The translations under genes were made by a program, and so were the position numbers. A stretch of 64,000 nt of DNA from Sinotaia quadrata (taxonomy: Eukaryota > Mollusca > Gastropoda > Architaenioglossa > Viviparidae), in the NCBI GenBank assembly GCA_028829895.1, contig CM054181.1, positions 14,478,001-14,542,000 of the forward strand, written 5' to 3'. This document shows, piece by piece, positions 1 through 64,000 of this stretch; the first letter of the stretch is position 1, and the number at the start of each line of letters is the position of its first letter. The notes beneath the pieces were generated by a model, which saw only the letters and a list, made by a program, of their open reading frames with translations, was not told where the DNA came from and did not search any database.

Positions 1-477
1 CACGTTTATGTCTGTTTCTCTTCACGCCCTCACATGGAGCCCATTCGTGCGTGGATTGCTTGCCATTGAGTTTTAAATTACAACTATGCGTTTTAATTAT
101 TATACCTTGGTAAAGCTGGTGGCGCCACTCCCGAAACAGAAGAAAAAAATGTGGGGATGGAGGGGTAGGACAAGTAGCATAAAGAAAGAAAAATAAACGG
201 GGGGGGGGGGGGGATAAGACAGTAGGACAGGTAGCAGAAATAAATATTCTTTTGTCGTCACGATTTAAGACTAAAATGGATACACATGTGCGCGCACGTA
301 TGCACACACACGATACTTTGTACTTGAATATTCCTGAGGAAATATAGCACGTACGCAAACACACGATACTTCTACTTGAATATCCCTGCAGAAATAAAAC
401 TGAGCACATATATGTTTAGTTCTAATTACGGTGGTGTCAGAGCGAGAAAGTCTTTAAGCGTACATTTATATAATATG

Positions 478-479
<2 letters not shown>
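1..479. other. non-coding flank
   Basis: I see no gene. A run of 15 G lies at 199-213. Positions 286-312 hold an alternating purine-pyrimidine patch (CpG and CA steps) of the kind that can form Z-DNA. Confidence 0.6.

Positions 480-557
<78 letters not shown>
480..557. repeat. (GT)n microsatellite, about 39 units
   Basis: A pure GT dinucleotide run of 78 bp. Open frames through it translate as Cys-Val or His-Thr repeats and are artefacts. Confidence 0.98.
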
Positions 558-561
<4 letters not shown>

Positions 562-1176
562 TCCAGCATTTGCGGGCTTTAAAAGCTACTTTTAATGATG
601 GTGGCAAATGGACTGGGGTCAGTTTGGGTGGAAAGGCGTGTGTATACTGAATTGAAAAAAAACCAGACCATCGGGAGAAACAAACTAACTTAGTAAACAT
701 CAAATCGCAACAAAACGCACGCACGTACGCACACACACTGAGTAGGGCGTTCCGTATCAAACTAAAACTCTCCTACTCGGTGCCAGCACGTGAACACTGA
801 TGCCAGCCAAGGTGGCACCGACATCGCCCAGTTTTAACGACTTGGGTGGCACTGGAGCGTAGACAACAATAAGCTTTCTCGTTCAGTTAAAAGTAAACGG
901 TAAACGTTATGTTTAGATAATGCTAAAAATAGCAGACCAGTGAACAACGAGAAAATACGAGGGTTTCCGAGAACTCTTAGTCTCTTTATGACCACGCAAG
1001 TCAGTTGCGCTTAAAATCAAAATAGTGATCAATAAAGAATGGCTAACACGGACACGGCCTTCGTTTATTTCTTAAAGTATCGACAAATTAACCCCAGGGA
1101 GGTAAGTGTGTGGGTGTGTGGGTGGGGTTAAAGAAAGAAACTCGAGTTAAAGAATAAGCGAGAGAAACAATATGTG

Positions 1177-1178
<2 letters not shown>
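558..1178. other. gene-free spacer
   Basis: Mixed-composition DNA. I see no coding frame, tandem repeat or mobile-element end. Confidence 0.5.
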
Positions 1179-1268
<90 letters not shown>

Positions 1269-1269
1269 G
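1179..1269. repeat. compound (TG)n(AG)n microsatellite
   Basis: About 69 bp of TG units run directly into about 23 bp of AG units with no interruption. Confidence 0.98.
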
Positions 1270-1799
1270 TCAAATTTAAATCGTACAAATAGACATATTG
1301 TCAAAATTGTCATCGAAGGTTTTAATGATGAACAATATAGAGAATAGCAGTACAGTCTTGTTTTTAACTGAGTGATTATTAAAAATAACTATACATAATT
1401 TTAATTACTTTACCTACTAGAATGGTAGATTCTTTTATATTTCTCTCTATATATACTTGCATGAAACTGTAAGTGTACGACTGATTTTAAACTGGTTAAG
1501 TCTAACTTTTGGCACCTCAACGCCTGCCATTGCTAAACTGTCCTGAAAAGACTGTCTGCTTTGCGTTTCACAATCTTATTCGGAGAGCTCGCTACACACA
1601 CCTGTTCTGTCAGATGAAAGTTTTTTTTCCTTTTCAGCTTGGTAATCCAATTTTTTCGTAATTTGAGATCTTTGGGAAATGCTAAAAAATAATAATATTT
1701 TTGATTTCTCCGCTGCTTGTGCAGCTATATGCACTGCAATATTTGACCATGTTTTAAGTTTTCAAACCACGCGATTAACGCAAGGCAATAAGTCGGACA

Positions 1800-1856
1800 G
1801 CGCATGCGGATTATTGTCTCCCCATTCGTGACGTCAAACGTTATGTTGCTATGGTG
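1800..1856. promoter_or_regulatory. promoter-like motif cluster (NRF1-like, CRE, X-box-like)
   Basis: GCGCATGCG at 1800-1808 matches the core of the NRF1 site. TGACGTCA at 1829-1836 is a perfect palindromic CRE. GTTGCTATGG at about 1843 resembles an RFX X-box. Three such motifs within 60 bp of otherwise AT-rich DNA could mark a promoter or enhancer. No first exon is recognisable next to it. This is motif reading only. Confidence 0.25.
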
Positions 1857-2800
1857 AAAAGTCAATCTCGCAAATGAACGACAGCTCTGATTTCCTTCAG
1901 AAATATTGACTTTCAACACCAAAATAAATGCATTTTTACAACTCTCTGAAAGTTTAAATTTTGCCGTCTTGATTCTAAGAATGGAAATTACTCGTTCCAT
2001 ACGAATTTATTCTTATCTGTGGCTGACCCAGATTACTACAAACAGCCAACAAAAAGCTATCTCAGTAAGACATATAACGTCATACGATGTAATACTTCCG
2101 TTGAATAAACTCGAAGAAGTGTTTCACTTTTGCCATTAAAAAAAAAAAATACGAAAGCTTGATAGACAGGAAGTCTCGTTTATCAAGGCAAAGGTCGCGT
2201 GCTCGCAGATAATAGTAAGGAATGCCGGAAACAGCCCGGCCCACCAATCAGACCTCGTTACACGGAACGATTGCGAAGCATTAAAGCTACAGCCAACGTA
2301 CCGGGGACAAGGTAGCCGAAGTTAGTTTGAACAAGTAAGCCTGTCTAATAAGCGTGCCAAGCATACTAAGGTGTGCTATAAATCTATTTCCAAGTGCTTC
2401 CCTCCCATTTTCTTTTAAATAAAATCAAAGAAGATAATTATAAATCATTCTTCGCAAAATATATCATCAGGGATGCGGGTAAAATGCATGCGAAATTTAA
2501 AGTTATTTGTAGCATGAAACAAGATCAAGTTATAGTCATATTTCTATTTTGCTTAATATTGGAATTAAGTTAATTGCTGTTTGCAAACACTATTGCTAGG
2601 AGAAATGCTTTATTAATACAAAAGGTGTGTGGATAGGCGTGGTGAGGTTGTCGTTGGTACACGTAGCGGGTTGACAGAGAACGGTTGCGTGCATGTGGCG
2701 TTGTTGTTCTGAATGTTCACCCTCGGAAACTCCTATTTTGCTTCATCACAAATATTTTTTTTATTCTCAAGGAAAGAACAAAATGTAATAATAATACATA

Positions 2801-2831
2801 TCGGAGTCTATCTACCTGGATTTTTTCATAG
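2801..2831 (+). repeat. dispersed ~31-bp repeat, copy 1
   Basis: This copy reads GAGTCTATCTACCTGGATTT followed by further T's and CA. A second copy in the same orientation lies at 5722-5752 and differs at only a few positions. The flanks do not match, so this is a short dispersed motif or the remnant of a small mobile element. Confidence 0.5.
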
Positions 2832-5052
2832 CAAATAGCAATAATAATAAATAATAGCAAAACAAAATCAGAAAGTCATATATTAACTTCACCACGTACT
2901 CAAAGTCAGCTACGGTTTTGTGGGCGTGGTAGTGGTGGAAGATCAAAGAAGTTTCTCCACGAGTCTTTTAACGGTCAGATATAAACAACTGGTGGCCAGC
3001 AAACATAGTCTGCATGCACATCACACTATCTACTGTGCTTACTGATGACTGAAGGCCTTTATCGAAATGAGAGTGCATACATCAGGGATGTATACTTAAG
3101 TCAAGCACGAGCATCATTACAAACAAAACACGACAATAGTAATTAGAACTTTTCCGGACTGAAACGACATGCACTCAGACCATTTAATTCAGTCACCTTC
3201 AGGAACGAAATGATACGCTGAACTTTCGACCTGGCAAACACTGCACTAAAACATTAAATTCAATAGCAGTCTAACTAAAGGAACACAAAGATGCACTGAA
3301 ATTCGCGACCTGGCAAACATTCAGAGTAACGAGACACTATATTCGCTGACGTGTTTTGTGGCTGTGCTGTAATCGGTTTGTAATGTCTGGTATTCTGACG
3401 CACAGTGCACGTAGAGTACTCCAGTAAACTTTAGTAAACTGTCTTCTAATTTGTTTTGTAAGACTTTGCCTAAGCCGCTGTCTAAACATTTGTCTAAGCC
3501 CTAAGACTTTGCCTAAAACGTTGTCGTCTGCAAATAACACTGACTGAAAACAAGTGATGAGCCAAAGGAATTCTCGCCCAAAATAATAACTAAAATGAAG
3601 AGAACAAACATTAAAAATATAAAATTAAGCAGAAACAAACCTATAGTTTTACTGGTTCGCTGAAATGAGCATTAAAAAAACCACGGAATTTCTAAAGTGC
3701 ACGGTAAACATTGAAAACATCGTTTAAAAATCGTTGGTATGTTAAGAACCAATGGCTCCAGTTTAACTTGAGAATTCCGCTGTAATGATGTAGCACTTTT
3801 ACTGTTATAGTTATACTAATATTTTCTTTTAATTTCTTACCAGTAAAACGTCATATATATTGGTTTTTTTTAAATCAGAGGGTGTCAGTAGTTTATGCAC
3901 AGAGAAATAAAGTGAACTAAAGAAACATTTTAAACTACATTTCTATTAACTCTTTTAACCTGACGTAAAAAGAACAACTCCGAGGATGAAAAACTGTTTA
4001 GTTTTGTTAAAACTGCATTATAAATAATTTCTGTCGTTGAAAACGTTAAACCTTTTACACAGTAGTTATAACCCCATTTAACTTTAATAAGATTTTTCTT
4101 ATTTTTCTTATTTTAATAAGATTTTTCTTATTTTTCTTTTAAAAAAAAAAAACAGAAAGAAAGAAAATCTGTCGGACTTCAGTTCTGTCTCCTCTACGGC
4201 TCTAGGTGAAACACACGACGCTATTTTTCACTCAGACTTTGACAGGTGTTCATGTTATTTATATCGGCAGGTGCTCTAGTCCTCTCACCTCCTTAACATC
4301 ATCGACCCGCTGACACCCCACCCCCCAACCCTCCACACACGCGCACACGCACTTCCACTCCTACCAGCCCTGTGGCAAGTGCTCTACTATTTTACCTTGA
4401 GCGGTGCAAAGAAAACACCTGACGTCCTTAAAACAGCTTTAACTACTTAGTCCCCAAAGAAAACCAGTTCCGGGTTCGTAACCCCTTTAAAGGTCTGGCG
4501 AGACACGTATATGCAGTTTGCTTCCATTACTTATCTCAAAGAAGAAAAGCAGTGATAGACGATAGCCATGCTTATATTAAAGACAAAGCAGTAGGCACCC
4601 CCTAAGAAAAAACCTAACCCAGATGCCCTGCCTCACGCTAAGGTTTCCGCAGATAGCATCGATGACTCAGCAAAAACAAAAGGAAAACGGAGGGGGGGGG
4701 GACTTGGAGAGGTTTACCTGGTGATTAAGTGATAAGCTCCACTGCCACTAATACAGCTTCTGAAATCTTTATCTTTTAAAAAAAAAATGTAAGTATGCGG
4801 GACTGGGGGGAGGGGGGGTGTTATAAAAATGTCTCTACATATTTACCGTGCCGTCAGAGAGAAATTAATTGAACACGCTGAGAAATGGCATTATGTCATG
4901 CGTTCTAGTGCCTATGTGACGTTCTAGTGCCTGTGAGAGAGAGAGGTGGGGGAATAGTTCTAGAGAAGTGCAAGTACGACAATAAATCACTTTATCAAAA
5001 CGCTTGATTGCATTAAGTGCAAACTAGCAATGCAATGTAAGCTACAACGGAC
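2832..5052. other. AT-rich spacer with minor repeats
   Basis: Besides the 78-bp duplication there is a 28-bp T-rich duplication at 4084-4140 and G-runs near 4691 and 4805. A minus-strand open frame at 3337-3540 contains FADD but nothing else of a reverse transcriptase. No gene is supported. Confidence 0.5.
3150..3327 (+). repeat. two diverged 78-bp tandem copies
   Basis: The string CGACCTGGCAAAC recurs at 3228 and 3306. The flanking bases are partly conserved, so this is an old 78-bp duplication. Confidence 0.6.
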
Positions 5053-5440
5053 AAAAAAAAAAAAAAAAAAAAAAACCAGCCAAGAAACGTAACAAATGAA
5101 AAGTAAATTAGCAAAAAACAATAAATTAAAAGAGGTCTCTAACAACAAGAAAAAACTAACAAGTAAACTAAAATAAAGTGTCAGGTAAAAATAAGGTAAA
5201 GCAACAAGTAATAAAGTAACTAAGCAGTAAAATGTTATAAACAATAAAGTAACAAAAATGTAAACCAGCAAGTAACAATAAAATGAACTAACGAAAATGT
5301 AAACTAATAAATAATAAGTAACATTCAACTAACCAGAAACGTAATATTAATATTTAAGAACAAGGCACATAAACTAACAAGAACAAAAAAACCGGTGAAA
5401 TATCAAGAACAATTAATGTAACCCAACAACACGTTTTAAA
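5053..5440. repeat. poly-A plus degenerate AAGTAAC-type array
   Basis: A run of 23 A (5053-5075) is followed by about 350 bp of irregular short repeats built on AAGTAAC, AATAAAGTAAC and AAATGTAAAC. It looks like a decayed simple-sequence array. Confidence 0.6.
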
Positions 5441-6427
5441 TAAAATGATTAAGCCAGAAAACAGGAATAAGAAGCAGCCTTTCACAGTAAATGTAAATTG
5501 ACAGCCAGGACTATTCTCCACGCTCCAAGAACACATCCTGACACGCTACTTCTGCAAAGTCTTCACTAATAGAAATTTAAAAAAAAAAACTCTCCTCATT
5601 GTTACGCTTCACTGTCGGTCTTATCTCGCGCATGCGTGTACGCCTTCCAGAATCTTGCATTTAATATCCGATTCAAGCATTTTCAAATTTCTGAAAGCAA
5701 AGTATAAGTTCGTTAGCTTATCAGAGTCTATCTATCTGGATTTTTTCAGATCTTCGAACCGAGGTACAAAGAAATTACCTTTATCATCTCGCCTTCTTTG
5801 CCTCATTTGGTCACTCTTCTTTTTGTAAATTCACTTTATTCTCGTTTCTCTTTCTTTCTCCAAATACGGTTATTTGTATATATTGCATGGATGTTCATTT
5901 TACGTTTTGCTATATCGTCAGTAGTATTCTTGAGTTTAAAATGTTTGCTTAAAGAACTTGTGTATTTTATGTGCAATTATTAATAATCTCTTAGATCTAT
6001 TAAGAAATATGATGATAAATACGACGATGATAAGAGGGAGAAAATCTAAACAGTGGTAAGAAATTTCAAGGCAATATTAGCACAAGCTCGTCAACGAGAT
6101 TATTAATCTGAAAGGGGAGATTACTGAGAGAAGGCCATGCAGGTCGTGAGGGTGAACACCATATCTGTCGAGCAAAACTCTAGGGAAAACTCTTCCGGTC
6201 TATTTATTTCAAAATGTCGTGGGAGCGGTGTCGTGGGAGGCAATCATCCCTCAACACTCATATTTCCATATTTCACTCACATGAGAGAGAAAAAAATAAA
6301 GTCAACGGAAGCCACACAGAGTTATTGTTCTTCTATACTACTGTGAATGATGATAAGCAAAATAAAATGAATGCTATTGGATACTACGGACAAGTATGAA
6401 CAAATGTAAGTTAAACAATGTGTGCTC
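5441..6427. other. spacer, no gene seen
   Basis: GCGCATGCGT at 5628-5637 matches an NRF1 core. The second copy of the 31-bp dispersed motif is at 5722-5752. Nothing else stands out. Confidence 0.5.
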
Positions 6428-7500
6428 ACGCATAAATATATAGGTCTCATACGTAAGCCACTTATAAATATATATCTCTGAAATGTAGACCACTTATTAT
6501 AACCATAGTCTCTATTATGTATTGTAGACCACTTATATATACGAAATAGGTCAGAGCTTTGCGGCTTCCGCCGATTTCGTCCCCTGGCACGAGGTGTGCC
6601 TCTGTAGAGTTGAATATGATGAAAGACAGGGTGGAAGGTAGTAGAAAGGAAAGTGATGATGAAGGGTGACCTATTTTCAGTTGCAAATATGTCTGACCAG
6701 CAAAGGCGGAAGATATGTCTAAGATATGTACGTCCCTTATAAAATATAAATATATCACTCTCATATATGTATACCGATCATAAATATATGAAGATTTCCT
6801 CAAAAAGTATATAAATCTAAGATGTCTAGACCACTTATGAATATATAGGTCTTTAACATGAGGGTCACTTATATTGTTCTCAGATATGTACAAAATTTAT
6901 AACTATAAAGGTCAATTATGTACATCATTTATTAAATATGCAGGCAAGTCTCAGACAGGAAGAACGCTCATAAAAATATATATAGGTCTCAAATACGTAG
7001 ATCGCTCATAAATATATAGGTCTAATATTTGTAGACCACTGATAAATATATAGGTCTCATATGTGTAGACCACTGATAAATATATAGGTCTCAGGTATGT
7101 AGGACATTTGTAAAAGTATAAGTCTCCATTGTGTTACACCATTTATAACTAGTTATGCCTCTGATTCTTACGTCACGTTTATAAATATACAGGTCTCAAA
7201 AACGTAGAACTCATAAAATGATAAATACATAGGTCTCAAATATGTAGAACTCTGATAAATATATAGATCTAGGATGTGTACCTCACTTAAGTATATAGGT
7301 CTCAGATATGTAGTCTGTACAAATATATAGGTTACCAACCAAATGTTAACCACTTTTAAATAAATATATACAAGCCAGTTTTATTAAATAGGTCTCCAAT
7401 AGGCAGGCCAATAAAAATACATAGATCTCCAAAATGTAGGCTAATAAAAACGTATATCTCCAATCGGTAAATAAATAGATAGGTAAATAAAAATACGTAG
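6428..7500 (+). repeat. decayed ~33-bp satellite array
   Basis: The unit reads approximately GTAGACCACTTATAAATATA followed by TAGGTCTCATAT. Near-intact units sit at 6960-7110. They degrade in both directions, through variants with CCACTGATAAATATATAGG and shorter TAAATA-GGTCTC forms, to about 7500. Minus-strand open frames here, with YIYxSxxHI-like periodic peptides, are produced by the array. A 133-bp non-repeat segment interrupts it at 6544-6676. Confidence 0.85.
6544..6676. other. insert with 10-bp inverted ends inside the satellite
   Basis: AAATAGGTCA (6544-6553) and its exact reverse complement TGACCTATTT (6667-6676) bracket 133 bp of higher-GC, non-repetitive DNA inside the 33-bp array. 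It may be a small MITE or foldback insertion. The inverted ends also resemble the array's own TATAGGTC core, so the match may be partly inherited from the repeat. Confidence 0.35.
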
Positions 7501-7540
7501 CTGCTAACATGGAATATGTAATAAAAGGTTCAGGTAAACA

Positions 7541-8118
7541 AGACGAACTGATTAAATATTTGTCTTACTCGTAATAATAAAAAAAATTAATCGGTTTTAT
7601 TAATTCTTTTTTTTTTAAATGTGTGGGTTTTATTTTTTTAAATTCCCTTTCAAAAATTTACTTAATCTATAAATCATTAATCAGCCACTGTCACCTTGCT
7701 ATTCTATTTCTTTATTTGGCATTTGAAGAGTTAATTTCAGCATAATACACCTCTATTCCACACTCAGTAACAATGGCTTCGTCCACTCCTACAGATTTAC
7801 ATTTGCTGTGCTGGGCATAGATTGTTCCACGAAAAAAAAAAAGAACAAAAAAAAAAAAAACCAACGACGGAAATATATTTCTCTGCTTCAATGCCACTTA
7901 TTATGCTGAAGGTTTTAATTATTTAGACTTTTAACCAGCTATTGAAGTTGGTGAGAAATAAAGGACAGAAAATTTATACGAACATAAAATAAACAAGAAA
8001 GAATCTAAAACTAAAAGCCTGTACGAACTAACAGTAACGCAACACGTGATACCCACGTCGGTCACGTGACATCTAACGGGGATAGACACATGCTGCTGAC
8101 GTAATCGACTCTTTCGAA
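7541..8118. other. spacer left of the hAT element
   Basis: AT-rich, with A-runs at 7833-7860. TCACGTGA, a palindromic E-box octamer, lies at 8062-8069. No gene seen. Confidence 0.5.
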
Positions 8119-8389
8119 CAAGGTTGTGGAGTCGGTCAAAAAAAAAATAGACTCATGACATTTCTGACTCCCGACTCCGACTGCAGTTTGTTACGAACAT
8201 CATATGTCATAAAATTACATACTTCTATGGAGTTACATGTATGAATACGGTATAAAATTAATTTCTGTGGAGTTTTATGTATGAATATGGTGTATGTGTA
8301 AATAATTGAAGAAGGGGCTTTCACAGATTTCACTTTTAAATATTTTTTAATCGTACAATAATTTTCTTAAAAGCTTAAAATATATGTAA

Positions 8390-8531
8390 TGATAATGTTC
8401 ATCTTAAATTGTTCTAAAAAAGATCGCTTCATTGCTGCTCTCAAATCGGATTTGACGATTCTGAAGGCAGAAAACAAACGTCCCACCGTATCTTGAGTTG
8501 GTGATAACTCTATGACAGTCAAAGCGGCATC
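8390..8531 (-). pseudogene. hAT transposase C-terminal (hATC) fossil
   Basis: The minus strand reads about 46 codons from a GAT at 8531 down to about 8394. The peptide contains ELSPTQDTV, then GRLFSAFRIVKSDLRAAMKR. This matches the hAT dimerisation region as I know it: a Ser-Pro-Thr lead, then an (E)RLFSA-type core, then a K-S/T-DLR basic stretch. An in-frame stop (TAA) lies directly upstream of this segment. The BED finger, the catalytic residues and the insertion domain are not recognisable in the remaining ~530 bp. It is therefore an inactive remnant of an internally deleted element. The normally conserved Glu before RLFS is Gly here. I am fairly sure of the superfamily but not of the subfamily. 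Confidence 0.65.
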
Positions 8532-8580
8532 TTAAATAATCTCAGGAAACATGGTACTGCATTTTTAGTGTTCAATTCAT

Positions 8581-8676
8581 AACTAAATTCAAATTTCGGA
8601 GCATCTTTCAGTGCCTTTTTAAAAATGTATTTTGAATTTAGTTAGATGTGAGTGAGTTTCCCTTTCTCCGAAATTT
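8581..8676. repeat. two interleaved perfect palindromes in the hAT element
   Basis: AACTAAATTCAAA (8581-8593) pairs with TTTGAATTTAGTT (8631-8643). AAATTTCGGAG (8591-8601) pairs with CTCCGAAATTT (8666-8676). The two inverted repeats share three bases and interleave. Confidence 0.8.
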
Positions 8677-9161
8677 TTCCATATTTAAGCGCCGACAATT
8701 GATCCTTTTGGATCAATCCAGTATGTCTAGATATTTTTCAAAATCTTTATCGTCATGGTTACTAATGATGACGGTGATTGAACGCTGTCATGTAGCAGCG
8801 ACCCGGCTATCGTCTTATCATCCTGTGTGTACCTTTCAATCGGAATTTTATATCGCCGTAGATTTTTGGTTTTACGCTCACTATTTCCATAACTTCACAA
8901 AGTACTTTTTACCTTCATTGTTTAAAATATACTAATTAATAATAAACAACTATATTGGGATTTTTTACAAGTTTTTTCGTTATGCCGACACCCTTAGCCT
9001 CAAATCTCGTAAATTTTGAAGTGACATTTTTACTGACTCCGACTTCATTTAAAAACCTACAGACTTCACGACACGACTCCACAACCCTGTTTCTGAAAAC
9101 GAACTGATACGAACATTGCTGGTTACGCTGGTTACTTCGATACTGATGGCAGTGGACAAAT

Positions 9162-9238
9162 ACGCCGAAAGGAGTGGGTAATCTATGCGCCGAAAGGAGT
9201 GGGTAATCTATGCGCCGAAAGGAGTGGGTAATCTATGC
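9162..9238 (+). repeat. 25-bp tandem repeat, 3 copies
   Basis: Three essentially identical copies of a unit that begins CGCCGAAAGGAGTGGGTAAT, then a partial fourth that diverges after CGCCGAA. Confidence 0.95.
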
Positions 9239-9587
9239 GCCGAATATGCTTGCCGCCTGTGCATGGCACGTATTCAAGATATATAAGTACATTATTATTC
9301 TAATTCTCTGTTCCCGGCAATAGCGAAACACATCTGACATAAAACTCTAGCCAAATTGATTGGCAGTTATTAAATTATTTTTTTAAAACTAGATAAAAAA
9401 ATCGCGATTTCTTGCCCTCCCCCCAAAAAAATAAATAAATAAATAAATGAATAAAAATAAACATTTTTAAAAATATAATCTTACGATAACCTACTTGTCA
9501 TTTTCTCAGCTCGCAAATGACATTTTTCCACTGACAAATTGCGACCTTACGAGTGGAATTTTCGAGAGATGAATATGAAGTTCACTT

Positions 9588-9712
9588 ATAAACAGATCTC
9601 CAACTGATACGCCACTAAAATGTAGAGGTCTCGGTATGTAGGCCATGTTTGTGTGCGCGCGCGCGTGAAGGCCACTCATAAATGTACAAGGTTTGATTCA
9701 GTTTATGCAGAC
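9588..9712 (+). repeat. outlying degenerate units of the 33-bp satellite
   Basis: Fragments such as TGTAGAGGTCTC, TGTAGGCCA and GGCCACTCATAAATGTACA match the 6.4-7.5 kb satellite although 2 kb away, beyond the hAT element. A CG-alternating patch (GTGTGCGCGCGCGCGTG) sits among them at 9651-9667. Confidence 0.55.
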
Positions 9713-11928
9713 CGCCTCCACAAGAAATAACGAGTGTATGATTTGCATTTCTTTCCCGCAATAATATAACCACACACAGTGTGCGTTTTATTCCAGAACA
9801 AAGCGACTGATGAAGTACTAACCAAAGGCCTGATTACGGCCGCACACATACACACATATCAGACCCATACAATCACATTGTGCCTCATCTATCTGTAGGA
9901 CTCTCTATTTCTCAAGTAGTCGATCGGTGTGAAGTGATTTTACAAGAGAACTCGCTGGCACTGAGGGGCGAGACCAGGTTCTATTTACAAGTTTGGCACA
10001 CATCCCTGGGCATTATTCAATATCGACTGATTGGTAAGTGTGCAATGCTTGTGATCAGATTTATATATACTCAATGAACCCCTCGGATAGATCTTTCAAG
10101 GCGTTGTTTCCCTCGTGCGTCGTGCCATTTCAATGTTTGCCAGAAAAGACAACCAATTACGACACTAATCTATAGTAATTATCAGATAGTTAAAGAAACA
10201 GAAAATGGTAGGAGCCTACTCATCTTGTTATATTATCACTAATAACTGCTTATGACTGTTAATTATCATTTGTAAGTACGTGTGTATTCTGATCGAACTG
10301 CTACTACTGTTAAATCTGATTCACCTCACTGCGTCACTCGATCTTAGGATAGATCTATTTCATTGTGTCAATCTGTCATGGGATAGATCTATTTCACTGC
10401 CTCTCTCGGTCTTTGGAGAAAGTGGACTACAAGTTCAAGGTCTAAGTTGGTACGCGATATTTTAATACGTAATCACGTACAGGGTAAGTGAGCTCCTGCG
10501 CCTTGTACCCCTGGGTGACCTTACCAAACAACTTACAATAACTGTGTCCGATAAACTAAGAACAATGCACTACGATACACCACTTAGCAGATATGTGGCT
10601 GACTTAGCACCACGGGTCATACCGTGCGCAATGTCACGCTAAATCATTACTAACAATTGGTCCTGTCAACATTTTCCTGCTACCACAGATATAAATTGGA
10701 GTAAACGTGAACAAAATATAGCACAAACCCATCAAGTTAAATTGAAGCATTGAAGATATGTTCATAAAGGCTGACTGGACGATTTTTTTTTAATTACGCT
10801 TTAAATTTTAAAATAAATAATCAAAATGTGAGCATCGGGGACAAATTGTAGTGAGAGAAAAGCATTGTGGTACAAAGATAATTTGTTTTTAATACGGAAG
10901 AAAGACCGGACTTGTATTACTCTGTGATCTGCTTCGTTTGTTACTGCTTGAGTTGTAACACAGTAGCAACTAGCTGATTCGTAGTTATCAAGCAATAACA
11001 GTTGCCGGTGCCAATAAGAAATCTGAGAGACAGAAAAGTGCGCATGGCGGAACCTCGCCGATAAGTTCTTCCAAACAAGTTTGGCATTCACTACGTCTGT
11101 TGGCTAAGAGAACACCTCACCTGGATACTAAAGGTAATAGTGATCAGGACAGACACAGGTCAGATGCGCGCCAAAGTGCAGAGTGGGAGACAAACTGTTT
11201 GCCAAATTAAAAATGTTTCTAATAGTGTACGGTTAGTTAGATATTTGGTCAACAGCCAAATTGCAATCAAGTTACCCACACCTGCAGCGCGTTAGTTTAC
11301 GCTGCTGGTAACGTTATCCGATTAGATGTGCACCAGCGGGCTGGCCCCAGACGATAAAACTGCTTCTCAAGTTCCGTAACAGATAAATACGATGTAAACT
11401 TCGACACACTAGAAAATACAACGATTACATTAGCAAGCTGGAAGTACAGACTTTATAAACTAAGCATGTATGCGTCAAACACCATACTACCTAATCCAAA
11501 CATAAATAAATGCACCTAAATGAACAAATATTAATCTATACAAGAAAGTAAGAATGGCTTGATTATTATCAAGCTGGCTTCTGTTTTATGAGGCGAGTAT
11601 TTTGTGCTCTCAGAATCTATTTATAAAACTGAGTCTTTAATTTCTATACCCACCTTTTCTGGTCTGGAGAGAACTCACATTTGTCGAAATTAATCCATAT
11701 TGTGTATTCCTCGGAACAGGGTTTCAATTTTCAACTTCAAGTACACACTTATTCGCATGCCAACAGCTTTATCCCTTGACCGACTGCACACAACATTCCT
11801 TAACACATCAGATAGCTGACAGGTTAAACGCGAGCGACCACTCCTTCGTGAGTGGGGAAAGGGCGCTGTGAAAAGGGCCACAACTTGTCACTAGCTTCTA
11901 AAGACCCTTAGGGGTTACGAGGCCAGGT
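9713..11928. other. spacer with minor repeats
   Basis: A 34-bp partial duplication around GGATAGATCTATTTCA lies at 10347 and 10381. Donor-like GGTAAGTG occurs at 10033 and GGGTAAGTGAG near 10480. A possible exon (9899-10033) is discussed in the findings. No gene is established. Confidence 0.4.
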
Positions 11929-11997
11929 GGCGGGAAAGCCCGCAAAAATATCCCTGCGCTTGCGCAGTCGCGAGACTTCTGTTACCGCACTTCCAGC
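11929..11997. promoter_or_regulatory. CpG-rich promoter-like cluster
   Basis: In 70 bp I read GGCGGGAAA (11929-11937, E2F-type), TGCGCTTGCGCA (11955-11966, one base from the palindromic NRF1 site), TCGCGAGA (11968-11975, most of the TCTCGCGAGA element) and CACTTCCAG (11989-11997, ETS-type). Such combinations typify TATA-less metazoan promoters. The ATG at 12016 opens only nine codons, so any transcript would have to be spliced or non-coding. Confidence 0.35.
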
Positions 11998-12139
11998 TAC
12001 AACAAACCCGACAACGATGGTACACTCGGCTCTCAATGCTGGATAGGTGCATAAATGCTAACTATAGTACCAGGTCCTCGAACCCGATTGCTTTAGAACC
12101 GCATAGAGATTGAGTGTAAGTATTTGTTGCACTTTGTCA

Positions 12140-12212
12140 ATCCAGTATGCCTCTCATAAGTCTAAGCTAAAACAATCCACTATGCCTCTCATAAGCTAAA
12201 ACAATCCAGAAA
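12140..12212 (+). repeat. short ~35-bp duplication
   Basis: CAATCCAGTATGCCTCTCAT and CAATCCACTATGCCTCTCAT occur about 35 bp apart, followed by AAGCTAAAACAATCCA in both copies. Confidence 0.7.
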
Positions 12213-12294
12213 CCGTTGAAAGAACCTCATAGTGCAATAAATTCTATTCCATGTCTGCTAATGTAATAAAATTGACGACATATTAACTGACGTG

Positions 12295-12972
12295 TCCCCT
12301 CACCCCTCTCCCTGTCTGTCTCTATGTATGTCTTTCTCTGCCTGTCTGTCTCTATATACGTCTTTCTCTGCCTGTCTGTCTCTAAATCTGTCTTTCTCTG
12401 CCTCTGTCTATAAATCTGTCTTTCTCTCCCTGTCTCTAAATCTGTCTTTCTATCTCTGTCTATAAATCTGTCTTTCTCTCCCTGTCGGTCTATAAATCTG
12501 TCTTTCTCTCCCTGTCTACAAATCTGTCTTTCTCTGCCTGTGTCTACAAATCTGTCTTTCTCTCCCCGTCTGTCTATAAATCTGTCTTTGTCTGTCTGCC
12601 TACAAATCTGTCTTTCTCTGCCTCTGTCTATAAATCTGTCTTTGTCTGTCTGCCTACAAATCTGTCTTTCTCTCCCCGTCTATAAATATGTCTTTGTCTG
12701 TCTGCCTACAAATCTTTCTCTCCCCGTCTGTCTATAAATCTGTCTTTCTCTCCCCGTCTGTCTATAAATCTGTCTTTGTCTGTCTCTAAATCTGTCTTTC
12801 TCTCCCTGTTGGTCTCTAAACCTGTCTTTCTCTCCATCTCTGTCTCTAAATCTGTCTGTCTCTGTGTCTTTCTCTCCCTGTCTGTCTCTATCTCTGTCTC
12901 TATATCTGTATTTCTATGTATATGTCTTTCTCTCCCTGTCTGTCTCCAAATCTTTCTCTGCCTGTCTGAATA
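12295..12972 (+). repeat. 680-bp CTGTCT/TCTTTCTC pyrimidine array
   Basis: A variable-length tandem array. Its core units are CTGTCTGTCTCTAAATCTGT and CTTTCTCTCCCTGTCTGTCT, in roughly 18-40 bp combinations. The plus strand is mostly pyrimidine. Plus-strand open frames (12540-12737 and 12776-12973) are repeat artefacts of the type LSLPVCLQICLS. Confidence 0.95.
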
Positions 12973-13394
12973 ATCTACTCTATGCCTGTATGCTTTCTCT
13001 CATCCACATTCTTGGACAAAAGGTAAAAACTGCCTAGCACTGTCCATGGTTCAGTGCACTTATTCAGGCTTGCGTGGCGGTACATTCTAATTGAAGGTTG
13101 ACTGTCCAGTGCGGTGATTTTAAAGAAATTTTCAGTTTAGTAATAAAAGTCCTGAAAATGAGAGCTGCATTATTTTTACCCTGTTTCGTTATCATGCAAG
13201 AATTGGCTGCACCTTGACAGTCTCGTAATATGCTTTAGAAATGAAAACCAAAGGTTTGTGAAAACTTGTAAATAATATGGAAGGAACTGTAATCAAGGAA
13301 GAATTAAAGACTACAGAAAGACTCGTTATTAATGTTACAGTAATTTTTAAAGCATTATTATTTAGAGAAATAAGATTAATAATGTGTATTTGTA

Positions 13395-13490
13395 TATGTA
13401 TGTGTATGGGTGAATGTGTGTGCAGGTATGTGTTGTGTTTGTGTGTATGTGTATGCGTGTAGATGCATATGTGTGCGTGTACTTTTGCGA
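13395..13490. repeat. imperfect GT/ATGTGT-rich tract
   Basis: Interrupted TGTATGTG and GTGTGTGC motifs, an old degenerate (GT)n tract. Confidence 0.8.
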
Positions 13491-13565
13491 GATTGACAGA
13501 AGACAGAGTAGAACTGCAGACATTTCTTCAAATTGATTTTTTATTTCATCTTAAAACTGAAACGT

Positions 13566-13600
13566 GAAAGCTTTCTTTCTCTTTTCTCTTTTTCTTTCTC

Positions 13601-13632
<32 letters not shown>

Positions 13633-13655
13633 CCTTTCTCCCTCTCTTCTATCTG
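13566..13655. repeat. CT/TTTC-rich pyrimidine tract
   Basis: About 90 bp of CTTTCTCTTTT and CCTCTCTTTC sequence on the plus strand. Confidence 0.8.
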
Positions 13656-13693
13656 TCTAGCGGATTTTTCTATAAAGAACTATTTAATAACGG

Positions 13694-13830
13694 TGATAAT
13701 GTTCGGAACTATTCAATATAACCCAAAAGTAATATTCAAGCTAGGTTTTATTTTTTAATATTGATAATGTTCGGAACTATTCAATATAACCCAAAGGTAA
13801 TATTCAAGCTAGGTTTTATTTTTTAATATT
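13694..13830 (+). repeat. 68-bp tandem duplication
   Basis: Two near-identical copies, starting at 13694 and 13762, contain GATAATGTTCGGAACTATTC and AAGCTAGGTTTTATTTTTTA. A single A/G change in the middle distinguishes them. Confidence 0.95.
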
Positions 13831-14870
13831 TTGATTATTTTATTCACACTCAATCGCACGACTGTTTTTTCATGTGGTATACAACAAATCGTATATAACT
13901 GCAGTTGCTACAAACACGTCACGTACACTCAAAGACCATGGACTAAATACTGTTGCTACAAACCCCAGAAAGGGGCCAGATCAATTTACTTTCAAACATT
14001 TGTTGAGGCAACGTGGAAATCTAGTTCTAGCTAGTCTAAAAAATAAAATTAAAAAGGGGGGGGGGGAATCATCAGGGCAAATGAACAGGGGAGTGCATTA
14101 GTATAATCTTTGGTGCTGACAGTCAGGCAAGTTTCCAGCTCTCTATGAGGTGGCACGTGGAGCATATAGTGATTTGTGAAGCTGGCGTGTCCTAAATATG
14201 TGAGGTAAAAATAAACTGTACATGAATTAGTTCTAGAGGTGATGATTGTGATACACAAATAGGTGAAGCCTAGAACAGTACTACCAAAAGTGATGTGGAC
14301 AAGAACAGATCTGTCGAAGAGAGTATACAAAGATAAATTTATCATAGATCAGTACTATCCATAATGTTATTTGGGGCAAGAATAGAATTTTTGACTATAT
14401 TTACTCAAGATAAAAAATAAACTGATTTATGGATTAATTCTGTCACAGATAGTAGAAAAAGCAAATATTCGATTTTGCAAAGTATTGAACGAAAGAAGAA
14501 AGTAAATTCGCCATGAACTGATTGTGCAAAAGCGGTATATAATATAGACTTGAAATAGATTAGATCTGTCAAAATGGTGCGCTAAATTTAATTGAGCTGT
14601 ACGACAGAAAAGAGAGTGTTTACCAACACGTTCAGAAAAGGGTTTCTTCAGACAACTTCTCGAAATATTCAAGAAACAACCACTCTACTTCTCTACTTTT
14701 GTAACCAAATCAGAGCAAAGCGGGAGTGTTTTGTAGAGTACATACGGTAATAAGATCATGTACTATAGTGTATTTAAATGAGAAACTATATCACCTGTCT
14801 GTGCTTTCTGTTGCAGCACGTCGCACTTTTGTTTTGTCAGTTGATTGCTAGTTAGTGCTCTTCCAGTTGC
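13831..14870. other. spacer, possibly very old ~60-bp repeats
   Basis: AATAAACTG and (A)GATCTGTC-type motifs recur loosely between 14200 and 14620, which hints at a heavily decayed array. A G-run lies at 14056-14066. No gene seen. Confidence 0.35.
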
Positions 14871-14988
14871 GTGTGTGCGCGTGTGTGTGTGTGTGTTCAT
14901 CTTCTTATTTTAAGACCCTCTTTAGTAATCACCATCAGTATTATTCGATCGTTTGTGCCTGTCTCTTTTGTCAGACTGTCGGTCTGCC

Positions 14989-15037
<49 letters not shown>
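14871..15037. repeat. (GT)n at 14878-14897 and (CT)n at 14990-15037
   Basis: A short GTGTGCGCGTGTGT tract is followed about 95 bp later by a pure CT run of about 48 bp. Confidence 0.95.
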
Positions 15038-15042
<5 letters not shown>

Positions 15043-15298
15043 ATTACGGCTTACCGGCTGGCTGGCTGATTAGAGGCTTAAAGTCCGCTTCCTTCGATTG
15101 TTGACTTGGCGGACAGACTTAGTCTTCACAAAGCGTTAATAGCATTAACATTCTAGAGACTACAGTTTTTATCAAATCTGTCTGAAACTGTTTCAAGCGG
15201 GGCAGTTTAACCTAGCCTTTGTCCTTGGACTTGGAGTGTTTGTTATAAATATGAACTGACTATAATTTTGTAGCCTTCATCTATGCACTGTACCAATT

Positions 15299-15645
15299 GG
15301 GGGGGGGGGGGGATGCGACGTTAAACTAGTCCAGATCTGGATAAGACTGCGCGCACGCGACGCACCATTCAAGAATTCGTGTCACATGTCTGACAGGTGG
15401 CAAGCAACAGTTATGCTGATTGATTGGATGAAACAGTCGGCGAGTCGGTGATCGTCGCTTGAGTCAAGCAGCTTTCACACAGCGACACTTGAGGCAAAAT
15501 AGCTCTCGCACAGCGACTGATGTACCGCTTCTCGTTACTTAGGCAAAATACCTCTAGCACAGCGACTGATGACAACCTGACACGCTGACTTTAGCCCGTA
15601 TGTAATATCAGTGCCATTACACACACACACACACACACACACACA
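15299..15645. repeat. G15, 49-bp duplication and (CA)n
   Basis: 15299-15313 is a run of 15 G. At 15492 and 15541 the string AGGCAAAATA recurs, followed by CTCT(C/A)GCACAGCGACTGA in both, which defines a 49-bp duplication. 15617-15645 is a CA run. Confidence 0.8.
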
Positions 15646-15895
15646 AAACATTCTCTCTCTCGGTCATTCATCATTTTCGAACTAAAAGTAAACGGTTTGT
15701 CCATCAGTTCACCAAAATTTATTTGTGGAAGGAAAATATAAAATAATCTTCAGATAGCTTACGCTCATCAGGCCGAGAAGGAAAGCAGTTTTAGCTCAAT
15801 AGACAACACAGACAAGCAGCAAGGTGTACTTCAGCCTCAATGACCAGTCGCACTGAGTAAAGCAAGACACTTCTTCAGTTTTCATTTCCTTACAC

Positions 15896-16137
15896 ACATA
15901 CAAATACATATATATATATATAATGCACACACAAACACACACACACATATTTGTATATATTATGCACACACATATATATAATGCACACACACACACACAA
16001 ACACATACAATGCGTACATTCACACAAGTGATTCTGAATACCTTCCGCCATCAAAGTTTTCCTTTTATCATTAGTTAACTCTAGTTCACACATTTACGTA
16101 CGCACACATACACACTCACACACACACACATACACAC
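15896..16137. repeat. compound TA/CA microsatellites
   Basis: Alternating blocks of (TA)n and (CA)n with TGCACACACA joints at 15896-16010, and a weaker CA-rich block at 16099-16137. Confidence 0.9.
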
Positions 16138-16393
16138 TCTCAGAAAACACGCTATCGCATGTACACATGCACACCACATATATAGGGGATCAACTTTGTG
16201 ATATTGTCTTTTTAAAAAAAATTACTGCCGTTGTGAAACTTTAAGTATTTATCAAGACAGAAAGACTTTCCATGTCTGATTCTCGACCGGGAGTTAAAAA
16301 GCTGTAATAAAACCAGAACAAATCAGTCAGTCTGATAACGAACACCTAGGAAACAGTCAGGCGGACAATTAGAAATTAAACACTTAGACAAAC

Positions 16394-16473
<80 letters not shown>

Positions 16474-16474
16474 C
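16394..16474. repeat. (GATA)n microsatellite, about 20 units
   Basis: An uninterrupted GATA tetranucleotide run of about 81 bp. Confidence 0.98.
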
Positions 16475-16818
16475 AGGTATAGACAAAAATCTTTCGTTTA
16501 ATTCATTCATACTTTTATTCGATGCAACAACACAAGTTTGCCACTAACATCGAAAAAATAATAATAAAACTAATAAGCTGTTTAGTATTTATTTAAATAT
16601 TCTTGGAGGTTTTAACAAAAAGAAATAAATGAACTCTTTATTGAAATGAGTTTTTAAACTGAACTCATTCTCAAATTGAACTTTTTCAAACTAATCTGTT
16701 TCTCAAATCGAACTTTCTTAAACTGGTCTCACACTGTGCTTGTTCTCACACTGAATCCTTTATCAAAGGAGTTACAGGCAAACAACAGTCATTGCTGTGT
16801 TGGGTAGATCTGATACAG

Positions 16819-16923
16819 TTGCATTAACATTACCACTGATAAGTTGTTTTAACACTACCACTGATATGTTGCATTAACATTACTACTGATAATCTGCATT
16901 AACATTTACCACTGGTACAGTTT
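16819..16923 (+). repeat. ~27-bp minisatellite, about 4 copies
   Basis: Units resemble GTTGCATTAACATTACCACT followed by GATAA, with ACT/ATT and spacing variants. Confidence 0.85.
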
Positions 16924-17131
16924 ATGTCGTGCCTCGTGAGCGACACTGAGTTGACGTGTTATCCTTCTTCAGCAAATATGCTGCAAAGAAGAAATTTAAT
17001 CAAAAATGAAAGATTACTGTACGACTCAAAATAACAGTCCCAACAATGGAACCCAAAAGAAACCCTCCTATGAGGGATGCGTATAAAGACTGTTTACCGC
17101 TGATACATGTAGCTTCAAAGATGTGACCAGA

Positions 17132-17393
17132 AAATGACAAAGATTTCGAGCGGTTTGATGAAGTTTCTGAGTCTGTCTACAGGTAAGAAATGGTTTCCTA
17201 TAACAAAATGTTTCTGCAAGGGCCTTAAAGCATTGCCTTGCATGTCACCACCACCACAAGGAGGCAGTTCCAATCATATCAACAAGCACCTGTCTCAGAC
17301 ATTAAAAAACCAGATCTGAACTGTTGTCCTCCCATCTTTTCCTCTGTCTTCCTCTCCTTCACCCTACTTGCACAGTCCTGGAAGGATTTAATG
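17132..17393 (+). other. candidate exon-intron-exon segment
   Basis: A donor ACAG|GTAAGA at 17182/17183 is followed 193 bp later by a strong pyrimidine-tract acceptor ending TTGCACAG at 17375. The 51 bp before the donor read, in one frame, as an acidic peptide (ENDKDFERFDEVSESVY). Joining across the intron ends in a stop within five codons. A TGA lies just upstream in the same frame, so any exon must begin at about 17132, after GTGACCAG. The alternative frame begins with a true ATG at 17134. No family is recognised, and chance is a serious possibility. Confidence 0.15.
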
Positions 17394-17545
17394 TAAGGTG
17401 AAGGATTTAACGTAGGATGCAAGTTTTAGCGTAGGTTGCAGGGTTTAGCTTAGAATGCAGGGTATAGCATAGGATGCAGTTTTTAGCGTAGGGTGCAGGG
17501 TATAGCATATGATGCAGGGTTTAGCATAGGATGAAGAGTTTAGAT
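17392..17545 (+). repeat. ~21-bp minisatellite, about 7 copies
   Basis: Variants of GATGCAGGGTTTAGCATAG, with TTTTAGCGTAGG and GGTATAGCAT alternates. The GGGTTTAG string is part of this unit and is not telomeric. Confidence 0.85.
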
Positions 17546-18117
17546 CACAGCGAGATAAATATGCAAGGACAGCAAAAAAGACAGCCATGGGTGGGTTGTG
17601 AATTAACAATGCAGATTGATGAGGGTGGGGGTTAGGGGGTTAGGGAGACTTTTAAGTTTACAACTGCGTTCAGTTGACAATGGATTTGTTCATTTCGAAA
17701 ATAACATTTTATCACTTGCTGTTCATCACAGCGATTTATTTCTAGGTTAATTTTTAAATAACTGATTTGAGTGGGCGGGTATTTATTTATGTGTGATATT
17801 CTCTCTCATGCACTAGATAGGGAAGGGGGAAATGGGGCAGGTCAAGTCAAGGCAGCGTCCCTGTGAACTGGCATCGTCACTGTTTGCCAACGAGAGGTTT
17901 GTTTCCCTTTCATCTCGACAGTCTTGGGGGTCCGCACACTGACGTTCATTGTAGTCTACGAAGTGTGTAAACAAGAGCTCAGCAAAGAGTAGAGATATAT
18001 GGGTGATCAGTTTACTGAGTTGCAACTACAGCTTTATTCCCCCTCCCCCCTTTCCTCCACCCCACCATTTTTGTTTTTATTCCACCTGCCATAGCTTACT
18101 CTTTGACAGATCACTTT
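17546..18117. other. spacer, no gene seen
   Basis: Contains a short GGTTAGGGGGTTAGGG patch near 17630 and C-rich runs near 18041. Nothing else notable. Confidence 0.5.
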
Positions 18118-18249
18118 GAATGGCTCACACCAGTGATAAGAAAAAACAACAAACATGATGAGAATGGCTCACACCAGTGATAAGAAAAAACAACAAACAT
18201 GATGAGAATGGCTCACACCAGTTATAAGAAAAAACAACAAACATGATGA
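18118..18249 (+). repeat. 44-bp tandem repeat, 3 copies
   Basis: Copies begin at 18118, 18162 and 18206 with GAATGGCTCACACCAGTGAT. The third differs by one base (GTTATAAG instead of GTGATAAG). Confidence 0.97.
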
Positions 18250-18502
18250 GACTAAAAACGTGATTATTCCAAATGTAGAGAGTGATAAATCCTAACGCTT
18301 ACAATACATGTGTACAATAATTGCAATAAACAAAACTTCTCAGGGAGAATTCTTGAAACAGTTTTCTTTTTTTTATAGTTTCTTCGCGTTGACCGATTAC
18401 GAACTAACGTTCAATCGTTCGTTGATTTCGCGATCGGCACTTGCCAATGCACCAAGACATAAGTAGGCATGTTCAAAACTGTTGATGCACGTCATGGTTT
18501 TT

Positions 18503-18527
18503 CGCCGCCATTTCTCAAGTGACGTCA
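18503..18527. promoter_or_regulatory. YY1-like plus CRE pair
   Basis: CGCCGCCATTT (18503-18513) matches the YY1 core on the minus strand (AAATGGCGGC). TGACGTCA lies at 18520-18527. The pair resembles a compact promoter element, but no adjacent exon is recognised. Confidence 0.25.
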
Positions 18528-18698
18528 GTGACACTTCTTTTTGTGTGTGTTAAGTCAGAACTGTCAACACGTGATGCTCAAACCAACTACTCTCAGGCAT
18601 GGAACTGTGATTCGTAAAATAATTCTTAACCACTGCTCAGATCATTCTTATCTGATCCGAAAACTGATTGCACTCGCCCACTTATTCAGCACTCGTAA

Positions 18699-18786
18699 TG
18701 GCTTCCGTTGCGCAGTTTAGTAAAGCACCGCGCTGCCAAATGTCTTTGCAACTTTATGTCTGCCTGAGTTCCCCCCCCCCCCCCCC
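18699..18786 (+). repeat. possible tRNA-derived SINE head plus poly-C
   Basis: TTGCGCAGTTTAGTAAAGCA followed by CCGCGCTG resembles the D-arm/box A part of tRNA-derived SINEs. CCTGAGTTCCCC about 57 bp downstream could be a decayed box B (GGTTCGANTCC type) running into 16 C's (18771-18786). No tRNA cloverleaf can be drawn, so this is not a tRNA gene. Tentative. Confidence 0.25.
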
Positions 18787-18903
18787 ATCTTCCTCTCCCA
18801 CCTCGAAATTTTGTCGGAAATTCCTTTCTGTTGTCACTATAATAGCTTTAACTGCTGCAGAGTGATTTACACTCATCTTTTCACAATAATACTCGTGTAA
18901 TGC

Positions 18904-19756
<853 letters not shown>

Positions 19757-20130
19757 TCGGTCAAACAGAGAACACATGCAGTGCCGGTAAATCGGTCAAA
19801 CAGAGAACACTTGCAGTGCAGGTAAATCAGTCAAACTTTGTTTCTTAGATCTAGAACGTTAAAAGACGTGTTAAATACATGACATTAACACATGCGGCGC
19901 TCAGAAATCAGTAAAACAGGTAAAGCTTGCAGTGCACACAAATCAGTCAAATAAACAATACTTGTAGAGCACACAATCAGTCAAACAGACAACACTTGTA
20001 GAGCACACAATCAATTAAACAATTAAACAGACAACACTTGTAGAGCACTCAATCAATCAAACAGACAACACTTGTAGAGCACTCAATCAATCAAACAGAC
20101 AACACTTGAAGAGCATACAAATCAGTGAAA
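19757..20130 (+). repeat. ~34-bp minisatellite, about 10 copies
   Basis: Unit AATCAGTCAAACAGACAACA followed by CTTGTAGAGCACAC. Early copies are diverged (GGTAAATCGGTCAAACAGAG). An unrelated stretch at about 19840-19895 interrupts the array. Later copies differ by C/A or A insertions. Confidence 0.9.
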
Positions 20131-20471
20131 GCACCGCCTCTAAACAGTTGTTCTATATAAAATATAAATTAATGGCAAAAAAAATAAATCTTCACTGCTT
20201 CCTATCAAAATTCTTCCAGACACTTAACCAGATCATTCTGCAAGTTGTTATTTTTTTAATGTGACAAAGTACAAAAATATCAGAGATCAGTTTGACAGTC
20301 CAATTGACAGTGCCCTGTGCTACCTGACCTGTCATCTCCTACTGCCTGAACTGTCATCTCCGAAGTGACAAGACTGAAGTAAGAACTGTTAAAGTTTGGA
20401 AATACGCACTGAATCGTGAAGAGCAATTATTTTCTCTATGACATGGTACGCGTCGAGTTTGCACTGCGTTT

Positions 20472-20751
20472 TGACAGAGCTGATCAACCATATTTACTAT
20501 TTAATTAACACGTGGTTCATTGTTAGTTGCGTGTCACGTTATGACAGAGCTGATCTACCATATTTACTATTTAATTAACACGTGGTTCATTGTTAGTTGC
20601 GTGTCACGTTATGACAGAGCTGATCTACCATATTTACTATTTAATTAACACGTGGTTCATTGTTAGTTGCGTGTCACGTTATGACAGAGCTGATCTACCA
20701 TATTTACTATTTAATTAACATGTGATTCATTGTTAGTTGCATGTCGCGTAT
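20472..20751 (+). repeat. 70-bp tandem repeat, 4 copies
   Basis: Copies begin at 20472, 20541, 20611 and 20681 with TGACAGAGCTGATC(T/A)ACC. Each contains TTAATTAACACGTGG, a palindromic TTAATTAA next to a CACGTG E-box. The last copy has three transitions, which removes the E-box. Confidence 0.97.
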
Positions 20752-21764
20752 TTGTACATATCAGAAGTGCCCATGTCACTACTGACTTAAAAATCTATTT
20801 CATATGTTCAATGTCAGTTTGTTCTTTGTATTTTATTAAAATAAGTTTTTTCATCGTTATGAACACATGCTTTTCAAGTGATAAGGAAAGAAGTTAGGTT
20901 GACTGGGGTGATGGATTGTTAATTTATTTGTAAAGCCGGGTAGCTAGCAAAGTAAATGCCCCACCAGGGTGAGAGGTGTTTGTAGCATCTGGGCAATAGT
21001 GCAACTCATAGTGTATAAATTGAAGGTATGAACTTTTATCGACTTTTATAACTCAATAACCTCAGAACAGGTGATGTTACTGCTCATTTCAGTGGCACTA
21101 GAGCTTGACCAAGATTTCTCCTCTGCATTTATAAAGCCCTTTACGGGTGGGGTTATAGGGAGTAAGTAGGCAACTTATTAATCTATTAACTCCGCTAGTC
21201 ACACTTATGCTTCACTGTCTGGTTCTATAAAATATCCGTTTAACCTCACACATGTACATTCCTGCTGAAAGCTTACGCTCTTCAGGCAAATGTTTTCAAC
21301 ATTCTGAAAGCAAATTTTAAATAATTCATAAGATCAATGTTCATTTGTTTATCATGGTCCATTTATCATGAATTAGCTGTCCTTACAATAAGACAAAGAG
21401 GGACTAGGGGTCATTTTAAAAACTTGCCCACAAGAAATATTTGTCAGCAAGAACCAAACAGTCTCTACCGTGTCCTTGTTTATTGTTTATTTGTATTTAT
21501 TTTTATTTGTTTATTGTTTATTCTAGCTGTACATTTGTGCGTTCACTTTTAATTATTGTTCCCTTTTCTAATAGCTATTTTTTATGATTATTTGTAAATA
21601 TTAATTTCTCGTTTGTTAATATAGTACTTTGCTATATACTGGTATTCTGCATGTGGACATCCCTTTATTGATTTATGACTTTTCATATTTCTATATTATT
21701 CTTTGTGTTTAACAAGTCTGTATATTAAAATCGTTTGTATTTCATATACAATTATTGTAAAGCA
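20752..21764. other. spacer, no gene seen
   Basis: AT-rich; T/A-rich low complexity at 21480-21760. I find no repeat units or element ends. Confidence 0.5.
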
Positions 21765-21935
21765 TTCACAACTTTTATAGGATTCACAAATTTTATAGGA
21801 TTCACAACTTTTATAGGATTAAACTCTGTGTCACGTCTCTATTAGTAGTCAATATCAAATTACAGACAGACCCACACAATCATAATTATAATTATTAGTA
21901 GTCGATATCAAATTACAGACACACCCACCCAATTA
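21765..21935 (+). repeat. 18-bp x3 and ~57-bp x2 repeats
   Basis: GATTCACAACTTTTATAG-type units repeat three times at 21765-21822. Immediately after, TAGTAGTC(A/G)ATATCAAATTA is duplicated at 21843 and 21896. Confidence 0.85.
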
Positions 21936-22171
21936 TAAAGCTGAACTACATACACATACATTAACAGCATTCGTCTGCCCAATGTAGACAAATTAATAAC
22001 AAAAAAATACCTGAGAATATTCTCACATTAATAATATCTGAACAGAAGATACGCGGTCCCTCAAGTAATAAAACAGAAAAATATTTGAATGAGAAGTTTT
22101 ACGTTAAAATAATATTTTTAAAATGCAGAAAAAGCTCATCACAACAATTTACAACACGTTAAGCAGAAAGG

Positions 22172-22364
22172 GAAATGCTCTCTACAATTCAGAGGGAAAA
22201 AACCCAGTAATAATGAAAAAATATATATAGTATTTGCTCTTACCTCATGATGCAGTAAAATTCAAAAGAAATGCTCTCTCACAATTCAGAGAAAAAAACA
22301 AATATAACAATGAAAAAATATATATAGTATTTGCTCTTACCTCATAATGCAGTAAAATTCAAAG
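22172..22364 (+). repeat. ~97-bp tandem duplication
   Basis: Both copies start GAAATGCTCTCT and run through ATGAAAAAATATATATAGTA to GCAGTAAAATTCAAA. Differences are a few indels and transitions. Confidence 0.93.
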
Positions 22365-22850
22365 GTATTGAAAGAGCTATGAATTTTATCCTGTCTAAGC
22401 AGCGGGTACATACCTGATCTTTAAATTATGGTTAGCGCCATTCTTACAAATCAAGCCAAATATTATACAGGATATAGGAACCCAGTGTATAACAATAGAT
22501 TGATCTATTTGGTTCAAGCATCTTCTAGTCTGTTATATAACATTCCAAAAAGACAAGTAATACTCACGCACAAGAGATTTTGAATACCTCCTCTGACAGG
22601 GAGAAAGGGAGGGAGGGGGAAATGGGGAAGAGGCAGTAGGACTCCACGAGGAAGGGACATCAAAGGCCATGGACAAGGTCATTCTTGCTTCCCATCGCCA
22701 CATGCACACAGAAGAATGTGTGTACCACGTGCACACAGTGTTGCGTGTTGATAATTATCACGCCCAATTTCTTCTGCTGCAGACGAGTAGAGCAACTTGA
22801 CTGACAATCACTCTCAGATTATCTATCCAACAGGCAAAATTTCTCTGCAT
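22365..22850. other. spacer, no gene seen
   Basis: A G/A-rich patch at 22600-22635. No coding or repeat signal. Confidence 0.5.
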
Positions 22851-23029
22851 ATACTTATCTTTGAAAACTGCCACTTTCTGTTTTATAGCATTACTATCAT
22901 TAGCAAGTGAGATGTTAAATATATCCGTAAACATTAACAATACTTATCTTTGTAAAACTGCCACTTTCTGTTTTATAGCATTACTATCATTAGCACGCGG
23001 GATGTTAAATATATCCGTACACATTAACA
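22851..23029 (+). repeat. 89-bp tandem duplication
   Basis: Copies start at 22851 and 22940 with ATACTTATCTTTG and both contain GCCACTTTCTGTTTTATAGC. They differ at AAGTGA/ACGCGG and AAAC/ACAC. Confidence 0.95.
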
Positions 23030-23505
23030 ATGAGACGATACGTAAATACTGAAAACAAATGACCCAATTTACAATCTGAACATAACGACAATTCTTTACT
23101 AAAGTTTGAAATCTTTTTCTTAGGGTGCGGTGGGTTTAATTTTTACATTTAATGCTAGCCTACAAACATTTTTTGAACAATTTGGGTCTTTTATCTGGCG
23201 AAGTGGGTTCCAGTTTTGTCTTTGTCCTATTTGTCTTGTGCTCTCAAGCAAGAATCAATCTGTCTGTTTGATGCCATCGTCATTGCAAATAAAAACCAGG
23301 GTCCACTCGATCACATCTCTTACGAGTCAGCATTGTCTCGTTTGTTCAGTTCCTGGCTTATAACCAGCTCAAGGATGAGTTATCTCCCTTGAATGCAGCT
23401 TTCCACTAGTTATACTATAGAGGTGGTTGAACTATACGTGTAATTGCACTGAGGGTTTCTTGTACAATGTTAAAATTACAGTGAAGATTTTCTGACTTGT
23501 ATTAT

Positions 23506-23660
23506 GGAGACATAAAGACACAGAGAGATGAAAACATAAACACACTGAGATGTGGAGACGTAAAGACACAGAGAGATGAAAACATAAACACACTGAGATG
23601 TGGAGACATAGACACAGAGAGATGAAAACATAAACACACTGAGATGTGGAGACATACAGA
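23506..23660 (+). repeat. 48-bp minisatellite, 3+ copies
   Basis: Copies start at 23506, 23554, 23602 and (partial) 23648, containing ACAGAGAGATGAAAACATAA and CACACTGAGATGTGG. The third copy is 2 bp shorter. Confidence 0.95.
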
Positions 23661-24075
23661 CGCATGGAACAGAAAATAAGAGAGTCTTAACAAACAGACC
23701 TTAAAAGAAACACATTAGGAAAGACAAAAGGAGACGAATTAAGGAGACCAAAGAGAAGAATTAACAAGAAAGATATCTGAGCAATCGATATAGAGGGGGA
23801 AAATTTACACAATACAGAGAAGTATTTGATAAAATTATACATTTACACATTTTAAAGAAAAACTAGCAAATGTAAAATTCTCAGCGTAAAATTCCAAACA
23901 ACAAACCGCAATTTTTAGCCGGCAACCATTTATGTTCCTTGATTCCGGACAAACTTCCTATTGCCATTTGATTGGAATCTTTGGCGAGAACATGTATGTA
24001 TCTTTCGCTTGAAAAAATAAAACCTTCAGTCTTCTGCCTCTTTGTTTTTTCTTCAATCAGACAGTGTATGTCTTC
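23661..24075. other. spacer with a minus-strand open frame
   Basis: A 70-codon minus-strand open frame (24090 to 23881) has balanced composition but starts at TTG, not ATG, and matches nothing I recognise. It runs away from the motif cluster at 24076-24147. Confidence 0.25.
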
Positions 24076-24147
24076 TGACGTCAAAGACAAGGCGTCATAA
24101 TCACGTGACGAACTTAACCTCTACGCCAGAACTTTGAAACAGCCAAT
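24076..24147. promoter_or_regulatory. CRE, E-box and CCAAT cluster
   Basis: TGACGTCA at 24076-24083, TCACGTGA at 24101-24108 and CCAAT near 24142 lie within 72 bp. CREB/ATF, bHLH-Zip and NF-Y sites commonly co-occur in animal promoters. No TATA box or confident first exon is visible on either side. Confidence 0.3.
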
Positions 24148-24409
24148 CGACTCGGTCAGTTTAACAAGTGGACCTCGTGTGACTGAAACAGGGTTCCAAA
24201 ATCCAAGCATCTTGGAAATCCTTTCTCTTCTTAGCCCATCTACTGAACTTCAATTGTTGATTCTTCATCTTAATTCCTCCCTCGTCCCCAGCCTTCAGAC
24301 CCGTCCGCAAAATCAACAAATGTTGAGATTGGACGTTAGCACAGCAACAATAACAAAAGAACGACTCCACCACCAAACTACTAGCCTACATTTATTTTAC
24401 TGCATCTTC

Positions 24410-24706
24410 AGAGTTTATACTTACAGACATCCTCACAGTTTATACTTACAGATATCCTCACAGTTTATACTTACAGATATCCTCACAGTTTATACTTACA
24501 GACATCCTCACAGTTTATACTTACAGATATCCTCACAGTTTATACTTACAGACATCCTCACAGTTTATACTTACAGACATCCTCACAGTTTATACTTACA
24601 GACATCCTCACAGTTTATACTTACAGACATCCTCACAGTTTATACTTACAGACATCCTCACAGTTTATACTTACAGATATCCTCACAGTTTATACTTACA
24701 GATATT
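24410..24706 (+). repeat. 25-bp tandem repeat, about 12 copies
   Basis: Unit CAGTTTATACTTACAGA(C/T)A followed by TCCTCA, almost perfectly homogeneous with only C/T at one position. Because 25 is not a multiple of 3, one reading frame visits three peptide registers. This yields a spurious 199-codon open frame (24134-24733). Confidence 0.98.
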
Positions 24707-25571
24707 GCAAATGTAAGTACGACGTCATACTAAAGCATTATACAGAAGTTTGAAAATAAACTTATTTAAAAATAAAATGTTTATTTCGAAAACAGTGCGT
24801 AAAAAATGACTAGGGCTGTTTCGTTCTCTTTTCCAGAACACATTCTTCTATGGCCTGTTCGTCAGCTGGCTTTCATGTATTAGCAGATAATCATACTGAA
24901 GCTTTTTAATCCACCGTACCAACCATCTGCAACTCTGGGCGAGCAACGATTGCAATCAGTGATGTGCCAACGGACACAGATCTACAGAAGCTTAACACAA
25001 GAGTATCCCCCCCCCCGACACACACACACACACACACACTCCAGGCGGTCCAATCATCTGCACCTTCTTCCTTAGAGAGAGGTTCAAATTTCCTTGAGAA
25101 GAGTGTTGCTATCAACAAGGCAGTCGTGAACTTTTGACCGTTCATCTTGCCCATCTGTTATCACCGCGAATCTCTAGCGTGCAATTATTTTCGTCTCGGG
25201 AATCTGGCATATTCTAAAGGCTCGTCAGCCATACTTGTAATTTCTTCCTGTATCTTTCAGCAAACGGACTGCTATATATATAGTTGTAAAATGTTTACTA
25301 CACAACCTACACAACCTACACATTCATTCAAGATCTAGAAAACAGCAAGAACAATTACAAAGATCCTCACAAACCCTCCCACCAAATAAATGAATTTAAA
25401 AAAAATAATCAAACAAGTAAATAACTCACATATTACCTTGGTGGTACTATACTGAGATTTTATTTATGTTCCTGTTACTTGAATGCAGTTAATTTCTTAA
25501 TTATGCATTTATTAGATCGATTATATCTTAATTAACAAAATTCCAGCTCTACCTAATATCGGTTTTGCTAA

Positions 25572-25575
<4 letters not shown>
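24707..25575. other. spacer with a short (CA)n tract
   Basis: C8 followed by (CA)n at 25008-25040; CTACACAAC duplicated at 25300-25320. No gene. Confidence 0.5.

Positions 25576-25630
<55 letters not shown>
25576..25630. repeat. (GT)n microsatellite
   Basis: Pure GT run of about 55 bp, followed at 25705-25737 by a T-rich tract. Confidence 0.98.
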
Positions 25631-25632
<2 letters not shown>

Positions 25633-25928
25633 TTGTTATATCAGTGAGTATTTGATTTGGGTGGTGACTGTTTTTCTTGTGAGGTCACCGTGTGATTGTG
25701 TATTTCTTTTTTCTTTTTTTTTTCTTTTTTTTTTTAATTATTTCGGACGGAGGCGGCCTATGAGAGTGTATTTATTAAATCAGTTATAAGAGAGTATGTG
25801 TTTCAGTGCTTTATTAATGCTGAGCGTGGCGAAGAAAAGTCTTGGGTTGTAAAGCTAGAAAGTAGCGTGTCATAATAACGTCACCTTAGTTTACCAGTGG
25901 CTTAAATTACATAATCTTGTTCTAATCT

Positions 25929-25985
25929 GTGAGTGTGTGCTTGTGTGTTTGTGTCTGTGTGTATGTGTGTGTGTGTGTGTGTGTG
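25929..25985. repeat. imperfect (GT)n tract
   Basis: GTGTGC, GTGTTTGTGTC and (GT)n segments. Confidence 0.9.
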
Positions 25986-26925
25986 ATTCTTTTGTCTTAA
26001 TGCGGAAGAAAGCAGTTGAGAAAATAATTTATATTTGTTAATCAGTGCCTTATTCAGTACCGATTAAAATGTTGACTACAGTCTCTACGGTTGTCTGTCT
26101 GTGTCTGAATTCACGCAGTAAATTCAAGAAATTGTCAGTCCATCATTGTTTTGCATCAACGAACTGTATGGTATTCCTTCACAGAAACAAGCACACACGC
26201 AGACGAATACTGTGTCACGTGCGTCCTCTACCCAATCCAACCCTCGCAGAAAGGGACGAACACGGATGAGCCTTAATTTTAAAAATAAATGTCGTTGTTG
26301 TTCTTGAAATAACGCAGTGATGCTCGATCTTGAAGTCTGAATCCAGCAGAAGCTATTTGTCTCAGCCCAGCGTTAGCAGAAGTGAAAAGGTTAAAATCTC
26401 ATACAACCCATAAGTGTTTGAGGTGGTGGCGAGTGAGGGTGGGTCGGCTTTGGGGACGGAAGAAGACGCGAGTATAAGGTAGTGCGTTTTTCTTCACCTG
26501 TCAAACATTCCACTGTGGCTGCCCACATTCCCCCCCCCCTACCCTCCAACTTGGGTCCTTTTTCCTCTTTACAACCACTCACCACCACCACTATCAACCA
26601 CATAAACACTAGTACCGTGACCTCCCTGAATCTAGATCGCTCATGTTTGACTTGATTTGAGGTCTAAACTCAAATTTTCGGGACACTTTCCAAATGACTT
26701 TTGAAGAAACAAAACAGTCTACTAGCAGACCACGAGCGGTATTTACCACTCTCGGCGTGGAGAGACAGTGTTAAGTAATCCCTCTTGGGGAGGTGGTGGT
26801 GGTGGAATATTTTAGTGTGAGCTTGAAACAAACAGCAAAAACAGCACAATCCTCTTGATTATTATTTTAACTGAGTGTCGTTTTTTCTATGTGTGCGAAT
26901 TATGTTTGGGAGAAGGAGTGTGTGG
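25986..26925. other. spacer, no gene seen
   Basis: G/A- and C-rich patches at 26410-26600 generate a proline/glycine-rich open frame that I reject. A GGTGGT run sits near 26792. Confidence 0.5.
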
Positions 26926-26926
26926 G

Positions 26927-26970
<44 letters not shown>
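26926..26970. repeat. (GTT)15 trinucleotide repeat
   Basis: Uninterrupted GTT repeat giving a poly-valine frame. Confidence 0.98.
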
Positions 26971-27327
26971 GAAAGAAGGCGATTGGTTCTCTCTACGAAC
27001 CATCGTGCTGAAATTCAAATGAGGAATGGTTCAGTTACAAGCAGATTGATGTTATTTATACTTTCATATTTTATTGCTACATATGAATTTAGATGTCCGT
27101 GTGACGTAAATATTTGTGATTCGACGATGCCAAGATTCAGAAAATTACATAGAAGAATCAGACATTCGTACTTCGCTGTTACATAAGTATTTAACTTTTC
27201 TGTTTCAGATACGTAGGCCTACTTACACTTCAATATCGCGTGTTTTTTTTAATGCAGTATTACATACTTCTGTTAAACTTCAGTTTTACATATTTGTCAG
27301 CGCTACATACTTTTGTGAAACTTCACT

Positions 27328-27533
27328 GTTACATACTTTTTAAAACCAGTGGAGCCAAGTGGAGATTGAGATGTTACATACTTTTTAAAACCAGTAGAGC
27401 CAAATGGAGATTGAGATGTTACATACTTTTTAAAACCAGTAGAGCCAAATGGAGATAGAGATGTTACATAATTTTTAAAACCAGTAGAGCCAAATGGAGA
27501 TAGAGATGTTACATAATTTTTAAAACCAGTAGT
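27328..27533 (+). repeat. 45-bp tandem repeat, 4.5 copies
   Basis: Copies at 27328, 27373, 27418, 27463 and 27508 contain GTTACATACTTTTTAAAACC and AGTAGAGCCAAATGGAGAT. The unit is 15 codons, so frames stay open on both strands with a 15-residue periodic peptide. The C/A change at ACATA(C/A)TTT and a TTG/TAG change separate early from late copies, giving a left-to-right gradient. Confidence 0.97.
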
Positions 27534-28853
27534 GGGTATGCTTGTAATTAGCGATCTCATGTAACTGTAGAAACAGAAATATTATTGTTCATTGTAAACG
27601 TTTTCATGAGGTTTGTAAAATATATGTTAGCGCGAAACTAACGGTTTATTATGAGAGACTGTAAGATCCGTCTATTACTGTCTCCACGAAGTCTTAAGTC
27701 TTAACGATTGTCCATGTTTATCGGCCCCTAAAGAGAAATATATTATTTTTCGTTTCAGCTGGTTCTTGTCCGGGTGTTTTGTTTTCTTTTTTGTATTTTG
27801 TCGAACTTTCTCACTCCTGTTTGAAAGAGTTGTCTGCATTTTCTTTATTTCACTGTCTCGATTTTTTTTCTTTACCATCTCACTTGATTTTCTTCTTTAT
27901 CTTCTTCTCTATCGTGTCTTATTTTTTCTCTATCTTGTCCTATTTTCTTTTTTATCTTATTCTATTTTCTTCTTTACATCACCTTAGTTTCTTCAGCATT
28001 TAGACTTAGTGTCTCCTCTATATTATCTAATTTTCTTCCCAAGCTCATTTTATTTTCTCTCCATAGCATCAAATTTTCTTCTTCGTCTCCCCTGTTTTCT
28101 TTCTTTTTTTCCACTCCCTCTGCACTATTAATCTGCACCCACCCCTACCACCATTCCCGGGAGAGTGTCATGAAGCAATTCAATTAATCACAGTTTATTT
28201 ATTCGTGGAACTAAGAAGAAAAAAGTGCATTGCTTGCATAATTTATTTTCACTTTGTTCTTGTCGCTGTCGATGATGAAAATCAGTGGCGCATATTTGAA
28301 ACAGTTGTGTGGGGTTTTTTTATGGTTTTTTTAAATGAGTTGGTTGTGACGTAATTAAGATTTACTGTTCTGAAGCTTCGACATCCAATGAAGCCTCTGC
28401 CCCTAATTTAACAGTTTAAAACTAAAATTCCAGATATAGAGCAATTACAGTTCCTCCCTCCACCACCACCACCACCCCGCTAACCCCAACCGTTTCGTTC
28501 TATGTTCGCCCCGTTCCTTTCTCCCCACCTCCCAGGGCTTCTGCAAATCTGTCCTAGGCAATCCAGGACAATAAATCAATTTTCATTCTTGTTTGTTTTG
28601 TGAAAAAAATAATTACAGTAATGGTGTCCTTAAAAGTCAGCTACGCGTTTGTTGAGAGAGTTGTTGTGGGTTAGGTTTTTAAAGTTGTTGTTTTAAAAAA
28701 AATAAGGTACTATAATAGTTGGAAGCCATTTGTAATGGCGTGTTCATGAATCCGAGTGAAGTGCCAACCAATTTCGCGTCAGTACCATTCGTTTGAAAAC
28801 AAATATTTGCAATAGGTGAATCTGGTCAGATATGTATAATATGTATATGATTA

Positions 28854-28856
<3 letters not shown>
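27534..28856. other. spacer with a T/C-rich tract
   Basis: 27770-28110 is a pyrimidine-rich stretch with repeated TATTTTCTT and TATCTTATTC. CCACCACCACC lies at 28461. No gene. Confidence 0.5.
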
Positions 28857-28925
<69 letters not shown>

Positions 28926-28946
28926 GTCAAACACACACACACACAC
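28857..28946. repeat. (CT)n then (CA)n
   Basis: A pure CT run of about 66 bp and, 8 bp later, a 16-bp CA run. Confidence 0.98.
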
Positions 28947-29159
28947 GTCGGTGTCAAGTTTAGCATATGTTTCAATAATGTTACGGAATCTAGGCACAAA
29001 ACAAAGTCTGGTTTGAATGAGTGATTCCAGTCAGAAGTTATTGGTCACCTAATGACCTCTTCTCTCTTATTTTTTACAACTCAGATTAGTACGGTGGGAA
29101 AAGTTTAAGACCGCACATTATAATGTGCTTGAAGCAGACATTTGACGTCATCATGGATT

Positions 29160-29757
29160 GCACGATATAACTTATTGAAGGAAGCAGTTTGACACACCAC
29201 TGAAATATAGCTGTAGTTTATGAAAGGAATTACGTCACTCCTGAAATATACTCTGTACAGAAGCAATTATGCAATCGCCGAAATAATAAAAGTTGTGCAG
29301 TACAGAAGGAATCGCCTTACCACCGGAAAACAAGTTGTACGTTACAGAAAAGAACGGTGTTACCACTCGAAAACAAGCTGTACATTACAGAAAGAAAGTA
29401 CGTCATCTCTGGAAAACAAGTTGTACATTACAGAAAAGAACGATGTTACCACTGGAAAACAAGCTGTACATTACAGAAAGAAAGTACGTCATCTCTGGAA
29501 AACAAGTTGTACATTACAGAAAAGAACGATGTTATCACTGGAAAACAAGCTGTACATTACAGAAAGAAAGTACGTCATCTCTGGAAAACAAGTTGTACAT
29601 TACAGAAAAGAACGATGTTATCACTGGAAAACAAGCTGTACATTACAGAAAGAAAGTACGTCATCTCTGGAAAACAAGTTGTACATTACAGAAAAGAACG
29701 ATGTTATCACTGGAAAACAAGCTGTACATTACAGAAAGAAATTACGTCACAAAATGG
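29160..29757 (+). repeat. 43-bp monomers in an 86-bp higher-order array
   Basis: Type A monomers read GGAAAACAAGTTGTACATTA then CAGAAAAGAACGATGTTA. Type B read GGAAAACAAGCTGTACATTA then CAGAAAGAAAGTACGTCATC. They alternate strictly (for example starts at 29411, 29454, 29497), so the true repeat is the 86-bp A+B dimer. The core at 29330-29745 is almost identical. Leftward units at 29160-29330 become progressively diverged monomers (GAAATATAGCTGTAGTTTAT and similar). Three overlapping plus-strand open frames of 137-180 codons are repeat artefacts. Confidence 0.95.
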
Positions 29758-29884
29758 GATAACAGACTGATAATAAAACGGGGATATTCAGCGGTTACTG
29801 ATTTGCGCGTCTGCCTATGATTTCAGAAGGCCTATATTGTTTATCGCAGTGAATAGACACTACCAAAACAACCTTAGCAACCAC

Positions 29885-30170
29885 AATTAGGATATCATTA
29901 TTTTAATGATAATATTTATAAATTAATTTTAGTATTCCTGTTATAATAATTTTGATTCATAATTATATTCAGTGTAATTACTGTATATAATTATTTCCAT
30001 TATTATTATTGTTATTTTCAGTATTATAATTATTATTTGTATTATTATTGTTATAATTATTTTCATAATTATTCCTGTTATTATTACTATTATTTTGCAA
30101 TATTATTGATATTTGGGGTGTATTCTTTTCCTCTTCTTATTTTAATAATAATTTCCGACGTTTTTTGCTT
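29885..30170. other. AT-rich low-complexity stretch
   Basis: Almost entirely TAATTATTATT, TTATTATTG and similar sequence, with no unit period. Confidence 0.8.
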
Positions 30171-30204
30171 AGTGTAAATGGCAAATTAGAGTGATCGATA
30201 GAGA

Positions 30205-30470
30205 CAGGTAATGATTCAATGCAGTTTTGTAAGGCAACGAATGATTCTACCAGTTTTGTTAGGTATTGGTTCTATCATTTATATACGGTAATGATTCTGC
30301 CACTTTTACAAGGCAATGGTTCTACCAGTTTCATAAGGTACTGATTCTATCCACTTTATTAGGTAACTTTCTACCGGTTTTATAAGGTACTAATTCTATC
30401 CACTTTATTAGGTAACTTTCTACCAGTTTTATAAGGTACTGATTCTAGCAGTTTTATTAGGTAAGAAAGG
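30205..30470 (+). repeat. ~25-bp minisatellite forming ~49-bp dimers
   Basis: Units read TAAGGTACTGATTCTA(C/T)C then (A/C)A(C/G)TTTTAT. From about 30340 they alternate long (GGTACTGATTCTATCCACTT) and short (GGTAACTTTCTACCAGTTTT) forms, a second higher-order dimer. A (TA)n tract follows at 30476-30492. Confidence 0.85.
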
Positions 30471-30774
30471 ATCACTTATATATATATATATAAGCCCTAC
30501 TTTCAGCTTTAGGTAGACAGTGCTTTAAAAACCAGCATTAGGTAGACATCAGTGTACATATACAAAACCTTCAAAACCACACTTGAATTCACAGAAGCAA
30601 CTATTGAAATATGTCACAGGTGTTTACAATATAAATAATATTAATAGGGAAAAATAACAAAATGAGTTTTTTATACAAATAAAATAATACAAGACTTAGG
30701 TAATCAACATATTTGTCTGCCTAATGCTGTGGGTTGATACAAGGCTGGTTTGTAAGCATTTTGGTCTGCTTAGG

Positions 30775-31105
30775 TATGTGGGTAGGGTTATAAAACAAAG
30801 GCTGATCAGTTGTTTATATATAAAACAAAGGCTGATCACATATATATATATAATAAAGCCTGTGATAACGCGAATTCTGAGTTAACGCGGTCGACATTTC
30901 CTATATTTATTCGCACATAGTGCGTTCCTTTTAAACCCCACATTAACGGACCCCGCTATTAACGCGACCCTCGCATTAACGCGATCCAATTTCATAGACC
31001 CCAATTATCGCGTTATAGCGATGTTTCACTGTGTATATATATATATCTCTAAAACCCAAGGCTGATTACTTTTATATATAAAACCATAGCTGTTCATATA
31101 TATGT
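30775..31105 (+). repeat. ~30-bp TATATA-AAAC-AAGGCTGATCA array, interrupted
   Basis: Units such as ATAAAACAAAGGCTGATCA separated by TTTATATATA occur to the left (30795-30840). Diverged ones (CTAAAACCCAAGGCTGATTA, AAAACCATAGCTGTTCATAT) occur to the right (31047-31100). The middle is occupied by an inserted element. Confidence 0.75.
30853..31033. mobile_element. short pogo/Tigger-like MITE
   Basis: The right end, read inward on the minus strand, is CAGTGAAACATCGCTATAAC followed by GCGATAATTGG. The left end reads ATAAAGCCTGTGATAACGCG followed by AATTCTGAG, a degenerate inverted match sharing the ATAACGCG core. Inside are repeated TTAACGCG motifs. (TA)n lies immediately outside both ends, so the TA target duplication usual for this group cannot be read unambiguously. 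At ~180 bp it can encode nothing. CAGTGAAAC..TATAACGCG-type ends are familiar from pogo/Tigger-type families; the exact family is not assigned. Confidence 0.55.
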
Positions 31106-31907
31106 CAGCAAAGTTTTACTCAGTAATGATCGAAGAAAAAAAAGGGGGGGCGGGGGCGGGAGGAGACAAAGAAAAATGGGAAAGGAAAAAGAGAAACAAT
31201 TCAGTACAAAAATTTAAAAAAACTGAGCCAAACAAGGATGTCAGACAAATCACTGCTGTTCAACCGCGGACTGATGAAGAGAGAGCGAGGGAAGAAAAAA
31301 AAGTATCAGTCTTCCTGTACTCAACAGAAACAAGTTTCAACGCACAGATGAAGGCAGATAAGCCAGGTACTCTTTGCCAGTAACCACCACCCCATTGCCC
31401 TTCGTTACGACCCCCACCTCCCAACTCTCCGTCTTCAGCGTGTTGCCATCGCGATTTCATCAACGCCGAGAGGTGTACTCCAGCTACTCCACCCCCAACC
31501 CTACCTCATCCTTAGGGTCCATAGCTATCGATTCATCGGGGTATGACCCGTGTCCGCCGATTAGATTAAAACCCGCAGTCCTTCATCATCAGTAACTGGA
31601 TGGACTTGTGAAAAGCCTGGGACTAAAGATTCCATCGTGGAACCAATCACCCGGTAATGGCACTCTAAGGATTCCTCAAGCCTTCTTTTCCACGAGACAA
31701 CGCCCTTCACAGACTCTGGGTATCGAAATCGGTGCTCGATGTCAGTCGCAGTGCGGCCAGTCTTAAGTGACAGAATTTCACGACGCAGTAATCGGTTCAA
31801 TATGGCGGAATGGCAGCAAGGAAGATAAAGCCGTGCATGGCTAAAAGAGACTAAAATATTATTTTTGTTGTCGTTTGTTTGGCTTTTTTTGTGTGCGTGT
31901 GTGTGGT
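31106..31907. other. spacer with higher-GC segment
   Basis: 31140-31200 is G- then A-rich. 31380-31820 has higher GC and open frames on both strands. The 79-codon minus-strand frame (31800 to 31561) ends ...LVPGFSQVHP(V) etc. but starts at TTG, and I find no homology. No gene is claimed. Confidence 0.35.
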
Positions 31908-31941
31908 GCTGTAGCTGCTGCTGCTGCTGCTGCTGTTGTTG
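31908..31941. repeat. (CTG)n/(TTG)n trinucleotide repeat
   Basis: GCTGTAGCTGCTGCTGCTGC and further units ending in TTG repeats. Confidence 0.95.
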
Positions 31942-32562
31942 TATTGAACATTTAACAAGATGGCAGTCGATCGCTAATCTTTAAAATTAAAAACAGTAAT
32001 TGTAGAAAAAACCAGTAGGAAAAAAATCAGCAATACAGCATACATTCAAGACGGCAACATACAAATAAAATTCCAGGGACATGCTATATTATCTTTGGTC
32101 TTATGTAAGTGCAATTTCTTGTTTGTATGTCCATGAAGCCTTCGCATGAAGATTTTCGAAAAAAAAGTTCCATGTAGAGAATGACGATGCCTATCTTCTG
32201 TCAACATGACTTCGTGCCAATCTTAAGGCGAAGGAATGAGGGCAAAGGGGAGAGCACCAAAGCGTTGGAACTAGTGGCAACAGTAGTACTTGTTACCGGT
32301 TAATGGGGATTTTATCGAGCCGCCTCCCTCCTCCAACTCGCCCATCACAATCACAATCAATACCTGTTGTAATGAAATCGTCAATCGTCAATCCAGACAA
32401 TCAGTCGCACACGAGCGCAAAAGTGAATCTAGATAAAATTAAAGAGCCAGTAGAGACGCAACGAATACCATTAATTTGGCAGTCTGGTTTTAGTGGTACT
32501 TTTACTCCCATGACGAATTCTACTGATTTTGACAGTACGTGTATATGTTGTTGTCAATGTGT
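31942..32562. other. spacer, no gene seen
   Basis: A 106-codon plus-strand open frame (32303-32623) ends in the GTGTGCATG repeat and has no recognisable domain. Confidence 0.4.
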
Positions 32563-32690
32563 GCGTTTGTGTGCATGTGATGAATCATATGTCGTTTATG
32601 TGCACGTATGTGTGTGCATGTGATGAATCTTATGTCGTTGTGTACGTATGTGTGTGCATGTGATGCATCGTATAATGTTTGTGCACTTCA
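32563..32690 (+). repeat. ~45-bp minisatellite, about 3 copies
   Basis: GTGTGCATGTGATGAATC(A/T)TA followed by TGTCGTT, with a longer (TTATGTGCACGTA) and a shorter (GTGTACGTA) linker. Confidence 0.85.
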
Positions 32691-32991
32691 GCACGAATAT
32701 GATGGCCAATAAAGAACCAACTACTTACTAAAGTACACACTCAAATTTTCGGCGCAACTTTGAACATTTTTTGACAACTCGCATAAACATCATGCCTATA
32801 ATTCTTTCCCTTGGAGACTGAGGAAAATATGAGGTACTGAGTGCGGCAGTTGAGAGATCTCTCAATCCCCATCACGGAGCTGAGGTACTGAGAGGAAAGA
32901 CTTGAAGATAAAGATATTAAAGAAAGATAATAAATTCCATGTATTGGCATGCAGACTGTAACGTAAAGGTTGTTAGCCTTATGGCGAAGAA

Positions 32992-33209
32992 AACGAATAG
33001 TGACTTTACAGAGTTACCTGTCACAAAGTGAAATGGTTTACTACAAGGAAGGCTACAATGAGAACGAATGGTGACTTTACAGAGTTACCTGTCACAAAGT
33101 GAAATGGTTTACTGCAAGGAAGGCTACAATGAGAACGAATGGTGACTTTACAGAGTTACATGTCACAAAGTGAAATGGTTTACTACAAGGAAGGCTACAA
33201 TGAGAACGT
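32992..33209 (+). repeat. 71-bp tandem repeat, 3 copies
   Basis: Copies start near 32992, 33063 and 33134 with AACGAAT(A/G)GTGACTTTACAG and contain CACAAAGTGAAATGGTTTAC. Only isolated substitutions separate them. Confidence 0.97.
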
Positions 33210-33604
33210 ATATTGCGACAGAAGCATAAGAATAAGTACAAAAATAACAATGGAGGAAAATGTAAGTACACGTATAATGTCCGTGCGACAGTGTACTGTG
33301 CCCGTCTGACCCCTTGAGGTCAATGGCAGGCATGTACGTCCTACGTTTCGTGCGCAAACCTATAAATAGAGGTAAATACATAGATTATATAAATAAATAG
33401 TTATTCGTGGACATTTAGGTGTTCAATGTAAACAGTTGTCTCAGTTCCATTGAGATGCGAACCCCAATAAACAAAACTATCTCGAAACAAATAACTGTCT
33501 CACTCCCAGTGCCTTAGACATCCCATAAGCAATTTGTCTCAATAAATCTGCCTTGGACACCCCATAAACAATTGCCTCACTACATCTACCTTAGACACCT
33601 TCCA

Positions 33605-33795
33605 AGCAATACCCACTAATTTTTACTAAATTACCACACAAGCAATACCCCACTAATGTTTCCTAAATTACCAAACAAGCAATACCCCACTAATGTTTCC
33701 TAAATTACCAAACAAGCAATACCCCACTAATGTTTCCTAAATTACCACACAAGCAATACCCCACTAATTTTTACTAAATTACCACACAAGCAATA
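33605..33795 (+). repeat. 37-bp minisatellite, 5 copies
   Basis: AAGCAATACCCCACTAATGT followed by TTCCTAAATTACCAAAC. Outer copies carry TTTTTACTAAATTACCACAC, inner ones TGTTTCCTAAATTACCAAAC, so variants are nested symmetrically. Confidence 0.95.
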
Positions 33796-36389
33796 GTCCC
33801 ACTAACTGCATTAGAATCCTCTTTGACTCCTTATAAAGAGTAGTCATGGTTACATTGCATTTCACAGACATACACAAAACAGTTGTCTCAAAACTTGGCA
33901 CGTCCAAGACAAGAGACTGATTATTTAAGAAAGTTTTTACAAAAAAAAACAAACTAACACTCATTGAAAGAAACACAAACAAAAATAGCCCACGTGAAAT
34001 AAATTAATAAAGAAATTAAAGCAAACTATTATCTGCGCAGGAAATGTGGATTCCTTCAAATTAGTGTTTCCTCTCAGATTCCGTTGTCTGAGAAACAGTC
34101 AACCGGGTCATGAACTCTGTCTTAAAATGGAAACAAAAGAACAACAAAGAAAAAAAGGAAAGTCTATCAAACGGTGTAGCATGGCAGACCTAAGTGGCAA
34201 GTCACAAACTCAGATAATATTGTTCAAATCCGATCTCTCTTTGTCTAGTTCTCTACAATCGAAACTGGAAAATGTAATAAGGAAAAATTAATTACACACA
34301 CACACACACTCCAATCTGCAGGCAAACGAATATAAAAATAAACAAATAAACAAAACAAAATTCATACAAAAACGAAAGCATTACATTTATAATAAAATAT
34401 TAGCAAAATTATCGGCGTCCATATTTAAGTGACCTTGTGTCGGAGGAAACTACCAATGTATTTTATTTATTTGCTTGCTGTAAAACGCGAACTCGCCCAA
34501 AAGCCGGAAGTGCACCTCCATCCCCTCGAAACTAAGTGCTAAAAACACGATTTCACGCGTTCGCTTCGTTTACACATGTTGGCAGTTTGAAGACAGCAAA
34601 CACTCGCGCAGACATAACAGCCAAAGAAGCGTGGCAGGACATATTTAAATAAGAAAAACAAAATTAAGACAGACATTCCACACACAAAAATGACATGAAC
34701 AAAATAATAAAAAACACTCCTGACTGGCTCACCTTATCTGTTTCATTCGTCATTCCAGAGTATATGCATATCCGAAATTCAGTATTACGTATATCACAAG
34801 TGTTGGTGTGAAATATGGTCACAATGCGGTCAAGCACGTGTTCTGATGCGCCAAAACAAAAATTTTTTAAATACTTTTTAAAAAAATAAACAAACCTGTC
34901 CATCTTCTTCCAATTACTTTTACTTGCACCAAGGTCAAAGGTGAGACATGAGAGCTCACGCCTTACGAAGCAGAAACCAAAGTAAAGGCCCAGCTTGCTA
35001 TGCGTAAGACTGTGCATGTGCCTTATGATCAAATCAAATGGTCTCATTGTAGGAAGGAGACAAAGAGCAAGGGACTGCAATTCAAAGAGAGCAAGCTCAC
35101 GGAGCTGTCGGGCCCTGGAGGCTCTGATTGGACAGGAAATTACAATCTTTGACATGCTGCTTCAAACAGACTCTCATTGCAGTCTTTCCAGAGACAATAT
35201 AATTGTAGCCGCAAGCATATCTTTGTATATATATGATTTTGCTCTCTCCAGAAGCTAGACATAGTTTTGTTCGTGAAATGTTAACCCGTTGGGCTCAAAA
35301 GCGCGAGACATCGCCCAAGCAGAAACCTGTCAATATTTTAGTTACGACGTCATGATCTCAAACCGTTACTTCGCATCAGTCGTGATTCCAGATCCTGTAA
35401 ATTCCTGCTCAAAGCGGTAACTGCCAATCAACCTTGAACAATGTCGTGTCTGGGGTTCTTCATGCATGATTATGTAATCAGCATCGAAATACGCGCGCGC
35501 ACGTACAAGGTAAATTAGTTTCTAGTGGAGGTGAGGAGGGGGAGGGGGATTGTATGGTAATTACAGGTGCCTAGAAACAGTCACATAGCGCATAAAAGTT
35601 ACATGAGAATACCAACCAGCTGTATCCAGATCCTGACCACAACGATGTCTTATTAAGGGTCGTGCCGTCAGACAAACGGATTCCGCTTACTTAGATTCTG
35701 AGGATAGTCTCCAAAGTTCGGCAGACTGGTTTCATCTTCCCCACTAGTTCCTTGCAGTCCTTTAAAACAAGCAAGGTCCTTTTCGGTCTTCGAGTGTGTC
35801 GAATAACAGAGCGAGATGGTAGGTTATCGTTGACATTAAAACAAGCACGGGTTAGATTATAATTATTGCAAATTTTGCGTCTGTGTGCTGAAGACTCCTT
35901 CCGAAACAAAGATACCAGTGGACACGCCCATTCCTCCTGCCCGAGTTTGTAGATATTACTGTCTATTCGACTATTTGTTTGCTAATCAGGGAGAAGATGG
36001 CTTAGGCATTGACCTACTAAAGAGTAACTGAAAATTGATGGGATGCAAACTGAGCTGGAGTGGGGGGGGGGAGTTAAAAGGGGAGCTTTATGCAACTGAT
36101 CAATTCATTAGCTGTTTACTCCCAATCTTCGACCACAAGCGCGATGACGTTGATACGATTTATAGCGTTAAGTTGTGTCATATCAGTCTCTCAAGGTCAA
36201 AAAATAATTGTCGGGTAATGAGAACTTTTGACATTCTGATAATTACGCTTGGCGCATTTATATCATCTGTCAGCCGCAATGTATATTTGATTCCTCCATC
36301 TAATGAAGTCTTTTGACCACTTCTTGAAAAGCCAGAGAGGGGATTGGTGCTATAACGACACCTGTTCTACTACGCTTTGGATCACATGA
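33796..36389. other. spacer, no established gene
   Basis: CA run at 34300-34316. TTAACCCGTTGGGCTC at 35281 resembles a piggyBac-type end. A 72-codon minus-strand open frame (35909 to 35691) starts at TTG and matches nothing. A G-run lies at 36061-36070. Confidence 0.4.
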
Positions 36390-36783
36390 TGCCGAATCGA
36401 CCATCTGGTAAAGAAATACTTTATTTTCTTTGACGTCACGAGAGCAAACTGGCCGTGTTTTGAGCTGTGGTCAGGTCTTCGTACGGGAACGTATTTCTTG
36501 CACTCTGCTAATGTTGTTCGCAGGTCCACAGGCTGGGGTGGGGGTGAGAGGGTAAGTAAAAAAAAAATTGGCATGCATGACGCTTCTTCGCAAGCTGTTC
36601 TTGTTAATAACAGATTCTGCAACTGGTGCCAAAACGGCACGCTATTTTTTTATTTTTTAATTTCTTTTAATTTTATTTTATTTCCTTTTGCAGTGGGAGA
36701 GAAATCCTGCTATTGATCAGAGATTCCAGACAGAGCTGTTAGTGCATCTGCATCACGCATCTCAGAGGGGCACATCGATTTAA
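36390..36783 (+). other. candidate two-exon coding segment (3' end of a gene?)
   Basis: An open frame runs from 36390 (just after a TGA) for 54 codons to 36551, where the donor AGG|GTAAGT occurs. A strong pyrimidine tract and acceptor CCTTTTGCAG end at 36693. The implied 142-bp intron (36552-36693) joins in phase 0. The downstream exon then reads 29 codons (WERNPAIDQRF..., with HLHHASQRGT) to a TAA at 36781-36783. The combined 83 residues have mixed, protein-like composition (CFELWSG, NVVRRSTGWGGGER). No initiating ATG or family is recognised, and a 96-codon minus-strand frame overlaps it (36640 to 36350). It could be a real terminal exon pair or a chance arrangement. Confidence 0.25.
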
Positions 36784-36876
36784 GAGTTATTAAATCTTGG
36801 ACGAGTATTCAAACAGTAAAATATTTTGCTTTAATTTGTATACTTTTATATGGTTGAAACAGGAGGATTTTTTTTA

Positions 36877-36920
36877 ACCCGTTCAGCGTCCCGCTAAACG
36901 ATTTTTTTGAATGGGTCATT
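36877..36920 (+). other. possible piggyBac-type terminus
   Basis: TTAACCCGTTCAGCGTCCCG starts with TTAA followed by CCC, as piggyBac-type insertions do, and resembles the string at 35281. No inverted partner ending GGGTTAA was found nearby. Confidence 0.15.
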
Positions 36921-37120
36921 GTGCTAAAAAATTAAAACCAACTGTACTAATTAATGGATTTTAAAAATTTAAATTACTACGTTTTATAGACATATTGCTT
37001 AATTTAAGACCACATGTTTAATTCAGACTGATTGGTAAAAAATTAGAATGTCAAACATGCTAAAACTAAGTCTGCCTGTGGGCCACGGCCTATTTCATCC
37101 TAACGACGTAGGAGTTTCTG

Positions 37121-37306
37121 CTACCGCTCACCAGAGTAGAGAGCTTGAAGTTATATAGACTTACTTAGCTGTCTTGTTTCTACTACCACTCACCAGAGTA
37201 GAGAGCTTGAAGTTATATAGACTTACTTAGCTGTCTTGTTTCTACTACCACTCACCAGAGTAGAGAGCTTGAAGTTATATAGACTTACTTAGCTGTCTTG
37301 TTTCTA
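37121..37306 (+). repeat. 62-bp tandem repeat, 3 copies
   Basis: CCAGAGTAGAGAGCTTGAAG recurs at 37131, 37193 and 37255 with no visible change in the following 45 bp. Confidence 0.97.
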
Positions 37307-37339
37307 AAGCTAATACGTGCATGTGTATCTCTGTTTGTG

Positions 37340-38590
37340 CCACACGCATAAATATTCACAGGCAACACAAAGAAACAACACTAATAGAAACAAACTGTCA
37401 ACAAAGCAATATCCCTCACAAACAACTCTCAATAAGAACAGCAACTCTTACAGACAACGCCTATTCACAAAAAAAAACTTTCAACATGAACAGCAACACT
37501 CACAAACTACCGATACTCACACAACAACAACTGTTCTTCACTAACAAAAGAACTCAATATAAACAACAAATTTCTTCACAAACGACAGCACTCAACACAA
37601 ATACCAATAGCACAATTCACATTCAAAAACACTAAATACAAACAATAATTAACGTCACAAACAATTATCTTCAAGAGCAGCAGCACTCAACACAAACAAC
37701 AGCACTCTTCACATACAAAAAATACAACAACACTGAATACAAACAATTATCTTCACAAACAATAGCACTGAACACAAACAACAAATGTCTTCACAAAAAG
37801 TAACACTGAATACAAACAATTATCTTCACAAACAATAGCACTGAACACAAACAACAAATGTCTTCACAAAAGTAACACTGAATACAAACAATAAATGTCT
37901 TCACAAAAAGTAACACTGAATACAAACAACAAATGTCTTCACAAAAAGTGACACTGAATACAAACAACAAATGTCTTCACAAAAAGTGACACTGAATACA
38001 AACAACAAATGTCTTCACAAAAAGTAACACTGAATACAAACAACAAATGTCTTCACAAAAAGTGACACTGAATACAAACAACAAATGTCTTCACAAAAAG
38101 TAACACTGAATACCAAAAAAAGTGCTCAACGCAAACAACAGCACAATTCACTTACAAAACACTGAAAAGAAACAATTGTCTTCACAAACAATATAACACT
38201 CAATACCAACAACACACTTCACAAGCGAAAACACTCAATACAAACAGGAAATGTCTTCACAGAAAAAATACTCAATACAAACAGCAATTGTCTTCACAAG
38301 CAAAAACCCTCAATACAAACAGCAATTGTCTTCACAAATAACAACACTCAACATGAACAACATACCCATCACCAACATCAAGCAAAAGCAAACAACCAAT
38401 TCTCTACATATATTCATTCATCACAAACATCAAATCATGCAATACCTCTTATAAACACTAAACACAACATAAACTTATCACAGAAGTAACACCCATCCCA
38501 GACAAAAGTCCTCACTACCAACAATAATAATCACAAATAATGAGACTCATCACAAACAACACCCATAGCAAAGCAATAACACTCACCAAA
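37340..38590 (+). repeat. large CAAACAAC-rich array with 38-bp core unit
   Basis: The homogeneous core (about 37785-38115) repeats TACAAACAACAAATGTCTTC followed by ACAAAAAGTAACACTGAA every 38 bp. On both sides units become irregular (CTTCACAAACAA..AGCACTCAACACAAACAACA) for several hundred bases. Purines and C dominate the plus strand and G is nearly absent. Lys/Asn/Gln/Thr-rich frames here are artefacts. Confidence 0.92.
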
Positions 38591-41265
38591 TGACACTTTC
38601 AGTGTCTCAACGAACAATCCAGCATGCCAAGGTATAGTAATGTTAATGTCAATCTTGTATATAGATGGTGGTTCAAAACACTGATGCACAGCAAGAAGTA
38701 AAACACTGGTGAGAATGCTGACGACACTGCCCCACCTTTATGACATCACTCACCTTTATTTTTTTAATTCCGTCACATATACATTATTGACGTGAGCACA
38801 ACTGTTACCTGAATTTGGTTAGTTACCTGGCCTTTTCTCTTACGAACATAACCTAAAGCTCACGTGCTTCACGTTTTAAATACTAGTGTGATAACGCACG
38901 ACTTATGGATAGCGTCAGTAATAGGTATCGTCCGTCTTGTAAATTACTGCCATTGATAAATTCCGAGTAGCTTATAGGTCGTGGATTCTCATATGACAAA
39001 TATGGTAAACCTGTCTGATAAACACTCAACAGCCCTCTACGGAACAAGTTCCTAACTTCCATGCTGCGGACATCAGTACGTTTTAGTATTCAGCAATGGG
39101 AATAATTATAACATCCGGATAGGTAAGCGCCTCTCGTGCTATGCGCTTTTAGCAGCTTCAAACTCAAATAATGATGCCTGTGTTTGAAGTACAGCTTGCT
39201 CAAGTTGACCTTCATATTCCGAATAAAGTTGTCAGCAATAGAACAAACAAAAATCCTTTGGCCCTGAACATTCGTCGCATCGCATATTTTTTTTTTACGG
39301 CACTTCGCACTAGACGCCCTCCTGGAAAACAACAAACGAAATTGAAAAGCACATTGGACGCTCCATTAAACTGCTTTGCAAGCAAACCTTAGAGTGTCCT
39401 ACTCGCAGCAATGTACTCTTGACGTTCGAGTGACAAGATTTTTTTAAATGGGGGAGGGGAAGGGAAGTCATAGAAGATGGCACGTGATTCAAGTTATGCG
39501 AACAAACTTAGGTATGGAGATTGCAAGCGTGACGGGGGTGGTTTTCTGAAAGTGAAGAAAATAGCATGAATGCCTCCTAACTAGTTGTGGGTGGGTCAAG
39601 AAAGGGCCACACATCGACGAAAACTTCAGGCAGGCTTAGAAGATGAAACAACGACTAACGAAACCCAAGACTGTCATTACTGCTTGTGTCATCATTCTGT
39701 TGCTAAGCCGTCCCCCCTACTCCCAGACGACCATAATCGAATGTTCAACAGCCACGACGGATTGGGCACACTGGCTCCTCGTACAGTAGTGAAGGCCGCT
39801 GGGAGTGACGGGGGCGAAATCACTGTCGCCATGCCACACAGTCACAAGCATTGCTCTCTTCGAAGACGCCTGGAAGTCGTCTAGGAGGCCAGTATGTTCT
39901 TCGTCACATTCTGTCATCACTTTAACACAACGCCGACCGACATTGTGTTGACCTCAGCAACGTCTGCTCCAAAAGTTACTGATTCTTTCAACAGTTAACA
40001 AAAAGTGACAAGACGTACGCTCCAGAAACCGACTCAGATGCTTATTGAAGAGTTATCTGCCCTGATAAGAGTGACGGTAAGAGAAGCGACCAACAAGCAA
40101 TGGCGTGGATCCCCAATTTTTTTTTTTTTAAAAGAGGGAGAAGATCTGTAAGGGCTACGGAAGAGTGGGGTGTGATGAAGAGGCAGGGTATTTCTAAGAT
40201 GGGTGGAGGGTGAGAGTGAAGGATAACGCGGGCTCAGTACGCTTCCATCAATCAATAGTCTGGTTTTGCATGCGCGCGCTCGATCCGCGAGCCGCCGTTG
40301 TCACGAGGTCACGTGAGGCTGTTTCCTCGTGCACCTCCTCGCTCAAGAGAGCTTTTGGGGTCAGCGCACGTAGGGAAACAACGACCTCCCACCCCCCAAC
40401 CCCGTTCCTTCACGAGCTTTAAAAAATAATAATAAAGCCTGTAAAATCCATGACTGCCTTTAACTTTATCCTGCAGTGTCCTAGGCTCGAGTTTAATTCC
40501 ATTCAAATATATTTTTATAAAGCTTATGCCCGCAAAATTCATAAGGTTTTGTTTATTCTAGTAATGTCCTTGGGCTAAGTTCAATCTAGTAAACCCCAAG
40601 GGTCGAGGTAAGTCTTTATGATATATGTGGGTTAACTGCATACTGTCGATTAGTTAAATCTAACCTATTAGGCTGATATAATAATATTGATGGGCCATGG
40701 TTGACCTCGTACTGTCAATAGGTTAATATAGCAATGGAAGTTTGACTTCTACTGTTAGTAGGCTAAGTGTGGCTTGGAGATGGTCGGGGATTAAGTGTAA
40801 TATGGGAATGACTCACATCTAAATTAATATGCTACTATAGAAAAGTTAATCTGTTGCTTAATTAATCTATGTAATTAAATGCAAATTCAAAGCATATTTA
40901 ATTTCGAACTCTGGCCAAAAGTGTTTTAAAAAGTTAAAAACATGTTTTATACTCATCTAACTGCATACGTACGACATATTGTCGTACCAGGTTTTTACAA
41001 ATATATAAAAATGTAAGCTGACATTAATTACCATTAATTAATTTATAATTAGTTATGGGTTGTTAATTAATAAATAATAATCACAACCAGTAATAAAGGG
41101 GTACTTGATCACAAACACAATTTAAAATGCTAACTTTTATTAGAATTTAATGGATAAGACAGATGTATGTATAAGTACATTCCTTTCATTCTTAATATTT
41201 CCCCTGTGCATCAAAGAGAACAATTTCTTGTTACGTTTAACCAAGGCCATTTTATTCGTCTATAC
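38591..41265. other. spacer with a CpG-rich patch
   Basis: 40265-40316 is CpG-rich (CATGCGCGCGCTCG..GAGCCGCCG) and ends in TCACGTGA (40309-40316). At 39171-39392 a 73-codon frame starts with ATG but has no recognised domain. 39585-39884 has open frames on both strands. Loosely repeated TACTGTC(G/A)AT..GGTTAA units lie at about 40620-40780. None is a supported gene. Confidence 0.4.
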
Positions 41266-41457
41266 CACCAGCCTTTCTCAGCGTTTTGACCCTGAGGGAA
41301 GAACCCTTGAAATAATTTTCAGGTCTCAAGGAAGCCCTGCTTTAAAATTACTATATCTGATATGTTTATTTTTTTTCAATCACGACCTCCTGGGGATGCC
41401 CTTGCGACCCCTTCATGGAACCCTGGAGTTCTGCAGAACCCCGGTTGAGAAATTCTG
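41266..41457. mobile_element. hAT-like miniature element
   Basis: The left end (CCAGCCTTTCTCAGCG, from 41268) and the inverted right end (CAGAATTTCTCAACCGGGGT on the minus strand, ending at 41457) share a CAGNNTTTCTCA core. Candidate 8-bp target copies are GTCTATAC (41258-41265) and GTCTAAAG (41458-41465), matching at 6 of 8. The interior is rich in GAACCCTGGAGTTC and GGGTTCTGCAGAA-type palindromic runs and has no transposase. The exact left boundary (41266 or 41269) is uncertain. Confidence 0.45.
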
Positions 41458-41559
41458 GTCTAAAGCGCGAGAGATCATTTTCAGAATGCTCTCCATTTCT
41501 TGTGAATGAAAAGGGGATCAAGACACAGCATTACATGAGGTCCACAATTTCAAAATTAT

Positions 41560-42440
41560 ATACATACAATACATACAAATAAACATACAATTACATTGTT
41601 CACACTGTAAACACTTTAGATACAAGACCAACACTACATTTTCCACACTGTAAAATCTTTAGATGCAAGACACACCGATACATTGTCCACACTGTAAAAA
41701 AAACTATCGATACAATCATACCATTACATAATCCAGGCTGTCAAAATTATAGATATGACTCACCACTACATTGTCCACACTGTCAAAACTATAGATACAA
41801 GACATACCATTGCGTTTATTCAGACTGTCAAAACTATAGATACAAGACATACCATTGCGTTTATTCAGACTGTCAAAACTATAGATACAAGACATACCAT
41901 TGCGTTTATTCAGACTGTCAAAACTATAGATATAGACATACCATTGCATTATTCAGACTGTCAAGACTATAGATAAAAGATACACCATTACACTATAAAA
42001 TGATAGATATAAGACATACCATGATATTGTTAACACTGTCAAAATTATAGATAAAATATACCATTATACAGTTTACACTATCAAAAGTAGAGATATAAAA
42101 CATACCATTATACTCTTCACACTGTCAAAATTATTGATTCAAGACCTACCATTGCACTGTTCACACGTGTCTAAGCAGTAGAAACAATGCATACCATTAT
42201 ACTGTCCACACCGTTAAAACTATAGATAAAGATAGTAAAAACTGCAAATACCAACAATCAAAACTATAGAAATAAGACGCACTACCAACTGTCAAAGTTA
42301 TAGAATCAAGATGTACCATCTGACTGTCAATATTTATGAATCAAGACATAGAAGAACCACTGTCAAAAGTTATAGAATCAAGATGTACCATCTGACTGTC
42401 AATATTTATGAATCAAGACATAGAAGAACCACCGTCAAAA
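41560..42440 (+). repeat. 45-bp minisatellite grading into a 72-bp unit
   Basis: In the core (41815-41940), TGTCAAAACTATAGATACAA followed by GACATACCATTGCGTTTATTCAGAC repeats every 45 bp. Flanking units (CACTGTCAAAATTATAGAT..) are strongly diverged back to 41580 and on to 42300. At 42308 and 42380 a new 72-bp unit (AAGATGTACCATCTGACTGT...) is duplicated, built from the same motifs. Confidence 0.92.
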
Positions 42441-42714
42441 GAAAGGAAGCAAGGCAAACCATCTCAGAGCAGAATGTGACTTTTCTAAGTATTATTTTTT
42501 CTAACCACTTTTTCAAAAAAATGCCTTGTTTTGAGTTCACTCTGTTTTCTGTTTTAATTTTTTGCCTTTTTTTTTAAAATTTCACTGTTAAAATTTTGTT
42601 ATGGCTAGTTATTTCTTTTCGTTTTTCTCCTTATTTTTTTTAAAATCTGTTTTCTGTGCAGGATTTTTTAATTGTCATTTTTATCTTTGATCTACTGCGT
42701 TTTCTTTTATGTCA

Positions 42715-42944
42715 GTTGGATGAGTGAGCTGTGAATGAAAGAATTGTCGGAAGGATGATGGACTGTGAGTTAGAGAACTGTCGGCTGGATGAGTGGGCTG
42801 TGAGTAAAAGGGCTGTTGGCTTGATTGCTGGGCTGTGAGTAAAAGAGCCGTCAGCTGGAATAGAGCTGTGAGGAAAACTATCATCTGGAATAGTGGACTG
42901 TGAGTAAAAGAGCTGACAACAGCTGGAATAGTGGGTTGTGAGTT
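42715..42944 (-). repeat. 37-bp array, minus orientation arm
   Basis: About six diverged units of the ACTCACAGCCCACT..CCAGC(C/T)GACAG family, written here as reverse complement (GGCTGGATGAGTGGGCTGTG AGTAAAAG etc.). Confidence 0.9.
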
Positions 42945-42960
42945 CTCTAACTCACAGCCC
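42933..42960. repeat. hairpin at the array inversion point
   Basis: GGGTTGTGAGTT (42933-42944), a CTCT loop, then AACTCACAGCCC (42949-42960): 11 Watson-Crick pairs plus one G-T. This is precisely where repeat orientation flips. Confidence 0.9.
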
Positions 42961-43495
42961 ATCATCCAACCGACAATTCTTTCACTCACAGCCCACACAT
43001 ACAGCCGACATTTTTTACTCATAGCCCACTCATACAGCCGACATTTTTTTACTCACAGCCCACTCATCCAGCCGACAGTTTTTTTACTCACAGCCCACTC
43101 GCCCAGCCGACAGTTCTTTCACTCACAGCCCACTCATCCAGCCGACAGTTCTTTACTCACAGACCTGTAATTCATCTGACAGATTTTTACTCACAGCCCA
43201 CTAATTCAACCGACAGATCTTTACTCACAGCAATTTATTCGACAGCTCTTTTACCCACAGCCCACTCATCCATCACGGCACTTCTTTTGCTCACAGCCCA
43301 CTCATCCAAATACTCACTTCCCAGTAATTCATCTGATGGTTCTTTTACTTATAGCCCACTAATCCAACCGACAGTTTTTATTACTCACATCCCATTAATT
43401 CATTAGTTCTTTTACTGACTGTTCACTAATCCAGCTGATAGCTCTTTAACTCAGCAGACTTATCCAGCTGACAGTTCTTTTACTCAAAACCTGTT
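42949..43495 (+). repeat. 37-bp array, plus orientation arm
   Basis: Unit TACTCACAGCCCACTCATCC followed by AGCCGACAGTTCTTT. Close copies occupy 42949-43150 and increasingly diverged ones (with ATTCATCTGACAG, AATCCAACCGACAG) continue to about 43495. Confidence 0.92.
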
Positions 43496-45839
43496 TATAC
43501 TCTCGTTTCTCCAGGTGGAATACTTCCTTCCAGTGCATGAGCACGCTCCATTAACTATCCCTCTCTTGTTTACACTTTAACACTCATCTGTTCTAGTCAA
43601 GTTCACAAATTATTTACACACCAGTTCGCGTCGCTCTATTCAGGTGTTTATGACATGACGCACTAAGACAGCGGTGACGTGAAAGTTTACTGCGCGTTCT
43701 TGGCGCTGTTAATGACATGACACTTCAGCTGGATGAGTGTGTGTGGTGTGCATGTGTGTACGAGCATGTGTGCGACAGGAGCCATGAGGCTTTTTCATAA
43801 CTGATTTTATTTCAGCAAGTGAAACGATATGATAATGTATGAAAGATTTGTGAGTTTTTGTGATATTTAACCTAGAAATTTCATATTTGTCTCTTTCTAG
43901 TGCAAGAATAAGTCAGTCATTTTTTTGTTTGTTTTTAGGATTTTCTGGATTCATTGTACGTAATAAATAGCATTTGTTGTATGCTTGAGCTGAAATGGGT
44001 GGTGCTCTTAGTACATAGGGTTGTCTTGCCAAAGTTAGAAATTAAAGAAAATCCGTGTGGATGGTGATAAATGCATCTGTTTTGCTTTGTTTTGTTATTT
44101 TGTCTTGCTCTATAAACTTATGAGGATGCTAAATGTATAGTGGTCATTTTGGAAAATTCATTCAGATCGAATTGTCAAGTATTGAAATGGCGAATGTTGA
44201 ATCAGGGCCGTTAACCGAGTGTATTGCGTAGCAAAGCTCAAACATTTTTTCTAAGAACTATGTAGAGATTCTTTTCTTTTTTTCTCGTGAATATAGCTCT
44301 TTTTTCTTCCTGCTGCTGAGATAAAGAGTTCTGTCTGTTCTGTTTTAGTAAGAACTAAACAGTTTCTTGTTGTTTTTTTTTTTTATATACCTGTGACGTG
44401 TCTTTTTTGAATTGAAGTTGGTTCAGATTGTTTTGTGCTTATAAGAACAACGCGGTGTTTCTCTTTTTTTTCTTTCCCTAAAAAAAAAATAAAATTCTTG
44501 TACGTCGAATTGAAAATATTATCTGTCTTGTGAGGGCTAATGCTAAGTTGGTGTGAAAAATAGAGGAATTTGATGTTGGTTCAAAGTACTGAGTCCTTAT
44601 GTTGAACAAATCCCAAGTTCATACACCGAAGTTGGTTAGCGTGACCTCAGGAGAGGGGGGGGGGGAATGAAGAGAGGATAATCAGTGCTGCCCAATTCAC
44701 GGCATGCGACGATGCCGGCCGATCACCCAATGCAAGCTCACAGGGAGAGAACTCCACTAAAGAACGACAAACTGAGTACCATTAGCAATCTCTCTACTCT
44801 CTTTTAAATTATTGGATTGATTATTTATATAATGGTGACGAATAAAGAAATGATTTGAATGAAAAAGCCTCGTATGTAGCTAACTTTTGTTTAAGATTAG
44901 AAAAACGCGAATGTTGTGCGTACAATAATATTTGCTTTTGTTATTATTGTATGAAATACATATTTTTCATTGCAGATATACGTTGAATTAAATGTTAATT
45001 ATTTTCTTTCTACGCCATGCATTAATGTTTCGTTAATGTTTTTTATATATATATATGGGGTGGGGTGGGGGCTACAACTATGATGATATTCGTGGGGCTT
45101 CGACTCTAACAGAAGAATATCCAGAAAGCATAGTTTGGCTTATCACTAATTGGCTAATCATATCCCCAGGACAGAGTAATACATTGTCTCATTACAATAT
45201 TATATACTCACACGCGAATGGTCAAGCTTGTAATACGTTCTCCAGGTAAATCGGGTAACAGACTCGGGAGATGGGTTGGGTGGGGGGAGTGTGCACGCGT
45301 TTAAAGTCATATCGTTTACAACAATGACAAGGATATTGTTTATAAAATTTTTTCTACAAGTCAAATTTTCAACAACAAAAAACCCTACCTGCGACAATTC
45401 GCATAAAATCGGGGATGGGGTAGGGATTCACAAAGTTATAGGAAGTCGTCAATTCTTAAGTACCTTTGCAAAAAGTATGGAGAATTGTTTCAGTATTAGA
45501 AATTACAAACTTATTTTCTTTTTCCATTTTTTCCCCTCCTTGGTTTGAAAACTAGCACTATGCAACAGGAACAGACCACAGTGGTTTACGGTGCTTTCCC
45601 CATGACTTTAAAACCTTTGCAAGCAGAATGCGACGTTCAGCGAGCAATGAGGCGTAACTGATAGTGATGAAATGCGACATCGACGGACTCAGTCATGCGT
45701 AGATGATAGTGACGAATTGCGACATTCACAGATGCAATCAAGCATAGCCGGAAGTGACGGAAGATGTAGTCATGCGCGGTCACTCGTCTTACATTTTTGT
45801 CTCCCCTAGGGTGCATGCACGCAACAGACTAATAGGATA
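43496..45839. other. spacer, no gene seen
   Basis: Contains a G-run at 44655-44666, a small GGCAT/ATGCC hairpin at 44701-44716, a (TA)n at 45043-45056 followed by GGGGTGGGGTGGGGG, and T-rich runs at 44280-44490. No coding signal. Confidence 0.45.
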
Positions 45840-45930
45840 GACGCAAGCGAGGGAAGCGGACCGGAAAAACTCCCCATACCACCATCACCCACCCACCCAC
45901 CCACACCGCCACTCACACTCCAGCCAATAA

Positions 45931-46263
45931 AACGTCACCGATTGGGAGAGGACCCGCAGAGCAAAAAAGTACAGACTCCAGCCACCACCACAGAAAAAAA
46001 AAAATACAAACTACAACAGGAAACAAAAAGCAAAAGAAAACCCGAAAAATAGCCAACAGGTAGACAGACGCCAGAAAGAAGAGAAGAATACATCCAAAAA
46101 AGTGGACAGCCCAAAGGAGGAAGAAAACAGAACGAAGATCGAGGCCGACATGGAAAGAACACAATTGTCTGCCAGAGTCACCTCCAAGAGCTACAACAAC
46201 ACCAACACCTACAACAACCACAGCAGACAACCACGAAAGACAAACAGCAGAACAGAACTCTAA
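45931..46263 (+). pseudogene. unrecognised basic protein segment (fossil block, part 1)
   Basis: An open stretch of 110 codons runs from the base after a TAA (45928-45930) to a TAA at 46261-46263. It is very basic and charged near the start (TDWERTRRAKKYR, then a Lys run), followed by an acidic/basic mix (KEEENRTKIEADMERTQ) and an Asn/Thr-rich tail. No ATG initiates it, so it would be an internal exon or, more likely, a frameshifted remnant. It begins a 3.2-kb A/C-rich block unlike its AT-rich surroundings. No family is recognised. Confidence 0.3.
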
Positions 46264-46760
46264 AGCCTAAAGACAACGCCCACCATCACAAATAAGAAGA
46301 CAACAACAACAACAAAATCAGCAACAACGACAGGAACCATGACAACCACAACAGCAACATCAACAAAACAACCACCGCCAACAACAACAACAATGGCGAC
46401 GACACAAAGAGCAGCAGTCCATGCAATGGGGATATTTCAGCCACCCCATTGCCAACATGATCCAACTGCTGCTGGACCACCTCTACTGGCCATCAGCGCC
46501 GGCTTTTACACATCCCAACGGACACCGGGGACAACATCGACGCCAGCGCCAACAACAACAACGACAACACCGCCAGTGAGGAGGACAGGGGATTGAACAT
46601 CCTGGGCGCAAGTACACACTAGGTAAATACTTGGTGCGTTACAAGTCTGGGCTCTGTAAGACACCCCCTCCCACCCTCTCACTCGAACATCGAAAAAGAA
46701 TTCAACAACAACAGTGCCAACGAGAGCACTAGTCCACGGCTTACCGGACTAAGGCACGCC
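46137..46760 (+). repeat. ~0.6-kb direct repeat, copy 1
   Basis: Homologous to 48170-48718. Matching anchors are GATCGAGGC (46137), CACCCCATTGC (46442), CTGGGCTCTGTAAG (46647) and TTACCGGACTAA (46741). Offsets between copies drop from about 2033 to 1958 bp, so net indels have accumulated. CAA-rich stretches between the anchors align only loosely. Confidence 0.75.
46343..46579 (+). pseudogene. Q-rich protein C-terminus with HPIA..LLLDHLYWP motif, copy 1
   Basis: 78 codons between an upstream TGA (46340) and a TGA at 46577-46579. The peptide is Gln/Arg-rich, then reads WGYFSHPIANMIQLLLDHLY followed by WPSAPAF and a Gln/Arg-rich tail. The same frame is open in copy 2 and ends at an equivalent stop. 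An ATG-initiated frame in another register (46339-46596) is open here but has stops in copy 2, so I prefer the HPIA frame. The function is unknown. The hydrophobic LLLDHLYW helix could be a multimerisation or docking segment, but that is a guess. Confidence 0.35.
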
Positions 46761-47233
46761 TCTGACATGATAAATACAACGGACAAAAGAACTACAAACT
46801 CAACCACTCCAAGACTCAACAACAAACAGCACGGCATCCAGACAACACCATCACAAATACAGCAACAAGCATCACAACAAGGACAGACCAACATGCAAAA
46901 AACATTAAAAAAAATACCCACCCACCCACCCAAAAAACCCCACTACAGTCGAAACGGAACAATCACCAGCAAAAAAGAAATACAACAAGAGCAACACGGA
47001 ACGGCCGCCACCCTCTTTAGAATATAGTGAGAAGAGAAAGGCCCCACAGGAATCACCCAAAGACCGAGAACATACAATAGATGACACGTTTTCACGCAAT
47101 TCCTGTGGGGAAAAGAAGTTAACCTAAAGAAGGAGGACCCGCACCAAGGCTCAGAGCAACTCATCCTTCGGACTACCAGGACGGCAGCCATGAAGAAACA
47201 CAACACCAAAGCGTCAGCTAGTGCCACACCTAA

Positions 47234-47370
47234 CCCCTTATTAGAGCTAGTTGTGAAACCAGCCTTACTGCCCATCCCAAGCCCTTATTAAAGCTAGTTG
47301 TGAAACCAGCCTTACTGCCCATCCCAAGCCTTTATTAAAGCTAGTTGTGAAACCAGCCTTACTGCCCAAT
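47234..47370 (+). repeat. 47-bp tandem repeat, 3 copies
   Basis: AGCTAGTTGTGAAACCAGCC followed by TTACTGCCCATCCCAAGC begins at 47245, 47292 and 47339. It lies between the two 0.6-kb repeats. Because 47 is not a multiple of 3, this stretch cannot have kept a single coding frame. Confidence 0.96.
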
Positions 47371-47446
47371 CTGAAGCCCACTTCAGAGCAAGATAATCAG
47401 GTTGGTATATATCATATAGCCACCCCCAATCACTTATCAGGGCTAG

Positions 47447-47791
47447 AAAGAGGGAAAGAGGAAGTTTTCAAAAAACTACTTAGCGATTTATAGGGATAAG
47501 GGGTCAAATGAGGATCAAACATTAACTCCTTATGATTTCCAGATCAAACCAGAAAACTTCTGCCTCAACGAGACTTTCTCCAAACTAATGTGGATTCTCA
47601 TCCATGACGTGTCAGGAAAGGGAGAGAAGCCACATATTGAAAAACACCATGAAGCTCTGGACTGCGCCATCTACCTATGGCAGAATTTAAACGAACACCT
47701 CTCAATAGCTAGAATACCACCAACATCGACAGACAGTGAAACTCAAACGAACAGCCAGTGGAAGATACCACCAAAAACCAAAGACAACTAA
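47447..47791 (+). pseudogene. unrecognised protein-like open segment (fossil block, part 2)
   Basis: 114 sense codons, opening after a TAG (47444-47446) and ending at a TAA (47789-47791). The peptide has a convincing globular composition, for example YDFQIKPENFCLNETFSKL, MWILIHDVSGKGEKPHIEKH and LDCAIYLWQNLNEHL. The first ATG is at 47588. A TTTCCAG at about 47543 could serve as a splice acceptor, which would make the rest an exon. I recognise no domain. It lies between the two 0.6-kb repeats and may belong to the same decayed gene or retroelement. Confidence 0.35.
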
Positions 47792-48155
47792 ACACAGACT
47801 CATCAAACCAACAATGATGAAAATCAAAACGCAAACTGAACCCACCAGTACCCGTGGTAAGGAAATGAACACGCAAATAGTCTGGAAAAATACGAAAACC
47901 AAAGCCAACTCAACACAAAACTCCTACCCAGTTCAACAAAAGCAAACAGTCTTTCTCACAAACCCAGACTACCATCACGGAGGAAAATAAGAACCAAAAA
48001 TATCACCAACATAGAGGAAAAGGAAGTCCAGGCAATGCCCGCAACCAACAAAAAGGATAACAAGGACAAAAATCTTCAAAATCGCCAACACATTGACCAC
48101 AACCACTGCAATAAAAGAAAAATTCCTACAAACCGAAGACCGCACCAAGCAGTAA

Positions 48156-48419
48156 ATTAAACCAACTGAGATCGAGGCTGTCCTCAACGAATACACAAGA
48201 CCGCTCGAGGCTCTCCCTCTCTCACCATTACCAGAGACCCCACCAAGAGCAACAACAACAACGACAGCAGCAATTACAACAGACACCAAACAAAGCCCCA
48301 AATCAAAAGACGACGCCCACAACACATCCGACAACAACAGCGACAACGAGTCAGCAACAACAGCCACAACAACAACGCCAACAAAACCATCACCGACAAC
48401 AACAACGTCAGCAATTTAA
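48156..48419 (+). pseudogene. acidic/Thr-rich open segment (fossil block, part 3)
   Basis: 87 codons between a TAA (48153-48155) and a TAA (48417-48419). It starts KPTEIEAVLNEYTRPLEALP, then a Pro-rich linker and a long Thr/Ala/Asp/Asn-rich tail. Its start aligns with the KIEADMERT region of part 1 (shared GATCGAGGC). It ends one codon before the HPIA motif, which continues in the +1 frame, so a frameshift or splice would be needed to join them. Confidence 0.3.
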
Positions 48420-48718
48420 TCACCCCATTGCAGACATGATTCAACTGCTGCTTGACCACCTTTACTGGCCGCCAGCGCCTGCCTTCATGCATCTCAACGG
48501 ACACTGGGGACAGCCACAACGACAGCGTCAACAACGACATCACCATTGAGGAGGACAGGGAGTGGGGTTAAACATTCCGGGCGCACGTACACGGTCGGTA
48601 CAGACTTAACGTGCTACTGATCTGGGCCCTGTAAGCCACCCCCTACCAAACCCTCGGGAACAACAGCAACAACATCTACCACAGCTTTAGCGCACGGATT
48701 ACCGGACTAAAGTCCGCC
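48170..48718 (+). repeat. ~0.6-kb direct repeat, copy 2
   Basis: Partner of 46137-46760. Between CACCCCATTGC and the GGACA before the Gln-rich tail the two copies differ by substitutions only. In the first 22 HPIA-frame codons I count ten differences, eight of them at third positions and synonymous. Confidence 0.75.
48421..48549 (+). pseudogene. HPIA..LLLDHLYWP C-terminus, copy 2
   Basis: Reads HPIADMIQLLLDHLYWPPAP then AF, a Gln/Arg/His-rich tail and a TGA at 48547-48549, at the position equivalent to copy 1. The frame is open upstream to 48115 as a Gln-rich peptide. It differs from copy 1 in the motif core by only N/D and S/P. No function is assigned. Confidence 0.4.
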
Positions 48719-48751
48719 TTTGCCGGCCAGACACGTTTTTGCAACGGATGA

Positions 48752-49085
48752 GCGAACAACAGACTCCAACAGCAACACCACCGCCAGCGCTCCCCGAATA
48801 CTCGTGAGTGGAGCATGTCCCACTGGAGCATTACAGATCAGAGAACGTCTTATGATGAAATGATCCACGAAAGCTCCAGTGGCGACGTAAAATTGTTATC
48901 GTAACCACCACCACATAGACGACCAGAAACAGTTCACTGCGAACCCAACGAGAGAAAGAGCACCAGAAATACTTGCTAGGTTTAACCCCCGAAAGCTGCA
49001 GATGTCGAGGGATCAGGGGAAAAACACACCTAGCACACAAGTTCTTAGAGCAATCGATAACCTCTCGCCCCCGTCAGTCTGTTAA
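48752..49085 (+). pseudogene. two overlapping protein-like segments (fossil block, part 4)
   Basis: 48752-48904 is open for 50 codons to TAA and includes TREWSMSHWSITDQRTSYDE and IHESSSGDVK. 48891-49085 is open in another frame for 64 codons to TAA and includes ILARFNPRKLQMSRDQGKN and LRAIDNLSPPSV. Each has mixed, protein-like composition and neither has a useful start codon. Their overlap in different frames suggests a frameshift in a once continuous coding sequence. No family is recognised. Confidence 0.3.
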
Positions 49086-49271
49086 TTTTTTTTTAAATTA
49101 GAAACATAAGCTAAGGAGAAGCAAATCAATCAAAAAGACGAATACTTTTTAACTGTGCAAGAAGTTGATGACCAGAATGGACTTTTTTTTTTTTTTAAAG
49201 AAGAAGGAAAAGAGTATCAGTAAAAAAAGATAAGTTTAAAAATAAAAACAACTTTCCAAGCCAAAAAGACG

Positions 49272-49388
49272 CTAAAAAATAACACTGTAAGAACTCCTAA
49301 ATGAACTGTTGTAGATTTTGGTATTCTGACTAAAAAATAACACTGTAAGAACTTCTAAATGAACTGTTGTAGATTTTGGTATTCTGAC
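49272..49388 (+). repeat. 58-bp tandem duplication
   Basis: CTAAAAAATAACACTGTAAG recurs at 49272 and 49330, and the copies differ by one C/T. Confidence 0.95.
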
Positions 49389-50472
49389 GAAAAATGCTGC
49401 AAACACTGATCACGTGACACGGAAAACTGCAAGGCAAATTTGTAACTAGTTTTGCTTTTAGTCTAATAGACATAATGAATGGTGGGCCGGTGGGACAACG
49501 TTCAGCATGGCGCTTCCTGAACTGGTTCCACATCTATTTATACCACGTCGTTTGTCTAAAATTTTTTTGCTAGAGATGTTCGTTAATTTGTTACAAATGT
49601 GCGTTATGTTTAAGGAGAGTGTGTGAGTGTGAGAACGTGTGTGTATGTGCGTGCGCGCAAAGGTATATCTCTTTTCAATAGCAAGAAACAAAGTCATTTC
49701 TTGCATACAGTAAAGTAAAATAGAACAAAGCAAACAAACCATACACTGACAGTAAACTCAAGCACACAAACAGATTTTGCAGAAAAACACAAAGTATATA
49801 TATATTTTTTAAAATGACAATAAAACATAATAAGGTAAAACTCCCAGAACAAAAAAAAATTAGAGCGAAAGCTATTAATAGCACACTTTTTCTTTCTTTT
49901 TGCAATCTAAACCTGTGTGAGCAAATCCGAAAAACGTTTAAAATTTCCTCCATTTCAGTACTTTTCAACTCAACGCTGACCAGTACTTAATACCTATTAC
50001 ATATACTCATATAAAATCTATAATAAAAAATATACCACTTTCCTTTTAAAGGAGGGACCGGGCCACGATCAATTTCCAATGGTTCAATTGGTTTCTGCAG
50101 TCGGTTTCTACTTTTAAACTGCCAGCAAAAATCGAATTGGGGAGGGGGAATTTTGGGGATGAGAATGGAGTGGGGACACCTCTCCCTCTTGCCCGCAAAT
50201 CAGTGCTTTTGGCAGCAAAACATGCTGTTTTTCGCTGTGTAGTTCTTGTCATTCCCTCGACGCGAACTCACCGGATCGAATAGCCTGCTCCGTCTCCCCT
50301 GAAAGTACAGTCGATAGCCTTGGAGGCGAAGCGTAGTTACGACCCAGATGGGGAGAGACTGAAGAGCAGAACTCGCAGTGACATTGCTCTGGACTGGTCT
50401 ATCAGATTTACGATCCTGGAAATCGATTCCCGATTTTGTGCTTCACGGACTGAGAGATGGCAGGGGAAAGTG
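49389..50472. other. spacer, no gene seen
   Basis: TCACGTGA at 49410-49417. An imperfect GT-rich stretch lies at 49616-49660. No coding signal. Confidence 0.45.
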
Positions 50473-50670
50473 GGAATGTATTGGAGTGCTTACGGTGAGA
50501 GATGACAGTAGAGAATGTATTGGAGTGTTTACGGTGAGAGATGACAGTAGAGAATTTATTGGAGTGTTTACATTGAGAGATGACAGTAGAGAATGTATTG
50601 GAGTGTTTACATTGAGAGATGACAGCAGAGAATGTATTGGCATGTTTACAGTGAGAGATGACAGTAGATG
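50473..50670 (+). repeat. 39-bp tandem repeat, 5 copies
   Basis: TTGGAGTGTTTACGGTGAGA followed by GATGACAGTAGAGAATGTA. Later copies carry ACATTGAG or ACAGTGAG. The 13-codon unit keeps frames open on both strands, so the peptide repeats seen there are not evidence of a gene. Confidence 0.96.
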
Positions 50671-50793
50671 AATTGAAAGAAGAGTTAGAGAAGAGAGAGT
50701 AATTAAGGAGACAGAGAAGAAAGACCAGAAGGGAGAGGGAAGAGAGAAGTAAAAAAAAAAAATATGCGTGTTTATGTATGAAAAGGACGATTC

Positions 50794-50794
<1 letters not shown>

Positions 50795-50876
<82 letters not shown>
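50795..50876. repeat. (GT)n microsatellite, ~82 bp
   Basis: Uninterrupted GT run, preceded by a purine-rich GAGAAGAGAGAG stretch at 50680-50760. Confidence 0.98.
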
Positions 50877-50880
<4 letters not shown>

Positions 50881-51446
50881 GGTTGGGGTGTTTAAAAATA
50901 TTCGAAATATAATTCAAGATAGAGCAATCGTATTATTATTATACCTCCCTATAAAGGAACAAGACACCGAGCTGTATATCAAAGTTATTTTGAGAAAGTG
51001 CATTATCTGTTACGAGCTTGACTGCACCTGAAAATAAAATATGAAAAAATACTAATAATCAAATTTGTTTTCCCTTTCCGTGTTTGTCCACTCTCCCCTG
51101 TCTCTAGCTGCCTGAGTCAAGAGAGATTACCAGAAAGCGAGACGTCAAAAGCAGACCTTAAAGGGACATAACTAAGGATTACTTAACTCTGTGAATCGAT
51201 CTCGTTAATGGAGCTTCGCTTTCAACACGTTTTCAGGAAAGTCATATTCATCAAACACACAGAGAAGAAAATCATTTTGCCTCCCCCTCCCCCTCCCCTC
51301 CCCCATTTCCTTTATTATTTTGAAACCAAAACATGCAAAATAAAACGTATTTTTAAACAAAAGATAATAATTACAAGATTTGCAATTTTTCTCTTTCGTT
51401 TAATATCCAAAGTGTCAGTTTCTTACCAATTGTTCTCATTACATTG
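50877..51446. other. spacer, no gene seen
   Basis: A CCCCCTCCCCCTCCCC run lies near 51282-51304. The rest is AT-rich. Confidence 0.5.
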
Positions 51447-52160
51447 ATCCACACTCTTAATATCTTATTTAGAACAGTGAGCGACACTCTTAATATCTTA
51501 TTTAGAACAGTGAGGACACTCTTAATATCTTATTTAGAACAGTGAGCGACACTCAAGATATTGTCAAAACAGACGAGCACACTCCATTATACTATTTAAA
51601 CAGTATGTATCACTCCCAAGATATTCAAACAGTGGGCCACACTTCCCAAACATTATTAAAATGTGGGCCATACTCCTACTATACTATTTAAAAGAGTGGG
51701 TCATACATCCCAAACATTATTAAAATGTGGGCCATACTCCTACTATTTTATTTAAACAGTGGGCCACACATCCCAAACATTATTAAAATGTGGGCCATAC
51801 TCCTACTATACTATTTAAAAGAGTGGGTCACACATCCCAAACATTATTAAAATGTGGGCCATACTCCTACTATACTATAAACAGTGGGCCACACTAAAAC
51901 TGTGGTCCGTACTCCTGAGTAATTATTTCAATGGGCCACACTCCCAAGATATTATTGAAACAATGGAATATATTTCCTACATATAGACAAGTGTGAGCAG
52001 CACACAACAATTGTTATTTCCAGCAGTGGATCTCACTCCCTAACTAGTTTTTTTTTCATTGATTAAGTGACATTCCCGCAAGTTGTTATTTATAACAGTG
52101 GATCTCACTCCCGAGATAGGGGTAAAACTCATAAGTTTTGTAAAGCAGCGGACCTCATTC
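51447..52160 (+). repeat. ~32-bp minisatellite with a 64-bp higher-order zone
   Basis: At 51451-51560 the monomer ACACTCTTAATATCTTATTT AGAACAGTGAG repeats every 32-34 bp. From 51645 to 51890 two diverged monomers alternate (CCCAAACATTATTAAAATGT GGGCCA and TACTCCTACTATACTATTT..GAGTGGGTCAC), giving a 63-64 bp dimer with starts at 51645, 51709, 51772 and 51836. Degenerate units (AACAGTGGATCTCACTCCC) trail to 52160. Confidence 0.92.
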
Positions 52161-52236
52161 GTAAAATGCTAGTAACGCTTGCAAGATGTTAATTAAAACA
52201 GGAAACAAAGCTTTTGACAATACTCGGCTGAAAAAT

Positions 52237-52238
<2 letters not shown>

Positions 52239-52296
<58 letters not shown>
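52239..52296. repeat. (CA)n microsatellite
   Basis: Pure CA run of 58 bp. Confidence 0.98.
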
Positions 52297-52297
<1 letters not shown>

Positions 52298-52534
52298 ATA
52301 CCTTATGAGATGTTTTCAATCTCTTTTGTTCCAGGCACAAATGCCGACTTCAGAAAGGCACATATACGTACACACAATTGCTCTTAGTTATGCAGCACAT
52401 TGATAAAACACATACATTTACCTAGACGTGGAAGTGTGGTATCAGCATGTGATGAAGTCACAAAAATACTTTCTTCAGAACAAAATAATGTACGCTCGCA
52501 CATTTAGCAGGTCCATGAACACTGAGAAGACACA

Positions 52535-52536
52535 CA

Positions 52537-52579
<43 letters not shown>
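52535..52579. repeat. (CA)n microsatellite
   Basis: Pure CA run of about 45 bp, with imperfect CA-rich DNA continuing at 52700-52820. Confidence 0.97.
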
Positions 52580-52580
<1 letters not shown>

Positions 52581-53407
52581 CATACGCGCTTATTGCAATA
52601 ATTGTAATATCTATTGTTACTAAGCCACCAAGAGAACGTCAGATATACGTTACACGGGCACACGGCCTCTTGTTTACACTGTACACTGATATAATATACG
52701 TGCACACACACATATACACATATACAAACACTCGATACCGTCTACTTCGTTGATACGAAAGCATAAGCCCAACAAACGCGCATACACGTGCATGCTTACG
52801 CACACACATACACACATCCGTAATACTGTGTCGATTTCTGATGTTGCCATTAAACAAGACCTTGATTTTAAAAGTAAGAACATAGTTTTAAAAAAATCAC
52901 CACAAGCTCATCGTGCTCTAACTCATTGAAATCTCTTTCGTAATCGGCAATGTTTTAGTGACGTCAGAATCCCTAAGTCTCACGAAAGGCCCGAGATCCC
53001 ACAAGACTTACTTCACGCTCTAGAATGCAAAAGAAAAAGAAACTAATATGACTGTTCAATTTCTGAAAATCCTAGTCGACCTCATAGAGTCTTATCTGGA
53101 CTGTAATGGAAAACTGAGGGCAAAGCTTCAATCGTGCCCTTAGAAACAAGTGAGAAAGGTTGGCCTAGTTTAGACGGATAACTCATTTTCTGCGCGGTCT
53201 CGCACGTTCTTATTCCGAAAAGGGAAACTAGGGGAAGATAATCTTCCTGCTGTCAACATAATAATGCAATAAGAATGATGACGGGAACTGTAGAAGGATA
53301 ATTAAAAATGTAACGGCGATTTTAAATTGTATTACATTCTATAATTCAGGGTGGTTTTTTTCGTACATGTAACACACCTTATCGGATGTTCTCTCTGTTT
53401 TTCTCTA
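52580..53407. other. spacer, no gene seen
   Basis: A perfect CRE TGACGTCA lies at 52959-52966. No coding signal. Confidence 0.5.
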
Positions 53408-53419
53408 ACACACACACAC

Positions 53420-53468
<49 letters not shown>
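53408..53468. repeat. (CA)n microsatellite
   Basis: CA run with one CG step, followed by CA/TA-mixed sequence to 53545. Confidence 0.97.
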
Positions 53469-53469
<1 letters not shown>

Positions 53470-53582
53470 TTTTACACACCTGCATACACATATACATGCA
53501 CACATATATACACACAGGCACATACATACAGACGCACATACAGACTGGTAAACAGTCATTGTAAACCAAATGAGAGTAAACT

Positions 53583-54340
53583 AGTATATATGTGAACTAC
53601 ATTAGCGAGAAACAGTGTCCATGTGAACTACAATAGTTTGAAATAAATTGTGTATATGTGAACCATATTATTTAGAGATAAATAATGTTTATGTGAAACA
53701 TTAGAGATAAATAGTGTTTATGTGAACCACATTAGTTAAAATAGTGTCGATGTGAACCACATTAGTTAATAATAGTGTCTATGTGAACCACATTAGTTGA
53801 AAATAACTATTGCCTATGTGAACCACATTAGTTAAAATAAATAGTTCTATGTGAACCACATTAGTTAAAAATAACTATTGCCTATGACAATGTGAACCAC
53901 TTTAGTTAAAAATAACTATTGCATATGTGTACCACATTAGTTAAAAATGACTATTCTGTATGTGAGCCACATTAGTTAAAAATAAATAGCGTCTATATGA
54001 ACACTTTAGTTAAAAATAGTGTCAATGTGAACCACTTTAGTTAAAAATAAATAGTATCTTTGTGAACCACTCTAGTTAAACATTAATAGTGTCTTTGTGA
54101 ACCATTCGAGTTAAAAATAAATAGTGTCTATGTGAACCATATTAGTTAGAAATAAATAGCCGATTTCAACCGTTTTAGAGGTAAATAATACTTTTGTGAA
54201 CCCCAATAATTAGAGATAGTGTTATGTACACCACAAGTTAGAAACAAATATGTCTATGCGAAACACGCGTACTTAAGAGTTAGTCTAGATAACACTAATA
54301 AGTGTTAAACAACTCAATAATGTTTATGTGAACCACATGT
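53583..54340 (+). repeat. ~36-bp degenerate minisatellite, ~20 copies
   Basis: The consensus is about TATGTGAACCACATTAGTTA AAAATAAATAGTGTC. Length varies through loss of AAATA or of the TAGTGTC block. No long homogeneous zone exists, so the array is old. Confidence 0.92.
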
Positions 54341-55525
54341 GAATCGGTGTTCATCTATAAGGATCTTTCTGAAACGATTACATACACGCACAAATGCATA
54401 CTATAAATAAATACGGCTATCATTTAAAGTTATTAACCATAGAGATTTACCATAGAAATATATCGGTTTAAACAAGGCCCATGGTATACCACTTTACTTG
54501 CAACTTATATATGCCGATGTGTGGTCACTCGAAAACTGGGCATTGCGTCTGGTCGCATATTTTATGTACATGCACACATACACACAAATACGCCACACAA
54601 ACACACACAAGCACACAAGCAAACACACATTTGCATACAAACACAGACACACAAATAGACATACAAACGCGCACACGCGTGCTTACGTATAAAATGAATA
54701 TGTATGTAGCTCTAAGCGTGATTTCCTAGAAATTAGAAATAGTTTGCAAAACATAAATAAACTAAATAATATGCATTAATTAGAAATTTCTATATTAATC
54801 CTTGAGGAAAACTACATATAACAACAACAAACAAACAAAAAACTCGCAGAAAACGTAGACATATTCATCTTCGGAGTGGCTTTCACAAAAAGGAAAGACA
54901 AATCTGGCAGTACACCCACGCAAACAGCTTCTTAAAATCCAATTTTAACAGGGAAAGAAAGACAACATTTTTGAACACCCACATGAATAACCTCCCCTGT
55001 GATTCTAAGCCTAAGGGAAGGCTACTGTGCACTGCTAAGAAACTATTCTTGTTTTCTTTGGAAATTAGACTCCTTGCGACTGATGCTGGGAAAACAAGTT
55101 TACCTCCCTTCAGAAGTAAGAGATGCAATTTGTATAGTCAAGAAAAATAGATTCGCAGGAACAATGCTCAGCAATATTAATTTCCTGAAGAAAAGACGTT
55201 TAAAAAGCAGCCACCATTTAAGAACAAGCTTGCCATATATGCTTACAATAATTAAAGTCATAATTTTTTTTGTTGTGGGGTAACCCAGATTAAAAAGAAA
55301 TATTAAATAATAAACACACGCGCGCACACGCAAATGCACACACTCGAAAGCACGCACACACGCACGTGCCACATAAAGACCGTTTATTTTCGTAATCTAC
55401 TTTTTAATAAATGAATGAAACTCTACTTCACTGAGCATTGACATTCTTGAGCATGGAGTTAAAGAGTTAATGTGTCACGTGTCCCGACAAAAAAACACAA
55501 TGCCTCTTAAGTGGCCATGTTTTTC

Positions 55526-55526
<1 letters not shown>
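54341..55526. other. spacer with CA/CG-rich patches
   Basis: 54570-54690 and 55311-55370 are imperfect CA/CG-rich. Open frames over them are His/Thr- or Cys/Val-rich and are rejected. Confidence 0.5.

Positions 55527-55574
<48 letters not shown>
55527..55574. repeat. (GT)n microsatellite
   Basis: Pure GT run of about 48 bp. Confidence 0.98.
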
Positions 55575-55577
<3 letters not shown>

Positions 55578-55865
55578 TTATAGAAGTTCTTATCTTAAAA
55601 CAAAAACGATGAAACAGGAATAAAGAGGAGGATAGAGTAAGGGTTGAGTTTGTTATTGAGGAGACGGGGGTGGGGTGGGCGGATAGACGTCTGTTTCATA
55701 CAATGGGGACTTGATGATCTAGAACCCACGGCTTGCAAGAAAGCCGAGATGCTGGAAACGAAGACAAGACTAACGCAGCGTTCCGTGAGTCCGCTACCAG
55801 AGGTTCGGATCCTTTAACGGGACATCTAGGCTCTTCCGCAGTTTGCATCCCAGCGTTGATGGGAG

Positions 55866-56291
55866 GTGGAGGTGGGAAGAGGGAGACGAAGGCTCTGTAG
55901 TCGGAGATCCTGTTATGGTTGACTGAGTTGGTGGGAAGAGGGAGATGAAGGCTCTGTAGTCGGAGATCCTGTTATGGTTGACTGAGCTGATGGGAAGAGG
56001 GAGATGAAGACTCTGTAGTCGGAGATCCTGTTATGGTTGACTGAGCTGGTGGGAAGAGGGAGATGAAGGCTCTGTAGTCGGAGATCCTGTTATGGTTGAC
56101 TGAGCTGGTGGGAAGAGGGAGATGAAGGCTCTGTAGTCGGAGATCCTGTTATGGTTGACTGAGCTGGTGGGAAGAGGGAGATGAAGGCTCTGTAGTCGGA
56201 GATCCTGTTATGGTTGACTGAGCTGGTGGGAAGAGGGAGATGAAGGTTCTGTAGTCGGAGATCCTGTTATGGTTGACTGAGCTGGTGGGAA
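55866..56291 (+). repeat. 59-bp tandem repeat, 7 copies
   Basis: GTGGGAAGAGGGAGATGAAG followed by GCTCTGTAGTCGGAGATCCT and GTTATGGTTGACTGAGCTG repeats every 58-59 bp. The first copy has GACGAAG and the last runs into GGAAGCGGAGG. Inner copies are almost identical. Confidence 0.97.
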
Positions 56292-56937
56292 GCGGAGGAG
56301 AGGGAAGGGGAGGATGAAAGTAAATTGAGTGGAGGTCGGGCAGAGTGATAGTACGTTGTAACATTTTGCTGATCACCATGCTCAGTGACAAACACGCACT
56401 CCACACTAATTTGCTAATGTCGGACATTAAGTCACAAAGAACGAGAGTCTCACTAGCGAACGAAGTTTTAAAATTTTTATAGCAAAGACAAATTAATGCA
56501 CTACAGTAAACGTGATGAAATCGAATTCTGAAAAATACCGATGTTTGTTTCTGGGTGTTTATGTTTGTGAGTGAGTGAGTGAGTGAGTGAGTATACGGTA
56601 ATAATGAGTTGAGGTATCATTTTTTGTTCAGTGGTTCTTTTTTTTAATATTGTGATCAAATAAAGAGCACACACGATTCGTGAAGTGTGGGGACCCTTCA
56701 TGTGCATTGTTGGTACCCTTTTATTCCCTACACTGTAAATACGTTTACATGTTTGCCAAAGTGTACTGCTCAGACGTTTGCTACTGATGACGCATGCCTT
56801 GTCCAACTTACTCTAGTAATATAAGCGCTTCCTTGAATATACCAAATACTTGTTAAACTCACACAACACACGCTCGCATACACAAACATATATATTAAAC
56901 AAACATGTAGTAGCAGCAAGCGTCTTCCTTTGCAATG
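56292..56937. other. spacer with (GTGA)n
   Basis: (GTGA)n of about 26 bp at 56567-56592. Nothing else seen. Confidence 0.6.
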
Positions 56938-57018
<81 letters not shown>

Positions 57019-57025
57019 ACACACG
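56938..57025. repeat. (CA)n microsatellite, ~88 bp
   Basis: CA run with one TA step near 57013. Confidence 0.98.
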
Positions 57026-58806
57026 AACACACATTAAAAGTTATAACATTTTCAACCAAGAAAAAAAGGATGAAGATAAAACAAACTTCTCTATCTCTAC
57101 TTCAAGTTCACTGGAGATGAAAGCTTTTCTGAAATTAACACCGATACAACCGCCTTGGCAACGCCCCCAAACACAGCTTGCTCTTCAAGAAATCCGATGG
57201 AAAGGCTCAGATTTAGGGAATGTGGGTGAAAGGTTAATATTTTGTAAACTGAAATATTTATCTTTCTCACAGTTTGTGTTTGCATAAAAAAAAAAATAAA
57301 CGCGAACTCTAACCTCAGTGTCTCCAGCATTTCCATTCAGAACGCTTATTAAGAGCAACACTTCATGATCATTGGTCACGTGGCAACTGTAAGCGTGCGA
57401 AATTAGGACATGTAAACTCAATTCACTTTACAAATACCAATACATGGATAAATATACAGACATACAAACAATCACATATGTGAATAAATAGATAGGCTGA
57501 TGATAGATCGATGGACAGATGGATGACGGACAGATGGATACCGATAAGAAAGAGTGAATGAAGAGGTTGATCTATCACAAAGAAAAGCAAAAAACAAACT
57601 GAATAGAGGATGTAGAGAGAGTAGATGAAAAATTAAAGATGTAGCAAGAAATGGTTGAATGAAAGATGAGTCGATAATGAGCTGCTGTAACTGCAGAATT
57701 ATTTCTTTTTTCCAGGGAAAAAAATTCAGTCATGTGTAATCATTGGGAATTTAAATTTGATTCCATTCACGTGCAATACCAAGTATCGAACAAAGCAAAA
57801 TAAAGTTTGAAAAATAAAAGTAAATACATCCGCATCTAAATAAAACACCAAACGCGTTCTTGTTGTACGGAACTGTATATAAAAATGATATCATCATTCT
57901 GAAGGAAAATAAGAAATTTCTTTTGATGGCTCTGTAAAATACAATACTACATGAAAATCTGGAACCGTCTGTCTTTCCAGTATCTAGCGTAGTACGATAA
58001 CCTTCAAGCAAAAGCAACCATGTTTTATGTATTACGGCAAGATTCAGTTACTCGCGACCGCTTGAGGTGAGCTGAACATCACAAAATGTCATCTCCGTGT
58101 TTCCGGTTCAGCATGTGCCGACACTAGTGAACACTCCTTTCCGGCAGCTGTCGAGTCTCGGGTGACATTAGATCACATTGCTCTTATTGTTGTTGTCAGA
58201 CAAATCGAGACAGATGCATTATCAACACCGCACACAGACACACCCGTCTCACTTTCTGTCAGCATGTGTGCGCCTGTCTCTGTGTGTGTGTGTGTGTGTG
58301 TGCAATTTGCTTCTCTAATGCAGTAAAATTATAACTTAAGTGTATTCTTCACATTTGTGTCAATGTGTGGATGTTGATGTGAATCTTGTATGTCTGTGTG
58401 CACTTTTCCACTTGTGTGTGTTTGATAGTTGTGTACTTTAACGACTTTTTTTATTTTAAAAAAAAGAAGAAGAAAGTTAAGAAAAAACGGCCAAGGCAGC
58501 AAGCGCAGAATGATCTTAGTTCGTTTCATTATTTCTCCAGGTTGTCTGGAACTATCCAAATCCATTTATTATTTTTAACTGCTATTTCCATCACTCTTCA
58601 TCTCTTTCAAGAGGCAGGACAAGGTAACCATGATATTGCATTCTGCACGGTACACAGAATGCCGTTATTAGACTACTGACTAAGAGAGTTAGAACTTTTC
58701 ATGGAAGCGTTTCTGGACTATTTAAACATCATTAAAGATTTGGATCAATAAAAATTTCGCACAATATTAGCAAGAGTAGTAAAATATATAGAACGTGATA
58801 AACATT
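57026..58806. other. spacer, no established gene
   Basis: GATGGACAGATGGATGACGG-type short repeats at 57500-57545, (GT)n at 58280-58300, and two ETS-like TTTCCGG strings at 58099 and 58138. No exon is recognised. Confidence 0.45.
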
Positions 58807-59100
58807 TACAGTTGTTGATATATGCCTATTTATAACCAGTAGTCTGCATTATGTCGGCATTACAGTTGTTGATATATGCCTATTTATAACCAGTAGTCCA
58901 TAGTCTGCAATATATCGACATTACAGTTGTTGATATATGCCTATTTATAACCAGTAATCCATAGTCTGCAATATATCGACATTACAGTTGTTGATATATG
59001 CCTATTTATAACCAGTAGTCCATAGTCTGCAATATATCGGCATTACAGTTGTTGATGTATGCCTATTTATAACCAGTAATGTAGATGTATTGTATCTTTA
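58807..59100 (+). repeat. 61-bp tandem repeat, 5 copies, first one 54 bp
   Basis: TACAGTTGTTGATATATGCC followed by TATTTATAACCAGTA recurs at 58807, 58861, 58922, 58983 and 59044. The first unit lacks 7 bp (CCATAGT or equivalent) between two AGT triplets, a typical slippage deletion. Confidence 0.96.
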
Positions 59101-61721
59101 ACCAGTAAATATTTGGAATAATACATTATTGCAAAGTCACTCCAGAGTAACTCACGACAGTTACAATCCCACCCTTACTCCCAAAGAAAAAAAAGAATAA
59201 AAACTGTCAGAATTATTTGTAGTATCTTCAGTTTTTTTGGGTTCTACAAAATCAAAAAAAAAAAAACAACCCAAGAAAATATTTAGTTTCACGCTAAATG
59301 CCAAAGGCTGCTTTTACGCGAGATACTGCGTAATTAGCAGAGCTTTATAATGACGTCACTGGCTTGCACACCGCCCTATTCCCAAAGAACACGTAATAAA
59401 ATGGATGACGTCATAACGTTATCTAACACAATCTACATACAAACGTCTTATAATACAATCTAAAACAACTGCCCACACTACTGGTGTGGAATTCTCTGAA
59501 TAAATAGCTCACGATTTACTCATCAGTGAAGCAAGCAGTTAATTACATTCCGCACCAAGGGTTACAATCAAATAAACGAAGGGGTGAACAGAGTGCAATA
59601 GAAGTCTGCTAAGAATAGACAAATTCAAACACAGGGTTAAGGCAAAAAGCAGCTGTAGTGGATGAACTAAGAAACATCATACATTAAAATGAGTGCACGA
59701 ATAGAAAGGATTAACACTAATTTCGCTTAAAGTTAAGCTGGAAGAAAAACTCTCTCACACTTTTGAAACTTATTTTAAAATTACAACAGTAAACAATACT
59801 ATTGCACCATATCTCAGGACGCTGTAATATTAACTCTTCAGGGCTTGATAATTCAAATACATCTAAATAAAAAATATCACTGCCTATTTAATCAAGTTTG
59901 GGTATTTATGAGATTGCTGGGACACGAGTTCCAGAAATTTTCCAATTTTCCCCATAGTTTCCAGTTTAATGACATACATTGTCAATTTAATGAAGTAAAT
60001 AAGTAGTGCTCACGAGATGACCACCAAAACAGACCAGTATGCTGGTCTTCCTATGACGCGTCAAGGTCAAGTCTACTGTTTATCACTGTAAAGCAAATCC
60101 ATTACAATGGGTCACTGACCTAAAAATTACCCACCCCCCACAACACACACATCGCATGGTCATTGTTGGCCACACTTGAAAGCGGGAAATAAGGCTTCAC
60201 TATGTTGCATCATATCATATAACTATATCTCTTGCTTGTAATACAAATGATTCCTCCTTTCAATTTTTGGTGTTAAGTGATGGTTATATATAAAATATAT
60301 TATATGTAAGGAAATTATACATATATATTAAATTTTACTGGTTTTAAATATCATTAAGAATGTGATTGATATCGGTTATACGCATAACGATCTGTTTAAA
60401 CACTAGAGAAGTACGTAGAGGTGGTTTTGGCATCTGGCGGTTAAGCACACATGAAATAGTAGTTATAAAAATGTTTTGACAGCTGCATGTCAAGTGTGGC
60501 TAAACAGACAATAGAGTTTGGGGAATTTGTTTTTATATAACTACATGGCTGTATAAACAAACAGGAGTAGTTTATGGCCCTCTTAATTTGTAACATTTAC
60601 ATAATAATTTGTTCTATAACACACTTTATTATTTTATATTTTTAATTTTAAAAAGTTTTTCTTCTCAGTGTGAGAACCAAATTAAGCAGAGCAAGAATAG
60701 TTATATTATACAGAAATATTACACTTCAAATAATCCATATTGTAAAAATAACCATTTACAAGTGGATTTTATATCGGGGTGTGTTGGGGGAATAGTGCTT
60801 ATAACATAAAGAAGTTAAAGAGATAACAAATACAAAAAACAACAACAACAAAAATGCACCCCCTCCCCCATCTACCCAATCCAACAATGAAGACTTGGCA
60901 ATCGATCATTTCTCATTGTAATCAATCACTTGAGATGACGAACGACACGAAGTGATCCGGCTTAACCTGTCAAATTATTAACTGACGACAAAATATGACA
61001 CCTTATAAAAGCACGCGATTGCATTAAGATGAAGGAACAACACGTTATGTACACGTTCACCCCAATCACACCACAGTGCCCTGCGGATCGTGAGACTGTT
61101 GAATGCACGCACTAAACCACCCTGTTGTGTATGCGTTCCTAAAACAAAACTGCATCTCGGCATATGTATATACATCAAGGAGGTGGGGGGGGGGGAGAGT
61201 AAAAGAGTGTTGGAGGGTGGAAGTAGGGGTGGGGTGGAGTGAGAGAAGAACTGCAGCTATCGTCATGAAGCAGTTTTTAGGATGTGACGGTGCACGCAGT
61301 GTTTCTTGTCTGGAAATGCTGGAATTGAGAACTGCTCTGATACAGCTTTTTTTTTTTTAATATAGGAAGGGACGTTACTCCTACCGAAGCGGGAGACCAA
61401 AAGGAATATTAACATTTTTCTTTTAAATAATGGGTTAGTGTACTCTATGGATGAGAAATGAACGAATGGTGGAAATGGACACAAAGACGAATTAAAATAA
61501 CCAATCAATACGTTTGTTCTTGGCAAGTGACCTACTTCAGTACAACACTACAATCCAAGCATTTCTGACTCGTTATATAAAAGGGATGTGTTTGGTTGCA
61601 CAAATATATTTTTTTAAAAAGAAAGATAGAAAAGATGCGGAGAAATAAAGTAAACATATGTACTATTAATAATTGCCCTAAACGTTTATAAGATTTTTAA
61701 AAAATACATTGACCGATGATG
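59101..61721. other. 2.6-kb spacer, no gene seen
   Basis: Two CREs (TGACGTCA at 59351-59358 and 59406-59413) lie 55 bp apart. A-runs at 59257-59268; TA-rich at 60284-60330; G-run near 61186; T-run near 61348. No coding or element signal. Confidence 0.5.
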
Positions 61722-62075
61722 CATCCACATTACAGGCGAAAAGACGTAGTTCATTGCGTACGTACATTTGCGCAACACAACATCCACATTACAGGCGAAA
61801 AGACGTAGTTCATTGCGTACGTACATTTGCGCAACACAACATCCACATTACAGGCGAAAAGACGTAGTTCATTGCGTACGTACATTTGCGCAACACAACA
61901 TCCACATTACAGGCGAAAAGACGTAGTTCATTGCGTACGTACATTTGCGCAACACAACATCCACATTACAGGCGAAAAGACGTAGTTCATTGCGTACGTA
62001 CATTTGCGCAACACAACATCCACATTACAGGCGAAAAGACGTAGTTCATTGCGTACGTACATTTGCGCAATACAA
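61722..62075 (+). repeat. 59-bp tandem repeat, 6 near-identical copies
   Basis: CATCCACATTACAGGCGAAA followed by AGACGTAGTTCATTGCGTAC and GTACATTTGCGCAACACAA, repeated every 59 bp. I see a single difference (CAA(T/C)ACAACAT) in the last unit. The unit contains the palindromes GTACGTAC and TTGCGCAA. Confidence 0.98.
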
Positions 62076-62392
62076 CATTCCTCGCAATGCTTATGTCAAC
62101 AGCTTCTGTTATACGGGCCAGTTTGTTTTTAAGTACTCACTTTAGCTGGGAATTTAGAGGAATCCAAAATAATTTTCCTTCATGATGTAGTCACTCCAGA
62201 TAAGCATTTTTACATGCTGAAGGAACAGCAACAACATTTGACAAGAGTGTATTTTTCTTCGTGAAGTGCAACTTAAAATGTTGACAGTGCTTTAACGCTG
62301 TACAGCACAGGACAAAACAAGTTATCATTGTGCACGAGCAATCAAACATTATGAAGTTTATAAGTGTTGCATATGCAATCAAGATCACTTGC
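62076..62392. other. spacer between two arrays
   Basis: Unremarkable AT-rich DNA; no gene. Confidence 0.5.
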
Positions 62393-62668
62393 TATTGTAC
62401 AAACTATCACTCGCTAGTATTGATTTACAAATTGATAATATGCTTATATTGTACAAACTGTCACTCGCTAGTATTGATTTACAAATTGATAATATGCTTA
62501 TATTGTACAAACTGTCACTCGCTAGTATTGATTTACAAATTGATAATATGCTTATATTGTACAAACTGTCACTCGCTAGTATTGATTTACACATTGATAA
62601 TATGCTTATATTGTACAAACTGTCACTCGCTAGTATTGATTTACAAATTGATAATTTGCTTATATTAA
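62393..62668 (+). repeat. 54-bp tandem repeat, 5 copies
   Basis: TTGTACAAACTGTCACTCGC followed by TAGTATTGATTTACAAATTG and ATAATATGCTTATA. The period is exactly 18 codons, so several frames on both strands stay open. One of them (62389-62829) continues 50+ codons past the array. Confidence 0.97.
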
Positions 62669-62980
62669 CACTGTCAAATGGCGCGGGGCAGCAGAAAGTT
62701 CAATTACAGCTTTGTCTGCACAACAGTAAGCGAAGAGAAATGTTGACTCCCAAAACAATGTGTGACGGCTCTAGAAAACAGATTTTGTTGATTATGAAGC
62801 CGCGACCCCCCTTCCGTATTGGAGCATAAGTGTTGAATCCAAAAGCCCGTTGAAAACCCTTTGTGTGCGTACTATCGCTATTGACCTGACCTGTCTCGTG
62901 GTCAGAATCGGGGAACACGATCACATACTTTAAGCTGCTTCCCTTTATTGACAAATTCAGTGTGGATTATCTAACCATCT
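62669..62980. other. spacer, tail of the repeat-driven open frame
   Basis: No recognised domain. The continuing frame ends at 62829. Confidence 0.45.
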
Positions 62981-63253
62981 ATCTAATTATTGTAATCAGA
63001 TCTCTCGTACACTCTAAATTTAGGGCAGTGATCATGTCAGCAAAAAAGAAACTTAACTCTTAAAACACCCTTAAACCAAAACTCACCCACTGTTACCAAA
63101 CAGATAAATATCTAATTATTGTAATCAGATCTCTCGTACACTCTGAATTTAGGGCAGTGATCATGTCAGCAATAAAGAAACTTAACTCTTAAAACACCCT
63201 TAAACCAATTCTCCAACCATTGAAACTCACTCACCGTTACCAAACAGATAAAT
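62981..63253 (+). repeat. 129-bp tandem duplication
   Basis: ATCTAATTATTGTAATCAGA recurs at 62981 and 63110. Both copies contain TTTAGGGCAGTGATCATGTC. Copy 2 carries a short insertion (TTCTCCAACCATTGA) near its end. Confidence 0.95.
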
Positions 63254-63501
63254 ATGTGCAATATTGTTGTAACCTTCGCTTTTACATCAATTGACTTAAT
63301 GTTTTACAATTGCATGATAACAACTTTCCTCCACTCACCCAGCCACCCCTTCCAAGTTTCGTAACGCATTAAGGTTGCGTTTTACGATCCCATTTCATTA
63401 TTGAATAAATTACAAGCACAGCCACAGGTTAAAAGGCATTATTGATTTATTATGTAAGTGCATATGTCGTTTAAACAATATAAACAGACAGTTTCTAGTC
63501 A
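63254..63501. other. spacer, nothing seen
   Basis: AT-rich without repeats or coding signal. Confidence 0.5.
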
Positions 63502-63563
63502 CAAAAGTGTTAGAAATAAACAAAAGTGTTAGAAATAAACAAAAGTGTTAGAAATAAACAAAA
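63502..63563 (+). repeat. 19-bp tandem repeat, 3 copies
   Basis: CAAAAGTGTTAGAAATAAA at 63502, 63521 and 63540, then a partial copy. Confidence 0.97.
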
Positions 63564-63869
63564 GAATGCTTTCATCTTCTATAAAACCACAAACCCTTCT
63601 ACCGTACTGTCTTTATTAATTACGTTGTCAACAGAAGTTGAGAATATTCTAAAGAACTCAACAAAGTTTATACACAAACACTGCAGCCATGCAGTGTATC
63701 AGTGTATCTTCTCTTGTGTTATTAATAAATTAGCAGGAAGACTAAGCCGTCTGTAATCGACCAGTTGGAGGGTATCAGAGTCTGGCCTCTTAACTTTCAG
63801 TGCTTTGGAGAATTCTTTTTCTTTGTGGAGCTAGAATATCAAATCGTATAGCAACAGCTAGGAATCGAC

Positions 63870-63871
<2 letters not shown>
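63564..63871. other. spacer, nothing seen
   Basis: A short open frame ending at 63756 has no recognised domain. Confidence 0.5.

Positions 63872-63945
<74 letters not shown>
63872..63945. repeat. (CA)n microsatellite
   Basis: Pure CA run of about 74 bp near the right edge. Confidence 0.98.
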
Positions 63946-63947
<2 letters not shown>

Positions 63948-64000
63948 CATACACACGTGGCGCGTAATTTGCAGAAAGTCATTAAGTCTATACACGTTAC

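Follow-up and report, generated by a model that had tools for sequence, protein, structure and literature searches.

We found that the A/C-rich block at positions 45931–49085 of the 64,000-nucleotide stretch of Sinotaia quadrata DNA analysed here (the window) is two adjacent decayed mobile-element copies, M1 and M2, which are related to each other. We are fairly confident that both are fossil non-autonomous non-LTR retroposons that carried an orphan ORF1/Gag-like protein and would have borrowed their enzyme from a LINE. Element ends, target-site duplications, 5′ truncation and tails are all observed, as is a 3′ stem-loop in which changes compensate each other. The layout that best explains the copies is an intact element of about 1.7–2.0 kb in which a short 5′ UTR precedes a single ORF, with some 550 bp of 3′ UTR behind it. 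The ORF, very roughly 370–430 aa (an estimate from coordinates that ignores indels), would run from a conserved N-terminal region through a Q/T-rich linker to a C-terminal MIQLLLDHLYWPPAP motif, and the 3′ UTR would close with three features: a stem-loop structure, a box resembling GTTAWCGTAA and a tail of trinucleotide repeats.

M1 (45959–47132, forward strand, as are all element features below) is a 5′-truncated retroposon copy that genomic copies match up to 47135. It is framed by an exact 11-bp target-site duplication, GAGGACCCGCA (left 45948–45958, right 47133–47143), the sole shared repeat of at least 8 bp between both flanks searched. Its first ORF fragment is open at 45959–46263 and corresponds to a segment given as 45931–46263 in a preliminary description of the block, minus the first 28 bases, which lie upstream of M1; by eye, RAKKYRLQPPPQ and KEEENRTxIEA are common to this fragment and the ORF of L020, a full-length relative. 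The C-terminal part of the ORF, supported by the codon-position test and the P0001 alignment described below, lies at 46343–46579 with HPIANMIQLLLDHLYWPSAPAF and the stop TGA at 46577–46579. Downstream of the stop, the 3′ UTR (46580–47132) contains a box, GGGGATTGAACATCC...CTGGGCTCTGTAAG, that is also found in M2 and by eye in L026, and a stem-loop at 47041–47122 that scores 76.9 bits (E 2.6e-17) against model R1, of which it is a training member; the RNA fold of the M1 tail (47013–47132) has an energy of -26.4 kcal/mol.

M2, a second copy from a related family, occupies about 47144–48914, where 12 fetched genomic copies align, with an uncertainty of ~20 bases at its 5′ end. The N-terminus of its ORF (47190–47446, start ATG 47190), in which MKKHNTKASASA resembles by eye MGKKRTQKSASA of the L030 ORF, is interrupted by ~3 copies of a 47-bp sequence at 47235–47368, and is followed by the conserved N-terminal region at 47447–47791 (BLASTP against the L030 ORF, E 3e-9). 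The C-terminal part, with HPIADMIQLLLDHLYWPPAPAF, is open at 48115–48549 up to the stop TGA at 48547–48549, and matches P0001. The 3′ UTR (48550–48904) includes a covarying stem-loop at 48817–48896 (model R1, 89 bits, E 1.7e-20, also a training member) and gives way to a (CCA)n tail at 48905–48914; ACCACCACCA stands at 7 of 10 tail ends printed from other M2 copies, with variants in L021:5684, L023 and L024. A second GTTATCGTAA at window position 9481 was set aside as chance level (2 found; at least 2 in 6 of 100 shuffles). M2 is without sequence usually found between 48762 and 48763 in other copies, which measures ~89–215 bp in 7 of the 12 fetched copies and is longer in L023 and the second L019 copy; an intron at this point was rejected because the printed copies show by eye no clear GT-AG boundary. 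Flanks past the tail differ from copy to copy, and the M2 in the window has no flanking duplication of at least 8 bp. M1 was probably inserted later than M2, into its 5′ edge, and what had been described as one single block is instead two element copies side by side.

Relatives occur elsewhere in the genome. Of 6881 first-look candidates, 40 were scored, and these contain 77 matches; scored matches are those closest to a query lacking reverse transcriptase (RT), so RT-bearing relatives may be missed. The 40 scored candidates are scattered over chromosome-size contigs, every one inside a large contig and the closest ~0.28 Mb from a contig end. Perfect 11–13-bp end duplications were detected in 6 of 17 M1-type copies tested (the window copy, L016, L020, L030, L033 and L027, the last with repetitive flanks) and not in the other 11; among seven M2-type copies tested, one (L009) has a clear duplication. 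The duplication-defined 5′ ends of the window M1, L016 and L027 lie well inside the full-length element, and the full-length L020, L030 and L033 reach ~650 bp further 5′ than M1. Across copies, a constant 3′ end with a tail is combined with variable 5′ truncation, a pattern expected, like end duplications that vary in length, of a target-primed non-LTR retroposon, and the tail trinucleotides include AAG, ACC, ACA and TAC. The proposal that the block holds a decayed retroelement ORF is supported by dispersed relatives, by target-site duplications of 11–13 bp in several of them and by peptide homology beyond composition.

The four full-length relatives (L020, L030, L033 and L009) measure 1687–1790 bp each, and their longest forward frames are 132–221 aa; the endonuclease and RT of an autonomous LINE are absent from these elements of 1.7–1.8 kb. 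None of 17 Pfam-scanned peptides contains an RT, and the impression that the block has no recognised domain was borne out, with 0 Pfam families at the curated cut-off in the same 17. Since the longest element frame is only 247 aa among the 22 of 30 loci with listed frames (some listings being of frames of at least 150 aa), no intact ORF was seen in those 22. The window contains no tRNA, and no Rfam 15 family reached its gathering score either there or in 15 of the loci.

The 3′ stem-loop with compensatory changes is common to the M1 and M2 families. In a free alignment of 18 tails, 91.5% of stem-loop cells are paired, and in a model-fitted alignment of 32 tails, 10 of 17 pairs have changes on both sides and covariation is 0.288 vs 0.146 (sd 0.010) when shuffled. 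Its internal loop sets GAGAA opposite AAA, and model R1 has no match in 7 of 30 fetched loci. A hammerhead ribozyme, for which the cue was ATGATGA...GAAA in the M2 tail, was rejected: Rfam gave nothing at its gathering score for the window and 15 loci, and a separate search gave three weak matches only (E 1 to 3.6). We infer that the RT was supplied in trans, that the stem-loop was the means of recognition and that the protein had a role in the process. Element RNA would yield, on translation, the ORF1/Gag-like protein that it encodes, the RT of an autonomous LINE would recognise the 3′ stem-loop in trans, and target-primed reverse transcription, beginning in the trinucleotide tail, would generate the 11–13-bp duplications and 5′ truncation.

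The same elements could have arisen as internal-deletion derivatives of an autonomous LINE with the same ORF1 plus an ORF2, an origin of the HAL1 or SIDE type that we place close to an even chance. Its working would be that of our best explanation, with which it overlaps, and the origin alone differs. The order of ORF then 3′ UTR fits a LINE minus ORF2, and precedents are on record: HAL1 (half-L1, mammals), an RT-less non-LTR element encoding ORF1 protein only, is described as a non-autonomous derivative of L1 (PMC5753468), and SIDEs, for instance Persaeus (partner CR1 Zenon), are described as internally deleted LINEs, non-autonomous members of the non-LTR class that a LINE partner mobilises (PMC6740152). 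Against such an origin, inspection by eye of frames of at least 150 aa in 20 loci turned up no relative with an RT, and the ORF stop and 3′ UTR box are common to M1 and M2; therefore, the RT-less layout may predate the M1/M2 split. A long-lived lineage of RT-less retroposons, comprising several families that kept an orphan RNA-binding-type protein under selection as they diversified and that recruited a LINE enzyme through one structured 3′ RNA tag, is an idea we advance tentatively, somewhat short of an even chance.

Likeness to HAL1 or HeT-A is by analogy, and kinship with either is not claimed. M1 and M2 resemble HAL1 as RT-less non-LTR elements with, as proposed here, a lone ORF1-type protein. 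The protein encoded by HAL1 is L1 ORF1p, and the HAL1 tail is poly(A), whereas M1 and M2 have trinucleotide tails and peptides without a Pfam domain; the RRM and C-terminal domain of L1 ORF1p had no Pfam match in the 17 peptides, a scan that a very divergent ORF1 could escape. HeT-A of Drosophila telomeres is reported to encode Gag, to take its polymerase from elsewhere and to have one very G-poor strand (PMC5537684). As proposed for M1 and M2, it combines its own Gag(-like) protein with a polymerase from elsewhere; HeT-A is without Pol, as descriptions of this kind partly imply. HeT-A forms telomeric head-to-tail arrays, whereas M1/M2 relatives are dispersed, some with target-site duplications. 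HeT-A Gag carries CCHC knuckles, and no zinc-knuckle match to Pfam was found among the 17 peptides. Unlike SIDEs, the M1/M2 families have an ORF that stayed under selection between two families, and no autonomous LINE partner was seen for them. In stringent-type LINE/SINE pairs, both members are described as having the same structured 3′ end ahead of the tail (PMC5135761). M1 and M2 likewise have a structured 3′ end preceding the tail, but their stem-loop falls below the Rfam 15 gathering score of every family in the window and 15 loci. SINEs are not known to encode a protein.

A non-coding repeat, SINE-like or of low complexity and A/C-rich, with frames open through composition alone, is a very unlikely reading of the copies. 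Base composition agrees with the description of the block as A/C-rich: M1 (A.428 C.290 G.173 T.108) and M2 (A.366 C.290 G.177 T.167) both differ from the window outside 45–50 kb (A.326 C.195 G.182 T.298). Of five segments described as open, four (45931–46263, 46343–46579, 47447–47791 and 48156–48549) are, in one forward frame each, the last in its second frame, which is that of the ORF at 48115–48549; the fifth, 48752–49085, has internal stops in all three forward frames. CAA content is high. In 500 dinucleotide shuffles of 45831–49085, neither the top five ORFs summed (612 aa vs a shuffle mean of 562, P 0.22) nor the longest ORF (144 aa, P 0.49) stood out, the only raised measure being the number of ORFs of at least 79 aa (11 vs 6.7, P 0.02). 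Frame openness is thus weak evidence by itself, and homology tests carry the coding case. Codon phase within families is also weak, both for M2 47447–47791 (P 0.027 one-sided, 0.16 for any phase) and for M1 (P 0.0135 for the best of 25 overlapping windows).

The homology tests contradict a non-coding repeat for the two segments tested, 47447–47791 and the MIQLLL segment; for the remaining segments the case depends on where they lie within the element. Segment 47447–47791 aligns to the peptide of an M1-type copy (the L030 ORF) with a Smith–Waterman score of 107, far beyond the controls, which peaked at 58 in 2000 residue shuffles and at 62 in 1000 dinucleotide shuffles scored in the best of three frames, and does so in one frame only. 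Fixed differences between M1 and M2 over 46442–46560 concentrate at third codon positions (1/2/11 at positions 1/2/3, of 40/40/39 sites; P 1e-4). The M2 C-terminal ORF matches P0001 at E 5.8e-9, with 58% identity over 23% of the query, and the M1 part at 46343–46579 is 47% identical to it. Parts of the element protein were under past selection. Where the preliminary description had weighed the coding idea on homologous peptides and on shuffled-DNA statistics, such peptides occur in the snail's own genome and in one database protein, P0001, the only protein relative found in searches of 5.8 billion proteins; ORF openness is near that of shuffled DNA and peptide similarity is well above it. Structure prediction was poor, with a mean pLDDT of 39.0 (5 sequences) and 46.5 (7 sequences). 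LC8-binding TQT motifs were considered and dropped because ACA/CAG-rich DNA yields TQT easily.

Gag fragments of an LTR retrotransposon, or another element class, are less likely still. The layout is Gag-like, and an A-rich strand bias, common among retroelements, counts for this reading, but self-comparison found terminal repeats in 0 of 4 full-length elements, and the 11–13-bp duplications (LTR retrotransposon duplications are usually 4–6 bp), 5′ truncation and trinucleotide tails all point away from it. A decayed or intron-rich host gene, proposed earlier from several open segments in shifting frames, is the least credible origin, as the copies are dispersed, some with insertion hallmarks, and the block is two insertions from related element families.

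We know of few RT-less retroposons that conserve a protein (HAL1, HeT-A). If M1 and M2 are indeed fossil retroposons moved by a LINE enzyme, families that have a conserved orphan ORF and share a covarying 3′ RNA element would be a natural test of the RNA requirements of LINE enzymes, and would also probe why a passenger element keeps a protein. For annotation, A/C-rich coding blocks of unknown kind in the Sinotaia quadrata genome would be explained as transposon remains.

Genomic matches to the block, which the preliminary description had treated as a single unit, sort into two sets and divide it into two elements: M1, whose matches end at about 47135, and M2, at about 47150-48914. The search (query 45800-49100; window at C5:14478001-14542000; genome of 984 Mb, 26 contigs) gave 77 matches within 40 scored candidates, one of them the window itself, and because only these 40 of 6881 first-look candidates were scored, the copy number is a lower bound. 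Of the other 39 scored places, 30 were retrieved (L009-L038), comprising 18 M1-type and 12 M2-type loci, with coordinates turned to the strand of the element in L013-L016, L020, L021, L023, L024, L026, L027, and L036; stem-loop matches are in locus coordinates, even for strand-turned loci, and element parts in window coordinates. The two elements are alike in their middles, where 46442-46560 is 82% identical with 48421-48539. Several loci hold further sequences: L009:358-952 is a fragment of a third M-type family, whose peptide EQQYPSWDF looks by eye nearer to EQQYPEWEF of P0001, the sole protein match for the C-terminal part of the M2 ORF, than M1 or M2 does. An insert of ~1 kb within an M2 copy (L019:6285-7277) resembles a LINE ORF2 C-terminus by eye and ends with a GAT repeat. 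Stretches that look alike by eye (ATGATGAYTGGATAATGCACTT...) occur in L023 (4916-5808) and, in L026, on the upstream side of the stem-loop (both in script orientation); they may be copies of one unrelated mobile element that inserted into or close to these retroposons. The flank of the M1 copy in L025 holds a 355-aa open frame (7515-8579, minus strand).

Duplications at the element ends were detected in six of the 17 M1-type copies tested (the window and two sets of eight loci, L032 and L038 left out). The window copy of M1 has a perfect 11-bp duplication, GAGGACCCGCA, on both sides, and the others measure 11 bp (L016, L020), 12 bp (L030), and 13 bp (L027, L033); L027 is less clean, with several other 10-15-bp repeats in its flanks, and L016 also holds a 12-bp repeat away from the element ends. 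A duplication was clear in one of seven M2-type copies (13 bp in L009, among the window, L009, L011, L014, the second L019 copy, L021, and L023), with weaker ones in L011 (8 bp) and L014 (7 bp) and tail repeats only in L019. The end duplications place the 5' ends of window M1, L016, and L027 inside the element; L020, L030, and L033 carry ~650 bp more upstream sequence than window M1. Copies end in trinucleotide tails, namely ACC in M2, AAG in most M1, ACA in L020, and TAC in L014 and L034. Among the window and L009-L028, the pre-tail box GTTAWCGTAA is exact only in window M2, L009, L014, and L021 and varied in the remaining copies, window M1 included. Flanks past the tails were unlike one another among the copies printed, and self-comparison of four full-length copies (1687-1790 bp) revealed no terminal repeats.

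K2P distances averaged 0.183 among M1 copies (nine sequences, 36 pairs) and 0.207 among M2 copies (13 sequences, 78 pairs). Since the right duplication of M1 adjoins the 5' end of M2, and L023 shares CACCAAGGCTCA at the M1/M2 junction with the window, we infer that M2 is probably the older insertion, with M1 added later at its edge.

The plus strand of the block is strongly A/C-rich, as first described, and four of the five segments reported as open are so (45931-46263, 46343-46579, 47447-47791, and 48156-48549), while 48752-49085 is closed in every forward frame. Across 45831-49085, the five longest ORFs sum to 612 aa vs 562 aa when shuffled (P 0.22), and 11 ORFs reach at least 79 aa vs 6.7 (P 0.02); lengths so near the shuffled expectation justify the early caution that CAA repeats hold frames open. 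The longest element frame in the 22 loci with frames listed is 247 aa, and thus no unbroken ORF was seen among them. Tandem Repeats Finder gave 129 rows in window 1-64000, many with 20-70-bp units in several copies. A 58-bp tandem duplication of 98% identity lies immediately downstream of the block (49272-49387). The M2 ORF has, in its N-terminal part, about three copies of a 47-bp sequence (47235-47368); the place fetched as L029 has six matches to this N-terminal part, spaced about 102 bp.

Evidence for coding comes from comparisons between copies. Peptides of L030 and window 47447-47791 match by BLASTP at E 3e-9 over 91 residues, in a region where the DNA of window M2 and of the M1 copy is barely alike (the best blastn match is 58 bp, E 0.008). 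Their Smith-Waterman score of 107 exceeds the maxima of 58 from 2000 residue shuffles and 62 from 1000 dinucleotide shuffles (best of three frames); the remaining five frames of that DNA score 21-43. L020 and L015 peptides match at E 3e-6. Fixed M1/M2 differences in 46442-46560 fall at codon positions 1, 2, and 3 as 1, 2, and 11 (among 40, 40, and 39 sites; P 1e-4 by permutation), as 1, 0, and 7 in a 22-codon core (P 3.5e-4), and as 3, 4, and 10 past that core (P 0.049), and both frames stop at a matching TGA (46577-46579 and 48547-48549). P0001 (91 aa; E 5.8e-9; 58% identical across 23% of the query) is encoded on a 1063-bp contig in a public assembly, possibly even of the window's own species. 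Within families, codon phase was weak in M2 at 47447-47791 (P 0.027 one-sided, 0.16 any phase), with any-phase P of 0.036 at 47520-47879 and at least 0.10 in the other six segments tested, and the best M1 window gave P 0.0135 among 25 overlapping windows, a pattern expected if decay after insertion was mostly neutral. None of 17 peptides scanned (7 + 10) scored above the cut-off of a Pfam family (lowest E 0.00067, FBF1, 18.8 bits vs a cut-off of 45), in agreement with the initial failure to recognise a domain.

M1 and M2 share a 3' end in which outer and middle stems are followed by an internal loop, where GAGAA faces AAA, and then by the apical stem YAUC/GAUR. In the free alignment, which comprised 18 tails, standard pairs filled 91.5% of pair cells and covariation was 0.238 vs 0.138 shuffled; both sides changed at four pairs, mostly M1 vs M2 and therefore representing few independent events, and neither the double-change count (reached by 353 of 500 shuffles) nor further pair types (500 of 500) exceeded shuffles. 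A model built from this alignment detected 32 tails from 27 sources at E <=0.001, 14 of them outside the building set, and matched 23 of the 30 fetched loci, with no match in L012, L013, L015, L018, L032, L035, and L038. In the 32-tail alignment, which was fitted to the structure, 10 of 17 pairs changed on both sides and covariation was 0.288 vs 0.146 (sd 0.010) shuffled. Three of the 14 new matches, L023:1728-1806 (-), L026:4940-5013 (-), and L028:5262-5341 (+), look by eye like further, more diverged families; the 3' UTR box GGCGCA...CTGGGCTCTGTAAA is also present in L026 by eye.

This anatomy is consistent with an element that travels as a LINE passenger: its RNA would end with a stem-loop and repeat tail that a LINE enzyme could recognise and use for priming, and the element would supply its own protein. 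The nearest systems in working are HAL1, for which ORF1p is the only encoded protein (PMC5753468), and HeT-A, which encodes Gag, takes Pol from elsewhere, and has a G-poor strand (PMC5537684), but M1/M2 elements did not show the features tested for membership in either. PMC11203168 covers gastropod non-LTR ORF1s, describes mollusc ORF1s as very divergent, and contains neither "nonautonomous" nor "non-autonomous"; no such element was found in the literature searched. We therefore consider M1/M2 elements a variant of the known RT-less retroposon kind, with a putative partner and a putative protein role.
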